Assembly: GCA_017960565.1 (NCBI GenBank)
Contig: JAGCYY010000001.1
Span: 1-54,755, forward strand
Direction: 5' to 3'
DNA from: a bacterium
GTDB lineage: Bacteria > Bacillota_I > Bacilli_A > Izemoplasmatales > UBA1188
Length of the DNA: 54,755 bases
The notes under the pieces are model-generated. The model was not told where the DNA came from, ran no database searches, and saw only the letters and a program-made list of their open reading frames with translations. The position numbers and the translations under genes are program-made. Shown here one piece after another: positions 1 through 54,755 of the stretch; the stretch's first letter is position 1; each line of letters opens with the position of its first letter.

Positions 1-124
1 AATCAAAACTCCAGCAGGTGAAATAGATTATACAAAAAAATATGTCGAATTTTATATCGACAACGATAGCCTAGATAATCTTGCGATAGATCTATATTTT
101 ACAAAAACTAAAGCAACTAATTAG
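1..124 (+). CDS. C-terminal fragment of an unknown protein
   Basis: An open frame enters from the left edge (first full codon at base 2) and runs 40 codons to a TAG at 122-124. The tail is polar and acidic (IDYTKKYVEFYIDNDS near its start) and has no motif I recognise. A strong hairpin with a T run follows directly, which supports this being the real 3' end of a rightward gene. The function cannot be judged from the fragment. Confidence 0.55.
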   Translation, partial: IKTPAGEIDYTKKYVEFYIDNDSLDNLAIDLYFTKTKATN

Positions 125-135
125 GCTGATATTTG

Positions 136-178
136 AAAAAGTCAGGCAACTAGATAACCTAGTGCCTGACTTTTTTTA
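136..178. terminator. bidirectional intrinsic terminator
   Basis: GTCAGGCA (141-148) pairs with TGCCTGAC (163-170), and an inner CTAG/CTAG pair extends the stem. It is preceded by AAAAA and followed by seven T. It can therefore stop both the rightward fragment at the left edge and the leftward symporter gene, whose stop codon lies inside the T run. Confidence 0.85.
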
Positions 179-1630
179 TTCTTGTTTAGTTTCTTGAACT
201 TCGGTTTGTTTCTTTTTGAAGATTATATCTCTTCTCATTAAGATATATAATACAGCGAATAGTACAATGTATATCGCAAGACATACGATTAATTGAGTCC
301 AACCTTTACCAACTGATCCAAGGGATAGTAGAATTGGAGCTCCGATTGCGATTGAATATAATGATTGGAAAACCATATTATCACAAGCAGGAGTTTCAAA
401 CTGTGGATCGATTTCCCTTAAAAGTATTATACCTGTAGCATTTGTCCCAGTAAGCATACCATAGAATGCTAAGAAAGCTTCATCTTTGTATTCTGGGAAT
501 ACTTTTCTTGAGACATGTTGACAATAGAAATATGTTACAACGCCACCCGCAACACAAACTAAGATTAGTGGAACGATCAATTTTGGTTCTAGGAATGATT
601 CAAGGTTGATAGATGCAAAAGCGGCCACAACCATTATATCAAATGATAAACCAGAGATTCTATCCATTGTATAATTGTTTGTATATTGTTTCTTTATGAC
701 GCCTTTATCTTTTAGTTTTGTATAGATGAGTTTGTAAATAGAGGCAACTGCGACACCAAATATGAAATTAAAGCCCCAGAAAACAGGTTTTAATGTATTC
801 ACAAGTAGACCAACTCCAGATAGATCGAATAATGCTGATAAACCATATAATAATGCAAATGATACTGCATATATCACTAACACTATACCAAATTGTATGG
901 TCATCTTATCGATTGAATCACTAGAGGCAATCTCACCTTCTGATTCATAATCTTCAAGGGCAAGTCTTTCTTGATATTCTTCGTCTTTTTGCATTTTAAA
1001 ATTGCCTTTTCTTCTTTCAATATTAAGATATATAACACCACCAATAGAAGCACTGATGAAACCCATTGCAGCGATAGAAAGACCGAAGTCTACGCCACCT
1101 TCAAAAGCGCCAAATGCTGAATCATCTAATGTATATTGACTGAAGATATTACCCCAGTTGAATGCTTGTCCTGGACCTTGTCCATAACCCATAGGAAGTA
1201 ATACACCACCTGATGGCCATGCATTCATAATAAAGAATAATACTACTGTAATAGTTACACCTACGACAGCTTGTAAAGCATATCCACCGATTGTAAAGAA
1301 TGATGAATTAATAATCGCTTTTTGCGTTGTTTTCTTTTTGTTTTTATTGAATTTTAACGCTCCTGCGACAAAACCAATACCTAATGTATGATATGTAATT
1401 ATTTCGAGTACGGATTCTTCAATAAGAGGTACTCCTGTGATAGCCTTATAAACTGTTAAAAATATAAGAAGTAGGAAACCTCCTAGTACTGGAGATGGAA
1501 TGAGAGCTCTTTTTAGAGGCCTGATTGTTTGAATTAGTGCATTCGCAAGAAGTGATGCCAGGAAGATGCCTGCGAAAGCTAGTAATAGTGACCAAATACT
1601 TATGTCCCAAAATTGAAGTCCTGAAGTCAT
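176..1630 (-). CDS. gltS: sodium/glutamate symporter family protein (GltS-like)
   Basis: A 484-residue polytopic membrane protein with about ten hydrophobic segments. A glycine-rich GYGQGPGQAFNWG stretch near residue 150 and a second conserved block (FYGMLTGTNATG) in the C-terminal half resemble the two re-entrant halves of GltS-type transporters. Family knowledge suggests Na+-coupled uptake of glutamate or a related acid. A charged loop of about 40 residues (KMQKDEEYQERLALEDYESEG and on) separates the halves. The start has AGGAGG six bases upstream. The gene is transcribed alone and ends in the shared terminator. The substrate is inferred; a related carboxylate is possible. Confidence 0.75.
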   Translation of the reverse strand: MTSGLQFWDISIWSLLLAFAGIFLASLLANALIQTIRPLKRALIPSPVLGGFLLLIFLTVYKAITGVPLIEESVLEIITYHTLGIGFVAGALKFNKNKKKTTQKAIINSSFFTIGGYALQAVVGVTITVVLFFIMNAWPSGGVLLPMGYGQGPGQAFNWGNIFSQYTLDDSAFGAFEGGVDFGLSIAAMGFISASIGGVIYLNIERRKGNFKMQKDEEYQERLALEDYESEGEIASSDSIDKMTIQFGIVLVIYAVSFALLYGLSALFDLSGVGLLVNTLKPVFWGFNFIFGVAVASIYKLIYTKLKDKGVIKKQYTNNYTMDRISGLSFDIMVVAAFASINLESFLEPKLIVPLILVCVAGGVVTYFYCQHVSRKVFPEYKDEAFLAFYGMLTGTNATGIILLREIDPQFETPACDNMVFQSLYSIAIGAPILLSLGSVGKGWTQLIVCLAIYIVLFAVLYILMRRDIIFKKKQTEVQETKQE

Positions 1631-1790
1631 ATTTTCCTCCTTAATAACTTTACGTTTATATATTATATATTAAAGTCCAATTATTTCATAAAAAATTAAT
1701 AATTCTACTTTCTAAAAAAAGTAGATATCAATTTTTAACAACCAATATTGTAAAAAATTGTCTTAAATAGGCAAAAAATACTATATTTTA

Positions 1791-1818
1791 TTAATTAGCA
1801 CGCTAATTAATCTTTTTT
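1791..1818 (+). promoter_or_regulatory. palindrome upstream of the alcohol dehydrogenase gene
   Basis: TTAATTAGC (1791-1799) and GCTAATTAA (1802-1810) are exact inverted repeats separated by AC, followed by TCTTTTTT. The near-absent loop and the position just before AT-rich promoter-like sequence suggest a protein operator. A weak terminator for transcription entering from upstream is the alternative. It lies in the 226-base divergent gap between the symporter and the dehydrogenase. Confidence 0.4.
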
Positions 1819-1856
1819 ATGATATTATATATTATATAAGATATGGAGGGGACGAT

Positions 1857-3059
1857 ATGAATAAAAAAGCACACTTTTTTAGACGCATTTATATGTTTTT
1901 CTTCTATACATTTGCAAGACTCTTAAAATGGAGAGAACCAGTTCTTTTAACTGGCGATAATCCAATAGAAGAAATTCCTAAGAAAATTAAAGAATTGGGA
2001 CTAAAGAGATCTTTAGTAGTACTAGATCCAATTGTTGAATCTTTAGGACTCTCACAATCACTTACACACGCTTTTATTAAAAATGATATAAATTATAAAA
2101 TATTTAACAAAGTAAAACCTAACCCAAAAATCTCAGATATTGAAGATGGACTTAAGATATACATGGAAAATTTTTGTGACTCAATTGTGGTAATGGGTGG
2201 CGGATCCGCTCTTGATACCGCTAAAGCAATCGGCGCAAGAATAGCTAGACCTGATCGTACTATCGAACAGATGAAAGGTCTATTCAAAGTCGGAAAAGAT
2301 ATTCCAACATTGTTCGCTATTCCTACAACTGCCGGTACTGGAAGCGAAGCGACTATCGCCTCGGTTGTGACAGATAATAATCAACACAAATATGCCATCA
2401 ATGATTTACATTTAATCCCAAACTATGCGGTTCTTGAACCTAAACTTACTACAGGTCTTCCAAAAGAAATTACAGCCCAAACAGGAATGGATGCCTTAAC
2501 ACACGCAGTTGAGGGATATATTTCTAAAGGTATAACTAAAAAATATGAGATTCTAGCAGTAGAAGCTATCAAGCAAATATTTAATAATATCAAACAGGCT
2601 TATGATAATGGTAGTTCTTTAGATGCTAGAGGTGAAATGCTTGAGGCTTCATATAAGGCTGGTGTAGTATTCACAAGATGCGGTCTTACATATGTTCATC
2701 CAATCGCTCATACATTAGGTGGACTATATAATGTTCCTCATGGTCTTGCGAACGCTATTCTTCTTCCTATTTGCTTAAGAAAATATGGCGAAAAGATCTA
2801 TAAAAAACTTGCATATCTATATGATGCCATTGAACCTGATTCTGATTTATCTTTAGAAAAAGACAAAGCCCTTAAATTCATTGAAAAAATCGATGAATTA
2901 AATAATTATATGAATATAGGTAATAAATTCAAGATCGATGAAAATGATATTCCAAAAATGATAGAATGGGCTATGAATGAGGCAAACACACAATATTATC
3001 CACCAGTAATTTTAGATAGTGAAGATATAGAAGAGATAATTAGAGAAATCAAACTTTAG
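1857..3059 (+). CDS. iron-containing alcohol dehydrogenase
   Basis: This 400-residue protein of the Fe-ADH family (group III) is a cytosolic NAD(P)-dependent alcohol/aldehyde oxidoreductase. The nucleotide-binding GGGS lies at residues 114-117. Four metal ligands are visible with the family spacing: D212 and H216 in GMDALTHAVEGY, then H281 and H295 in HPIAHTLGGLYNVPHG. The first 30 residues are unusually hydrophobic and aromatic, as in some gut Bacillota homologues. A GGAGGGG ribosome site precedes ATG. Only nine bases separate it from the aminopeptidase gene downstream, so the two are probably co-transcribed. The substrate is not predictable; butanol/ethanol-type dehydrogenases are the nearest in look. 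Confidence 0.88.
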   Translation: MNKKAHFFRRIYMFFFYTFARLLKWREPVLLTGDNPIEEIPKKIKELGLKRSLVVLDPIVESLGLSQSLTHAFIKNDINYKIFNKVKPNPKISDIEDGLKIYMENFCDSIVVMGGGSALDTAKAIGARIARPDRTIEQMKGLFKVGKDIPTLFAIPTTAGTGSEATIASVVTDNNQHKYAINDLHLIPNYAVLEPKLTTGLPKEITAQTGMDALTHAVEGYISKGITKKYEILAVEAIKQIFNNIKQAYDNGSSLDARGEMLEASYKAGVVFTRCGLTYVHPIAHTLGGLYNVPHGLANAILLPICLRKYGEKIYKKLAYLYDAIEPDSDLSLEKDKALKFIEKIDELNNYMNIGNKFKIDENDIPKMIEWAMNEANTQYYPPVILDSEDIEEIIREIKL

Positions 3060-3068
3060 GGAGTTTTT

Positions 3069-4838
3069 ATGAATACTAGAGAAAAAATAGAATGCTTAAG
3101 AAAATTAATGAAAAAGCACTCTTTAGATGCATATTTTATCGATGATTCAGATAAACATTCATCTGAATATGTAAATGATTATTATAAAGAACGATCATTC
3201 ATGTCATCGTTTTGTGGTTCAAATGGCTTTATGTTAGTAACACTTGATAAAGCATTTTTGTGGACAGATGGTAGATACTTTCTTCAAGCCGAAAAAGATT
3301 TAAAAGATACCGGAATAAGCCTTATGAAACTATATACTCCTGGATATCCAAATATAGTGGAGTATATAAGAGACAACTTAAAAGATAAAAGAATAGGGCT
3401 ATGTGGAGAATATGTTTCATATTCTCTTGTTGAAGAATTTAAAAAATATATGTCTATCGATTCTGAATGCAATCTAGTAAGTGAAATATGGATAGACAAA
3501 GAAGAACTTAAAACAGAACCTATCAAAGAATTACCAATTTCTTTAGTTGGTGAAGATAGATTAATGAAGATTTCAAGAGTTAGAGAAAAATTAGCTGAAT
3601 CAGATGCATCAATTTTTATATCTAATATCGATGATATTGCCTGGCTTTATAATTTAAGAGGATCTGATGTACCTATTACACCAGTTTTCTTATCATTCAC
3701 TTATATTGATGAAAAGAACGCTTATCTATTTTTAAACAGAAATGTTTTAAATAAAGATGCCTATGAATCACTCACAAAAGATGGCATAACTGTCTGTGAA
3801 TATGATGATGTTTTAAAGTTTTTGATGAATTTAAATGGAAGAAAAGTGCTTGTATCACTAGACACAACCAACTATTCATTCGTTAAAGCTATCGAAAAGA
3901 ACAATAAAGTTATCAACAAGATCTCTCCAACAGTTATGATGAAGGCAATCAAAAATGATACAGAGATCAAGAATCTAATCGATATTCATAAAGCTGATGG
4001 TCTTGCCGTATTTAGATATATGAAATATATCAAAGAAAATTATGGCAAAATTCCTATGGATGAATATGGTCTTGCTGAAAAAGTTCTTGAATTTAGAAAG
4101 ATGGATGAGAGATTCTATGAAGTTTCTTTTGAAAGCATTTCATCATGGAATGAAAATGGTGCAATAATCCACTATGAGCCTACAAAAGAATCTTCTAAGA
4201 AAGTCACAGGATCTGGATTCTTATTATTAGATTCTGGTGGACAGTACCTAGGTGGTACAACGGATATCACTAGAACATATTCTCTTGGTGAAATCACAGA
4301 AGAAATGAAACATCACTACACCTTAGTTTTAAGATCCCATATAGATGTATCGATGTGCAAATTCTTAAAAGGCGCAAATGGTATAAATATAGATATGCTC
4401 GCAAGAGAACCATTCTGGGCTGAAGGGCTGGATTATAAACACGGCACAGGTCATGGTGTTGGTTATATGTTAAATGTTCATGAATCACCAAATAGTTTTA
4501 GATATCAAAGATCTGCCTATAATCCAGACGCTGGGACTATTGTTCCAGGAATGGTTACCACAATAGAACCTGGAATATATTTAGAAGGCAAATATGGTAT
4601 TAGAACTGAAAATGAACTTTTATGTGTTAATGGCGAGAAAAAAGATACAGATGAATTTTATGAATTCAAAACTGTGACATTTGCCCCATACGATCTTGAT
4701 CCACTAATTGTCAGTGAATTAACACAATACGAAAAGACTTGGTTAAATAGTTATCATAAAATGGTTTATGATGTTCTATCAAAAATCTGCGATAAATCTG
4801 AACTAGAATATTTAAAATATGTTACAAGAGAAGTATAA
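3069..4838 (+). CDS. M24 family Xaa-Pro aminopeptidase
   Basis: A 589-residue metallopeptidase of the large aminopeptidase P type, with two creatinase-like N-terminal domains (about 1-300), the M24 pita-bread catalytic domain (about 300-525) and a short C-terminal extension. All five metal ligands are visible: D388, D399, H462, E500 and E514. The family removes N-terminal residues that precede proline, in the cytosol. It sits between the alcohol dehydrogenase and the radical-SAM activase with gaps of nine and three bases, so the three form one operon although their functions do not obviously connect. Confidence 0.92.
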   Translation: MNTREKIECLRKLMKKHSLDAYFIDDSDKHSSEYVNDYYKERSFMSSFCGSNGFMLVTLDKAFLWTDGRYFLQAEKDLKDTGISLMKLYTPGYPNIVEYIRDNLKDKRIGLCGEYVSYSLVEEFKKYMSIDSECNLVSEIWIDKEELKTEPIKELPISLVGEDRLMKISRVREKLAESDASIFISNIDDIAWLYNLRGSDVPITPVFLSFTYIDEKNAYLFLNRNVLNKDAYESLTKDGITVCEYDDVLKFLMNLNGRKVLVSLDTTNYSFVKAIEKNNKVINKISPTVMMKAIKNDTEIKNLIDIHKADGLAVFRYMKYIKENYGKIPMDEYGLAEKVLEFRKMDERFYEVSFESISSWNENGAIIHYEPTKESSKKVTGSGFLLLDSGGQYLGGTTDITRTYSLGEITEEMKHHYTLVLRSHIDVSMCKFLKGANGINIDMLAREPFWAEGLDYKHGTGHGVGYMLNVHESPNSFRYQRSAYNPDAGTIVPGMVTTIEPGIYLEGKYGIRTENELLCVNGEKKDTDEFYEFKTVTFAPYDLDPLIVSELTQYEKTWLNSYHKMVYDVLSKICDKSELEYLKYVTREV

Positions 4839-4841
4839 CAT

Positions 4842-5540
4842 ATGCTTATTACAGGGTTTGAAAAGATATCACTTGTAAATTTTGATAGTGAAGTTAGCGC
4901 AACCATATTTCTTGCTGGTTGTAATTTTAGGTGCCCTTTTTGCCATAATTTTGAATTCGTGATATTTGATGAAGACTATCTAGAACACTATACAATGGAA
5001 GAAGTGATATCATATCTTAAAAAACGAAGAGGTTTATTAAGCGCAGTAGTAGTAAGTGGTGGTGAACCAACTATAAATAGCGATCTTGAAGAACTTCTTT
5101 CAAAAATTAAAGAATTAGGATATAGAATTAAACTAGATACCAACGGATTAAAAGGTGAATATGTGATTAGCCTTTTAGAGCGTGGTTTAGTTGATTATAT
5201 CGCTCTTGATATTAAAAATTCTTTAGATATGTATCCGAAGACAGCCGGGTTAAAATCTCTTGATACTAGTGGTCTTGTGAAACTAATTGAATTTTTAAAA
5301 TCAAATGATTATGGATATGAATTTAGGACAACACTTATAAAAAATTACCACACCAAAGAATCGATAGAAGAAATGGCTAAATTATTAAAAGGTGGTAAAA
5401 AATTATTCTTGCAAAAATTTGAAATGTCTGACAATGTTCCTGATAGAACACTAGAAGAGATAAAAAAAGAAGATGCACTTGAATTTAAGCACATCTTAGA
5501 ATCTTCTATTATGAATGTATCCCTAAGAGGATATGATTAA
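4842..5540 (+). CDS. nrdG: anaerobic ribonucleotide reductase activating protein, radical SAM
   Basis: A 232-residue radical-SAM enzyme. The [4Fe-4S] ligands are C27, C31 and C34 (GCNFRCPFCHN), and a VVVSGGEPT motif follows. The length and sequence fit the NrdG2-type activase, which installs the glycyl radical on class III ribonucleotide reductase using S-adenosylmethionine. The likely client NrdD is encoded on the opposite strand about 0.9 kb away. This gene and the flavoprotein gene converge and share a TTAA at their stop codons (5537-5540). A pyruvate formate-lyase activase role is less likely because the neighbourhood contains nrdD. Confidence 0.82.
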   Translation: MLITGFEKISLVNFDSEVSATIFLAGCNFRCPFCHNFEFVIFDEDYLEHYTMEEVISYLKKRRGLLSAVVVSGGEPTINSDLEELLSKIKELGYRIKLDTNGLKGEYVISLLERGLVDYIALDIKNSLDMYPKTAGLKSLDTSGLVKLIEFLKSNDYGYEFRTTLIKNYHTKESIEEMAKLLKGGKKLFLQKFEMSDNVPDRTLEEIKKEDALEFKHILESSIMNVSLRGYD

Positions 5541-6427
5541 GATAAATATTTATTGATACCAACAGCACATATTGCACCATCGCTTGTTGCAGTAGTGAGC
5601 TGTCTAACTTCTTTATTTCTACAATCACCGATGGCATAAAGTCCATCGGTTTTTGTTTCCATAGCTTCATTTGTGATAATGTATTGTTTATTTCTATCAA
5701 CTAGATGGCTATAAATATCTGTCTTAGGTGTTTGACCAATTGCCACAAATACAGCTTTAGAATTGATTACAATTTCTTCACCTGTCTTTGTATTCTTAAA
5801 AGTTAAAGACTCCATTTCATCCCCACCATTTACTGATTCGAGAAGAAGCTCTTTATAGACTTTGATATTTTCTTTCTTTTCAACTTTGTCTACTAGATAT
5901 TGATCGCCAAAATAATGATCAAATAGCATGCATAGATTTACTTTAGGACAGATTCCAGCAAGAAGAAGTGCATATTGTAGTGCAGTATTGGCATCCCCAA
6001 TAACACTAACTTCTTCACCTTTATAGAAAGCACCATCGCATAAAGCGCAATAAGAGACACCTTTTTTATCTGTACCTTTAGCTTTTATGATATTGTGTTC
6101 AGCACCACAAGCAATAACTACAGTTTTAGCTTCATACGTATTATAATTTGTGGTTACTTTGAAGATATCATCTTCTTTTTCGAGTTCAGTTACTTCTTCA
6201 AATTCAAATTCAGCTCCAAGATCTGATATTTGATCGAATAACTGTGTTGAAAAATCAAGTCCACTGATAGCTTTTATAGATGGATAGTTCTCAACTTTAG
6301 GAGAAGTTGCGATTTGTCCACCAATAGACTCTTTTTCTAGTATTAAAACTGTCTTTCCATTTCTTAGAATGTTTAAGGCTGCAGTCATTCCTGCAGCCCC
6401 ACATCCGATTATAATTGAATCGTACAT
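5537..6427 (-). CDS. trxB: thioredoxin reductase-like flavoprotein lacking the NADPH signature
   Basis: A 296-residue two-domain FAD protein with the N-terminal dinucleotide motif GCGAAG, the redox-active CALC and the C-terminal AIGDCR motif of thioredoxin reductases. The second dinucleotide motif reads GDANTA rather than GGGDSA. The HRRxxxR that holds the NADPH 2'-phosphate is replaced by MLFDHYF, so the usual NADPH contacts are gone. Ferredoxin-dependent flavin thioredoxin reductases have the same losses, which makes them the best comparison. The ATG at 6427 is chosen because it begins the FAD-binding strand and lies one base after the nrdD stop; an upstream in-frame extension to 6496 would run inside nrdD. 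It is probably co-transcribed with nrdD. Confidence 0.8.
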   Translation of the reverse strand: MYDSIIIGCGAAGMTAALNILRNGKTVLILEKESIGGQIATSPKVENYPSIKAISGLDFSTQLFDQISDLGAEFEFEEVTELEKEDDIFKVTTNYNTYEAKTVVIACGAEHNIIKAKGTDKKGVSYCALCDGAFYKGEEVSVIGDANTALQYALLLAGICPKVNLCMLFDHYFGDQYLVDKVEKKENIKVYKELLLESVNGGDEMESLTFKNTKTGEEIVINSKAVFVAIGQTPKTDIYSHLVDRNKQYIITNEAMETKTDGLYAIGDCRNKEVRQLTTATSDGAICAVGINKYLS

Positions 6428-6428
6428 A

Positions 6429-8798
6429 TTATTTATTTTCTTCGATATATCTCTTAATTTCTGATGCATTATCATAATATGTATTTGCACCAGCACTAGG
6501 TACTATCATTGTAGGAGCTTTTGTGATGTGATATAGTTTTGTAGTATCAACATTTTCTTCTGCATCAATTACTCTATATGGGATGTTTGCTTTATCGAGC
6601 ATCATCTTTGCCATCTTACAGTTAGGGCAAGTCTTTGTAGTGAAGAGAAGAATTTCATTTGTTTCTGGCAATACATTTGTTGGAGTTTCACAAACGGTAT
6701 CAGTTGCCTGTTTCTTGTTTTCAACTGATTTATCGATGTTGTAAACTTTTCTTTCTTTAAATTCTTGAGTCTTACCAGCATTCCAGTTCTTAACTGGTCT
6801 ATAGTATCCAGTGATTCTTGAATATACTTCAGTTTCTTTACCACATGTTGGACATACAGCCTGATTTCCTGTAATGTAACCATGTTCTGAACAAACAGAA
6901 TAAGTTGGAGAAATTGTGAAGTATGGTAGTTTATAATTTTCAGCGATAGTTTTAACGAGTTTAGCAGTTGCAGTCCATGAAGGCATTCTTTCACCAAGGA
7001 ATGTATGGAATACAGTTCCAGATGTATATAATGTTTGGAATCTGTCTTCGATATCTAATGCTTGGAAGATGTCATCAGTATAACCAACTGGTAAATGACT
7101 ACTATTTGTATAATATGGAGTTTGATCAGGAGAAGTAGCAGTTATGATATCTGGATACATTTCCTTATCATGTTTCGCAAGTCTATAAGAAGTTGATTCT
7201 GCAGGAGTTGCTTCTAGGTTATATAAATCACCATATTCTTCTTGATAGTCAGAGAGTTTAGTTCTCATGAAATTAAGAACGTCTTCAGTAAATTTTTGTG
7301 CTTTTTCTTGAGTTAAATCTTGTCTTACCCAGTTAGCATTTAAAGCACATTCATTCATACCTACAAGACCGATTGTAGAGAAGTGGTTGTTGAATGTTCC
7401 AAGATATCTCTTAGTATAAGGATATAGTCCTGAATCTAATAGAGAAGAAACAACTTTTCTCTTAATCTTGAGTGACTTAGCAGCGACATCCATTAGAGAG
7501 CTTAATTTTTCATAGAATTCATCTTCACTACCAGAAAGATATGCAAGTCTTGGCATATTGAGTGTAACTACACCGATAGAACCAGTAGATTCGCCTGAAC
7601 CGAAGAAACCACCAGATTTCTTTCTAAGTTCTCTTAAGTCAAGACGTAGACGACAGCACATACTTCTAACATCGCTTGGTTCCATATCTGAATTGATATA
7701 GTTAGAGAAATATGGTGTACCATATTTAGATGTCATTTCAAATAAGAGTTTATTGTTTTCAGTTTCGCTCCAATCGAAATCTCTTGTGATTGAATATGTT
7801 GGGATTGGATATTGGAAACCTCTGCCATTTGCATCACCTTCGATCATGATTTCAATGAAGGCTTTGTTGATCATTGCCATTTCTTTTTCGCAGTCTTTAT
7901 ATTTGAATGGCATTTCTTTTCCGCCAACAATACAATTTAATTCAGCTAAATCATTTGGAACAGTCCAGTCTAAAGTTATATTTGTGAATGGAGCTTGTGT
8001 TCCCCAACGAGAAGGAGTATTAACACCATAAACGAATGATTGAATACATTGTTTTGTTTCTTTGTAAGTTAAATTGTCCACTTTTACAAATGGTGCTAGA
8101 TAAGTATCAAATGATGAAAATGCTTGAGCACCAGCCCATTCATTTTGCATGATACCTAAGAAGTTAACCATTTGGTTACAAAGAGTTGAAAGGTGAGATG
8201 CAGGAGTAGAAGAGATTTTTCCTGGAACACCACCTAAACCTTCTGTAATAAGTTGTTTTAAGCTCCAACCAGCACAGTAACCAGTAAGCATAGAAAGATC
8301 ATGGATATGCATATCGCAGTTCTTATGAGCATTAGCGATTTCATCTCCATAAACTTCGCTTAGCCAGTAGTTAGCGGTAATTGCACCAGAGTTAGAGAGA
8401 ATTAAACCACCAACAGAATAAGTAACTGTAGAGTTTTCTTTAACTCTCCAGTCAGTTATTTTTAAATAACTGTTTACTGTATCTTTATAGTTTAGAAGAG
8501 TAGTTTTTGCTTGTCTAATGTTTTCATGTTGTTTTCTATATAAGATATATTCTTTCGCAACGTCTTCGTAAGAAGCTTGAATTAAAACAACTTCGACAGA
8601 GTCTTGAATGTCTTCAACACCGATGATTCCATTCACAACTTTACTTTCAAAGTTAGAAGTAACTCTAAGCGCTAAAAGTTCGATTATATCTTTTGCATAT
8701 TCTTTCTTACAAGATTCGAATGCGTCTTGGATAGCATTTTCAATTTTTGTAATATCAAAAGGTATGATATTCCCGTTTCTCTTCTTAACTCTTAACAT
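6429..8798 (-). CDS. nrdD: anaerobic (class III) ribonucleoside-triphosphate reductase with C-terminal glutaredoxin domain
   Basis: This 789-residue enzyme makes deoxyribonucleotides without oxygen. It has an N-terminal ATP-cone (about 1-95), then the ten-stranded barrel, a zinc site with four cysteines (CSEHGY, then CPTCG) and the glycyl-radical loop RITGYYRPVKNWNAGKTQEF. Residues 716-789 form a glutaredoxin-like domain with a TCPNC active site and a later cis-proline APT. This appended redoxin is not part of the E. coli-type formate-dependent enzyme. It suggests the redoxin-reduced NrdD branch, fed by the flavoprotein encoded one base downstream. GAGG lies nine bases before ATG. The activase is the convergent nrdG. 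Confidence 0.93.
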   Translation of the reverse strand: MLRVKKRNGNIIPFDITKIENAIQDAFESCKKEYAKDIIELLALRVTSNFESKVVNGIIGVEDIQDSVEVVLIQASYEDVAKEYILYRKQHENIRQAKTTLLNYKDTVNSYLKITDWRVKENSTVTYSVGGLILSNSGAITANYWLSEVYGDEIANAHKNCDMHIHDLSMLTGYCAGWSLKQLITEGLGGVPGKISSTPASHLSTLCNQMVNFLGIMQNEWAGAQAFSSFDTYLAPFVKVDNLTYKETKQCIQSFVYGVNTPSRWGTQAPFTNITLDWTVPNDLAELNCIVGGKEMPFKYKDCEKEMAMINKAFIEIMIEGDANGRGFQYPIPTYSITRDFDWSETENNKLLFEMTSKYGTPYFSNYINSDMEPSDVRSMCCRLRLDLRELRKKSGGFFGSGESTGSIGVVTLNMPRLAYLSGSEDEFYEKLSSLMDVAAKSLKIKRKVVSSLLDSGLYPYTKRYLGTFNNHFSTIGLVGMNECALNANWVRQDLTQEKAQKFTEDVLNFMRTKLSDYQEEYGDLYNLEATPAESTSYRLAKHDKEMYPDIITATSPDQTPYYTNSSHLPVGYTDDIFQALDIEDRFQTLYTSGTVFHTFLGERMPSWTATAKLVKTIAENYKLPYFTISPTYSVCSEHGYITGNQAVCPTCGKETEVYSRITGYYRPVKNWNAGKTQEFKERKVYNIDKSVENKKQATDTVCETPTNVLPETNEILLFTTKTCPNCKMAKMMLDKANIPYRVIDAEENVDTTKLYHITKAPTMIVPSAGANTYYDNASEIKRYIEENK

Positions 8799-9104
8799 AA
8801 TAAATTACCTCACTTTTCTTTTCTGTGTTTTCGATTATAACATATTAAAATTTAATATAAAAGTAATATGCTTGACTAAATAGAGAGTAAAATAAAAACC
8901 GCTAACGGTTTTTATCTAAAGCATCCATTTTTACCAAATTTCTGCTCTTATTTTAACCACATTTTTTATGTTTGTAAAGAGGGCTAAATTTACTAACTAC
9001 AATTTTGTGTCAAAGATTTTTAAAAATTTCTCTAAATTTAGGCATTTATTTTTTTGTAATATTGCTAAATAAATTTTTTTATAAATTTTTTAAAAATTTT
9101 ATTA
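8799..9104. other. intergenic region between nrdD and the M32 peptidase
   Basis: A 306-base, very AT-rich gap without a credible ORF. Reading leftward it contains the terminator at 8894-8913 for the upstream peptidase gene. It also has a TATAAT (complement of 8834-8839) that could be the -10 of nrdD, though no good -35 is visible. I found no recognisable NrdR box pair. The stretch 9000-9104 is almost pure A/T with nothing I can name. Confidence 0.5.
8893..8914 (-). terminator. intrinsic terminator of the M32 peptidase gene
   Basis: AAAAACCG (8894-8901) and CGGTTTTT (8906-8913) form a perfect hairpin with a CTAA loop. The T run is built into the stem on both strands. It lies about 190 bases past the peptidase stop and before the nrdD promoter, so it probably separates the two leftward units. 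Confidence 0.65.
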
Positions 9105-10610
9105 TTAAAAATTATATAATTTAGAATATTTTTCATTTAGATAATCAATATAATCTTTTGTAGTAAATTCTCGTCCTGTTATTTTTAATATCCAATCATT
9201 TGGATCATTCATTGGAGCGATATCAAAGACGTTATTTTTAAGCCAATTTTTGATTTTTAATAAGTCTCCATCTTCTAGTGCTTTATCAAAATCAAAATCT
9301 TCTTTCATTCTATTCAATATCATAGCTCCATAAGCGTTACCTATCGCATAAGAAGGAAAATATCCAAATGATCCGCCTGTCCAGTGCACATCTTGTAAAA
9401 TACCTTCTTTGTCACTTGGCGGTGTAATACCTAGATATTCTTTGTATTTCTTATTCCACTCAAGGTTTAAACCTTGAGTGGATATCTTTCCGTTGACTAG
9501 ATCCTTTTCAAGTTCATACCTTATTAATATATGTATACAATAGGTTAGTTCATCAGAATCTGTACGAATTAAAGTTGGTTTTGCAATATTTATACCCTTA
9601 TAAAAATCATCAAAACTCACATCACTAAATATATCATTACATATTTCTTTAACCTTATTATATATATGTTTAATATAATGAGGATTTCTACCTATATAAT
9701 TTTCATAGAATCTAGATATAGTTTCATGCATAGCACTAGTGATATTATCCGATAATCCTATAGTAAAAAACTTGTGTGGAATATTCTGCCCAAATATAGC
9801 GTGTCCTCCCTCATGAATGACACTATAAATGTTTGATGTAAACATATTCTCATGGTAGTGTGTAGTGACTCTTATATCATTCTCACTTGGGAATGTAGTA
9901 AATGGATGTTCTGTAGTTGACAAAAGACCGCGATTTGTGTCAAATTCGTTGAATTTAAGCAGAAAATTACTGATTTTCTCTTGAAGTGGGATAGGAACGC
10001 TATATTCTAAGAAATCTTCTCTTCTTTCTACCTTAGACAAGACAACTTTTTTGAGTATCGGAAGTATTCCTTCCTTGATTTCTTTAAAGAATTTATCAAG
10101 AATTTTTTCATTGTTTCCAGGCTCATAATCGTCAAGACAAATGTCATATAGTGTCCCTTTATTTTTCCCTCTTAAAGACAGAATCTTTCTTGTCATATCG
10201 ACTACTTTACTAAAGGTATCTTGGTAGATACTATAATCGCCTTTTTCTTTTGCCTCTAACCATTTAGTATAAGAAGTTCCAAAAAGAAGAGACATTTCAT
10301 ATTGAAGTTCTGGTGAGATATTCTTGGTTCTTTCATAATCTCTATGTTGCATTTCAAAGAGTCTTTTATATTCAAGAGGGAATTCATCTCTTCTTAAATA
10401 TGCCTCTTTAACATAATCGATATAATCATCGCTTTTAAGAACTTTAAAGTAATCGGTTTCTATTCTCGCAAAAGCCTTGTTGGCTTCCTCACTTGCGGCT
10501 TTTGGTGCAATTGTTTCTAAATCAAAACTAAAAATCGACATTATATAATTATAATCTGATTTCCACGAAGAATAATATTTAGTTTTTTCTAAAATCTCTT
10601 CCTTTTTCAT
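9105..10610 (-). CDS. M32 family metallocarboxypeptidase (Taq carboxypeptidase type)
   Basis: A 501-residue, all-helical zinc carboxypeptidase. The HEGGH zinc motif is preceded by the typical SNIYSVIHE context and followed by a HETISRFYEN block carrying the third ligand. Further family blocks are TRTDSDELTY-like (here RTDSDELTYCIHILIRYELE) and GSFGYFPSYAIGNAYGA near the C terminus. Family members remove C-terminal residues from peptides in the cytosol. ATG at 10610 is preferred over 10637 because AGGGG lies about ten bases upstream and homology starts there. It is transcribed alone, divergent from the HTH-methyltransferase gene. Confidence 0.9.
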   Translation of the reverse strand: MKKEEILEKTKYYSSWKSDYNYIMSIFSFDLETIAPKAASEEANKAFARIETDYFKVLKSDDYIDYVKEAYLRRDEFPLEYKRLFEMQHRDYERTKNISPELQYEMSLLFGTSYTKWLEAKEKGDYSIYQDTFSKVVDMTRKILSLRGKNKGTLYDICLDDYEPGNNEKILDKFFKEIKEGILPILKKVVLSKVERREDFLEYSVPIPLQEKISNFLLKFNEFDTNRGLLSTTEHPFTTFPSENDIRVTTHYHENMFTSNIYSVIHEGGHAIFGQNIPHKFFTIGLSDNITSAMHETISRFYENYIGRNPHYIKHIYNKVKEICNDIFSDVSFDDFYKGINIAKPTLIRTDSDELTYCIHILIRYELEKDLVNGKISTQGLNLEWNKKYKEYLGITPPSDKEGILQDVHWTGGSFGYFPSYAIGNAYGAMILNRMKEDFDFDKALEDGDLLKIKNWLKNNVFDIAPMNDPNDWILKITGREFTTKDYIDYLNEKYSKLYNF

Positions 10611-10734
10611 ATAAAATATCCCCTTGATTAAAAACAATTATACACGATTCGTCTTTTTGTGCAATAGAAACTTTAAAAAGTTTTTAAACTTATTTTCACA
10701 GGCAAAAAAAGACAATAAAAAAGCTCTAAAATAT

Positions 10735-10769
10735 ATGAATTTTCTTCCTATAAGTTGATAAAAATTCAT
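10735..10769. promoter_or_regulatory. inverted repeat in the divergent promoter region
   Basis: ATGAATTTT (10735-10743) and AAAATTCAT (10761-10769) are exact inverted repeats with a 17-base spacer, in the 211-base divergent gap before the HTH-methyltransferase gene. A TATATAAT-like -10 lies just downstream around 10775. The arrangement suits an operator for the HTH head of the adjacent protein, but a simple RNA hairpin is possible. Confidence 0.35.
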
Positions 10770-10821
10770 CTTTATTATATAATAAAAGCCATAGAAGTTC
10801 TGAAAAGAGGGATAAAATAAA

Positions 10822-11835
10822 ATGAGCGTCTATTTTGGCAAAAAAATAAAAGAAATCCGTAAAAATAATAACCTTACCCAAACAGAGTTCGCCTCTATTT
10901 TCGGTTATAAAGATAAATCGATGATTGCCCATATTGAAAATGGTGATACAGAAATGAGCAACGATAAAATAACTATATTAATAGAAAGATTCAATGTCGA
11001 CGCTAACGAATTGTTTATCAATAAAGAAAAGCCAGCTGAAGAAAAACAAGTTATCACTACAATTTATGATTATTATAATCAATATGATGAAGATAGTCGT
11101 TTAAAAAGAAGAACTGGGCAAGTTGAATATCTCACCACAAGCAAATACATTCATGAATATTTAAAACCAGGCGATAAAATTATTGAAATTGGTGCCGGAA
11201 CAGGTGCTTATTCTATTTCACTTGCTGAAGAGGGTTATGATGTCACCTCTATTGAACTTGTGAAACATAATTTAGATATTCTAAAATCAAAAATCACAAA
11301 TGATATGAATATTAAAACTTATCAAGGCAACGCTCTTGATTTATCAATGTTTCCTAGTGAGTCATTCGATATCACTTTGGTGCTTGGACCAATGTATCAT
11401 TTATTCACAAAAGAAGACAAAGTTAAATGCTTATTAGAAGCGAAAAGAATTACTAAAAAAGAAGGTTATATTTTTGTCGCATATTGTATGAATGAGGCAA
11501 CTATTATCACCTATGTTTTTGAGTCTAATGGCTTAACTGAAGTAATTGATAAAAATTTACTCACAAGAGATTGGCATTGTAAAAGCGATCCTAAAGAGAT
11601 ATTCGAATTAGTAAGAATCGAAGATATCAATGAATACAATAAAGAATCAGACTTAAAAAGAATCAAAATAGTGGCAACTGATGGAGCATCTAGATATATA
11701 AGAGATCATTTAAACAAAATGAGTGATGAAGTTTTTAGTAAATGGATTGATTTTCATCTTCATACATGCGAAAGAATAGATTTAATAGGAGCTACTCATC
11801 ATAGTCTAGATATTTTAAAGAAAAACAATATATAA
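10822..11835 (+). CDS. XRE-type HTH domain fused to a SAM-dependent methyltransferase
   Basis: This 337-residue protein has an N-terminal Xre/Cro-like helix-turn-helix (residues 1-66: LTQTEFASIFGY...IENG) and a class I methyltransferase domain from about residue 85. The methyltransferase motif I is IIEIGAGTGAYS, with ALDL and VLGPMYHLF downstream. That LGPMYHL motif is typical of small-molecule or antibiotic-resistance-like methyltransferases rather than DNA methylases. The HTH head matches that of the acetyltransferase fusion at 17651-18529 (32 of 65 ungapped positions by my count). A DNA-binding sensor-enzyme or self-regulated resistance enzyme is inferred. A DUF218 gene follows after 37 bases. 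Confidence 0.8.
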   Translation: MSVYFGKKIKEIRKNNNLTQTEFASIFGYKDKSMIAHIENGDTEMSNDKITILIERFNVDANELFINKEKPAEEKQVITTIYDYYNQYDEDSRLKRRTGQVEYLTTSKYIHEYLKPGDKIIEIGAGTGAYSISLAEEGYDVTSIELVKHNLDILKSKITNDMNIKTYQGNALDLSMFPSESFDITLVLGPMYHLFTKEDKVKCLLEAKRITKKEGYIFVAYCMNEATIITYVFESNGLTEVIDKNLLTRDWHCKSDPKEIFELVRIEDINEYNKESDLKRIKIVATDGASRYIRDHLNKMSDEVFSKWIDFHLHTCERIDLIGATHHSLDILKKNNI

Positions 11836-11872
11836 GGAAAGAGAGATATTAGATTATTTCTAGGGATTATTT

Positions 11873-12280
11873 ATGAATATAGTCGTAATACTTGGAAAAA
11901 GACTCAATGATGATTCTTCGATGAAAGAAGAATTGATTGAAAGAATAGAATTAGGTATAAAAACATTTGAAACTAAAGAAGTTGATTATCTTTGTATCTG
12001 TGGTGGTGCACCAAACATCAAAGCTGGTGTTACAGAAGCGAGTCAAATGTTTGCATACCTTATAATGAAAGGGTTCGATGAAAATAGAATCATCGCAGAA
12101 GACAAATCCTTAACAACCAGAGGAAATGCTAGATATCTTAAAAAGATTCTAAAAGATGTAACTATAGAAAACCTGTATCTCGTTTCAACAAAATATCATT
12201 TCTTTAGGAAGGGTCTTCCTAAATGCCAAGATCAATTCAAAAAATTTTTTAAAAATGCAAACATAATAAATGTATATTAA
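11873..12280 (+). CDS. DUF218/YdcF-like family protein
   Basis: A 135-residue protein with the DUF218 pattern: an N-terminal strand ending in LGKRL, a central CGGAP followed by TEASQM, then EDKSLTTRGNARYL and VSTKYHFFRKGL. In the family this fold binds nucleotide-like ligands such as S-adenosylmethionine, and some members (SanA, ElyC) act on envelope functions. No membrane segment or signal is present, so this is a short cytosolic version. It is slightly shorter than usual at the C terminus. It probably belongs to the same transcript as the HTH-methyltransferase and the C69 dipeptidase. The biochemical role is unknown. Confidence 0.7.
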   Translation: MNIVVILGKRLNDDSSMKEELIERIELGIKTFETKEVDYLCICGGAPNIKAGVTEASQMFAYLIMKGFDENRIIAEDKSLTTRGNARYLKKILKDVTIENLYLVSTKYHFFRKGLPKCQDQFKKFFKNANIINVY

Positions 12281-12296
12281 CTAGGAGGAAAACAAT

Positions 12297-13769
12297 ATGT
12301 CATGCACGACAATTTTAGTAGGTAAAAAGGCAAGTTATGATGGATCAACCATCATCGCTAGAAACGATGATGGGGGATATGATGTAAAAAGATTAGAAGT
12401 TGTAATCCCAAAGAAGCGACCAAGTAAATATAAATGCGTTATTAGCCATTTAGAAATCGATCTTCCAGATAATCCATTAAAATATACAATCTGTCCTAAT
12501 GTCGATAAAAAGGATGGGATATGGGGGGCTTTTGGAATAAATGAACTAAATGTCGGAATGACTGCGACGGAGACAATCAGTTCAAACGTTCGTGTTATCT
12601 CTCATGACCCTTATGTTCGATATAAAAAGAGTGAAGATGAATCAAAAGATAAAGATAAGAATAATGAAATAGTTGGAGGTATTGGTGAAGAAGATATCAT
12701 ATCTTTAGTTCTCCCATACATATCTTCGGCAAGAGAAGGTGTTGTAAGACTCGGATCACTTCTTGAAAAATATGGGACATATGAAGCAAATGGTCTTGCG
12801 ATTAGTGATGAAAATGAGATATGGTGGCTTGAAACAATCGGTGGTCATCATTGGATTGCAAAAAGAGTGCCAGATGATAGAGTAGTTATAATGCCTAATC
12901 AATTTGGTCTTGATGAGTTTGATTTTTCTGATGCTTATTCTGAAAAGAAAGAAAATATGTGTTCAGAAGATCTCAAAGACTTCATGGTTAAAAACCATAT
13001 TGACTGTAATCTTACATCTACATTTAATCCACGTCTAGCATTTGGTTCACACACATATCAAGATCATATTTATAACACCCCAAGAGCGTGGTTTATGCTT
13101 AGATATTTAAACCCTAGAGAATATACATATGATGGTGATAATGCTTATTTCAAACCTGATAGTGATGATATTCCATGGTCGTTTGTGCCATCGAGAAAAA
13201 TATCGATTGAAGAAATAAAATATATCTTATCATCATATTATCAAGGAACGCCATATAACCCTTATTCAAAATCAAGTGAAAAAGGCAAATACCGTTCTAT
13301 TGGTGTACCAAACACCGACGATGCCGGCATTATTCAAATAAGGGGCTATCTTCTACCTGAAATTAAAGGACTTATATATGTATCTTTGGGTGGTGGAGTA
13401 TTTACTTCGTCTATTGCTGAATACGCAAATGTGTCTAATTTTCCAAGCTTCTTATCTACAACTCCACTAGATGTATCTTGTGATCATTTCTTTTGGATAA
13501 GTAGACTGATTGCAGCCTTGACAGATGCTAATTACGTTAAAACAATCGCCCTTATTGAAAGATATCAATATCAGTCACTGCTAAAATCATTTGAGGCAAT
13601 ACATAAATCTGATGCTGAATTTATCAAGACAAAAGATATTGAAATTCTAAATAAAACTAATGAATCTATATGCAGCGAGGCAAAAAAAGATTCTCTTGAT
13701 GTATTGAAGAAAGTTTTAAATATCGCAAGTGACAGCATGAAAACTAGATACAACAGATCAGACAATTAA
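12297..13769 (+). CDS. pepD: C69 family dipeptidase (PepD type)
   Basis: This 490-residue Ntn-hydrolase has its nucleophile at C3: the MSCTTILVGKKASYDGST opening is the C69 signature, with the following IIARNDDGG block conserved. Removal of the first two residues would free the catalytic cysteine. The family cleaves dipeptides in the cytosol, and no secretion signal is seen. An AGGAGG lies seven bases upstream of ATG. One base separates its stop codon from the phosphatase gene, so the two are translationally adjacent. The N terminus contains no propeptide, unlike some lactobacillar or mammalian relatives. Confidence 0.9.
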   Translation: MSCTTILVGKKASYDGSTIIARNDDGGYDVKRLEVVIPKKRPSKYKCVISHLEIDLPDNPLKYTICPNVDKKDGIWGAFGINELNVGMTATETISSNVRVISHDPYVRYKKSEDESKDKDKNNEIVGGIGEEDIISLVLPYISSAREGVVRLGSLLEKYGTYEANGLAISDENEIWWLETIGGHHWIAKRVPDDRVVIMPNQFGLDEFDFSDAYSEKKENMCSEDLKDFMVKNHIDCNLTSTFNPRLAFGSHTYQDHIYNTPRAWFMLRYLNPREYTYDGDNAYFKPDSDDIPWSFVPSRKISIEEIKYILSSYYQGTPYNPYSKSSEKGKYRSIGVPNTDDAGIIQIRGYLLPEIKGLIYVSLGGGVFTSSIAEYANVSNFPSFLSTTPLDVSCDHFFWISRLIAALTDANYVKTIALIERYQYQSLLKSFEAIHKSDAEFIKTKDIEILNKTNESICSEAKKDSLDVLKKVLNIASDSMKTRYNRSDN

Positions 13770-13770
13770 A

Positions 13771-14241
13771 ATGAAAAAAATAATGTTCATTTGCCATGGA
13801 AATATCTGCAGAAGTCCAATGGCTGAATTTATCATGAAAGATATTGTAAAAAAGAATCATAAAGAGAATGATTATTATATTTCTTCATCCGCAGTATCAG
13901 ATGAAGAAATATATAGAGGAATCGGTAATCCTATCTATCCACCCGCAAAAAAAGCATTAAAAGATCATAATATAGAATTTAGCGAACATTATGCAGTTAT
14001 TCTTAAAAAAGAAGATTATGATAAATATGATCTTTTGATTGCGATGGATTCATATAATATGAGACTTGTGAATTATATAATCGGCCATGATAAATTAAAT
14101 AAAGTACATAAACTTTTAGAATATACCAACAATATAAGAGATGTATCTGATCCTTGGTATACAAGAGATTTTGATAGAGCATTTAATGATATAAAAGATG
14201 GATGCCTTGCACTTTTTAATTATTTAGAATCAAAAAAATAA
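13771..14241 (+). CDS. low-molecular-weight protein tyrosine phosphatase
   Basis: A 156-residue enzyme. The P-loop CHGNICRS carries the catalytic C8 and R14 (C-x5-R), and the acid/base aspartate lies in the DPWYTRDF motif near residue 126. The length is normal for the family, which dephosphorylates phosphotyrosine or phosphoarginine residues in bacterial proteins. The C8/C13 pair inside the loop would allow redox control, as known for other members. The start lies one base after the dipeptidase stop and no separate ribosome site is obvious, so translation may be coupled. A terminator follows. Confidence 0.92.
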   Translation: MKKIMFICHGNICRSPMAEFIMKDIVKKNHKENDYYISSSAVSDEEIYRGIGNPIYPPAKKALKDHNIEFSEHYAVILKKEDYDKYDLLIAMDSYNMRLVNYIIGHDKLNKVHKLLEYTNNIRDVSDPWYTRDFDRAFNDIKDGCLALFNYLESKK

Positions 14242-14264
14242 TTTTAAAAATCATATTTTTTGTT

Positions 14265-14293
14265 GCACTCTCTAATACATAGAGTGCTTTTTT
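14265..14293 (+). terminator. intrinsic terminator after the phosphatase gene
   Basis: GCACTCT (14265-14271) pairs with AGAGTGC (14281-14287), followed by six T. It ends the unit running from the HTH-methyltransferase through the phosphatase. Confidence 0.85.
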
Positions 14294-14377
14294 ATAATTT
14301 AACTATAGAAAATATTAAATATTTGTTTCATAATACAAAAAGAAGTTTCAAAAAATATCATTTGTTTGAGGTAAAAC

Positions 14378-15391
14378 ATGAAAAATTTAATGATCGTAGG
14401 TGGCACGGGATTTCTTGGTTATTATTCCGCTAAAGAAGCACTAGAAAGAGGCTACAAAGTTGCATCTCTTTCTTTAGATGATATCAATCTTGAAGGTTGG
14501 TATCCAAAAGAAATTGAAGTTCATTTTGGTGATGTATTCAAGATGGAAGAGGAGGAATTAATAGAGATATTTAAAGGTTATAATTATCTCATCTATTCAG
14601 TTGGACCAGATGATAGAGTAACACCTCCAGCTCCATCATATGAATTCTTCCACGAGAGACTTGTAGTTCATCCAACTAAAGTATTTAATGCTGCAAGAAA
14701 AGCAGGAGTAAAAAAAGCGGTTGTATTCAATTCATATTTTGCAACATTCGATAGAATGTATCCAGAAAAGAAAATTGGAGAACGCCATCCGTATGTTAGA
14801 TGCCGTTTAGAACAAGCTAATAGTTTAATAGAGGCTGGCGGATCTTCTATGGAAGTTGTCGTATTAGAACTTCCATATATCTTTGGTGCAATGCCAGAAA
14901 GAGTTCCTCTTTGGAAAGATGTTTTTATTGAAAGATTCTTTAAAGGAAAATTCGTTTTCTTCCCTAAAGGCGGAACTACAATGATCCACGTTAAACATAT
15001 CGGTGAAGCAGCAATCGGTGCTTTAGAAAATGGTGTTGGTGGAGAAAGATATCCAATCGGTGATTTGAATGAATCATTTGATTTTATGCTTAAAGCTTTC
15101 ACAGAAGGTCTTCACACTAAGAAAGTTATCTGCCATGCAGGAAAGAGAATTTGTGCTTGGGGAGCAAATCAATTTGTGGCTAAAAAAGAAGCTAAAGAAG
15201 GCAATGAACCAGGTCTTAATTTCAAATATCTTATGCTAGATATTATGAGTGAAAATATGTTTATCCCAGAAGAAGAAATAGAAAAGAATTCTAAATTATT
15301 TGGATATGGTAGAGGTGGTGTTAAAGAAGGCATCATCGAAGCTATGGAAAGAGCTTATCCAAATGGTTATCCAGAAAAGAAAAAGAAATAA
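14378..15391 (+). CDS. NAD(P)-binding epimerase/dehydratase-like protein
   Basis: This 337-residue extended short-chain-dehydrogenase-like protein begins with the Rossmann motif VGGTGFLG. A serine-type block (VVFNSYFATF) sits where the catalytic Ser/Thr strand belongs. The usual YxxxK appears as YVRCR, with arginine in place of the catalytic lysine, so activity may be altered or the protein may use the fold only for binding. It overlaps the EFR1 gene by one base (TAATG), implying coupled synthesis and perhaps a shared redox reaction. No sugar-specific motif is recognisable and the substrate is unknown. Confidence 0.72.
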   Translation: MKNLMIVGGTGFLGYYSAKEALERGYKVASLSLDDINLEGWYPKEIEVHFGDVFKMEEEELIEIFKGYNYLIYSVGPDDRVTPPAPSYEFFHERLVVHPTKVFNAARKAGVKKAVVFNSYFATFDRMYPEKKIGERHPYVRCRLEQANSLIEAGGSSMEVVVLELPYIFGAMPERVPLWKDVFIERFFKGKFVFFPKGGTTMIHVKHIGEAAIGALENGVGGERYPIGDLNESFDFMLKAFTEGLHTKKVICHAGKRICAWGANQFVAKKEAKEGNEPGLNFKYLMLDIMSENMFIPEEEIEKNSKLFGYGRGGVKEGIIEAMERAYPNGYPEKKKK

Positions 15392-16290
15392 TGAAAATAC
15401 TAATCTGCGTATTTAGTGGTACAGGACACACATTCCTAGCCGCTAGGGCTATTGAAAAAGGTTTTAAAGAAGCTGGAGCAAGCGTAGATCTTCATGCGAT
15501 TAAAAGACCATATAAAGATCTACCTGATTCATCAAAATATGATTATGTTGGACTAGGATATCCTATCCACGCTTTTAATGCGCCTAAAATCTTTGTCGAC
15601 TATTGTAAGTTACTGCCAAAAACAGAAAATAATACAAAAGTATTTTTCTTTAAAACTTCAGGTGAGCCATTTCATCCTAATAGTGCATCAAGCATCTTAG
15701 CTTATAAATCTCTTAAGAAGAAAGGATATGATATTATTCAAGATACTCATATGCTTATGCCTTACAACATAATGTTTAGATATAAAGATGCACTTGCGAA
15801 GCAAATGTATCTTTATACAATGGCAATGTCTAAACTTATTGTAAAGAAAATATTGTGTGGTAACTTTGAACACCCTAAGTACAATTTCTTTACTAGAATA
15901 TTTGCGACAATATTTAGAATTGAATGGATATGCAGTTTTGCGGTAGGTCCTTTTTATCATGTAAAGAAAGATAAATGTTCAAAATGTGGATTATGCGTAA
16001 AAAAATGTCCATCTTCTAACATTAAATTAACAGAAAAGGGTATAAAGTTTGGTGCTCATTGTTCAACATGTATGAAATGTGTGTTTGAATGCCCTTGTGA
16101 TGCGGTTAGGCCAGGCATATTAAATCCATGGCGTGTAAATGGAAGGTATGACTTTAATGGATATTTAAAAGATGATTCTATTCCAAATGTCTATATCACA
16201 GATGAAACAAAAGGTTATTTCAAGCATTTCAAAAAATACTATAATTTAGTAGACAAAGAATTAAAATCATATAATATCGAAGTCTTCTAA
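15391..16290 (+). CDS. EFR1 family flavodoxin-ferredoxin fusion
   Basis: A 299-residue electron carrier. Residues 1-150 are flavodoxin-like, with the phosphate loop FSGTGHT near the start. From about residue 190 come two [4Fe-4S] ferredoxin motifs, CSKCGLCVKKCP and CSTCMKCVFECP. This layout matches the EFR1 family common in gut anaerobes. It should be cytosolic and move electrons between ferredoxin-level donors and a partner oxidoreductase. The start codon overlaps the stop of the epimerase-like gene, so that protein is the natural partner candidate. No terminator is evident before the tRNA promoter. Confidence 0.85.
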   Translation: MKILICVFSGTGHTFLAARAIEKGFKEAGASVDLHAIKRPYKDLPDSSKYDYVGLGYPIHAFNAPKIFVDYCKLLPKTENNTKVFFFKTSGEPFHPNSASSILAYKSLKKKGYDIIQDTHMLMPYNIMFRYKDALAKQMYLYTMAMSKLIVKKILCGNFEHPKYNFFTRIFATIFRIEWICSFAVGPFYHVKKDKCSKCGLCVKKCPSSNIKLTEKGIKFGAHCSTCMKCVFECPCDAVRPGILNPWRVNGRYDFNGYLKDDSIPNVYITDETKGYFKHFKKYYNLVDKELKSYNIEVF

Positions 16291-16312
16291 TCTAAAAATA
16301 GAAATTTATGTC

Positions 16313-16340
16313 TTGATTTATAACTATTTTATGATATACT
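16313..16340 (+). promoter_or_regulatory. promoter of the tRNA cluster
   Basis: TTGATT (16313-16318) and TATACT (16335-16340) with a 16-base spacer lie about 27 bases before tRNA-Arg. This is a good sigma-70-type match placed as expected for a stable-RNA unit. Confidence 0.6.
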
Positions 16341-16366
16341 ATTTATGCGTGTTAATGACTCGTGAT

Positions 16367-16443
16367 ACGCCCATAGCTCAATTGGATAGAGCGTTTGACT
16401 ACGGATCAAAAGGTTGCGGGTTCGACTCCTGCTGGGCGTGCCA
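16367..16443 (+). tRNA. tRNA-Arg (anticodon ACG)
   Basis: The acceptor ACGCCCA (16367-16373) pairs with TGGGCGT (16433-16439). The D arm is GCTC/GAGC, and the anticodon stem TTTGA/TCAAA encloses loop CTACGGA with anticodon ACG at 16401-16403. The GCGGG/CCTGC T arm has a TTCGACT loop. The 3' CCA is encoded. It reads CGU/CGC after inosine modification. Confidence 0.95.
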
Positions 16444-16479
16444 GCAAGACTAGAAAAGCAATAATATATATAATAATGT

Positions 16480-16556
16480 CGGAAAGTTGCACAGCTTGGT
16501 AGTGCGCCTGGTTTGGGACCAGGATGTCGCAGGTTCAAATCCTGTCTTTCCGACCA
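16480..16556 (+). tRNA. tRNA-Pro (anticodon TGG)
   Basis: The acceptor CGGAAAG (16480-16486) pairs with CTTTCCG (16546-16552). The D stem is GCAC/GTGC and the anticodon stem CCTGG/CCAGG encloses TTTGGGA with anticodon TGG. The T loop is TTCAAAT, the discriminator is A, and CCA is encoded. Confidence 0.95.
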
Positions 16557-16573
16557 TTATTTTATAAAAGCAT

Positions 16574-16647
16574 GGAGCTTTAGCCAAGCGGTAAGGCAAG
16601 GGACTGCAACTCCCTGATCCCCGGTTCAAATCCGGGAGGCTCCTCCA
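16574..16647 (+). tRNA. tRNA-Cys (anticodon GCA)
   Basis: The acceptor GGAGCTT pairs with AGGCTCC with one G-T. The anticodon stem GGGA/TCCC encloses CTGCAAC with anticodon GCA. The discriminator base is T, the expected cysteine identity element. CCA is encoded. Confidence 0.95.
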
Positions 16648-16659
16648 ATTTTAAAATTC

Positions 16660-16691
16660 AAGTCTCAGTTTATTCTGGGACTTTTATTTTT
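16660..16691 (+). terminator. terminator of the tRNA cluster
   Basis: AAGTCTCAG (16660-16668) pairs with CTGGGACTT (16675-16683) with one wobble, followed by a T-rich TTTATTTTT. It lies 12 bases past tRNA-Cys. Confidence 0.8.
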
Positions 16692-16778
16692 GAGATAAAA
16701 TAATGTATATATAAATTGTTGATTTGTTGACTATTATTCTTGCATATGCAATAATAATGCTATAGGAAGTGTTTTATT

Positions 16779-17651
16779 ATGAGTGATTATGAGATAATAC
16801 AATTCAAAAATGAAAATATAGAATTATCAGTAAATGTCTCACCATTTGAAGATACTGTTTGGTTAACAAAAGAACAAATGGCAATATTGTTTGAGAGAGA
16901 TAGAAGTGTTATATCAAGACATATAAACAATATTTACAAGGAAGGCGAATTGGATAAAAGTACTTCTGTGCATTTTTTGCACATAAGTGATAGTAATCCA
17001 AAAAATAGACCGCCTGAACTTTATAATTTAGATGTAATTATATCTGTCGGTTATAGAGTGAAGTCGAAAAACGGAACACTATTTCGCAAATGGGCAAACT
17101 CTATATTAAAAGAGTATTTAATTAAAGGATATGTTATAAACGAAAATAGAACATTAGTAACAAACGATAATTACATAAATTTAATTAATAGAGTTGAGTC
17201 AATTGATTTGAGACTAAAACGCATAGAAAATGATGAATTGAGCTATAAAAAAGAAAAACTAATCATAAACGGTGAAGTGTTTGACGCTACTTCATATTTA
17301 GAAAGCATTGTTTCTAGTGCAAAGAAAAAAGTTTTGCTTGTTGATCCTTATGTAGATTCAAAAGCACTTAACATTTTAAAAAATTCGAAAGACAACAACG
17401 TTAGTATTAAAATTATCACATCTACCAAATCTAAATTATCAAAGTCTGATTTAAACGCATTCAATAAACAGTATAGAAACACTATCGTAATAAATATTGA
17501 TAATGATTTTCATGATAGATATTTGTATGTCGATAATAAGATATTTCATCTTGGTTCATCAATCAATTATTTAGGAAGTAAAATATCTCAAATTGATGAA
17601 GTTTTAGATGAAGATATTAAAAAATATTTGATGAAGAGAGTTGATTATTAA
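16779..17651 (+). CDS. RhuM-like protein with C-terminal phospholipase D-like domain
   Basis: A 290-residue fusion. Residues 1-115 match the RhuM (virulence protein) family: VWLTKEQMAILFERDRSVISRHI is a winged-helix-like DNA-binding segment, followed by YNLDVIISVGYRVKS and FRKWAN. From about residue 160 a PLD-like fold appears, with strand VLLVDPYVD and a single catalytic-type motif HDRYLYVDNKIFHLGSSIN (H-x-R/K-x4-D). One motif per chain implies action as a dimer. RhuM genes occur in mobile and defence regions, and PLD folds often act as nucleases. The stop overlaps the start of the HTH-acetyltransferase (TAATG), so the two are coupled. Confidence 0.8.
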   Translation: MSDYEIIQFKNENIELSVNVSPFEDTVWLTKEQMAILFERDRSVISRHINNIYKEGELDKSTSVHFLHISDSNPKNRPPELYNLDVIISVGYRVKSKNGTLFRKWANSILKEYLIKGYVINENRTLVTNDNYINLINRVESIDLRLKRIENDELSYKKEKLIINGEVFDATSYLESIVSSAKKKVLLVDPYVDSKALNILKNSKDNNVSIKIITSTKSKLSKSDLNAFNKQYRNTIVINIDNDFHDRYLYVDNKIFHLGSSINYLGSKISQIDEVLDEDIKKYLMKRVDY

Positions 17652-18529
17652 TGAAGAACAAATTTGGTGAAAAAATAAAAGAAATAAGAACTAAAACAGG
17701 CTTAAATCAAGATGAATTTGCTAAAGAGTTAGGATATACATCTAGATCTACCATTAATAAAATAGAAAAAGGCGTTAATGTTATGAGTCATGATAAACTT
17801 GAATTACTAATTAGAAAATTTGATGTTGAAGTAAATGATTTATTTGATTCTATCGCAATTAACACGGGTGGAAGTATCATTGATGAACAAGAAATAAAAA
17901 ATATAAAAGTTCCTGACCCTGATTTTCTATATCCTAAAGCTGGCGTCTATAATATGAAAAACATAAAACCATTAATTACTAGAAAGAATATTATAGTTGG
18001 TAATTATTCATATTATAGTGGAAAAGATTTTGAATCTAGAGTAACACATCATTATGATTTTTTAGGTGATAAATTAATCGTTGGTAAATTTTGCCAGATA
18101 GGCAATAATGTAGAATTCATAATGAATGGTGCTAACCATCAATTGAATGCTGCAACAACATTTCCTTTTTATGTGATGGATGGTTGGAAAGAAGATGTAC
18201 CTAAAATCACTGATATGCCTTATAAGGGAGATACTGTAGTAGGAAATGATTGCTGGATTGGACAAAATGTAACAATATTACCAGGAGTTCACATTGGTAA
18301 TGGTGTAATAATAGGTGCAAATTCAGTAGTAACTAAAGATTTACCTTCATATTCTATATGTGCTGGTAATCCATGTGCTATAAAAAAGATGAGATTCGAT
18401 GATGATATTATAAAAATATTAGAAGAATTAAAATGGTGGGATAAAAGTGTTGATGAAATACAAAAGATTATTCCAATAATCACTAAAGCAAATCCATCAA
18501 AAGAAGAATTAATAAAACTTTTAAATTAA
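17651..18529 (+). CDS. XRE-type HTH domain fused to a Vat-like O-acetyltransferase
   Basis: This 292-residue protein has an N-terminal Xre helix-turn-helix (1-66) and, from about residue 95, a left-handed beta-helix xenobiotic acetyltransferase domain. The catalytic histidine context NGANHQLNAATTFPF and the repeats IGNGVIIGANSVVTKDLP and AGNPCAIKKMRF match the Vat/CatB streptogramin-chloramphenicol type. Such enzymes acetylate a hydroxyl on drugs from acetyl-CoA. The HTH head resembles that of the methyltransferase fusion at 10822-11835. It is translated with the RhuM-PLD gene by start-stop overlap. A resistance enzyme that also senses or regulates is inferred, and no drug can be named. Confidence 0.82.
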   Translation: MKNKFGEKIKEIRTKTGLNQDEFAKELGYTSRSTINKIEKGVNVMSHDKLELLIRKFDVEVNDLFDSIAINTGGSIIDEQEIKNIKVPDPDFLYPKAGVYNMKNIKPLITRKNIIVGNYSYYSGKDFESRVTHHYDFLGDKLIVGKFCQIGNNVEFIMNGANHQLNAATTFPFYVMDGWKEDVPKITDMPYKGDTVVGNDCWIGQNVTILPGVHIGNGVIIGANSVVTKDLPSYSICAGNPCAIKKMRFDDDIIKILEELKWWDKSVDEIQKIIPIITKANPSKEELIKLLN

Positions 18530-18692
18530 ACAAAAAATTTATGGTTAAGGCAATTGATACGGTTTTATGAATATAATGACTATTCAAATATTTATACAAT
18601 TTTAAAAAAATAAAGATAAAATATATAAAATAGATTTTTTAAATTATACATTTATTTTAATAATACTAATAGAATTTTGCTAGGAGGCGTTT

Positions 18693-18866
18693 ATGAAAAT
18701 TAGAATAGCTGAAGATATTTCTAATTCACTTAATGATGTAATGTTCAATTATCAATATAAAAGTGGCATTGCTATAGATGCAATTGATAACGACATTAAA
18801 AAAAGACAAGAAATCAAAGAAAGAAGAAGAATATTAAAGCAAAGAAGAAAAGAAACCAAAAACTAA
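18693..18866 (+). CDS. small basic hypothetical protein, 57 residues
   Basis: A short ORF with a strong AGGAGG six bases before ATG. The first half is mixed (MKIRIAEDISNSLNDVMF), and the last 22 residues are dominated by lysine and arginine (KKRQEIKERRRILKQRRKE), probably one long basic helix that could bind nucleic acid. I recognise no family. It lies between the acetyltransferase fusion and the riboswitch and may belong to either or stand alone. The ribosome site and codon pattern make it more likely real than chance. Confidence 0.5.
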   Translation: MKIRIAEDISNSLNDVMFNYQYKSGIAIDAIDNDIKKRQEIKERRRILKQRRKETKN

Positions 18867-18930
18867 ACATAATAAATTTAGAAAAGATGAATAATTATCT
18901 CTATTAGTGTATAATATAGAAATGTAAAAT

Positions 18931-18979
18931 GCGGAGTTCGGCCTCTAAATCCTTCGCAATAAAAAATAAAACCAAGGAG
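18931..18979 (+). promoter_or_regulatory. preQ1 class I riboswitch
   Basis: GCGGAG (18931-18936) pairs with CTTCGC (18952-18957) to form P1. The loop starts TTCGG, with the conserved C expected to contact preQ1. An A-rich tail (18958-18971) follows, and its CC at 18972-18973 can pair with the loop GG to make the H-type pseudoknot. The CC directly abuts AAGGAG (18974-18979), so ligand binding should hide the ribosome site: translational repression. TATAAT at 18910-18915 fits as the -10. The downstream gene is a queuosine-precursor transporter, the classical target. Confidence 0.8.
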
Positions 18980-18985
18980 AAACAT

Positions 18986-19729
18986 ATGAATAGAGAACGT
19001 GGTAGACTTCTCTCGTTTATTCGAGAAAAATTTAAAATGATGGCTATCTTACTGAGATCTATTCCAACAATTATAGTTGTGCTCTTCGTCATAACTCTTG
19101 TGTCGATGAACTTTTTAGCTCAATTTACAATTGTAAATTTGCCTTGGCTCGCTCTAAATGCTGGAATCTCAATATCATGGCTATCTTTTTTATCTCTTGA
19201 TATTGTTTCTAAGCACTTTGGTTTAAGAGCCAGCAATATCTTATCAGTAATCGCCATGTTTTTAAATTTGTTGTTTGCTTTAATATTTTTATTAGTAAGC
19301 AAAATATTAAATATTGAAGAATTAGACTTAATATTAGGTGGACAATGGTCAATATTATTAGCTAGTTCACTTGCTTTTCTTTTATCAGCACTCACAAACA
19401 ATTATGCAAATGTGTTTATTGGTAAAAAAATAAAATCTAATCCAGATAGTGCAAAAGCTTTTATGATTAGATCTTATATATCAACCTTGCTTGGACAAAT
19501 AATAGATAATTTTATGTTTGTTTTTCTAGCTTTTATGGTATTTTCATATATACCTGGTGCAACACCGGTTCATTATACTCTTTTACAATGTATTGGATGT
19601 TCCATTGCTTGTGCATTCATTGAATTATTTATTGAAATCATCTTTTCACCAATCGGTTATAAAGTAAGCAAAAAATTTAAAGAGAATAACGTTGGTCAAG
19701 AATATAATGACTTATACAACAAGGAGTGA
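18986..19729 (+). CDS. yhhQ: VUT family queuosine-precursor transporter
   Basis: This 247-residue polytopic membrane protein has six or more hydrophobic segments and the family blocks DIVSKHFGLRASN and GQIIDNFMFVFLAF. YhhQ/VUT proteins import queuosine precursors such as preQ0 or preQ1 for tRNA modification. The ATG at 18986 is chosen over 18929 because the upstream start lies inside the riboswitch and AAGGAG sits six bases before 18986. Control by the preceding preQ1 riboswitch closes a substrate-feedback loop. No queuosine biosynthesis genes are in the window, suggesting salvage, but this cannot be concluded from one locus. The amidase gene follows after six bases. Confidence 0.88.
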   Translation: MNRERGRLLSFIREKFKMMAILLRSIPTIIVVLFVITLVSMNFLAQFTIVNLPWLALNAGISISWLSFLSLDIVSKHFGLRASNILSVIAMFLNLLFALIFLLVSKILNIEELDLILGGQWSILLASSLAFLLSALTNNYANVFIGKKIKSNPDSAKAFMIRSYISTLLGQIIDNFMFVFLAFMVFSYIPGATPVHYTLLQCIGCSIACAFIELFIEIIFSPIGYKVSKKFKENNVGQEYNDLYNKE

Positions 19730-19735
19730 CTTTTT

Positions 19736-21205
19736 ATGAATATAAAGTTAGAAAATCTGACTGCAATTCAAATTGGCAAATTAGTCAACGAAAGAACCAT
19801 TAAACCAAGAGAAGTAATAGAATATTTCATCGATAGAATAAATAAAAGAAATAAGAGTATCAACGCTTTTACCTATACTCGTTTTGATTATGCACTTAAA
19901 GAAGCAGATAAACTTGAAATGCGTTTAGAAAAAGGTGAATATTGTGGTCCTTTTGCTGGTGTACCATTTGCGATGAAAGATTTTTTATCTTCTAAAAAAG
20001 GTTGGACTCATAGCTATGGTGGTGTAAAATCACTAATTCAAGAAGACCAAGATGATTCTCCATTCACATGTGCCATGGAAGCACTCGGTGGAATTGCAAT
20101 AGGCAAAACCAATGCTCCACAATTTGGCTTTAGAGGCACATGTGATAATTATTTATATGGAGCCACAAGAAATCCATTCAATTTAGATTATAATTCAGGC
20201 GGTTCATCAGGAGGATCTGCGGCAGCCGTTAGCGATGGTCTTGTCATAATTTCTGAAGCTGGAGATGCTGGAGGATCAATTAGAATTCCAGCTTCTTGGT
20301 GCAATCTATTTGGCTTTATGGCATCTTTTGGATTAGTCCCAAGCGTTTCAAGGCCAGATGCTTGGAGTGCATCTCATCCATACTGCATAAATGGTGCAGT
20401 GACTAAAGATGTGTATGATATGTTGGTATTATTTAAAGAGATGGCTAAATATGATCCAAGAGACCCTTTTTCTATACCTTTTTATAATATTGATACCACC
20501 TTCAGTGATATATCTAATCTTAAGATTGGCTATACATATGACTTCAATATATATAAGATTGATAAGCGAATAAAGAATATGATGGATGAAACAATATCTA
20601 TCTTAAAAAAGAATGGTTTTAACATAGAAAAAGCACATTTTGATTTAGATATAGATAGTAATTATATTACTGATGAATGGTGCAAGAGTATTTCTATTGA
20701 TACATCAATTATGATAAACAAATTAAAAGAAAATGGTTTTGATTTAATAGCTGATCATAGTGATGAATTACCACCAGAGTTTATTGAATGGTACTACAAA
20801 TCAAGAGATATTAATCTAAATGAATATTATGATTATCATATACTTAGAACCAAATTATTAGACTGTTTTAATAATGCATTTAATAATTTTGATTTAATTA
20901 TTAGCCCAGTAACTTTAATCCCACCAGTATTAAATACCTCTAACACCATCGGCCCAAAATATATAGATAATAAAGAAGTAAACAGAGTAATAGGGTTTAC
21001 GACAACATATCTTTCTAATTTTATTGGTTATCCATCAGCGTCAATACCATCTGGAATATTTGAAAACAACCTTCCTTTAGGTTTTCAAGTAATCGCAAAA
21101 AGATTTCACGACAAAGATATATTTGATTTCGCATATCAATTTTCAAAAATAAAACCTTGGATCAATAATTTTGATATCGCGTTAGATAGAAAAATTGATA
21201 TTTAG
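19736..21205 (+). CDS. amidase signature family hydrolase
   Basis: A 489-residue amidase. The Ser-cisSer-Lys triad is visible: K81 in PFAMKD, the serines of GGSSGGSAAA at about 157-158, and the nucleophile S181 in AGGSIRIPA. Amidase-signature enzymes hydrolyse small amides or ureas. The sequence EAGDAGGS replaces the GTDTGGS usual in GatA, and no GatB or GatC gene is nearby, so a free-standing amidase is more likely than the glutamyl-tRNA amidotransferase subunit. The gene follows the transporter by six bases and ends in a terminator. The substrate is unknown. Confidence 0.88.
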   Translation: MNIKLENLTAIQIGKLVNERTIKPREVIEYFIDRINKRNKSINAFTYTRFDYALKEADKLEMRLEKGEYCGPFAGVPFAMKDFLSSKKGWTHSYGGVKSLIQEDQDDSPFTCAMEALGGIAIGKTNAPQFGFRGTCDNYLYGATRNPFNLDYNSGGSSGGSAAAVSDGLVIISEAGDAGGSIRIPASWCNLFGFMASFGLVPSVSRPDAWSASHPYCINGAVTKDVYDMLVLFKEMAKYDPRDPFSIPFYNIDTTFSDISNLKIGYTYDFNIYKIDKRIKNMMDETISILKKNGFNIEKAHFDLDIDSNYITDEWCKSISIDTSIMINKLKENGFDLIADHSDELPPEFIEWYYKSRDINLNEYYDYHILRTKLLDCFNNAFNNFDLIISPVTLIPPVLNTSNTIGPKYIDNKEVNRVIGFTTTYLSNFIGYPSASIPSGIFENNLPLGFQVIAKRFHDKDIFDFAYQFSKIKPWINNFDIALDRKIDI

Positions 21206-21219
21206 TTTTATATTATATT

Positions 21220-21251
21220 CGTCTATTAGGCATTTAATAGACGTTTATTTT
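21220..21251 (+). terminator. terminator after the amidase gene
   Basis: CGTCTATTA (21220-21228) and TAATAGACG (21235-21243) form a perfect stem with loop GGCATT, followed by TTTATTTTTTT. Confidence 0.88.
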
Positions 21252-21340
21252 TTTAAAAACTATACAAAAGGTGTAAAATAACATTGACATAATAATTAAA
21301 CGCAAACAATCTTTTAAAAATCAATAGAGGAATTCTATAA

Positions 21341-22072
21341 ATGAACGCAGTAGAAATCAAAAATCTTAGAAAAGAATATAAAGACATTGTTGCAGTAAAT
21401 GACCTAAATTTAGAAATCAAAGAAGGAGAATTGTTTTCGCTTTTGGGTGTGAATGGTGCTGGAAAAACAACGACTATTAAAATGCTTTCAACGCTTACTA
21501 AACCAACAAGCGGGGATGCATATATTCTTGGCTATTCTATTTTAAAAGATGAAAATAAGATAAAAGAATTAATAGATGTCTCTATGCAAGAAACCGCTAT
21601 CGCAAGAAAACTCACAGTCGATGAAAATATCGATTTCTATGCTAGTTTATCTGGACTCACAAAAGAAGATGCCAAAAAAGTTAAAATTGATATTTATAAT
21701 AAATTTGATTTAGAAAAATATAAAGACAAGTCTGCATCTAAACTATCTGGTGGATATCAAAGAAAATTATCGATTGCACTTTCACTTATATCAAATCCTA
21801 AAGTATTATTTTTAGATGAGCCAACATTAGGTCTAGATGTCATAGCGAGAAGAGAATTATGGAATAAAATAAAAGAATTAAAATCAAAAATGACAATAAT
21901 ACTCACAACTCACTATATGGAAGAAGCAGAAAACTTATCTGATAGAATTGGCATAATGAAAGATGGCAATCTCTTATTTGTTGGGGCGAAAGAAGAACTA
22001 TATTCTAAAACAAATAAAACGAATGTTGAAGATGCCTTCATCGAAATTGTTTCAGGAGGTAGCACGCAATGA
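21341..22072 (+). CDS. ABC-2 type exporter, ATP-binding protein
   Basis: This 243-residue ATPase has Walker A GVNGAGKTT, signature LSGGYQRKLSIA and Walker B VLFLDEPTLGLD, followed by the H-loop TTHYMEEAE. The pattern is that of DrrA/NatA-like ATPases that pair with ABC-2 membrane proteins to export drugs, lipids or peptides. It overlaps the permease gene by four bases (ATGA), so the two make one transporter. The substrate is not predictable. The ATG is preceded by a GAGGAA ribosome site. Confidence 0.93.
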   Translation: MNAVEIKNLRKEYKDIVAVNDLNLEIKEGELFSLLGVNGAGKTTTIKMLSTLTKPTSGDAYILGYSILKDENKIKELIDVSMQETAIARKLTVDENIDFYASLSGLTKEDAKKVKIDIYNKFDLEKYKDKSASKLSGGYQRKLSIALSLISNPKVLFLDEPTLGLDVIARRELWNKIKELKSKMTIILTTHYMEEAENLSDRIGIMKDGNLLFVGAKEELYSKTNKTNVEDAFIEIVSGGSTQ

Positions 22073-22821
22073 AAGATTCTTTATCAAGAATATATGTTCT
22101 CACAAAGAGAAACATTAAAGAAATCTTAAGAGATCCATTATCTTTGATATTTACACTAGGGCTTCCACTAGTTATGGAAGTATTATTCTATCTTATATTT
22201 CATAATCTCACAACTCAATTTGAAATGAAATATTTAGCACCAGGAATTGTCGTCTTTGCAGAAAGCTTCTTAGCCCTTTTTGTTGGAATGCTTCTTGCTT
22301 TAGATAGATCGACATCATTCCTAACTCGACTATATGTCTCTAAAGCAAAATCATATGAATTTATACTCTCATATGTATTATCGATTGTTCCATTAGTATT
22401 TATTCAATCAATCTTATTTTTCTTGATTGGTGGAATAATTGATACATCAATATTTAAAATTTCAATGATTTTTTCGATTCTTTTAAGTATTGTGACATCA
22501 ATATTTTATACATCAATTGGCCTTCTTCTTGGATCGCTATGTACAGAAAAATCGATTGGTGGTGTGTCATCAATAATTATCGCAGGCCAATCAGTTTTAT
22601 CAGGTATGTGGTTTCCACTTGATGGGATATCAGATGGAATGATTACTTTCATGAATATTCTCCCATTTAGAAATGCAACAATGCTTATTCAAAACACTCT
22701 AAATGGTATAAATGACACCTTTAACGATTTTGTTCTTCCACTCATTATTGTTTTATCATATACATTAGTATCTCTAATAATATCTATTCTAGTATTTAAA
22801 AAGAAGATGAAACAAAACTAA
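22069..22821 (+). CDS. ABC-2 type exporter, permease
   Basis: A 250-residue membrane protein with about six hydrophobic segments. The late motif GMWFPLDGISDGMITFMNILPFRNA resembles the conserved SGVFFPLE...LPLTY region of ABC-2 (DrrB-type) permeases. It is encoded with a four-base overlap after its ATPase. Exporter polarity is inferred from family membership. The kinase gene follows after five bases and may be co-transcribed without a functional link. Confidence 0.88.
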   Translation: MKDSLSRIYVLTKRNIKEILRDPLSLIFTLGLPLVMEVLFYLIFHNLTTQFEMKYLAPGIVVFAESFLALFVGMLLALDRSTSFLTRLYVSKAKSYEFILSYVLSIVPLVFIQSILFFLIGGIIDTSIFKISMIFSILLSIVTSIFYTSIGLLLGSLCTEKSIGGVSSIIIAGQSVLSGMWFPLDGISDGMITFMNILPFRNATMLIQNTLNGINDTFNDFVLPLIIVLSYTLVSLIISILVFKKKMKQN

Positions 22822-22826
22822 TATCG

Positions 22827-23321
22827 ATGGAAAAAATAATTGTGGTAGGACCAAGTGGTTCTGGTAAATCGACATTTGCAAAAGAATTGTTTCATAAAAC
22901 ATCCATTCCCATTTATCATTTAGATAATATTTTTTGGAATGCGAATAAAACGCATATAACTAAAAAAGAATTTGATGTTAAATTAAAAAATATCTTAACA
23001 AAAGATAAATGGATAATAGATGGAGACTATAGTAGAACATATGAAGAACGTTTTAAAGAATCAGATACAATATTCTTTTTAGATTATCCACTCGAATTAT
23101 GTTTGACTAGCATAGAATCAAGAATAGGTAAAAAAAGAGATGACATCCCATTTATTGAATCTGAATTTGAAGAAGAATTTAGAGAATGGATCAATAGCTG
23201 GTATAAAAATACAAAACCAAAACTAATTTCTCTTATATCTAAATATAAAAATACTAAAAAAATTTTCATCTTTAAATCAAGAGAAGAAGCAACTGATTAT
23301 TTGAATAATTTAAAAGATTAA
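22827..23321 (+). CDS. FlaR-like P-loop kinase (topology modulation protein family)
   Basis: A 164-residue P-loop protein starting IIVVGPSGSGKSTFAKEL. The IYHLDNIFW and WIIDGDYSRTYEERF blocks are typical of the adenylate-kinase-like family annotated as DNA topology modulation protein FlaR. The real activity of that family is uncertain; nucleotide or small-molecule kinase activity is the safer reading. Length is normal. It probably shares a transcript with the ABC-2 exporter. Confidence 0.8.
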   Translation: MEKIIVVGPSGSGKSTFAKELFHKTSIPIYHLDNIFWNANKTHITKKEFDVKLKNILTKDKWIIDGDYSRTYEERFKESDTIFFLDYPLELCLTSIESRIGKKRDDIPFIESEFEEEFREWINSWYKNTKPKLISLISKYKNTKKIFIFKSREEATDYLNNLKD

Positions 23322-23393
23322 AAATGATGTTTTTATGAAACTTTTTGTAACAAAACAATGCATTATTGTATAATTAGGAAAAAGGAACTAAAT

Positions 23394-24203
23394 ATGAATA
23401 TTACTGAAATTGTTAAATTAAGAAGAAGTGTTAGAACATTCGCTGAAGAAAAAACATTAGATGAGAACATTATTAATGAAATCAAAGATTTTCTTAATAC
23501 GGTATCTAATCCATACGGAATCAAGATAGAATGGTTTATTCTTGACAAAAAAGAAAACAAACTATCATCTCCTGTCATTGTTGGAGAAAAATATTACATC
23601 GCTGGAAAGATGAAAAAAATAGAACACGCTGAAGAAGCTTTTGGTTATGAATTCGAAGACATCGTTCTCTTTTTAACATCAAAAAATATTGGTACTACTT
23701 GGATTGCTGGGACAATGAATCGCGATAAATTTCATGAAGCAGTAGCCTTAAAAGAAGATGAAGTAATGCCATGTGTATCACCAATCGGCTATCCTGCAGC
23801 TAAAATGTCTATTCGTGAAAGTTTGATGAGGAAGGGAGTTGGAGCTGACAAAAGATTAGATTTTGATGATTTATTCTTCTTAGAGAATTTTGATACACCG
23901 CTAACTTCTGAATTAAAAGAAAAATATAAAGACATTTTTGAACTTGTGAGATTAGCTCCATCTGCCGTAAATAGACAACCTTGGAGACTTGTCATTAAGG
24001 ATGACTATATTCACCTCTATGAATCAAGAAACAAAGGTTTTATTAAAGATTCTTGGGATATTCAAAAAATAGATATGGGTATTGCTTTAAATCATTTAAC
24101 TAATGGTCTAAAAGAAAGAGGTGTTAAATATTCATATAGCTCTATAGATCCTAAAATTGATTCAAATGAATTAATATATATCATAAGTATCAAACTAGAA
24201 TAG
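23394..24203 (+). CDS. nitroreductase family protein
   Basis: This 269-residue protein has the flavin-binding nitroreductase motifs RRSVRTF at the N terminus and VRLAPSAVNRQPWRLVI in the C-terminal half. The middle (DIVLFLTSKNIGTTWIAGTMNRDKF and CVSPIGYPA) fits the longer TM-nitroreductase subgroup. Such enzymes bind FMN and reduce small molecules with NAD(P)H. The ATG at 23394 is preferred over the frame opening at 23358 because the fold begins there and AAAAGGA precedes it. It is monocistronic with its own strong terminator. The substrate is unknown. Confidence 0.85.
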   Translation: MNITEIVKLRRSVRTFAEEKTLDENIINEIKDFLNTVSNPYGIKIEWFILDKKENKLSSPVIVGEKYYIAGKMKKIEHAEEAFGYEFEDIVLFLTSKNIGTTWIAGTMNRDKFHEAVALKEDEVMPCVSPIGYPAAKMSIRESLMRKGVGADKRLDFDDLFFLENFDTPLTSELKEKYKDIFELVRLAPSAVNRQPWRLVIKDDYIHLYESRNKGFIKDSWDIQKIDMGIALNHLTNGLKERGVKYSYSSIDPKIDSNELIYIISIKLE

Positions 24204-24236
24204 ATATATGTATTAATAAAATTCAGTTATTAGAGT

Positions 24237-24287
24237 AGGTTTCCACTAGACGATTTTATAATCGTACTGGAGACCTCTCTTTTTTTA
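24237..24287 (+). terminator. long intrinsic terminator after the nitroreductase gene
   Basis: AGGTTTCCA (24237-24245) pairs with TGGAGACCT with one wobble. An inner CGATT/AATCG hairpin stacks inside, and CTCTTTTTTT follows. Confidence 0.85.
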
Positions 24288-24323
24288 TGGTTTTGGTGTA
24301 TAATATATGCAAGATGACCCATT

Positions 24324-24689
24324 ATGAAAAGATTTATAACAATTATTATAGGCTTGGTTTTAATATGCTCATTAGTTGGTTGTGGTAAGAATACTAATAA
24401 TTCAACTGAACCTAGTAATCCTACTACTCAAGAGCCATCAACTAATACTACGACTCCTAGCGATACAACACCAGAAAATACTACAACTGAGGATGATACT
24501 ATGAATAAAACATTAACACTTAAAATTGGAAACACTGAAGTTGAGGTTTCTTGGCTTGATAATGATTCAGTTAAAGCATTAAAACAATTAGCTAAAATCG
24601 GATTATCAATTGATCTAGAAATGTATGGTGGTATGGAACAATTCGGTAGTTTAGGTTCAAAGCTTCCAAAAACACCACATTCCTCATGA
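24324..24689 (+). CDS. lipoprotein with truncated cyclophilin-like domain
   Basis: A 121-residue product. The signal peptide ends in lipobox SLVGC (C20 lipidated), followed by a Ser/Thr/Pro/Asn-rich linker (about 22-60). From residue 62 (TLTLKIGNTEVEVSW) it matches the start of the bacterial cyclophilin-like fold found in many gut lipoproteins. The domain stops after about 55 residues at GSLGSKLP, about half its usual length, and ends in PKTPHSS and a TGA. The loss coincides with the left edge of the nitrogen block, so the gene appears cut by that junction. The product is probably non-functional. Confidence 0.7.
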   Translation: MKRFITIIIGLVLICSLVGCGKNTNNSTEPSNPTTQEPSTNTTTPSDTTPENTTTEDDTMNKTLTLKIGNTEVEVSWLDNDSVKALKQLAKIGLSIDLEMYGGMEQFGSLGSKLPKTPHSS

Positions 24690-24716
24690 ATTGAATAAAA
24701 ATATAAATACCCCTTT

Positions 24717-26297
24717 TTATTTTCCACTATTACCATAGTTCTTTAATACTCTTGCTGAAGGATCATCTACATTACAGTTTTCCCAAGATTTATTTGGCAT
24801 CCAAAAATCAACAATCATTTGACTTTGATCTTTATAGTATTTTTCAAATATTTCTCTATACAATAGGGATTCCTTTGTAAATGGTTTAGCATGAGTATAT
24901 TTATTTGATAGCTCTATAAATTCTTTATCTGTGTATTTTGCATTTGCATACTCCTTAAGGTAATCTACCATTGAGTGTCCTACCGCATCAGAGAACGCTG
25001 CTTTTTCACGCATTAGAATATTATAGGGTAATATGTTATCCTCTTCGAATGCTTTTCTTAATAAATATTTACCCTTATTATATTTATTCATTTTCATTTC
25101 GGGTGAAATACTCATTACATATTTAACAAAATCTAAATCTCCAAATGGAACTCTGGCCTCTAAAGAGTTAGAAGATATACATCTATCTGCTCTTAATACA
25201 TCATACATATGTAATTCTTTAACTCTTTTTACTGATTCTTTTTGGAATTCATCTGCGTTAGGTGCAAAATCTGTATATTTATAGCCAAATAATTCATCTG
25301 ATATTTCACCTGTTAATAATACTTTTATACTTGATTGCTGATGAATTGCCTTACAAATTAGATACATACCAATAGATGCTCTAATGGTAGTAATATCAAA
25401 TGTACCTAGAATATGAATAACCTCATCTAAGGATGTCAATACATCATCCTTTGTAATAATGATTTCATGGTGATTAGAACCAATAAAATCTGCAACTTCT
25501 TTTGCATATTTTAAATCAATAGCATCTGTATTCATTCCAATAGAATAGGTTTCTATTTTGTGATTTATCTTTTTACTAGCTATAGCACAAACTAAAGATG
25601 AATCTAATCCGCCAGATAATAAGAATCCAACTGGCACATCTGAATCTAATCGCTTTTCAATTCCTTTGATTAGCTTATCATGTATGTTTTTACATACAAT
25701 ATTGATATCTTGATTAATGTATTTATCTACCTTAGTGATATCGTTGTAGCAAATAAATTTGCCATCCTTGTAATAATGCCCTGGTGGGAATGGATATATT
25801 TTTTTAGCAATGCCAGTTAAGCATTTTGCCTCAGATGCGAAAATAATTTTATTTTCTTTATCATATCCATAATATAGTGGTCTTATACCAATCGGGTCTC
25901 TAGCAGCAATAAAGTCTTTCTTTTTCTCATCATAGATAATTAAAGCATATTCAGCATCTAGCATAGAAAACATATCTGTTCCATATAATTCAAAAAGCGG
26001 AAGAAGTATTTCACAATCTGAATCACTTTTAAACTTATATCCTTTTTCTTCTAGATTCTTTTTAATTTCTCTAAAGCCATAGATTTCACCATTACATACT
26101 AATGAATAGTTTTTATATGAAAATGGCTGCATACCTAATTCGGTAATGCCCATAATTGCTAGACGTTCAAAGCCAAGCCTTGCATTTTCAAATTGCATTA
26201 GCCTTGTCATATCAGGACCGCGAGATAATGTTTTTTCAAAGCCTAGTAAAAACGCCTGATAGTTTTTAAGGCTTAAATATCCAATGATTGAACACAT
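24717..26297 (-). CDS. asnB: asparagine synthetase (glutamine-hydrolysing)
   Basis: A 526-residue AsnB. C2 is the glutaminase nucleophile (MCSIIGYL), and RGPD and CNGEIYGFREIK line the glutamine site. The synthetase domain has the PP-loop LLSGGLDSSLV. It makes asparagine from aspartate, glutamine and ATP in the cytosol. It is the last gene of the leftward glnN-amt-asnB unit. An AAGGAGC site lies eight bases before ATG, and a hairpin with an A1/G4 hexaloop lies in its leader. No terminator follows it before the truncated lipoprotein gene, consistent with a cut border. Confidence 0.93.
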   Translation of the reverse strand: MCSIIGYLSLKNYQAFLLGFEKTLSRGPDMTRLMQFENARLGFERLAIMGITELGMQPFSYKNYSLVCNGEIYGFREIKKNLEEKGYKFKSDSDCEILLPLFELYGTDMFSMLDAEYALIIYDEKKKDFIAARDPIGIRPLYYGYDKENKIIFASEAKCLTGIAKKIYPFPPGHYYKDGKFICYNDITKVDKYINQDINIVCKNIHDKLIKGIEKRLDSDVPVGFLLSGGLDSSLVCAIASKKINHKIETYSIGMNTDAIDLKYAKEVADFIGSNHHEIIITKDDVLTSLDEVIHILGTFDITTIRASIGMYLICKAIHQQSSIKVLLTGEISDELFGYKYTDFAPNADEFQKESVKRVKELHMYDVLRADRCISSNSLEARVPFGDLDFVKYVMSISPEMKMNKYNKGKYLLRKAFEEDNILPYNILMREKAAFSDAVGHSMVDYLKEYANAKYTDKEFIELSNKYTHAKPFTKESLLYREIFEKYYKDQSQMIVDFWMPNKSWENCNVDDPSARVLKNYGNSGK

Positions 26298-26323
26298 ATT
26301 TTAAGCTCCTTATATACGAATTG

Positions 26324-26347
26324 AATGTGCCCACCATTGGGCACATT
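26324..26347 (-). promoter_or_regulatory. hexaloop hairpin between amt and asnB (candidate ANTAR target)
   Basis: On the leftward RNA, AATGTGCCC pairs perfectly with GGGCACATT around the six-base loop AATGGT (complement of 26333-26338). The loop has A at position 1 and G at position 4, as ANTAR proteins require, and differs from the gltB leader loop (AATGGC) in one base. No T run follows, so it is not itself a terminator. Confidence 0.5.
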
Positions 26348-26351
26348 ACAA

Positions 26352-28154
26352 TTATTCTTCATCCTGTAGTGCGTCGTAGCCTTCTTCGCCAGTACGAACC
26401 TTAACTACGTTTAATACATCATATACAAAGATTTTTCCATCTCCGATATGTCCTGTATATAATATTTTTTTCGCAGCTTCAATAACATCTCTAACAGGTA
26501 CCTTTGCAACTACCATATCGACTTGAATCTTAGGCAGAAGTGTAGCCTCAACCTGAACACCACGGTAGTATTCTGGCTTACCCTTTTGCTGACCACAGCC
26601 CATTACATGGGTTACAGTCATACCAGTAATTCCAAGGCTTAGCATACCTTCTTTTAATGCGTCAAGCATGCGTTCCTTACAAATGATTTCAATTTTCGTA
26701 AATTTATTATTAGAATCCTTTGTATCAAGAGGTACTACACTATCTTCTTTACTTAAGTGTGTAACAGCTACGGCCTCAGCAACAGGTACATCACCAGTTA
26801 CTTCAATAGCACCTGTATAATCAACAGATTCAACCTGTGCTACAAAATCAGGATATGCAGAAATTAAACCATGTTCTGAAATATCAAGGCCTCTCATTTC
26901 CTCCTCAGGTGTAGCACGAAGGAATGGAGTTTTACCATCCTTACGCTTGATTACCTTCATTACACCAAAGATTAGGGATGCCCAAGCTGCTGTCCAAGCA
27001 CAAACAGCTAATACACCGATAACTTGAATTCCTAGCTGTGCAAATCCATGACCATAGAATAGACCAGTAGTAGTAGAGAATAATCCACAAGCAATTGTAC
27101 CCCATAAACCATTTAAGAAGTGTACTGAACAAGCTCCTACAGGGTCATCAATATGACAAACCTTATCGAAGAATTCAACACCAAATACTAAAATGAATCC
27201 AGAAATAATACCAATTGCGATAGAACCAACCAAATCAACTCTAGCACAACCTGCAGTAATTGCAACTAAGCCTGCTAAAGAACCGTTTAGTGTCATAGAA
27301 ACATCTGGTTTACCATTTTTGATCCAAGTAATCATCATTACTGTTGCAGTTGCTAAAGATGCAGATACTGTAGTTGTCATGAATACCTGACCCATACCTT
27401 CATATCCATCCCAGGTTGTACAAGCTGCTGAGTTAAATCCATACCAACCAAACCAAAGAATGAATACACCAAGTGCACCAATTAATACGTTGTGACCTTG
27501 GATAGCGTTAACCTTAATAACCTTACCATTTTCATCTCTTGTATATTTACCAATTCTTGGACCAACCATCCAAGCACCAATTAATGCGGTTAAACCACCG
27601 ACCATATGAATAGAACAAGAACCAGATAAGTCAATGAATCCTTGTACAGTTCCATCAATTAAGCCAAAGCTATTGGCTAATTGTTGTAACCAACCATTAT
27701 TGTTTAAGCCCCAGTTCCAATAGGCTTCAACTGGATATACAATAGCTGAAATAATCATAGAATAGATGCAATAAGCCTTGAAATTTGTTCTTTCAGCCAT
27801 AGCACCTGAAACGATAGTTGCTGTTGTTGCACAGAATACTAAATTGAAGATGAAATCTGTCCAATTGTATAATGCTGCATCTGGACCAAACATTCCCTTC
27901 CATACTTGTGCTGCATCACCAAAGAATCCTCCGGCAATGGCATTTTCTGCACAAAGAAGTGGTCCACCAATTAATATAAATGTGATTGTACCAAGACAAA
28001 AATCCATTAGGTTTTTCATTGTAATATTTCCTGTGTTTTTTGCTCTTGTAAATCCTGATTCACACATTGCAAAACCAGCCTGCATGAAGAAAATTAATGC
28101 AATGGCAATTAATTTCCATATTTGGGAATCCCAAACACCTATCTCTAAAATCAT
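26352..28154 (-). CDS. amt: ammonium transporter fused to a PII regulatory domain
   Basis: This 600-residue fusion has an Amt channel of about eleven membrane segments (1-410), a linker, and a complete PII (GlnB/GlnK) domain at 482-600. The PII part shows KIEIICKERMLDALKEG, the T loop GCGQQKGKPEYYRG and TGHIGDGKIFV. The position equal to the uridylylated Tyr51 is valine (YRGVQV), so uridylylation there is excluded; ATP/ADP/2-oxoglutarate sensing remains possible. The tethered PII probably gates its own channel at the membrane. It lies 22 bases after glnN with GGGAGG before its ATG. Confidence 0.92.
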   Translation of the reverse strand: MILEIGVWDSQIWKLIAIALIFFMQAGFAMCESGFTRAKNTGNITMKNLMDFCLGTITFILIGGPLLCAENAIAGGFFGDAAQVWKGMFGPDAALYNWTDFIFNLVFCATTATIVSGAMAERTNFKAYCIYSMIISAIVYPVEAYWNWGLNNNGWLQQLANSFGLIDGTVQGFIDLSGSCSIHMVGGLTALIGAWMVGPRIGKYTRDENGKVIKVNAIQGHNVLIGALGVFILWFGWYGFNSAACTTWDGYEGMGQVFMTTTVSASLATATVMMITWIKNGKPDVSMTLNGSLAGLVAITAGCARVDLVGSIAIGIISGFILVFGVEFFDKVCHIDDPVGACSVHFLNGLWGTIACGLFSTTTGLFYGHGFAQLGIQVIGVLAVCAWTAAWASLIFGVMKVIKRKDGKTPFLRATPEEEMRGLDISEHGLISAYPDFVAQVESVDYTGAIEVTGDVPVAEAVAVTHLSKEDSVVPLDTKDSNNKFTKIEIICKERMLDALKEGMLSLGITGMTVTHVMGCGQQKGKPEYYRGVQVEATLLPKIQVDMVVAKVPVRDVIEAAKKILYTGHIGDGKIFVYDVLNVVKVRTGEEGYDALQDEE

Positions 28155-28176
28155 ACTAATCCTCCCTAATAACTTT

Positions 28177-30264
28177 TTAATTTACGCTATATAATAAATC
28201 TCCATAGGAAACAAATGGCCAATACTTTTTATCGACAATCATTTCCGCTTTATCTACTACACTACGAATCTCTTCCATCTTTGTTAATACATGATCCTTT
28301 AAGAATAAGGATAAATCTTCAACCTTAGTAATAGTAGAAGTCTTAGATAATGCATTTTCTAGTTCTAGCTTTAATGTATAAATCTCATTAGAAGCCTTTG
28401 ATACCTTATTAATTACATCTGTTTCATATTTAGCTTCTAATCCTAATTCCTTTTTATTTTCAATAGATTCATATAAGAAGTTAGCAAACTTAGAAATAGA
28501 TGGTAAATAATATTTATTAACCATATCTAATGCAGTTAATGCTTCAATATTAACAATCTTTGAATATTGCTCTTGTGCAATTTCATATCTTGCCTTAATT
28601 TCTGATAATGTATAAATATTATGAGATGTAAATAGGTCAATATTCTTTTGATCTAGATAATGAGGTAATGCCTCTGGAGTTGATTTCAAATTTAATAATC
28701 CTCTAGCATTAGCCTCATCAATCCATGATGCATCATATCCATTACCATTAAAGATAATACGCTTATGCTTAATAATAGTATCCTTGATTAAATCATGTAG
28801 ATCATTTTCAAAATCTTTAGATTTTTCCAAAATATCTGCAAATTTAGATAATTCCTCTGCAACAATTGTATTTAAAATAATGTTCGCACAAGAAATTGAT
28901 TCTGAAGAGCCTACAGCTCTAAATTCAAATTTATTACCAGTAAATGCGAAAGGAGAAGTACGGTTTCTATCTGTTGTATCCTTTGGAAGCTTTGGTAATA
29001 CATCTACACCAATCTTTAAGAAATTAGACTGCTTAGATGCAAGTGGCTTTCCAGTTTCAATAGACTCTAAAACCTCTTCAAGCTCTGAACCAACGAAGAT
29101 AGATACAATTGCAGGAGGTGCCTCGTTTGCACCAAGACGGAAGTCATTTCCAGCACTCGCTACACTAATTCTTAATAAATCCTGATATTCATCTACAGCC
29201 TTAATTACTGCAGTTAGGAATAATAAGAATTGTGCATTCTCTGCAGGAGTTTCACCTGGTTCTAATAGGTTAATACCTGTATTTGTTGAAATACTCCAGT
29301 TGTTATGCTTACCAGAACCATTAACACCCTTAAATGGTTTTTCGTGTAATAAACAAACTAAATCATGCTTCTTAGCTATTTTTTGCATAATTTCCATAGT
29401 TAATTGGTTATGGTCAGCTGCAATATTAGTTGTTGAGAAAATAGGAGCTAATTCATGCTGTGCAGGTGCTACTTCATTATGTTCAGTTTTACCTAAGATA
29501 CCTAGTTTCCATAATTCCTCATTCAAATCATTCATAAATGCCTGAACTCTTGGCTTGATTACACCAAAGTAATGATCCTCAAGCTCCTGACCCTTTGGAG
29601 GCATTGCGCCAAATAGTGTTCTACCTGTATATATTAAATCTGGTCTTTTTAAATATACATCTTTATCAATTAAGAAATATTCCTGTTCAGGCCCTACTGT
29701 TGTTTTAATTGAGGTAACATTCTCATTACCAAATAACTTTAAAACTCTTAAAGCCTGCTTGTTAATAGCTTGCATAGAACGAAGAAGTGGAGTCTTCTTG
29801 TCTAGTGCCTCACCACTATAAGAACAGAAGGCTGTTGGGATACATAATACCTTATCCTTAATAAAGGCATAGCTTGTTGGATCCCATGCTGTATATCCTC
29901 TTGCCTCACATGTTGCTCTTAAACCACCTGATGGGAAGGATGATGCATCGGGCTCTCCCTTTACTAATTCCTTGCCTTTAAATTCCATAATGACTCTACC
30001 ATCACTATCAGGTGAAATAAAACCATCGTGCTTTTCAGCAGTAATTCCAGTCATTGGCTGAAACCAATGTGTGAAATGTGTTGCACCCTTTAAAATTGCC
30101 CATTCCTTCATTGCTTGAGCTACGCTATTAGCAACACTAATGTCTAATTCCTTTCCATCCTGTATGGTCTTTTTAAGTGATTTGTAGACATCACTTGATA
30201 GCTTCGATTTCATTACTTTATCATCAAAGACTAATGATCCAAAATAATCTGTTACTTGTTCCAT
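28177..30264 (-). CDS. glnN: glutamine synthetase type III
   Basis: A 695-residue GSIII, the large dodecameric type common in gut anaerobes, making glutamine from glutamate and ammonia. Conserved blocks include [25 protein letters not shown], the histidine-rich [12 protein letters not shown] and [17 protein letters not shown] at 30264 is preferred over 30270 because the AGGAGG lies seven bases from it but only one base from the first ATG. It heads the glnN-amt-asnB unit. Its leader RNA holds an intrinsic terminator just before the ribosome site, so expression is probably set by antitermination. Confidence 0.93.
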
Positions 30265-30277
30265 AAACATTCCTCCT

Positions 30278-30326
30278 AAAAAAATAAAAGGCAGGGACTG
30301 AGATTAACCCTCGGCGTCCTTGCCTT
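30278..30326 (-). terminator. leader attenuator of glnN
   Basis: On the leftward RNA, AAGGCAAGGAC pairs with GTCCCTGCCTT (one wobble) and runs into TTATTTTTTT, immediately before the AGGAGG of glnN. A competing small hairpin GGC-AAGGAC-GCC (complement of 30313-30324) has an A1/G4 hexaloop and uses the 5' arm of the terminator. Its stem is only three pairs, so the ANTAR reading is tentative. Confidence 0.65.
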
Positions 30327-30334
30327 ATGCCCCT

Positions 30335-30363
30335 ATTCTATAACTGGGAATTTTAAAAGTCAA
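30335..30363 (-). promoter_or_regulatory. promoter of the glnN-amt-asnB unit
   Basis: On the minus strand TTGACT (complement of 30358-30363), a 17-base spacer and TAGAAT (complement of 30335-30340) form a good sigma-70-type promoter. Transcription would begin a few bases before the leader attenuator. Confidence 0.7.
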
Positions 30364-30453
30364 TAGGAAAATGATAAAAATTCGTTGTTTTTGAGAAAAT
30401 GGGAATATTATTCACATGTAAAGTGTTTTCTTGAATAAAATTTTATTTTCATA

Positions 30454-30481
30454 TTGACATATATAACTCATTTGTTATATT
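30454..30481 (+). promoter_or_regulatory. promoter of the gltB operon
   Basis: A perfect TTGACA (30454-30459), a 16-base spacer and TATATT (30476-30481). The expected start near 30488 coincides with the 5' side of the hexaloop hairpin, so the structured leader would be the first RNA made. Confidence 0.75.
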
Positions 30482-30488
30482 ATTTTTT

Positions 30489-30550
30489 TGAACAATGGCG
30501 TTCACCCAAAAGGTATTTTTATACCATATATAGGGGTGAGTGCCTTTTTT
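30489..30550 (+). promoter_or_regulatory. gltB: gltB leader: hexaloop hairpin overlapping an intrinsic terminator
   Basis: TGAAC (30489-30493) pairs with GTTCA (30500-30504) around loop AATGGC (A1, G4). The alternative terminator pairs GGCGTTCACCC (30497-30507) with GGGTGAGTGCC (30534-30544), with an inner GGTAT/ATACC hairpin, followed by TTTTTT. The two forms share bases 30497-30504 and exclude each other. Stabilising the hexaloop form, as ANTAR proteins do, would let polymerase read into gltB. The ANTAR gene lies in this operon. Only one hexaloop is seen, whereas described targets have two. Confidence 0.7.
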
Positions 30551-30576
30551 ATTTTTTGGAAGAGAGGTCTTAGGAT

Positions 30577-33500
30577 ATGTTTGAGCAAGAGAAAAAGGGT
30601 CTATATGATCCAAACTATGAGCATGATGCCTGTGGTATTGGTGCGATTGCTCATATAAAGGGTATTAAAAGTCATAAGACAATTATTGATGCATTAAATA
30701 TCTTAATTCATCTTGAACATAGAGGAGGAACAGGAGCTGAGGATAATTCTGGTGATGGAGCTGGTATATTATTTCAGATTCCTGATAAGTTCTTTAGGGG
30801 AGAGGAATTAGATTTCGAATTACCAAAGCTAGGCTCTTATGGAGTTGGCCAATTATTCCTATCTAAGAATGAAGAAATAAGAAATAAAGAAATTAAATTA
30901 ATTGATGATACATTTAAATCTGAAGGTCTTTTGGTTTTAGGCTATAGAAGAGTACCAATTGATACTTATGGTATTGGTGAAACTGCACTTAAGGCTATGC
31001 CTTATATTATGCAAATATTCATTAAGAAGCCAGATGATATTGATGAGGGCTTACCTTTTGAAAGAAAGTTATATGTCGCAAGAAAGGTAATTGAAACATT
31101 AGCGATTAATGAACATCAAACATTATATTTTTGTTCATTATCTAGCCGTACTATTGTATATAAGGGAATGCTAGTGTCAACACAGGTTAGAGACTTTTAT
31201 CTTGATTTAAAGGATACAAAGGTTGAAACTGCGATTGCCCTTGTGCATTCAAGATTCTCAACTAATACCTTTCCATCCTGGGAAAGAGCTCATCCAAACA
31301 GGTTTTTATGCCACAATGGTGAAATCAATACCATTAGAGGTAATGTAAATAATGTTAAATCACGTGAGGGATTATTTGAATCTCGCGTATTCAATGATGA
31401 TTTAAAAAAGATTATTCCAATTATTCCAAAGGAATCCTCAGATTCTGCAATGTTTGATAATTTTTTAGAGTTTTTATATTTAAATGGTAGAACACTAGAA
31501 GAAACTATCATGATGATGATTCCAGAGCCTTGGATGAAAAATGATAAGATGAATGAGAATTTAAGAGCCTTCTACGAATTTCATTCAACCTTCCTAGAGC
31601 CTTGGGATGGCCCTGCCGCTATTTTATTTACTGATGGTATAAAGTTAGGAGCTTCTCTAGATAGAAATGGTTTAAGACCGTCTAGATATTATGTGACAAA
31701 GGATAATCATCTAATTTTATTTAGTGAAACAGGATCCTTACCAATTGATGAAAGTCTAATTCTTGAGAAGAAAAGATTAGAACCAGGTAAAATTTTATTA
31801 GTAGATACAAGTGTTGGTAAGATTATCTCTAATGATGAGATAAAGATGAATTATTCAAAGAAATATCCATATAAGGAATGGAATGAAAGTATTATTCATC
31901 TAGATGATTTACCAAAACAAAAAGAAGAAAAAAATAATGACAATATTCATTTTATTCAGCATGAATTAAATTATACCTATGATGAATTAATAGAAGGTAT
32001 TATTCCATTAGCTAATAATGATTTAGAAAAGGTCGTATCTATGGGTAATGATTTATCATTAGCAGTTTTAATGAATAAGGAATTTAATTTATATCAATTC
32101 TTTAAACAAAGATTTGCCCAGGTTACAAACCCTCCAATTGATTCAATTAGAGAAGATATTGTAATGTCTTCTTTAATGTATTTAGGAAGAGAAGGAAACT
32201 TATTAAATCCAACAAAGGTAAACGCAAGAAGAATTCGTATTGATAATCCATTATTATCTAAAGAAGAATTTAATAAGATAAAGAATTTAGATAAATCCTA
32301 TCAAATAAAGGTAGATATTGTATCCTTTACCTATGATTATGAAAAGGAATCTATGGATAGTGCCTTAGATAGAATCTTCTTAGAATGTGAGAAGAAAGTA
32401 GATGCAGGAACATCTATATTAATATTATCAGATAGGTTTAATAAGGGTATTAAAATACCATCCTTACTTGTAGCATCAGGCTTGCATCAATATCTAACAA
32501 AGGTATCCAAAAGAACTCATGTTTCTATTGTGTTACAAGCAGCAGAACCAAGAGAAATTCATCATTTTGCTACATTAATTGGATTTGGTGTTAATGCAAT
32601 TTATCCATATCTAGTTTATGAGACAATTGAAGAATATACAAAAAGAGGATTAATTACAGTAGATAGTAAAAAGGCAATTGAAAACTATAGACATGCTACA
32701 TTAAAGAGTATTATTAAGATTATATCTAAGATGGGTATTTCAACAATTCAATCCTATAATGGTGCTCAGATATTTGAATGTATTGGTCTATCTGATATGG
32801 TCATAAAAAAATACTTTACAAATACACCTAATTCTATTGGTGGATTAGAGATTAAAGATATTGAAGCAAATTCAATTAGCCTATATCAAAAGGCATTAAA
32901 AAGAACAGATGATTCACTTGATTCATTGGGCCTACATGGATTTAGAAAGAATCAGTATGAGCATATCTATGATCCTGAGGCAATTTTTAAGCTACAAGCC
33001 GCATGTAGAACAAATGATTATAGTTTATATAAGGATTTTACATCTATTTTAGCTAAAAAAAGAATCAATATTAGAGATACACTAAACCTAGATTTTTCAC
33101 ATCCTATTGCGCTAGATGAAGTAGAGAGTGTAGATGAAATCGTAAAGAGATTTAAAACAGGTGCGATGAGCTATGGTTCAATTTCTAAGGAGGCCCACGA
33201 GTGTATGGCGATTGCGATGAATACACTAGGTGGAAAGTCTAACACTGGCGAAGGTGGCGAGGAAAGAGAAAGATTTGAAACAAATAGATGCTCAAAGATT
33301 AAGCAAGTAGCATCTGGTAGATTTGGTGTTACAATTGAGTATTTAACAAACGCAATTGAAATTCAAATTAAAATGGCACAGGGTGCAAAACCAGGTGAAG
33401 GTGGACAATTACCGGGAGCTAAAGTATTCCCTTGGATAGCTCATGCTAGACATTCAACTCCAGGTGTTTCATTAATATCACCACCACCACACCATGATAT

Positions 33501-35040
33501 ATATTCGATTGAGGATTTAGCTCAGCTAATTTATGATTTGAAAAATGCAAATAGAGAAGCAAGAATCTCAGTTAAGCTAGTAGCTGAATCTGGAGTTGGA
33601 ACGATTGCTGCAGGTGTAGTTAAAGCAGGAGCCAATACAATCTTGATTTCTGGTTATGATGGTGGTACAGGCGCATCCCCTAGAACATCTATTTCAAATA
33701 CTGGTATCCCATGGGAGATTGGTCTATCTGAGACACATCAAACATTAGTATTAAATGGTCTAAGAGATAGAATTCGTATTGAAACAGATGGAAAGCTATT
33801 AACTGGTAAGGATTTAGCAGTAGCTATTTTGCTTGGTGCAGAGGAATTTGGATTTGCAACAGGTCCATTAATTGCAATGGGCTGTATCATGATGAGAGTA
33901 TGCAATATGAATACTTGCCCTGTAGGTGTTGCAACACAGGATTCTAATTTACGTAAGAATTTTAAGGGTAAGCCTGAATATGTCATTAATTTTATGAGAT
34001 TTATAGCTTTGGAATTAAGAGAATATATGGCAAAGTTAGGATTTAGAAGTATTGATGAAATGGTTGGTCATACTGAATTATTATCCTTAAAAAAGGAATA
34101 TGAAAATAGATTAGATGTATCTAAACTATTATTCAATCCAAAAGTTGTTAATAGAAACGATAATGTTTTTAAGGAATATAAAAAGATTGATTTGAATAAC
34201 ACATTAGATTCTAGAATGCTATTACCTCTTTGTGAAGAATCCATAAAATATGGACATGTTAAACAAATGGATATTGAAATATCTAATGTAAACCGTGCAT
34301 TAGGTACAATATTATCTAATGAGATTACTAAAGTATATAAGGAAAAGGGTTTAGAAGAAGATACGATTAGAATTAATGCTAAGGGTAATGCAGGAAATTC
34401 CTTTGGAGCATTTTTAACTAATGGTGTTACATTAAATGTTACAGGTGATGCAAATGACTATTTAGGAAAAGGTCTTTGCGGCGGAAAGATTATTGTAAAG
34501 CCTGCCCCTGAATCTACATTTGCACCTGAAAAAAATATCATCTGTGGAAATGTTGCACTATATGGTGCAACTAAAGGAGAGGTATATCTAGATGGTATTT
34601 GTGGTGAGCGTTTTGCTATTAGAAATTCTGGCGCTAAGGTAGTAGCCTTAGGATGTGGATTACATGGCTGTGAATATATGACAGGAGGAGTAGTTGTTAT
34701 TCTAGGTAAAATTGGTAGAAATTTTGCTGCTGGTATGTCAGGCGGTGTTGCATATATTTATGGCTTGATGAATAAAAAGAATATCAACAAGGAGCTTGTT
34801 TCTATTCTTGATTTAGATGATGAGGATATCAAAACTATTAAAGAGTTACTAGCAAATCATATTAAATATACTAATAGTGAATATGCAGAAAATCTTTTAT
34901 ATAATTTTGATCCAAAGGATTATTTCAAGGTATTACCTAATGATTATGCAAAGATTCTATCTTATATGGAAGAGGCTAAGAAAAACGAAATATCTGATCC
35001 AGAATTATATGCATTTAATAAGTTTACGGGGGTGAGATAA
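30577..35040 (+). CDS. gltB: glutamate synthase large subunit
   Basis: A 1487-residue GltB of normal length. An 18-residue propeptide precedes the glutaminase nucleophile in HDACGIGAIAHIKG. The central FMN domain carries the [3Fe-4S] motif C-x5-C-x4-C in GCIMMRVCNMNTCPVG, and the C-terminal GXGXG beta-helix is present (from about 1225). It makes two glutamates from glutamine and 2-oxoglutarate with GltD. Its stop overlaps the gltD start by one base. The GAGAGG ribosome site follows the leader attenuator. Together with the two glutamine synthetases it completes the GS-GOGAT ammonia route. Confidence 0.95.
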   Translation: MFEQEKKGLYDPNYEHDACGIGAIAHIKGIKSHKTIIDALNILIHLEHRGGTGAEDNSGDGAGILFQIPDKFFRGEELDFELPKLGSYGVGQLFLSKNEEIRNKEIKLIDDTFKSEGLLVLGYRRVPIDTYGIGETALKAMPYIMQIFIKKPDDIDEGLPFERKLYVARKVIETLAINEHQTLYFCSLSSRTIVYKGMLVSTQVRDFYLDLKDTKVETAIALVHSRFSTNTFPSWERAHPNRFLCHNGEINTIRGNVNNVKSREGLFESRVFNDDLKKIIPIIPKESSDSAMFDNFLEFLYLNGRTLEETIMMMIPEPWMKNDKMNENLRAFYEFHSTFLEPWDGPAAILFTDGIKLGASLDRNGLRPSRYYVTKDNHLILFSETGSLPIDESLILEKKRLEPGKILLVDTSVGKIISNDEIKMNYSKKYPYKEWNESIIHLDDLPKQKEEKNNDNIHFIQHELNYTYDELIEGIIPLANNDLEKVVSMGNDLSLAVLMNKEFNLYQFFKQRFAQVTNPPIDSIREDIVMSSLMYLGREGNLLNPTKVNARRIRIDNPLLSKEEFNKIKNLDKSYQIKVDIVSFTYDYEKESMDSALDRIFLECEKKVDAGTSILILSDRFNKGIKIPSLLVASGLHQYLTKVSKRTHVSIVLQAAEPREIHHFATLIGFGVNAIYPYLVYETIEEYTKRGLITVDSKKAIENYRHATLKSIIKIISKMGISTIQSYNGAQIFECIGLSDMVIKKYFTNTPNSIGGLEIKDIEANSISLYQKALKRTDDSLDSLGLHGFRKNQYEHIYDPEAIFKLQAACRTNDYSLYKDFTSILAKKRINIRDTLNLDFSHPIALDEVESVDEIVKRFKTGAMSYGSISKEAHECMAIAMNTLGGKSNTGEGGEERERFETNRCSKIKQVASGRFGVTIEYLTNAIEIQIKMAQGAKPGEGGQLPGAKVFPWIAHARHSTPGVSLISPPPHHDIYSIEDLAQLIYDLKNANREARISVKLVAESGVGTIAAGVVKAGANTILISGYDGGTGASPRTSISNTGIPWEIGLSETHQTLVLNGLRDRIRIETDGKLLTGKDLAVAILLGAEEFGFATGPLIAMGCIMMRVCNMNTCPVGVATQDSNLRKNFKGKPEYVINFMRFIALELREYMAKLGFRSIDEMVGHTELLSLKKEYENRLDVSKLLFNPKVVNRNDNVFKEYKKIDLNNTLDSRMLLPLCEESIKYGHVKQMDIEISNVNRALGTILSNEITKVYKEKGLEEDTIRINAKGNAGNSFGAFLTNGVTLNVTGDANDYLGKGLCGGKIIVKPAPESTFAPEKNIICGNVALYGATKGEVYLDGICGERFAIRNSGAKVVALGCGLHGCEYMTGGVVVILGKIGRNFAAGMSGGVAYIYGLMNKKNINKELVSILDLDDEDIKTIKELLANHIKYTNSEYAENLLYNFDPKDYFKVLPNDYAKILSYMEEAKKNEISDPELYAFNKFTGVR

Positions 35041-36476
35041 TGGGAAAACCTACAGGTTTTTTTGAATTTCAAAGAAAAAACAAAGAAGAACTTGATTGTT
35101 TAAAAAGAATTGAAAATTTCAATGATTTTCACATCCCCTTTGATTTAAAAACACAGCAAGAACAAGCATCTAGATGTATGAATTGTGGCGTTCCATTTTG
35201 TCAATCCGCAATGAAGGTAAACAATAAAAATGTTGGATGCCCATTATCAAATTTAATTCCTGAATGGAATCACTTAATCTATTTAGGATTGTTTGAAGAA
35301 GCTTATAAAAGATTAGAAAAAACAGCACCATTCCCTGAATTTACAGGTAATGTATGTCCTGCATTATGTGAGGCTTGCTGTTCATGTAGCATTAATACTG
35401 AATCCGTATCAGTTAGAGCGAATGAATTATTCTTAATTGAAAAGGCCTATGAGAATTCTTGGATTAAGCCTAAATTAGATATCAAAAGAAATGGTAAAAA
35501 GGTTTGTGTTATAGGTTCTGGTCCATCAGGCTTAGCTGCAGCTAAAAGATTAAATGATTATGGATTTAAGGTTACTGTATATGAAAAAAGTGATCGATTT
35601 GGTGGCTTATTAATGTATGGTATTCCAAACATGAAAATTGAAAAGAGGATAGTAGATAGAAGAATCAATCTTTTAAAAGAAGAAGGCATTACATTTATTC
35701 CAAATACTAAAGTAGGCTATGATATTGCAGTTGATGATTTATATGAGGAATATGATGATATTATCTTTGCTTGTGGTACATCACTTGCTAGACCTCTTGC
35801 ATTAAAGAATAATGATGTAGAAGGTATTCTATATGCAGTTGATTTCTTATCAAGTACAACTAAATGCCTACTTGATGGTGTTGACTTTAAATACAATCTA
35901 AAGGATAAAAATGTCATCATCGTTGGTGGTGGTGATACTGCAAATGATTGCTGTGCTACTGCAGCTAGATTTAAGGCAAAATCAATTACTGAACTAGAGA
36001 TAACAAAAGAACCACCACTAGAGAATACATTACCTTGGCCAAATTACCCAAATAAGAAGAAAACAGACTATGGTGTATTAGAAGCAAATACATTAATGGG
36101 GCAAGATATTCGAAAATATCAAACAACAATTGATGAAATTGTAGTGGAAAATGGTAAAATAGCGGGTGTATATATCAAAAAGGTTGAATTTGTTTTTGAA
36201 AATGGAAAAACAAAAATTCAAGATATTGAGAATACAAGAGAGTATTTACCATGCGATTGTCTAATTATCGCAATGGGTTTTATTGGCACAAAGAGTGAAG
36301 ATTTAGATGCTTACAAATTAGAATCTATTAATAATAGAGTAAAGCTTCAAGGCTTTAATTATGATAATAGAACCTATGTTTGTGGTGATATGAAAAATGG
36401 TCAATCCTTAGTTGTAATTGCAATAAAGGATGGACTTGATTGTGCAGATAAAATAATAAGCAAATATAACTTATAA
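35040..36476 (+). CDS. gltD: glutamate synthase small subunit
   Basis: This 478-residue NADPH-dependent electron-input subunit has N-terminal cysteine groups for [4Fe-4S] clusters (CMNCGVPFC, then CPALCEACCSC). The FAD motif is GSGPSGLAAAKRL and the NAD(P)H motif is VGGGDTANDC. The C-terminal FAD block CGDMKNGQSLVV is intact. It passes electrons to GltB. Translation is coupled to gltB by a TAATG overlap. A glnA-like gene follows after 29 bases with AGGAGG. Confidence 0.95.
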   Translation: MGKPTGFFEFQRKNKEELDCLKRIENFNDFHIPFDLKTQQEQASRCMNCGVPFCQSAMKVNNKNVGCPLSNLIPEWNHLIYLGLFEEAYKRLEKTAPFPEFTGNVCPALCEACCSCSINTESVSVRANELFLIEKAYENSWIKPKLDIKRNGKKVCVIGSGPSGLAAAKRLNDYGFKVTVYEKSDRFGGLLMYGIPNMKIEKRIVDRRINLLKEEGITFIPNTKVGYDIAVDDLYEEYDDIIFACGTSLARPLALKNNDVEGILYAVDFLSSTTKCLLDGVDFKYNLKDKNVIIVGGGDTANDCCATAARFKAKSITELEITKEPPLENTLPWPNYPNKKKTDYGVLEANTLMGQDIRKYQTTIDEIVVENGKIAGVYIKKVEFVFENGKTKIQDIENTREYLPCDCLIIAMGFIGTKSEDLDAYKLESINNRVKLQGFNYDNRTYVCGDMKNGQSLVVIAIKDGLDCADKIISKYNL

Positions 36477-36505
36477 TTATATTCAAATACAAGGAGGTAC
36501 TGAAT

Positions 36506-37696
36506 ATGTATGATTATAAAACAATCTTAGACTATGTAAAGGAAGAGGATGTTAAGTTTATCAGATTAGCATTTGTAGATGTATTTGGTAAACAAAAGAA
36601 TGTATCAATTATGCCACATGAGCTAGAAAGAGCCTTTAAATATGGTATATCGATTGATTCACAGGCAATAGAGGGATTTAAAAATGGATATAAATCTGAT
36701 TTGTTCTTATTTCCAAATCCAGACACCATTGTCATATTACCTTGGCGTCCAAGAGAGGGTAGGGTAATACGTATGTTTTGTGATATTAAATATCCAGATG
36801 GTACTGACTTTATTTGTGATACAAGAAAGCTATTAATTCATGCGATTGAGGATGCGAATAAATTAGGTATTCAATTTAATTTTGGTAGTGAAATTGAATT
36901 CTATTTATTTAAAGCAGATGAAGATGGTGAATCTACAGGAATTCCCTATGATAAGGCAGGCTATATGGATATAGCTCCTGATGATAAAGGTGAAAACATT
37001 AGACGCGAGATTTGCTTAATGCTTGAGGAGATGGATATCTTACCATCAGGGTCTCACCACGAAGAAGGACCTGGACAAAATGAAATTGCATTTAGATATT
37101 CAGAACCATTAAATGCTGCAGATATGGCCACTACATTTAAAACTGTAGTTAAAATGGCATCTCTAAGAAATGGCTTAGTTGCATCCTTTAACCCAAAGCC
37201 AATTGAATGTGCTCCAGGTAATGGATACCATATTAATTTTTCCATTAATGGAGGAAATCTAGATCATGCAATTGAGGGTGTGTTAAGACATATTAAAGAG
37301 ATTACAGCATTCTTAAATATCAGCAATGAATCCTATGATAGATTAGGTAAGATGATGGCACCAAAATATATTTCTTGGAGTAAGGAAAATAGAAGTGAAC
37401 TAATCAGAATTCCTGCAGCTAGTGATTCATTTGTAAGAGCTGAATTAAGAAGCCCAGATCCATTAATCAATCCGTATTTAGCCTTCACATTAATTATTTA
37501 TGCTGCATTGGATGGAATTCAAAATCAAATGCCACTAAGAGCCCCTGTAGATATGGATTTGTTCCATGCAGATGAAGAAGTATTAAATAAATTAGATAAG
37601 CTTCCTATAAATTTATCTGAGGCAAAGGAAATAGCATCAGAATCAGAATTTGTTAAGAAACATTTACCAAAAGAGATTTTAGAAAGTTATCTATAA
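36506..37696 (+). CDS. glnA: short glutamine synthetase-like protein (GSI fold)
   Basis: A 396-residue member of the glutamine synthetase family. Metal and substrate motifs are visible: GSEIEFYLF, HHEEGPGQNEIAF, NGYHINFSI and NRSELIRIPA. It is 50-70 residues shorter than typical GSI; the segment between NFSINGG and the RHIKEITAF helix is reduced. It may be a compact glutamine synthetase or have shifted to another amine substrate. It is co-transcribed with gltBD and the ANTAR regulator, while a full GSIII lies in the divergent unit. An AGGAGG lies eight bases before ATG. Confidence 0.85.
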   Translation: MYDYKTILDYVKEEDVKFIRLAFVDVFGKQKNVSIMPHELERAFKYGISIDSQAIEGFKNGYKSDLFLFPNPDTIVILPWRPREGRVIRMFCDIKYPDGTDFICDTRKLLIHAIEDANKLGIQFNFGSEIEFYLFKADEDGESTGIPYDKAGYMDIAPDDKGENIRREICLMLEEMDILPSGSHHEEGPGQNEIAFRYSEPLNAADMATTFKTVVKMASLRNGLVASFNPKPIECAPGNGYHINFSINGGNLDHAIEGVLRHIKEITAFLNISNESYDRLGKMMAPKYISWSKENRSELIRIPAASDSFVRAELRSPDPLINPYLAFTLIIYAALDGIQNQMPLRAPVDMDLFHADEEVLNKLDKLPINLSEAKEIASESEFVKKHLPKEILESYL

Positions 37697-37711
37697 AAGT
37701 GAGGCGTTTGT

Positions 37712-38302
37712 ATGCTTGATAGAATTTTTAGAGTGCTTTTAATATCGTCATCTAAAAATTTCGCAGCTAGTATTATAAATGCTTTAGCATACGAGCCTTA
37801 TGAAATATCTGTTATAGATACCATTCAAAAGGCTAAAAGATTGGTAATAGAAAAAGATTTTGATATTTTAATTATTAATGCTCCGGTTGTTGATGATTTC
37901 GGTATTGATTTTGCAATTGATGAGGCGCTTAGAGACATTTCTGGTGTTTTAATCTTCGCTAATGCAAAATATGAGACTGAGATTTATTACAAAACCTACC
38001 AATATGGTATTTTGACACTAGTAAAGCCATCTACGTATGGAATATTATTGCAATCATTAAGATTGTTATCATCTTCCTTAATAAAGAAGGAAATGCTATT
38101 TGAAAAAAAGACTGATTTAAAGAGTAGGTTAGAGGAAATAAAAATAATTAATACAGCAAAGCTATTATTAATAGAGCATAAGCAAATATCTGAAGATGAG
38201 GCTCATAAATACATAGAAAAGAAAGCAATGGATTTTAGAGTTAATAAGATAAAAATAGCGAATGAAATTATTGATGAATATTATAAGAAGGGATCAAAAT
38301 GA
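37712..38302 (+). CDS. ANTAR-domain antitermination regulator with degenerate receiver
   Basis: This 196-residue protein has a receiver-like N-terminal domain (1-120) and a C-terminal ANTAR domain (about 135-195: [26 protein letters not shown]). ANTAR domains bind paired RNA hexaloops and stop transcription termination. The receiver lacks the phospho-acceptor: the DILIIN strand ends in N56 where aspartate is expected, so control is unlikely to be by standard phosphorylation. The gene lies in the gltB operon, whose leader has a matching hexaloop, so autogenous control of the block is inferred. Its stop overlaps pyrG' by four bases. Confidence 0.85.
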
Positions 38303-38976
38303 AATATATATTTGTTACAGGAGGAGTAGTATCAGGTCTTGGCAAGGGTATTACTGCTGCATCCTTAGGTAGATTATTAAAGTCAAGAGGTCTAAAGGTA
38401 GCTGCCCAAAAGCTAGATCCATATATTAATGTCGATCCTAGTACAATGTCACCTTACCAGCATGGTGAGGTATATGTAACTGAAGATGGTGCTGAAACCG
38501 ATTTGGATTTAGGACACTATGAAAGATTTATTGATGAGAATTTAAATAAATATTCCAACTTAACAACAGGTAAGGTTTTTTCTAATGTTATATCAAAGGA
38601 AAGAAATGGAGATTATTTAGGGTCAACTGTACAGTAAATTCCTAATATTACAAATGAAATAAAGGAATTTATCTATAAGGTTGGTAAAAAGACAAATGCT
38701 GATGTTGTTATTACAGAAATCGGTGGCACAACTGGAGATATTGAATCTCAGCCATTTATTGAATGTATAAGACAAATAGGAAGAGAACAAAATAAAAATG
38801 ATGTTTTGTTCATTCATGTATGTTTATTACCATATCTTTATGCATCAAAGGAGCATAAATCAAAGCCTGTCCAGCATTCTGTAAAGGAATTAAGAGGGAT
38901 GGGGATTACTCCTGATATTATCATTTTAAGAACTGATGAAAAAATATTAGATTCAAATATATTTAAAAAGGTATAA
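38299..38976 (+). pseudogene. pyrG: CTP synthase pseudogene (N-terminal half-domain only)
   Basis: The reading frame begins with the PyrG synthetase signature ([37 protein letters not shown]). It meets an in-frame TAA at 38635-38637 exactly in the conserved GSTVQ-IP block. It then continues in the same frame with [28 protein letters not shown] and [13 protein letters not shown] until a second stop at 38974-38976. Only about 225 of about 535 residues are represented: the rest of the synthetase domain and the whole glutaminase domain are missing. It starts with a four-base overlap with the ANTAR gene, so it was the last intact gene of the donor operon. Confidence 0.88.
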
Positions 38977-39006
38977 TATCAAAGGTGTTTTTTTATTTTA
39001 AAGCAC

Positions 39007-39037
39007 AAAAAACTACCTAGTTTTAACTCTAGATAGT
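39007..39037 (-). terminator. leftward intrinsic terminator without an obvious gene
   Basis: ACTACCTAG (39012-39020) and CTAGATAGT (39029-39037) pair with one wobble. Leftward, the stem is followed by six T (complement of 39007-39012). Rightward, only CATTTT follows, so it works best leftward. No leftward gene lies immediately upstream of it, since the next gene runs rightward. Confidence 0.55.
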
Positions 39038-39182
39038 CATTTTGGAAAATTGTCTATAGGAAACTCATCCTTTTGAACTGAATTTTATTTTATATATCGA
39101 TTACGATAAAAGCATATTAAAACCAATACATTATAAGTATGTTATAATTAATTGACAATAAAAAAGAAAAGAGGATGCCTTG

Positions 39183-40025
39183 ATGAAAGAGCATAGACAA
39201 GAATTACTTACTGGAGAAAGAGCGGCATATAACACTCATAATGAAGCTTTTTATGATACAACATTCGCTGATGGAGAATCTCCACTTAAAGAATCTAGCG
39301 ATATTGAATTGGTAGGTTGTATATTCAAATGGAAATACCCTTTATGGTATTCAAAAAATATTAAAGTATCAAACACAACCTGGCTTGATACTGCAAGATC
39401 AGGAATCTGGTATACAGAAAATATCACAATCAAAGATTCATTAATTGAAGCACCTAAACAATTTAGAAGATCAAAAGATATAAGAATAGAAAATACAATG
39501 ATTCCAAACGCAAGTGAATTTCTTTGGGCATGTGAAAATATCACTCTCAAAAATGTTCAAGCGGTAGGCGATTATTTTTGCATGAATTCTAAAAACATCG
39601 ATATAGAAAATTTCGCATTAGTTGGTAATTATGCCTTTGATGGCGCTAAAAATGTCACAATAAGAAATGGAAAATTCAATTCTAAAGATTCTTTTTGGAA
39701 TTGTGAGAATGTGACAATCTATGATTCAGTGATAATCGGTGAATATCTAGGCTGGAATAGTAAAAATTTAACATTCGTGAACTGCACAATCGACTCAAAT
39801 CAAGGTATGTGCTATATCGACAATATCAAAATGATCAATTGTAAATTATTAAATACTGATCTATGTTTTGAATTATGTAGAGATGTTGATGCAGAAGTAG
39901 ACTCAAATATAGACTCTGTAAAAAATCCAATAAACGGTAGAATAGTCGCAAAAGGAATTAATGAAATAATCTTAGATGAAGAGATGATAGATCCATCTAA
40001 GACAGAAATATTAATAAAGGAATAG
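39183..40025 (+). CDS. DUF3737 family protein
   Basis: A 280-residue protein made of short repeated strands (KNIKVSN, ENITIKD, KDIRIEN, ENITLKN, KNVTIRN, ENVTIYD, KNLTFVN), each about 20 residues apart. These predict a right-handed beta-helix as in the DUF3737 family. No signal peptide or catalytic motif is visible and the function is unknown. The ATG at 39183 is chosen, with GAGG eight bases upstream; a TTG three bases earlier is possible. It is followed after six bases by the PatB/MalY gene, a pairing that suggests one transcript. Confidence 0.82.
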   Translation: MKEHRQELLTGERAAYNTHNEAFYDTTFADGESPLKESSDIELVGCIFKWKYPLWYSKNIKVSNTTWLDTARSGIWYTENITIKDSLIEAPKQFRRSKDIRIENTMIPNASEFLWACENITLKNVQAVGDYFCMNSKNIDIENFALVGNYAFDGAKNVTIRNGKFNSKDSFWNCENVTIYDSVIIGEYLGWNSKNLTFVNCTIDSNQGMCYIDNIKMINCKLLNTDLCFELCRDVDAEVDSNIDSVKNPINGRIVAKGINEIILDEEMIDPSKTEILIKE

Positions 40026-40031
40026 TATTTT

Positions 40032-41195
40032 ATGTATAATTTTGATAAACTTCCTGATCGCACAAAAGTAAGTTCATTAAAATGGATGTATGATGGATGC
40101 CTTCCAATGTGGGTTGCAGATATGGACTTTGATACACCAGACTTCATCAAAGAATCTATCATAGAAAGAGTTAAACTTGGTGCATTTGGATATACTAATA
40201 CACCAAAAGAATATTTTATTTCATTCAAGAACTTCTTAAAAAGGAGACATCATGTAGATATAGATATAGAATCTATGATTTTTTCTACTGGTGTAGTCCC
40301 AGCAATCTCAAGCATTGTAAGAAAGCTGACATCTCTTCACGACAAGATTATGGTTATAACTCCCACATATAATATATTCTTTAATTCTATCCTAAATAAT
40401 AAGAGAATACCTATAGAATCCGACCTATATTTTGAGAACAAACAATATAAACTTGATTTTATTGATTTTGAAAATAAAATCAAGGATGGAGTAAAAATGC
40501 TCATTCTTTGTAACCCACAAAACCCAGTAGGCAAGATTTGGTCAAAAGAAGAACTATGTAAAATTGCCAAGATATGTTTAGAAAACAATGTAATTGTCTT
40601 ATCAGATGAAATTCATTCAGACATAGTTACACCAAATAAAGAATACAATTCAAGTTTACTGATAACTGAACTAAAAGATAATCTTATCACTTTAGTTTCA
40701 GCATCTAAATGTTTTAATCTCGCTGGACTTCAAGGATCACTTGTGATTGTTCAAAATGAAAAACTGAGAGCTTTAGTAAATAGAGGCTTAAATACAGACG
40801 AAGTTGCAGAAGGTAATGCATTCGTCTATAATGCATTTATTTCTGCCCTTGATGGTGGTGATAAATGGCTAGATGAAATGAATGCCTACGTCTACAACAA
40901 CAAAAAATATTTGAAAGATTTTATAGATAAAAATATTAAAGAATTTAAATATGAGATACAAGATGCTTTATATCTTGCCTGGGTTGATATCAGAGAACTT
41001 ACAGAGGATGCATATGACTTTTGCGAATTCTTAAAAGATTACGCTAAAGTATATTTTTCGTATGGGGAAGAATATGGCAAATCATTTAAAGGCTTTATTA
41101 GAATCAATCTTGCAACATCTTTAGAAAATGTGAAGGAAGGTCTAAATAGACTACTTTATGGAATAGAACAATATAAACTAAAAAAAAGGAGCTAA
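40032..41195 (+). CDS. patB: PatB/MalY-like pyridoxal-phosphate C-S lyase
   Basis: This 387-residue fold-type I aminotransferase-like enzyme has the PLP lysine in SASKCFNLAGLQG, with ADMDF near the N terminus, NPQNPVGKIWS, DEIHSDI and the C-terminal arginine FIRINLA. This pattern is the MalY/PatB subgroup, which cleaves cystathionine or other cysteine S-conjugates to pyruvate, ammonia and a thiol. Its role in sulfur amino acid use would fit the methionine importer 10 kb away, but they are not linked in an operon. The FMN-binding gene follows after two bases. Confidence 0.88.
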   Translation: MYNFDKLPDRTKVSSLKWMYDGCLPMWVADMDFDTPDFIKESIIERVKLGAFGYTNTPKEYFISFKNFLKRRHHVDIDIESMIFSTGVVPAISSIVRKLTSLHDKIMVITPTYNIFFNSILNNKRIPIESDLYFENKQYKLDFIDFENKIKDGVKMLILCNPQNPVGKIWSKEELCKIAKICLENNVIVLSDEIHSDIVTPNKEYNSSLLITELKDNLITLVSASKCFNLAGLQGSLVIVQNEKLRALVNRGLNTDEVAEGNAFVYNAFISALDGGDKWLDEMNAYVYNNKKYLKDFIDKNIKEFKYEIQDALYLAWVDIRELTEDAYDFCEFLKDYAKVYFSYGEEYGKSFKGFIRINLATSLENVKEGLNRLLYGIEQYKLKKRS

Positions 41196-41197
41196 AT

Positions 41198-41593
41198 ATG
41201 ATTAAAACCGTTAATTTTCTTAAAGAAGCAGGTATATTCTTTATATCTACAATAAATGGTGATAAACCAGAAGTTAGACCATTTGGTGCTATAAATATTT
41301 ATAATGATAGATTATATTTCATCACCAGCAATACTAAAGATGTCTATAAACAAATGGTTAAAAATCCAAACATTCAAATTTCTGCAGTAAAAAACAATGG
41401 TTCTTGGATAAGACTTAGAGGACAAGTTGTGTTTGATGAAAGCTATGATGCTAAAAAATCAATGCTCGATAATAATCCAAATCTTCGTATGATGTACAAT
41501 GAATCAGATAACAAAATGGTAGTATTTTATCTAGCAAACGCAAAAGCAACTATCGAATCATTCACAAGCCCCAAAGAAGAAGAATTATTCTAA
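41198..41593 (+). CDS. pyridoxamine 5'-phosphate oxidase-like FMN-binding protein
   Basis: A 131-residue split-barrel protein with the pattern GDKPEVRPFGAINIYNDRLYFIT then GSWIRLRGQVVFD. This matches the small PNPOx-like family that binds FMN or F420-type flavins. These proteins are often generic reductases and the substrate cannot be named. It is the last gene of the DUF3737-patB unit, starts two bases after patB, and is followed by a hairpin. Confidence 0.82.
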   Translation: MIKTVNFLKEAGIFFISTINGDKPEVRPFGAINIYNDRLYFITSNTKDVYKQMVKNPNIQISAVKNNGSWIRLRGQVVFDESYDAKKSMLDNNPNLRMMYNESDNKMVVFYLANAKATIESFTSPKEEELF

Positions 41594-41599
41594 TTGACT

Positions 41600-41643
41600 A
41601 AGTAAATAACCCTCCTAGAGACATCTAAGAGGGTTATTTACTT
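41600..41643. terminator. hairpin between convergent genes
   Basis: AAGTAAATAACCCTC (41600-41614) and GAGGGTTATTTACTT (41629-41643) form a perfect 15-pair stem. Neither side has a long T run, but the AT-rich outer stem supplies TTTACTTATTT. It lies between convergent genes and touches the stop codon of the DtxR gene, so it probably serves both. Confidence 0.65.
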
Positions 41644-42013
41644 ATTTATGCAATCTATCTATATATTTCTTTATTGCATCATATGTTTCGTGGCTTAAGT
41701 AGTGTTCAATTTTACAGGCATCTTGTAAAGCAATATCTTCACTAACACCGATAGATTTAAACCAAGTTGAAAGAGTGATATGTCTTTCATAAATCTTTTC
41801 TGCGATATCAAAACCTTTCTCTGTTAGATTGATATAACCGCTTGGATCTACTTCAATATAGCCATCATTTTTTAAGTTTTTCACTGCTCTAGATACACTA
41901 GGTTTAGAGAAATTCATATAGTTAGCTATATCGATACTTTTGACTTTACCATTTTTGTTTTTTAGTATTAAGATATTTTCTAAATAATCTTCAGCTGATT
42001 CATGTATAGCCAT
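41642..42013 (-). CDS. DtxR/MntR family metal-dependent repressor
   Basis: This 123-residue regulator has an N-terminal winged helix (SAEDYLENILILK...FSKPSVSRAVKNLKNDGYIEV) and the metal-binding dimerisation part (ERHITLSTWFKSIGV, DACKIEHYLSHET). It lacks the SH3-like third domain, as in MntR. Iron or manganese would be the corepressor. It is divergent from feoA-feoA-feoB, and two palindromes lie in between, so Fe(II)-dependent repression of feo is the natural reading. Confidence 0.88.
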   Translation of the reverse strand: MAIHESAEDYLENILILKNKNGKVKSIDIANYMNFSKPSVSRAVKNLKNDGYIEVDPSGYINLTEKGFDIAEKIYERHITLSTWFKSIGVSEDIALQDACKIEHYLSHETYDAIKKYIDRLHK

Positions 42014-42077
42014 ACTTGCACCTCTAACCTATTATAACATTTATAAACATATTTTTGTATTTTCATAAAAATTTAAC

Positions 42078-42106
42078 TTGACTTTAGTCTTCATTTTGCA
42101 TATAAT
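42078..42106 (+). promoter_or_regulatory. promoter of the feo operon
   Basis: TTGACT (42078-42083), a 17-base spacer and a perfect TATAAT (42101-42106). The first operator begins seven bases after the -10, covering the likely start site. Confidence 0.8.
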
Positions 42107-42112
42107 AATATC

Positions 42113-42130
42113 AGTTAGCAATTGCTAACT
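42113..42130 (+). promoter_or_regulatory. operator 1 for the DtxR-type repressor
   Basis: An 18-base perfect palindrome, AGTTAGCAA/TTGCTAACT, directly downstream of the feo -10. Its length and the TTAGC half-site resemble DtxR/MntR-family operators. Confidence 0.75.
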
Positions 42131-42146
42131 ATAATTATGCAGCATA

Positions 42147-42164
42147 AGTTAGCATATACTAACT
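42147..42164 (+). promoter_or_regulatory. operator 2 for the DtxR-type repressor
   Basis: AGTTAGCATATACTAACT repeats the operator 1 half-site with one mismatch in the palindrome. The centres are 34 bases apart, about three helical turns, allowing cooperative binding on one face. It lies just before the feoA ribosome site. Confidence 0.7.
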
Positions 42165-42178
42165 AGAGGAGAAAGACT

Positions 42179-42391
42179 ATGCCATTACTTAATGCACCAC
42201 TAAACACAGAACTAAGAATCATAAAAATATTAGTTGATGAAAAAACAAAAAGACATCTAGAAAACCTAGGCATTTTAGTTAATGCAAAGATTACAATTCT
42301 TTCTTTATCGGAAGGAAATGCAATAATCAAAGTTAAAAATGGCAGACTCGCACTAAACAAGTCGACAGCCCTCAAAATCTTTGTAGCATAA
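42179..42391 (+). CDS. feoA: FeoA-type protein, first copy
   Basis: A 70-residue SH3-like FeoA protein. It shows the family pattern (a HLENLGILVNAKITILSLSEGNAIIKVKNGRLALNK core split across strands), in which LGI-x-G/N-x8-S and the terminal LNKSTALKIFV strand are typical. FeoA binds FeoB and assists ferrous iron uptake at the inner face of the membrane. It is the first gene after the double operator, with AGGAG nine bases before ATG. The second copy follows after 12 bases. Confidence 0.85.
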   Translation: MPLLNAPLNTELRIIKILVDEKTKRHLENLGILVNAKITILSLSEGNAIIKVKNGRLALNKSTALKIFVA

Positions 42392-42403
42392 GAGGTGAAA
42401 GCT

Positions 42404-42634
42404 ATGGAAAAGAATTTAAGTGAATTTAAGATTGGTGAAAAAGGCATCATAAGAAAAGTAGATGCTCTCGGAAAAATAAAAAGAAGATTATTTGATATGG
42501 GTATAACACCAGGCGCAACAATAATGCTAAAAAAAGTTTCACCACTTGGCGATCCTATCGAAGTAACGATAAGAGGATATGAATTATCCCTTAGAAGAGA
42601 TGAAGCATCAAGTGTTATAGTGGAGGCATTATGA
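42404..42634 (+). CDS. feoA: FeoA-type protein, second copy
   Basis: This 76-residue FeoA has the canonical motifs KIGEKGIIRKV, RRLFDMGITPGATIMLKKVSPLGDPIEVTIRGYELSLRRDEA. It is closer to the consensus than the first copy. ATG at 42404 is chosen because AGAGG lies eight bases upstream; an in-frame GTG at 42395 overlaps that site. It overlaps feoB by four bases (ATGA). The first copy keeps less of the consensus and may have a distinct partner surface. Confidence 0.9.
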   Translation: MEKNLSEFKIGEKGIIRKVDALGKIKRRLFDMGITPGATIMLKKVSPLGDPIEVTIRGYELSLRRDEASSVIVEAL

Positions 42635-44829
42635 TTAGAATATGTCTTGCAGGCAATCCTAACTGTGGCAAAACAACCCTATTTAATTCCCTTACAGGAA
42701 GCAGCGCTCACGTTGGGAATTGGCCAGGTGTAACAGTTGAAAAAAGAGAAGGGACATATAAGAAACTGGAAGAAAAAATAGACATTATTGACCTGCCTGG
42801 AATCTATTCAATGTCCCCATATACACCAGAAGAAGTTGTATCAAGAAATTATATATTAGATGAAAATCCAGACTGTGTGATAAACATAGTTGATGCAACA
42901 AATTTAGAAAGAAATCTATATCTAACAACTCAGTTATTAGAAATAGATGTTCCTGTCGTTGTTGCATTAAATATGATTGATCTATTAAAAAAGAATAAAG
43001 AAACAATCGATCTTAAATCATTAGAAAAAATGTTAGGTGTTAAGGTTGTAGAAATAAGTGCGCTAAAAGAAGAAGGCCTTGATAATCTTATGAAAATCGC
43101 CTATCAAGAATCAAAAAACACAAGAAAAGGCTTTACTGTTCTTGAAAAAAGTGAAGTAGGTAGTCTTGTGTTAAAAGCCTTTAATGAACTAAAGAAAACC
43201 GACATCAAGAGTCCTTTATTTCATGCAGTCAAATTAGTTGAGAATGATGAAATAGAGGTTCATGATCACATAGAAGTTCATGAACTAATTGAGAATATTA
43301 AAAATAATCTTCCAAAAGATGATTTTGAGGGTGACTATGAAGCAATTATCGCTAATGAGAGATATGAATATATTTCTCGTAACTTCAAACACACATTTGT
43401 AAGATTTGATGAAGGTCTCACTATATCAGACAAAATTGATAAAGTGTTAACACATAAAATCTTCGCTATTCCTATTTTTCTATTAATAATGTTTATATTA
43501 TTTCATCTAACATTCTCAGAAGATTTATTAGGATTAAACGCTATTTTTAATTTAGAAATATCACAAGAATGGCTTATAAATTTATTTACTGGAATGAAAT
43601 ATGAAAAGATGATAGAAGAAGGAATAGCAACTTTATCTGGTATTCCATCTCCTGGTGTATTCTTACAAAACTGGATGGGATTTGTGACTGGATCACTTAT
43701 AGATATATTCTCATCATTTATGCCAGAAGGAACAGTGATTACATCACTCATAATTGATGGTATTTTAACGGGAATAGATGCTATATTTAGTTTTATCCCT
43801 CAAGTATTATTGTTATATTTATTTGTATCTATCTTAGAAGATAGTGGTTATATGGCTCGTGTTGCCTTTATTATGGACAGAGCGTTTAGAAGATTTGGAT
43901 TATCTGGAAAAGCTTTCATACCTCTTCTTATGGGTTTTGGTTGCAGCGTCCCTGCGATGCTTGCGACCAAAACACTTGAAGATGAAAGAGAACGAGATGT
44001 AACAATCAGAGTAACTCCATTCTTCAGTTGTGGAGCAAAAGCTCCAATTTGGACTCTTCTTGCGGCAGTGGTTATGGGAAAATTCCTAGGAGATATATTT
44101 GTATTTTCTATTTATGTGTTAGGAATCGTAGTCGCTATAGTTGCTGCAATAATAATGAAAGCCTTTAGTAAGAACTATGAAGTACCTCCATTTATTATGG
44201 AACTTCCACAATATCATGCACCACAATTTAAGAATTTAATGGCGCATCTATGGGAAAAACTCAAACATTTCTTATATAAGGCCTCTACAATCATCATGGC
44301 CGCTATAGTAGCTATTTGGTTGCTGTCAAACTTCAGTTTTAAGTTTTGGGAAGGAATGGTCGATGATATTGAACTAAGTATTCTTGCGAAAATCGCAAAA
44401 ATAGTTAGATATATATTCTATCCTTTAGGATTTGGAATGGGTAGTGACGGTTGGAAATATACAGCCGCAACATTCACAGGTTTAATCGCAAAAGAAGATG
44501 TAGTTGGTACAATGGCACAACTAGGATTAATAGAAGGAACAATAAACTTATCGAATGCCGCTATATATTCTTTTGCAGCCTATAATTTATTTACACTTCC
44601 ATGTTTTGCAGCTGTATCAACTGCAAAATCAGAAAGTTCAAAAAAGGGATTTATTAAAACATTAATTTGGTGGATATCACTAAGTTATATAGTTTCACTA
44701 ATTATATACTGGCTTTTTACTTTAATTGAAACAATATTATGGTTAGGTATATTGGTGTTATCTATCTTAATAATATCAGTTATTGTTCTGGGGGTATTTG
44801 TAAGCAGCAAAAGGAGACTAAAGGCATGA
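42631..44829 (+). CDS. feoB: ferrous iron transporter FeoB
   Basis: A 732-residue GTP-dependent Fe(II) transporter. The N-terminal G domain has GNPNCGKTTLFN (G1), DLPGIYSMSP (G3) and NMID (G4). A helical linker follows, then the membrane core from about residue 270 with two gate halves carrying GFGCSVPAMLATKTL and the later AKEDVVGTM. It imports ferrous iron across the cytoplasmic membrane in anoxic habitats. Its TGA overlaps the next small gene. It is regulated by the DtxR-type operators upstream. Confidence 0.95.
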   Translation: MIRICLAGNPNCGKTTLFNSLTGSSAHVGNWPGVTVEKREGTYKKLEEKIDIIDLPGIYSMSPYTPEEVVSRNYILDENPDCVINIVDATNLERNLYLTTQLLEIDVPVVVALNMIDLLKKNKETIDLKSLEKMLGVKVVEISALKEEGLDNLMKIAYQESKNTRKGFTVLEKSEVGSLVLKAFNELKKTDIKSPLFHAVKLVENDEIEVHDHIEVHELIENIKNNLPKDDFEGDYEAIIANERYEYISRNFKHTFVRFDEGLTISDKIDKVLTHKIFAIPIFLLIMFILFHLTFSEDLLGLNAIFNLEISQEWLINLFTGMKYEKMIEEGIATLSGIPSPGVFLQNWMGFVTGSLIDIFSSFMPEGTVITSLIIDGILTGIDAIFSFIPQVLLLYLFVSILEDSGYMARVAFIMDRAFRRFGLSGKAFIPLLMGFGCSVPAMLATKTLEDERERDVTIRVTPFFSCGAKAPIWTLLAAVVMGKFLGDIFVFSIYVLGIVVAIVAAIIMKAFSKNYEVPPFIMELPQYHAPQFKNLMAHLWEKLKHFLYKASTIIMAAIVAIWLLSNFSFKFWEGMVDDIELSILAKIAKIVRYIFYPLGFGMGSDGWKYTAATFTGLIAKEDVVGTMAQLGLIEGTINLSNAAIYSFAAYNLFTLPCFAAVSTAKSESSKKGFIKTLIWWISLSYIVSLIIYWLFTLIETILWLGILVLSILIISVIVLGVFVSSKRRLKA

Positions 44830-44993
44830 TTTGGTATGATTATTTAGTTATACTTCTAGCATTAATATTAATTTTTACGCCTATAATATTAAAAATAAAA
44901 AACAAAGAAAAATCATGCTCATGTGAATGCAAAAACTGCACAAAAGAGTGCATGACAAATTTTAAAAAATATCTCAAAGAAAATACAAAATAA
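44826..44993 (+). CDS. FeoB-associated Cys-rich membrane protein
   Basis: A 55-residue protein with one membrane helix (residues 4-23) and a C-terminal tail holding four cysteines in SCSCECKNCTKECM. This matches the small FeoB-associated Cys-rich family found after feoB in Bacillota and may bind iron or an Fe-S cluster near the pore. ATG at 44826 overlaps the feoB TGA by four bases. A frame extension back to 44739 lies wholly in feoB and is not used. Confidence 0.85.
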   Translation: MIWYDYLVILLALILIFTPIILKIKNKEKSCSCECKNCTKECMTNFKKYLKENTK

Positions 44994-44995
44994 GG

Positions 44996-45034
44996 ATATT
45001 GGGTAAATCCAAAAATGGTTTACCCAATATTTTT
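44996..45034 (+). terminator. terminator of the feo operon
   Basis: ATATTGGGTAAA (44996-45007) and TTTACCCAATAT (45019-45030) form a perfect 12-pair stem followed by TTTT. Confidence 0.88.
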
Positions 45035-45115
45035 ACTTAGAAAAGATAAATAATTTTTTTCATTTTGAATTATTTTTTTGTTTATTTTTGGCAGTTTTTT
45101 TGTATGAAACAAGTT

Positions 45116-45129
45116 TGAAAACGTTTTCA
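45116..45129 (+). promoter_or_regulatory. cre-like palindrome upstream of the liv leader
   Basis: TGAAAACGTTTTCA is a perfect 14-base palindrome that fits the CcpA/LacI-family operator pattern (TG-N-AA-N-CG-N-T-N-CA). It ends 23 bases before TTGACT at 45153-45158, which I take as the -35 of the liv leader, although the -10 is weak (GTAAAT near 45175). This position favours activation or modulation rather than simple blocking. Confidence 0.55.
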
Positions 45130-45212
45130 TGAAATTATTTTTAAAAAACGTGTTGACTAAATATAAAAAATGTAGTAAATCTATATCAATAATTTTTCAA
45201 GGGAGGGAAATT

Positions 45213-45401
45213 ATGTCTAGATTTTTAACATCAAGTTTTGAAAAATCATATACATCATTTACTAGCAATGCTAGTTCTTTCTCTTGCAAAAATAGTAGTG
45301 TAATAATTTCTAGAGACACAGTGATTTCTGTGTCTTTTTTATTACGTGTGCTAGTGTTAGTCCTTATCGTCATTATTAGCACACAATTTAATATACTCTA
45401 G
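45213..45401 (+). CDS. branched-chain amino acid leader peptide (attenuator ORF)
   Basis: A 62-codon ORF with GGGAGG seven bases before ATG. The first half is rich in Ser and Thr. Residues 43-55 (LLRVLVLVLIVII) contain 12 Leu/Val/Ile in 13 codons, using seven different codons. It ends 38 bases before an intrinsic terminator (45439-45470), after which the branched-chain importer livJHMGF begins. Control cysteine, tryptophan and other limiting codons are scarce. A leader peptide whose translation senses charged Leu/Val/Ile tRNA is inferred. A small one-helix membrane protein is the alternative reading of the hydrophobic run. Confidence 0.65.
   Translation: MSRFLTSSFEKSYTSFTSNASSFSCKNSSVIISRDTVISVSFLLRVLVLVLIVIISTQFNIL
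45314..45340 (+). terminator. terminator-like hairpin inside the liv leader ORF
   Basis: AGACACAG (45314-45321) pairs with CTGTGTCT (45328-45335) around TGATTT and runs into TTTTTT. It lies at leader codons 34-42, just before the Leu/Val/Ile run. A following ribosome would melt it, so it may pause polymerase until translation catches up. Confidence 0.6.
45346..45384 (+). promoter_or_regulatory. hairpin enclosing the Leu/Val/Ile codons
   Basis: GTGTGCTA (45346-45353) pairs with TAGCACAC (45377-45384). The 23-base loop carries the heart of the branched-chain codon run, so a ribosome stalled there would prevent the hairpin from forming. It is the obvious candidate for the sensing structure of the attenuator. 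Confidence 0.5.
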
Positions 45402-45438
45402 ATGTTTTACACTGAACCATTAGTATAGATTAGTTTAT

Positions 45439-45470
45439 AAGCGGTTTTGTGGTAAACAGAACCGCTTTTA
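45439..45470 (+). terminator. leader terminator before livJ
   Basis: AAGCGGTT (45439-45446) pairs with AACCGCTT (45460-45467), followed by TTTAAT. It lies between the leader peptide stop and the livJ ribosome site, where an attenuator must be. Confidence 0.75.
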
Positions 45471-45517
45471 ATATTAGATAAGTAATAAAATATAAAATAA
45501 AAGGAGAAAATTAAATT

Positions 45518-46690
45518 ATGAAAAAATGGTTTACAAAAGTGGCTATGGCCGTAGCCGTCACATTAACAGCTGTATTCGCAGCATTCCTAGTAGGATGTCA
45601 AAACAAAAACAAAAATGAATTCGTTATCGGCGTTTCTGGGCCTTTAACAGGACCTGCAGCAGTTTATGGTCTTGCAGTTAAGAACTCTGCTCAAATGGCA
45701 GTAGATGAAATTAATGAAGCTGGTGGTCTTGGTGGCTACAAATTCAAATTCGTTGCTGTAGACGATAAACATGATGCTTCTACAGTTTCAACTAACTATG
45801 CAACACTCGTTAAAGAAGGTATGCAAGTATCTCTTGGCTGTGTTACAACTAAACCTGGTCTAGAATTTAAGAGTCTTTCAAAAGAAGATAATGTATTCTT
45901 TATGACACCTTCTGCAACTGCAGATAATATTCCTGAATTCGCTAATGGTTATCAAATGTGCTTTGCTGATACAAAGCAAGGTACTTATTCAGCTAATTAT
46001 GTAAATGATAATGTTACAACAAGCAACAACAAGATCGGTGTTCTTTACAGAGCTGGTGATGACTATTCTCAAGGTATCTACAACAACTTCAAAAATCAAC
46101 TTGCACCTAAATTCACATTAGTAGAAGCTAGTTTCACAGATGATAACCCTACAGATTTATCATCTCAAGTTGAACTCTTAAAAGATTGTGAATTCATCTT
46201 CCTCCCAATCTATTACACTCCAGCATCTGTATTCATGCTACAAGCTAAAGATAAAGTAAGTGCTGACTGCGTATATTTTGGATGTGATGGTCTAGATGGA
46301 ATCGAATCTTCTGAAGGTTTCGATATCAATTCAATTCCACAAGAAGTATCATATCTTTCACACTTCAATTCAAATGCAACTGAAGGTGCTGCAAAGACTT
46401 ATATCGATAAATACGTAGCTAAATATGGAAAAGACACTCTAAATCAATTTGGTGCATCTGCATATGACTGTGTATATGCAATCTATAATGCAATGAAAGC
46501 AGCTTATGATAAAGATAATTCTAAAGTTACTCCAAACACATCTGCATCAGATATGTGTGAAGTACTAAAAACTGAATTCCAAGGTGGTTTCAGCTATAGT
46601 GGTGTAACTGGTACTAATATAACTTGGGATAGAGATGGCTACGTAAACAAAGCTGCAGTTAAATACGTAGTTAAGGCTAAAAGTAACTAA
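45518..46690 (+). CDS. livJ: branched-chain amino acid ABC transporter, substrate-binding lipoprotein
   Basis: A 390-residue lipoprotein. The signal peptide ends in FLVGC (C26). The mature part is a type I periplasmic-binding fold (VIGVSGPLTGPAAVYG, AVDEINEAGGLGGYKFKFVAVDD). It captures Leu/Ile/Val outside the membrane for LivHMGF. An AAAGGAG site lies about ten bases before ATG. Expression should depend on read-through of the leader terminator upstream. A hairpin between livJ and livH may set a higher level of the binding protein than of the channel. Confidence 0.93.
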   Translation: MKKWFTKVAMAVAVTLTAVFAAFLVGCQNKNKNEFVIGVSGPLTGPAAVYGLAVKNSAQMAVDEINEAGGLGGYKFKFVAVDDKHDASTVSTNYATLVKEGMQVSLGCVTTKPGLEFKSLSKEDNVFFMTPSATADNIPEFANGYQMCFADTKQGTYSANYVNDNVTTSNNKIGVLYRAGDDYSQGIYNNFKNQLAPKFTLVEASFTDDNPTDLSSQVELLKDCEFIFLPIYYTPASVFMLQAKDKVSADCVYFGCDGLDGIESSEGFDINSIPQEVSYLSHFNSNATEGAAKTYIDKYVAKYGKDTLNQFGASAYDCVYAIYNAMKAAYDKDNSKVTPNTSASDMCEVLKTEFQGGFSYSGVTGTNITWDRDGYVNKAAVKYVVKAKSN

Positions 46691-46777
46691 TAATTATTAA
46701 TTCCCATTTTTGGGATATTGTTAAAGTAGAATTAAATTATTCTATAATTCTTTAAAAATCTACTAAAATCACGTTAA

Positions 46778-46802
46778 AGCCGGTAACTAACACTTACCGG
46801 CT
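46778..46802 (+). repeat. inter-cistronic hairpin between livJ and livH
   Basis: AGCCGGTAA (46778-46786) and TTACCGGCT (46794-46802) form a perfect nine-pair stem with loop CTAACAC. No T run follows, so it is not a classical terminator; it could protect the livJ message from 3' decay. A small TCCCA/TGGGA hairpin lies earlier near 46703. Confidence 0.6.
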
Positions 46803-46833
46803 ATTCGTGGCTTTAGGAAAGAGTGGAAGTATT

Positions 46834-47706
46834 ATGAGTTTTATAGTAACGTTTCTAAACGGGCTTAGTCTCGGTGGCGTTTATGCTCTAATAGCGCTTG
46901 GATACACCATGGTTTACGGTATTGCAAAAATGCTTAACTTTGCCCATGGTGATATTATTATGGTTGGAGGATATGTGCTTTTTGTCTTCATATCACTGAC
47001 TGGTCAGCCAATTCTTGCTATAATAATCGCAGCGTTCTTATGTTCACTCCTTGGCATATCCATGGAGAAAGCAGCATATAAACCACTTAGAGGTGCATCA
47101 CCACTTGCGGTATTAATTACAGCGATTGGTGTAAGTTATTTTCTTCAAAGCTTAGCCCAAATAATATTTGGCGCTGCCCCAAAATTTGTTATTATTGCTG
47201 ATCTTGGAGTTATTACATTCGGTGAACTTGTAATCCCCGTATATAGTGTCATAACACTTGCAATCTCAATTCTAATAATGATTGCCTTAAGTTTATTTAT
47301 AAAATTTACAAAGACAGGTCGTGCAATGATAGCTGTATCAGAAGACAAAGCTGCTGCACAGATTATGGGAATAAATGTTAATACCATTATTACAGTTACT
47401 TTCTTAATTGGTTCATTCCTAGCTGCAGTTGCATCTGTATTCTATCTATTAAAAGCACCTAATATTTCACCAACATTTGGTTCTAAGCCTGGTATTAAAG
47501 CATTTACTGCCGCAGTTATCGGTGGCATTGGTTCTATTCCTGGCGCTATGCTTGGTGGATTCCTTCTTGGAATAGTTGAAGTATTTTCTAATAGCGTTCC
47601 CGCAATTGCACCATATACAGACGCTATTGAATTCTTAATTCTCATTGTTATTTTATTAGTACGTCCAACAGGAATACTAGGAAAGAAGAGAAGAGAGAAG
47701 GTATAA
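46834..47706 (+). CDS. livH: branched-chain amino acid ABC transporter, permease LivH
   Basis: A 290-residue inner-membrane permease with about eight helices. The N-terminal GLSLGGVYALIALGYTMVYGIAKMLNFAHGDI block is the LivH signature, and FTAAVIGGIGSIPGAMLGG is the coupling-helix region that docks on LivG/LivF. ATG at 46834 is chosen over an upstream GTG at 46807 because the conserved N terminus begins there. It is followed by livM after three bases. Confidence 0.93.
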   Translation: MSFIVTFLNGLSLGGVYALIALGYTMVYGIAKMLNFAHGDIIMVGGYVLFVFISLTGQPILAIIIAAFLCSLLGISMEKAAYKPLRGASPLAVLITAIGVSYFLQSLAQIIFGAAPKFVIIADLGVITFGELVIPVYSVITLAISILIMIALSLFIKFTKTGRAMIAVSEDKAAAQIMGINVNTIITVTFLIGSFLAAVASVFYLLKAPNISPTFGSKPGIKAFTAAVIGGIGSIPGAMLGGFLLGIVEVFSNSVPAIAPYTDAIEFLILIVILLVRPTGILGKKRREKV

Positions 47707-47709
47707 TTT

Positions 47710-48867
47710 ATGAAAGACAAATCAAAATTTAAACTAAAACATTTCATAAATTATATAGTTATTGGTGCAGCAACTATAATATTCACTATTCTTAATTTTA
47801 CTGGCGTTTTAGGCTTATCAGAACAATTTTTATTAGAAAAAATCACAATAGCGATTATCCTCGCTGTCTCTCTTGGTCTAGTTGTTGGGTTCTTAGGTGA
47901 ATTATCACTAGGTCATGCTGGATTTATGTGCATTGGCGCATATATCGGTGGCAAGATATCAGCACTATTATCATCATCATCACTTGGTACTGGTCTTCCA
48001 AATCTTTTAATATCAATTATTGTTGGTGGCATAGCTGCCGCAATTGCCGGAGTTGCGATTGGACTTCCAGCTTTGAGATTAAAAGGTGATTATCTTGCGA
48101 TTGTAACACTCGCTTTCGGTGAGATTGTAAAAACATTATTCTTAAATTCTAGCGATGAATCATTTGGTGGACCAATCGGTCTTGAAACACCAAGATATGA
48201 TAGAAATCATCTATTCATTATCGGATTTGTGCTTGTACTCGTTATGCTTGCGATAATTCAAAACATCATTAGAAGTAAGCATGGTAGAGCTATCACATCT
48301 ATAAGAGATAGTGAAATTGCCGCTAGAGCAACTGGCATAAATGTAACTAGATATAAATTATTAGTATTCGCACTTTCTGCATTCTTCGCTGGTATTGCTG
48401 GAGTATTATATAGTTTTTCTAACTATCGTGTACAATGTACTAAATTCGATTACAACTATTCAATTGAAATATTAGTTATGGTCGTTCTTGGTGGTATGGG
48501 TAGTGTAAATGGCTCAATATTATCTGCGACACTCATCACATTCCTTCAAGTTCAACTAGCATCTATTCTCACAGGCGATCTTGCGGTTTTACAAAACATA
48601 TTCTATGCTTTAGTATTAATCCTAATCGTCATCTACAACAACGCTCCTGCCCTAAAAGGCTTTAGAGAAACACATAATCTAAAAACATTCTTCAGCAAAC
48701 TATTTAAAAAGAAGAAAGAAGATGTCGACCCGAGTCTTGTGAAAGATGATGAAGCAAAATGGAATCGTATACCGACCAAAATAAATATGGATGAATTATT
48801 ATCTATGGATGTCAAGGTAACTGAATCGACAATGAAGCCTGACAAAGACAAAGGAGGAAGTAGTTAA
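47710..48867 (+). CDS. livM: branched-chain amino acid ABC transporter, permease LivM
   Basis: This 385-residue permease partner of LivH has the family blocks GELSLGHAGFMCIGAYIGG, LPALRLKGDYLAIVTLAFGEI and VVLGGMGSVNGSILSA. The last 60 residues are a charged cytosolic tail (KKKKEDVDPSLVKDDEAKW and on) that most LivM proteins lack or have shorter. The tail is low-complexity and without a recognised motif. It is encoded directly between livH and livG, with gaps of three and two bases. Confidence 0.93.
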   Translation: MKDKSKFKLKHFINYIVIGAATIIFTILNFTGVLGLSEQFLLEKITIAIILAVSLGLVVGFLGELSLGHAGFMCIGAYIGGKISALLSSSSLGTGLPNLLISIIVGGIAAAIAGVAIGLPALRLKGDYLAIVTLAFGEIVKTLFLNSSDESFGGPIGLETPRYDRNHLFIIGFVLVLVMLAIIQNIIRSKHGRAITSIRDSEIAARATGINVTRYKLLVFALSAFFAGIAGVLYSFSNYRVQCTKFDYNYSIEILVMVVLGGMGSVNGSILSATLITFLQVQLASILTGDLAVLQNIFYALVLILIVIYNNAPALKGFRETHNLKTFFSKLFKKKKEDVDPSLVKDDEAKWNRIPTKINMDELLSMDVKVTESTMKPDKDKGGSS

Positions 48868-48869
48868 TT

Positions 48870-49649
48870 ATGGAAAATGTTCTAGAAACTAACAACCTCG
48901 GCATTGCCTTTGGTGGACTTAAGGCTTGTGAAAATGTGAATATCACAATCAAGAAAAATGAAATATATGGATTGATTGGTCCAAATGGTGCCGGTAAAAC
49001 AACTGTCTTCAATATTTTAACTGGTGTATATCAACCAACATGGGGTTCATTTAAGTTAGATGGAGAAGAAATTAAAAACCTTTCACAAGAAAAAATCAAT
49101 CAAAAAGGAATCGCAAGAACTTTCCAAAATATTCGTCTATTTAATAATATGTCTGTAGTAAGAAACGTTATGGTAGGACTACACAATAGAAAAGAATATA
49201 AATGTGGTTTCTTTACATCAGCGCTTCGCCTTCCAAAACATTTTAAAGTTGAAAAAGAAATGCGCAGCAAGGCTAAAGAACTTCTAGATATTTTTGGTCT
49301 ACTTGAAGAGAGAAACAATCTCGCTTGTAATCTCCCTTATGGTAAACAAAGAAAACTAGAAATCGCAAGAGCTCTTGCGACTAATCCAAAACTGCTACTC
49401 CTTGATGAACCAGCAGCTGGCATGAATCCAAATGAAACAATGGAACTTGCGGAGACTATCAAACTTATTCGCGATAAGTTTGATATGACAATACTTTTAA
49501 TTGATCACGATTTAAAGTTTGTATCAGGTCTTTGTGATAGAATAACTGTCCTTAATTTTGGTCAAGTTCTTGCTGAAGGAAACATCAGTGATGTTTTAAA
49601 TAATAAAGACGTTATTGAAGCATATATTGGCAAACAGGAGGAACTATAA
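48870..49649 (+). CDS. livG: branched-chain amino acid ABC transporter, ATPase LivG
   Basis: A 259-residue ATPase with Walker A GPNGAGKTTVFN. LivG-type insert ARTFQNIRLFNNMSVVRNVMVG and Walker B LLLLDEPAAGMNPNET are visible. The signature motif is NLPYGKQRKLEIARAL, the usual variant of LSGGQ in LivG. The H-loop is LLIDHDLKFV. It powers uptake together with LivF on the cytosolic face. livF follows after one base. Confidence 0.94.
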   Translation: MENVLETNNLGIAFGGLKACENVNITIKKNEIYGLIGPNGAGKTTVFNILTGVYQPTWGSFKLDGEEIKNLSQEKINQKGIARTFQNIRLFNNMSVVRNVMVGLHNRKEYKCGFFTSALRLPKHFKVEKEMRSKAKELLDIFGLLEERNNLACNLPYGKQRKLEIARALATNPKLLLLDEPAAGMNPNETMELAETIKLIRDKFDMTILLIDHDLKFVSGLCDRITVLNFGQVLAEGNISDVLNNKDVIEAYIGKQEEL

Positions 49650-49650
49650 A

Positions 49651-50361
49651 ATGGCATTACTTGAAGTTAAAGATATCAGTGTCTATTATGGCGTAATCCA
49701 AGCACTAAAAGGAATTAGTTTTACTGTAGAAGAAGGTGAAATAGTAGCATTAATCGGTGCTAACGGTGCCGGTAAAACAACTACAATGCAATCTATTATG
49801 GGTCTAAATCACCCTAAAACTGGATCAATCTATTATAATGGTGAAAGAATAGATAATATTCCAACACATAAAATTGTAAAAAAAGGAATGACTCAAGTTC
49901 CAGAAGGGCGTCATGTCTTCCAAGAACTCACTGTTTATGAAAATCTCATAATGGGAGCATATACGGTTAAAGATAAAGAAAAAATAAAAGAAGACATTCA
50001 AGAGATGTTCAAACTCTTTCCAAGACTAGAAGAAAGAAGAAATCAAATCGCTGGAACTCTATCTGGTGGTGAACAACAAATGCTCGCTATCTCTCGTGCT
50101 TTAATGAGTCATCCTAAATTATTGCTTCTAGATGAACCATCGATGGGTTTATCACCAATACTCGTAGATGAAGTATTTGATATAATTAAGCATATTCACT
50201 CAGAAGGCACTACAATTCTCGTCGTTGAACAAAACGCTGAAAAAGCTTTATCAATTGCTGATAAAGCATATGTTCTTGAGACTGGAAACATTATTCTTTC
50301 TGGCACTGGTAAAGAACTCAAAAACAATGATGATGTTAAAAAAGCTTATCTAGGTGGATAG
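49651..50361 (+). CDS. livF: branched-chain amino acid ABC transporter, ATPase LivF
   Basis: A 236-residue ATPase with Walker A GANGAGKTTTMQ. The LivF block TQVPEGRHVFQELTVYENL, signature LSGGEQQMLAISRAL and Walker B LLLLDEPSMGLSPIL are present. ATG at 49651 is chosen because AGGAGG lies nine bases upstream within the end of livG, and the family N terminus (MALLEVKDISVYYG) begins there. It closes the liv operon, and a terminator follows five bases later. Confidence 0.94.
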   Translation: MALLEVKDISVYYGVIQALKGISFTVEEGEIVALIGANGAGKTTTMQSIMGLNHPKTGSIYYNGERIDNIPTHKIVKKGMTQVPEGRHVFQELTVYENLIMGAYTVKDKEKIKEDIQEMFKLFPRLEERRNQIAGTLSGGEQQMLAISRALMSHPKLLLLDEPSMGLSPILVDEVFDIIKHIHSEGTTILVVEQNAEKALSIADKAYVLETGNIILSGTGKELKNNDDVKKAYLGG

Positions 50362-50365
50362 AATT

Positions 50366-50388
50366 AAGAGGATTCAATCCTCTTTTTT
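50366..50388 (+). terminator. terminator of the liv operon
   Basis: AAGAGGA (50366-50372) pairs with TCCTCTT (50378-50384) and ends in TTTTTT. It separates the liv operon from the promoter of the methionine transporter. Confidence 0.85.
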
Positions 50389-50419
50389 CATTCAAGATAA
50401 ATTATTTTTAAAATATCCG

Positions 50420-50448
50420 TTGACAGAAATCATCTTTAAGGGTAATAT
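50420..50448 (+). promoter_or_regulatory. promoter of the methionine transporter leader
   Basis: A perfect TTGACA (50420-50425), 17-base spacer and TAATAT (50443-50448). The start would be near 50455, giving a leader of about 200 bases before metN. Confidence 0.82.
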
Positions 50449-50480
50449 ATACACAAAATTAAGAGAAAGGAGAGCTTCTT

Positions 50481-50567
50481 ATGAACAAATATTCATTAAA
50501 ATCTGTAAGAATGATGGATATGATGATGCACATGATGATGTGCTCTTTTAGTGTTGTTCATAAGTAG
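50481..50567 (+). CDS. methionine-rich leader peptide (attenuator ORF)
   Basis: A 28-codon ORF with AAAGGAGA seven bases before ATG. After the start, residues 11-20 read MMDMMMHMMM: eight Met in ten codons, then CSFSVVHK and TAG. The AUG run itself forms a hairpin (GCACAT 50528-50533 with ATGTGC 50538-50543) that a stalled ribosome would block. A terminator follows at 50608-50638, then the methionine importer metNIQ. The design equals classical amino-acid attenuation with methionyl-tRNA as the signal. It is too short and too Met-rich to be a normal protein. Confidence 0.82.
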   Translation: MNKYSLKSVRMMDMMMHMMMCSFSVVHK

Positions 50568-50607
50568 ACTTGCAGACTAATTCTTAATTGTTTTAATCTA
50601 ATTATTG

Positions 50608-50638
50608 AAATCAGTTGGCATAGTCAACTGATTTTTTT
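50608..50638 (+). terminator. leader terminator before metN
   Basis: AATCAGTTG (50609-50617) pairs with CAACTGATT (50625-50633) around GCATAGT, running into TTTTTTT. The segment GACTAATT (about 50573-50580) can pair with AATCAGTT in the 5' arm with one mismatch and is my candidate antiterminator. Confidence 0.85.
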
Positions 50639-50661
50639 GTTATCGAAAGGAATGTGGTTTT

Positions 50662-51654
50662 ATGATTGAGTTAAAAAACCTATCTAAAGTATTTAAAGTT
50701 AATAACGATGAGATAGTTGCTTTAAAGGACATCAATATTAGGATTGATAATGGTGAAATATTTGGCATAATTGGTCTTTCTGGTGCTGGCAAATCGACTC
50801 TTGTAAGATGTATAAATCTTCTAGAAAAACCAACTACTGGAGATGTCATAATTGATGGATTAAATCTTACAAACCTATCAAAAAAAGAATTATTAAAGAT
50901 GAGAAGAAACATCGGAATGATCTTTCAAAACTTTAACCTTCTAGAACAATTAAATGTTATTGATAATGTCTGTTTTCCATTGTCATTATTAAAGATATCG
51001 AAAGAAACGCAAAAAGAGAAAGCTGTTGAATTATTAAAGCTTGTTGGGCTTGAACATCGGCTATCTTATTATCCATCACAGCTATCAGGTGGTGAAAAAC
51101 AGCGTGTTGCAATCGCAAGAGCCCTTGCTACAAACCCAAAATACCTCTTATGTGATGAAGCGACCTCAGCACTAGACCCAAACAATACTCAGTCGATTCT
51201 ATCTTTATTAAAAGAAATCAATGAAAAGATGAATGTTACCATCGTTGTAATAACTCATGAAATGAAGGTAATTGAAAAGATATGCGACAGAGTCGCTGTC
51301 ATTGATAGTTCTTCAATAGTCGAAATAGGGAAAGTATCAGAAGTATTCACAAGCCCAAAAACAATAATCACAAAAGAATTAGTTCTTCCAGAATCAACAA
51401 AAATTAATTTTACTGGAAATCTTGGGCGCAAAATTAGACTCATATTTGATGGCACTTCTACAGAAGAATCAATTCTTGCAAAACTCATACTTGAAACACA
51501 AACCCCTATCAACATTCTCTATGCTGATACAAAAGAATTAGAAGGAGTTACTTATGGACATATGATTGTAGAATTACCAGAGAATAAAAAATCAGAAGAA
51601 AAGATAATCACATGGCTAAAACACCATAACATCAACTACAAGGAGGAATTATAA
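50662..51654 (+). CDS. metN: methionine ABC transporter, ATP-binding protein
   Basis: This 330-residue ATPase has Walker A GLSGAGKSTLVRC and signature LSGGEKQRVAIARAL. Walker B is YLLCDEATSALDP. A C-terminal regulatory NIL domain follows (about 255-330), the region that binds methionine and inhibits transport in E. coli MetN. It pairs with MetI and MetQ encoded next. Two methionine feedback layers are thus likely: attenuation at the leader and allostery at the NIL domain. Confidence 0.94.
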   Translation: MIELKNLSKVFKVNNDEIVALKDINIRIDNGEIFGIIGLSGAGKSTLVRCINLLEKPTTGDVIIDGLNLTNLSKKELLKMRRNIGMIFQNFNLLEQLNVIDNVCFPLSLLKISKETQKEKAVELLKLVGLEHRLSYYPSQLSGGEKQRVAIARALATNPKYLLCDEATSALDPNNTQSILSLLKEINEKMNVTIVVITHEMKVIEKICDRVAVIDSSSIVEIGKVSEVFTSPKTIITKELVLPESTKINFTGNLGRKIRLIFDGTSTEESILAKLILETQTPINILYADTKELEGVTYGHMIVELPENKKSEEKIITWLKHHNINYKEEL

Positions 51655-51658
51655 ACAT

Positions 51659-52354
51659 ATGTTTTTATCAGAAATGTTAAGAGATTTATGGAATAATGGA
51701 CTTATTCAAATAGGCATTTTAGAAACGATATATATGACACTCCTTTCAAGTTTAATTGCCTACATTATTGGCCTTCCTCTCGGAGTTATCCTAAATATCA
51801 CAGATAAAGATGGGTTAACTCCAAATAAAGTAATCAACTCTATTTTAGGGTTTATAGTAAATATATTTAGATCTATTCCGTTCATCATTTTGATGGTTGC
51901 GATGCTTCCAGTTGCGAAAGCTATTGTTGGAACATCGCTTGGAAATCGAGCGATGATAGTGATGCTTGTGATTGCGGCAGCCCCATATATCGCAAGAGTG
52001 GTTGAATCATCACTAAAAGAGGTAGATTATGGAAAGATTGAGGCAGCAAAATCGATGGGTGCAACTGACCTTCAAATCATCTTTAAAGTAATTCTTAGAG
52101 AATCTATCCCATCACTTACGACTGGTGCAGTAATCGCAACTGTCACAATCCTTGGCTATTCCGCAATGGCAAGCACCATAGGTGGCACAGGTCTTGGACA
52201 GATTGCAATAATTTACGGCCATCAAAGATCAAATGCCGATATCACTTGGTTATGTGTGCTTCTCATGGTCGTGATTGTTCAAATAATCCAAGAAGTAGGT
52301 ATATATATCTCAAGAAAATCAGATAAAAGAATTTTAAAAAGTAGAAATAATTAA
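51659..52354 (+). CDS. metI: methionine ABC transporter, permease
   Basis: A 231-residue permease with five membrane helices. The coupling-loop motif EAAKSMGATDLQIIFKVILRESIPSL is the MetI signature. It lies four bases after metN with AGGAGG twelve bases upstream of its ATG. It forms the channel for methionine import. Confidence 0.93.
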   Translation: MFLSEMLRDLWNNGLIQIGILETIYMTLLSSLIAYIIGLPLGVILNITDKDGLTPNKVINSILGFIVNIFRSIPFIILMVAMLPVAKAIVGTSLGNRAMIVMLVIAAAPYIARVVESSLKEVDYGKIEAAKSMGATDLQIIFKVILRESIPSLTTGAVIATVTILGYSAMASTIGGTGLGQIAIIYGHQRSNADITWLCVLLMVVIVQIIQEVGIYISRKSDKRILKSRNN

Positions 52355-52372
52355 TAAAAGGAGAAAAAAATT

Positions 52373-53188
52373 ATGAAAAAAACATTAGTTGCAGTATTCT
52401 TATTCATTTTATCAATTGTGATTCTTACAGGTTGCAATAACAACAATGACAAAGTCATTAAAGTTGGAGCTAGTTCAACTCCACACGCTGAAATCCTCGA
52501 GCAAGTTAAATCAGCACTAAAAGAAAAAGGCTATGAATTAAAAATAGTCGTATATGATGATTACATCCTCCCAAACAAAGCTCTCACAGACAAAGAACTA
52601 GATGCTAACTATTTTCAACATACACCATATTTAAATAGCTATAACGCCGCAAACAATACAAACATCGTATCAGCATTTAAAGTCCATTATGAACCATTTG
52701 GCCTATATGGTAATGGCGTATCATCTATTCAGAATATCCCATCTGGCGCTAAAATAATTATTCCAGCTGATGATTCAAATGAGACGAGAGCCTTGCTTCT
52801 TTTAGCACAAGAAGGATTAATAACTCTAAAAGATAATAAAACAGTTGAAACAGGTATCACAACACTCGATATTCTCGATAATAAAGGATATGATGTAGTC
52901 GCAGTTCAAGCGGACAGTGTTCCTGCACAACTTAAAAATTCAAACACTGGTACAGTCGCAGTAATAAATGGCAACTATGCTCTCCAAGCTAAATTAAATA
53001 TCGCTGATGCCCTCGCAATTGAAGACGCTAGCGGAGATGCAGCACAGTACTATGCCAATATAATCGCAGTTAATAGTGGCGATGAAGACAGCCCTAAGAT
53101 TAAAGCGTTAGTGGATGCTTTAAAGAAAGAAGCAGTAAAGACATATATTACTGAAACTTATAATGGTGCAGTAGTTCCAATCTTCTAA
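52373..53188 (+). CDS. metQ: methionine-binding lipoprotein
   Basis: A 271-residue NlpA/MetQ lipoprotein with lipobox LTGC (C21). The family blocks IKVGASSTPHAEILEQVK, DELDANYFQHTPYLN (here KELDANYFQHTPYL) and PADDSNETRALLLLAQEGLI are present. It captures methionine outside and delivers it to MetNI. It is the last gene of the unit and is followed by a terminator. Ligands other than methionine, such as methionine sulfoxide, cannot be excluded. Confidence 0.93.
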   Translation: MKKTLVAVFLFILSIVILTGCNNNNDKVIKVGASSTPHAEILEQVKSALKEKGYELKIVVYDDYILPNKALTDKELDANYFQHTPYLNSYNAANNTNIVSAFKVHYEPFGLYGNGVSSIQNIPSGAKIIIPADDSNETRALLLLAQEGLITLKDNKTVETGITTLDILDNKGYDVVAVQADSVPAQLKNSNTGTVAVINGNYALQAKLNIADALAIEDASGDAAQYYANIIAVNSGDEDSPKIKALVDALKKEAVKTYITETYNGAVVPIF

Positions 53189-53197
53189 TATCGATAC

Positions 53198-53236
53198 ATA
53201 AAACCTCTAGTTAGGATTGCCCACTAGAGGTTTTAT
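53198..53236 (+). terminator. terminator of the metNIQ operon
   Basis: ATAAAACCTCTAGT (53198-53211) and ACTAGAGGTTTTAT (53223-53236) form a perfect 14-pair stem whose 3' arm supplies the TTTTAT tract. Confidence 0.85.
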
Positions 53237-53284
53237 ATCTAAATATGTTACACTATTAATATACCTAAGAAAGGATACTAAGTT

Positions 53285-53578
53285 ATGCCTATTGTTTCTA
53301 TTGTGCTATTTGTCTTTTCAGCTTCACTTCTCATATACGCTCTAGTCACAAGACTCACAAAGAAAATCACAGTCTTTATAACTATGAGCGCTTCTGTAAA
53401 AAATGCGACAAAAGAATATGCAATAAAGTTTGCATATCTTATCGCATTTATTTCAATTGCGCCATTTGTCGGTGGTATATTTGGCTTATTTATAGAACTT
53501 GCGATTATTCCGGTAATAATATTTTTTGTTTTGTTTATCGCATTACTAATTCTTGGTATAAAAATAATAATGAAATAA
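53285..53578 (+). CDS. small membrane protein of unknown function
   Basis: A 97-residue protein with two or three hydrophobic segments (about 4-22, 45-68 and 70-95) and a basic stretch between the first two (TRLTKKITVF, KNATKEYAIK). AAAGGA lies about nine bases before ATG. I recognise no family. It shares a possible transcript with the Smr-like gene 20 bases downstream. Confidence 0.65.
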   Translation: MPIVSIVLFVFSASLLIYALVTRLTKKITVFITMSASVKNATKEYAIKFAYLIAFISIAPFVGGIFGLFIELAIIPVIIFFVLFIALLILGIKIIMK

Positions 53579-53597
53579 ACTCATATGAGGAAGATAC

Positions 53598-53933
53598 ATG
53601 AAAGTAAGAGAACTTGTTTTAGAAGAAAGAATGCCTACATGGATAGAGGCAAAATCGATACTAGATATTGAACTTAAAAACGCTAAATTTAATAAAACTA
53701 AATGCCTCGTTATCGTACACGGCTATGGAAGTAGTGGAGTAGGTGGAACATTAAAAACGAGAACTAGATCATATTTTAGAAATAAACTAAGTCAAAAAGC
53801 GATTAAAACTCTTGTGTATGGAGAAAGATTTGAGATGTACGATAAGGACTCAAGAGATTTAATATTAAAATTCCCAGAGCTTAAAGAACACTACAATAAA
53901 GGAAATGAAGGAATCACGATTGTAGAAATATAA
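53598..53933 (+). CDS. Smr-domain-like protein
   Basis: This 111-residue protein has the Smr pattern: a helix with RMPTWIEAKSILDIEL, then VIVHGYGSSGVGGTLKTRTRSYFRNK, close to the HGxGxG...LR motif of Smr domains, and a later strand (IKTLVYGERFEMYD). Smr domains bind or nick nucleic acids; here the domain stands almost alone. A MutS2 or other partner is not in the window. It is followed by an imperfect terminator. Confidence 0.72.
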   Translation: MKVRELVLEERMPTWIEAKSILDIELKNAKFNKTKCLVIVHGYGSSGVGGTLKTRTRSYFRNKLSQKAIKTLVYGERFEMYDKDSRDLILKFPELKEHYNKGNEGITIVEI

Positions 53934-53968
53934 AAGTTTGATTATTTAGAAAACAGCGCATAAATGAT

Positions 53969-53998
53969 AACTGCCAAGAGAAATCTAGGTAGTTTTGT
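53969..53998 (+). terminator. imperfect terminator after the Smr-like gene
   Basis: AACTGCC (53969-53975) pairs with GGTAGTT (53988-53994) with one wobble. An inner AGA/TCT extends the stem, and TTTTGTT follows. The CTAGGTAGTTTT side resembles the leftward terminator near 39012. Confidence 0.55.
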
Positions 53999-54073
53999 TA
54001 TAAAAAAACACTTTTGATATTATCGCCAGTGCATAATCCATATTTATAAACAAATGACATATAAATAATTTTT

Positions 54074-54535
54074 TTATGTTTCAATCATGTATTCTTGAAT
54101 AATTCCATTTTTTATCATTAATATCAGCCAAACAACAGAAAATATTAATGTGAAGATACTTAATATTAAATATCCTAAATTCTTTTTTTCTTGTGAAAGT
54201 ATAGATGCATTCGCAATAACGGCGTATACCGAAATAAAGATTCCATAAATTGGAAGAAACATTGTTGCGATTGTGACAAGAGCGAAAATTTCAGCATTTT
54301 TTTCTCTGAAAATTTTTCTATATGATATTTTTTCTTGTTTATTATCTATTATCTCTTTATTTTCATCATAAACGACACCATCTTGAACCACATCTTGATT
54401 TTTACCATCTTGTTCAGCATTTAGTGGATCACCAAAGATATCGTAGTTCATTGTGGAATCAAGTTTAGAACCACATTCAGGGCAATAAAAAAGAGAATCT
54501 TCATATAGCTTGTTGCATTTATTACAGAACTTCAT
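54074..54535 (-). CDS. zinc-ribbon membrane protein
   Basis: A 153-residue protein. The N-terminal zinc ribbon has two CxxC pairs (CNKC at 4-7 and CPEC), followed by an acidic, Asn/Gln-rich linker (about 35-75) and two hydrophobic segments (about 85-110 and 118-142). This layout is common among zinc-ribbon DUF4190-like membrane proteins of unknown role. ATG at 54535 is chosen because the ribbon starts there; an in-frame GTG at 54547 overlaps the AGGAG. It is monocistronic. Confidence 0.72.
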   Translation of the reverse strand: MKFCNKCNKLYEDSLFYCPECGSKLDSTMNYDIFGDPLNAEQDGKNQDVVQDGVVYDENKEIIDNKQEKISYRKIFREKNAEIFALVTIATMFLPIYGIFISVYAVIANASILSQEKKNLGYLILSIFTLIFSVVWLILMIKNGIIQEYMIET

Positions 54536-54723
54536 TTTAAGATACACTCCTATTCATATAATAGTATACCATTATTTCTTAAGAAAACAAAAATTTAAAT
54601 ATATTTATTTAAAATGCGACTTATTTTTCGTATTTCCGTTTACGCTATATTTACTGAATTTAGTCTGATAAATAACTTCTGTTATATAATTAAGGTACGT
54701 TTTGCGTTCTTTTTTATCGTTGG

Positions 54724-54755
54724 AAGGAGGAATGAAAAATATGAGAGAAAAGAAT
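54724..54755 (+). CDS. 5' end of a further gene
   Basis: AAGGAGG (54724-54730) is followed by ATG at 54741, reading MREKN to the window edge. An earlier ATG at 54732 is only one base from the ribosome site and is unlikely. TATAAT at 54685-54690 could be the -10, giving a leader of about 45 bases. Five codons do not permit identification. Confidence 0.5.

Follow-up and report, generated by a model that had tools for sequence, protein, structure and literature searches.

A candidate methionine-codon attenuator ahead of metNIQ in a member of the Izemoplasmatales, and its relatives in Clostridia

Methionine genes in Bacillota are usually described as being under the control of S-box or T-box RNAs. 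The stretch of DNA analyzed here, 54,755 nucleotides long and called the window in what follows, carries a predicted methionine importer operon, metNIQ, and its upstream region raises the question of how this operon is regulated. An earlier note, made from the sequence alone, had stated that no S-box or T-box is recognizable before metN, and this was borne out: the leader gave no match to any relevant Rfam family, S-box (RF00162) and T-box (RF00230) included, even at relaxed thresholds. No S-box was found anywhere in the genome of the window (G000), and the seven T-boxes of this genome all lie away from the metN leader.

Layout of the metNIQ leader

The region upstream of metN contains, in this order, a promoter, a Shine-Dalgarno (SD) site, an ORF of 28 codons, a hairpin made from the AUG run, and an intrinsic terminator. 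The features of the locus are as follows.

50366 to 50384, + strand: intrinsic terminator that ends the preceding operon, for a branched-chain amino acid transporter (terminator scan)
50420 to 50448, + strand: promoter TTGACA-17-TAATAT, 10 of 12 consensus positions (pattern match only)
50466 to 50472, + strand: Shine-Dalgarno AAAGGAG of the leader ORF, 8 nt ahead of the ATG at 50481 (sequence)
50481 to 50567, + strand: leader ORF, 28 codons, MNKYSLKSVRMMDMMMHMMMCSFSVVHK and stop (ORF translation; 47 metN loci altogether have a Met-run ORF)
50511 to 50540, + strand: putative control codons 11 to 20, AUG in 8 of 10 (sequence; counterpart run in L002, MASFSVNKMMVMMMMCMMMNRAFSIS)
50528 to 50543, + strand: AUG-run hairpin GCACAT-GATG-ATGTGC, a candidate for pausing (L002 folds one at the same place)
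50584 to 50597, + strand: predicted antiterminator 5' arm, pairing with 50604 to 50618 (MFE structure)
50604 to 50618, + strand: predicted antiterminator 3' arm, overlapping the terminator 5' arm (MFE structure)
50607 to 50638, + strand: intrinsic terminator, GAAATCAGTTGGC-ATA-GTCAACTGATTTT plus T tail (terminator scan, -14.1 kcal/mol)
50662 to 51654, + strand: metN, ATPase of a methionine ABC importer (NCBIfam TIGR02314, E 4e-107, below curated cut-off; clusters with Clostridia MetN)
51659 to 52354, + strand: metI, permease (NCBIfam NF008049, E 2e-58, below curated cut-off)
52373 to 53188, + strand: metQ, substrate-binding lipoprotein (NCBIfam TIGR00363, E 7e-40, below curated cut-off)

The gene names are those of the best NCBIfam matches (MetN, MetI, and the MetQ/NlpA family), none of which reaches its curated cut-off. 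The methionine synthase families PF02574 and PF01717 were not found in any of the seven genomes of the window's genus, in a search with positive controls, and import is therefore probably the main source of methionine.

The terminator at 50366 to 50384 divides two transcription units, the branched-chain transporter operon and the metN unit, and the promoter of the latter consists of TTGACA (50420 to 50425), a 17-nt spacer, and TAATAT (50443 to 50448). Codons 11 to 20 of the leader ORF read M M D M M M H M M M, exactly the eight Met in ten consecutive codons that the earlier note had counted, and the consensus promoter, the good ribosome site, the AUG-run hairpin, and the downstream terminator that it had described were likewise located. 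The terminator stem (50607 to 50635) has 13 pairs and its T tail ends at 50638, ahead of metN. Thus a short ORF with a ribosome site stands between promoter and operon, an intrinsic terminator stands between this ORF and the first gene, both arrangements being conserved in relatives, and the Met codons precede the genes of a methionine importer, so that the codon run matches the imported substrate as had been claimed. When the whole window was scanned on both strands for an SD site together with a residue run and a terminator, three places were found, and only this one has Met.

We consider it very probable (about 0.87) that the metNIQ leader senses methionine by the decoding of Met codons and acts as a ribosome-mediated transcription attenuator. 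RNA polymerase would start near 50455, followed by a ribosome translating the leader ORF. With ample charged elongator Met-tRNA, the ribosome would pass the AUG run and reach the stop codon, where it would prevent the antiterminator, so that the hairpin at 50607 to 50635 could form and transcription would end before metN. With charged Met-tRNA scarce, the ribosome would halt within the AUG run, and the RNA downstream of it would fold so that the terminator 5' arm is taken up in an antiterminator, leaving metNIQ to be transcribed. Translation of the leader, stalling, and read-through are steps that we infer, as is a role in pausing for the hairpin at 50528 to 50543. What sequence and comparison show is the parts, their conservation, the match of codons to substrate, and the replacement of the leader by an S-box or T-box at other metN genes.

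Met-codon leaders at other metN loci

An SD-preceded ORF of 8 to 40 amino acids that has three or more internal Met within a stretch of 8 codons was found in 17 of 123 metN upstream regions. The same pattern appeared in 6 of 4920 dinucleotide shuffles, that is, 0.15 expected versus 17 observed, and Met-run ORFs upstream of metN exceed chance. The collected set, with the window's leader included, comprises 48 leaders at 47 metN loci. The earlier note had proposed that in related genomes the Met run, the SD site, and the terminator should be kept while the rest drifts, and the set behaves in this way, with the peptide outside the Met run drifting from leader to leader. Met makes up 19.4% and Cys 6.3% of the internal residues, and 251 internal AUGs are in frame versus 8 out of frame. 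The terminator starts 14 to 50 nt past the leader stop codon in 46 of the 48 leaders; L073/L074, where it lies 90 nt downstream, and L035/L044, where the Met runs are sparse, are counted as weaker cases.

Within the window's genus, metN of the window's kind is present in two of the seven genomes, both times with a Met leader. In the second of these (G002, locus L002) the leader is MASFSVNKMMVMMMMCMMMNRAFSIS, with run, SD site, and terminator kept and different flanks. Among the leaders from Clostridia MAGs are MRNCIANMMMGMMYMLRMCMMCRAQNAAVLGSVSI (L018), MVVRCSMAMMTMCMCMCENMYNFCRAVR (L027), and MRIRRQNSMMMGMMMCMATMRMMMRAQNAGLSHIVSE (L189). In the family of the L018 genome, Met leaders stand at 12 of the 14 closest MetN relatives (L182, L184-L196), and the upstream regions of the other two close relatives, L184 and L192, hold none. 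Genome G472 has two metN operons with one leader apiece. The leaders that we call SRA type have MMRM or MVMCMC followed by SRA (L020, L026, L036, L068, L174-L181).

A covariance model built from 11 SRA-type leaders was searched in 20 and then 297 genomes (about 315 in all). At E<1e-10 every place found precedes metN, and SRA-type leaders at other genes, which had been considered, received no strong match. The weak matches that were inspected are devoid of a Met run, except for the metN leaders of G002, G468, and G471 and the second tandem leader of G484. Tandem pairs of Met leaders ahead of a single metN were also observed at L020 (2638 to 2937) and L062 (2697 to 3000), each leader having a hairpin and T run behind it.

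Predicted folding and ribosome position

For the folding test a ribosome was placed with each codon in turn in the A site, its 3' edge 14 nt from the first base of that codon, and the free RNA was folded. With the first Met codons in the A site, the terminator probability is about 0.0-0.4 in many SRA-type leaders, and it rises above 0.8 in most of them once the ribosome is past these codons (0.00-0.03 then 0.97 in L068; 0.04 then 0.91 in L062a). A segment inside the ORF just past the run, CCCGRGC, pairs with the terminator 5' arm, GCTCGGG. In this antiterminator helix 97.4% of cells are paired, versus 1-56% when the helix is slid; its covariation is not significant against shuffles (120 of 500 reach the value) because most columns never vary.

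In the other types the full-length terminator is usually still favored. Until the 3' arm of the terminator has been made, a ribosome at the run leaves the 5' arm sequestered, whereas one that has reached the stop codon leaves it free; the sequestration falls from 0.68 to 0.00 in L002 and from 0.72 to 0.03 in L027. The first 24 leaders, compared with versions in which the sequence lying between the run and the terminator had been shuffled, gave a Fisher statistic of 109.8 (df 48), and in 24 leaders collected after the test had been fixed the sequestration fell from 0.82 to 0.23 (p 2e-7), kinship among the leaders making the p values optimistic in both cases. The choice of fold is thus predicted to be set by ribosome position in most relatives.

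The claim that all parts of an attenuator are present in the window stands for the parts themselves, while a ribosome-controlled switch could be obtained by folding only in relatives. An antiterminator overlapping the terminator 5' arm is predicted here too, weak in the window and stronger in relatives, and it begins 16 nt past the leader stop codon. With the ribosome edge set at 14 nt, sequestration goes from 0.78 with the ribosome at the Met run to 0.80 once it is at the stop codon, 73% of shuffles do as well as the window's leader, and the antiterminator loosens only with the edge 20-24 nt out. A position-dependent switch is consequently not demonstrable by folding for this AU-rich leader, nor for those of L019, L103, L106, and L195. 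A switch like that of L002 was also considered for the window and rejected, since the pairing of the corresponding GCAGACTAATTC segment with the terminator arm is weak, at about -4 to -6 kcal/mol versus -14.4 kcal/mol in L002. By analogy, the switch in the window would rest on the layout shared with relatives and not on its own folding.

This result gives some room to the view that the Met-codon leader works by another logic, such as translational protection of the mRNA, access of Rho, or sensing of initiation and fMet, with the terminator governed differently. AUG triplets can serve as start codons, and a shortage of Met also lowers initiation, which would suit such a mechanism. We nevertheless regard it as unlikely, given that an intrinsic terminator follows close past the stop codon in nearly all relatives and that the folds switch with ribosome position in most of them. 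Attenuation by decoding of Met codons in turn makes a puzzle testable: a shortage of Met reduces both elongator Met-tRNA and initiator fMet-tRNA, and a Met sensor whose own translation starts with Met must function while initiation falls.

S-box and T-box sites, origin, and precedents

At more distant metN genes the leader site is occupied by Rfam-recognized RNAs, T-boxes at L004, L014, L029, L030, L038, L056, and many others, and S-boxes at L005, L008-L010, L012, L043, and L110; in other families of the window's own order, too, metN is controlled by such RNAs. Four loci of this order (L006, L013, L015, L016) have S-box-like metN leaders below the Rfam gathering score, and neighboring S-boxes lie just above it (46.6 bits at L008, 49.0 bits at L009). 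The sub-threshold leaders are possibly a divergent form of the SAM riboswitch.

That such RNAs take the place of the ORF elsewhere also bears on the idea that the product of the ORF is a small Met-rich protein with a function of its own, such as the binding of copper or some other metal by its Met, His, and Cys residues, and that the ORF is co-transcribed with metNIQ by chance. The stretch is indeed rich in these residues, with Cys next to Met in 31 of the 48 leaders. However, only the Met run is conserved in peptides of 12 to 39 amino acids, which have no NCBIfam match and no conserved protein body, and the intrinsic terminator and metN always lie behind the ORF, leaving this idea improbable. 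Least credible, and close to negligible, is control of metN by an unrecognized SAM- or tRNA-binding RNA of S-box or T-box kind with an incidental Met run, which the S-boxes and T-boxes at metN in other families of the order and the seven T-boxes elsewhere in the genome would favor but which Met runs far above shuffles, a genome free of S-boxes, and a leader without either RNA at relaxed thresholds speak against.

Where Cys adjoins Met, it does so as in MCMC or MMCM. Across the 48 leaders, [CR]A often stands right after the run, a motif that also appears as FMCAF in L103 and as RMCAF in the Streptomyces lividans leader discussed below. The Cys could mean sensing of both Met and Cys, or a constraint from RNA pairing.

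In a quick MetN tree the window and G002 belong to a group of 45 rows, of which 38 are labeled as having Met leaders, with moderate branch support (SH-aLRT 82-87) and organism names taken from public records. Two further rows, L024 and L025, duplicate the genes of L154 and L155, whose leader lay outside the 400 nt first examined. Because the window and G002 nest in this group, and the metN genes of other families in the window's order are far off and mostly have S-boxes, the tree suggests that metNIQ entered the window's genus from Clostridia together with its leader. The Met leaders of L107, L103/L106, L073/L074, L211, and L035/L044/L193 fall outside the group, which implies further origins or an older one. 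As a tentative overall reading, somewhat less likely to be right than wrong in its entirety, Met-codon leaders may be widespread, may spread horizontally, and may stand in for S-box and T-box RNAs: they would be the ordinary means of controlling metNIQ in a large uncultured clade of Clostridia, would have moved with the operon into the window's genus and arisen several more times elsewhere, and would partly act as a sensor of the sulfur amino acids Met and Cys. Conserved at dozens of metNIQ loci, a Met-codon attenuator would be a third solution beside S-box and T-box, and suggests how uncultured gut bacteria may control Met uptake, including a genus without a recognizable methionine synthase. 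S-box and T-box leaders at metN share the site and the genes in related bacteria but recognize SAM or uncharged tRNA directly and need no translated leader.

The closest precedent is from S. lividans, where a leader, MSTTSDRTPATEATTTPGARCMCRRMCAF, listed in 2021 as 'metL' before metNIQ, was proposed to be an attenuator (PMC8079986). Like the window's leader it is a short ORF with Met (and Cys) codons ahead of metNIQ; unlike the leaders described here, it has a leaderless start, three Met codons, and no clear intrinsic terminator, and it comes from one genome without comparative support (PMC8079986), whereas the present set has SD sites, dense runs, terminators, and predicted antiterminators at 47 loci. 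The statement of the earlier note that such a system is undescribed must accordingly be narrowed, since metL precedes it (PMC8079986). For Bacillota it agrees with the open-access literature searched, in which no Met leader peptide was found; subscription papers were mostly outside this scope and an earlier report is possible.

His leader peptides are known in Bacillota (PMC2965389, PMC9413887), as is a leucine-rich attenuator peptide in Staphylococcus aureus (PMC5794164). These too are leader-peptide attenuators, some replacing T-boxes (PMC2965389, PMC9413887, PMC5794164), but they concern other amino acids and genes, and no Met example was found among them. With the trp and his attenuators of Proteobacteria the present leaders share control codons, a terminator between ORF and operon, alternative folds, and the putative logic by which a stall means read-through; they differ in sensing Met, and the SRA type also in having one segment within the ORF that pairs with the terminator 5' arm, so that a ribosome on reaching the stop codon is positioned within the antiterminator. 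For Mycobacterium tuberculosis ilvB1, a ribosome at the stop codon has been proposed to mask an antiterminator and allow the terminator, a stalled ribosome leaving the antiterminator free (PMC13236596). This logic of stop-codon masking is shared, while the codons there are branched-chain ones and the operon is biosynthetic (PMC13236596).

Several other small ORFs were observed. Just upstream of the branched-chain amino acid ABC transporter (45518 to 50361), the window contains an SD-preceded ORF at 45213 to 45401, MSRFLTSSFEKSYTSFTSNASSFSCKNSSVIISRDTVISVSFLLRVLVLVLIVIISTQFNIL. This ORF contains a Leu/Val/Ile run (LLRVLVLVLIVII), has a terminator at 45439 to 45467 behind it, and is a candidate second leader-peptide attenuator; a further terminator-like hairpin lies within the ORF at 45312 to 45337. 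At L206 and L210, from two related genomes, a conserved short SD-preceded Arg-rich ORF, MGIRTRRSRSHERM, stands just before metN and has no Met run. From 44826 onwards on the + strand of the window, directly behind a gene of 732 amino acids (42631 to 44829), there is a small hydrophobic Cys-rich ORF, MIWYDYLVILLALILIFTPIILKIKNKEKSCSCECKNCTKECMTNFKKYLKENTK, which we take to resemble a FeoB-associated small membrane protein.
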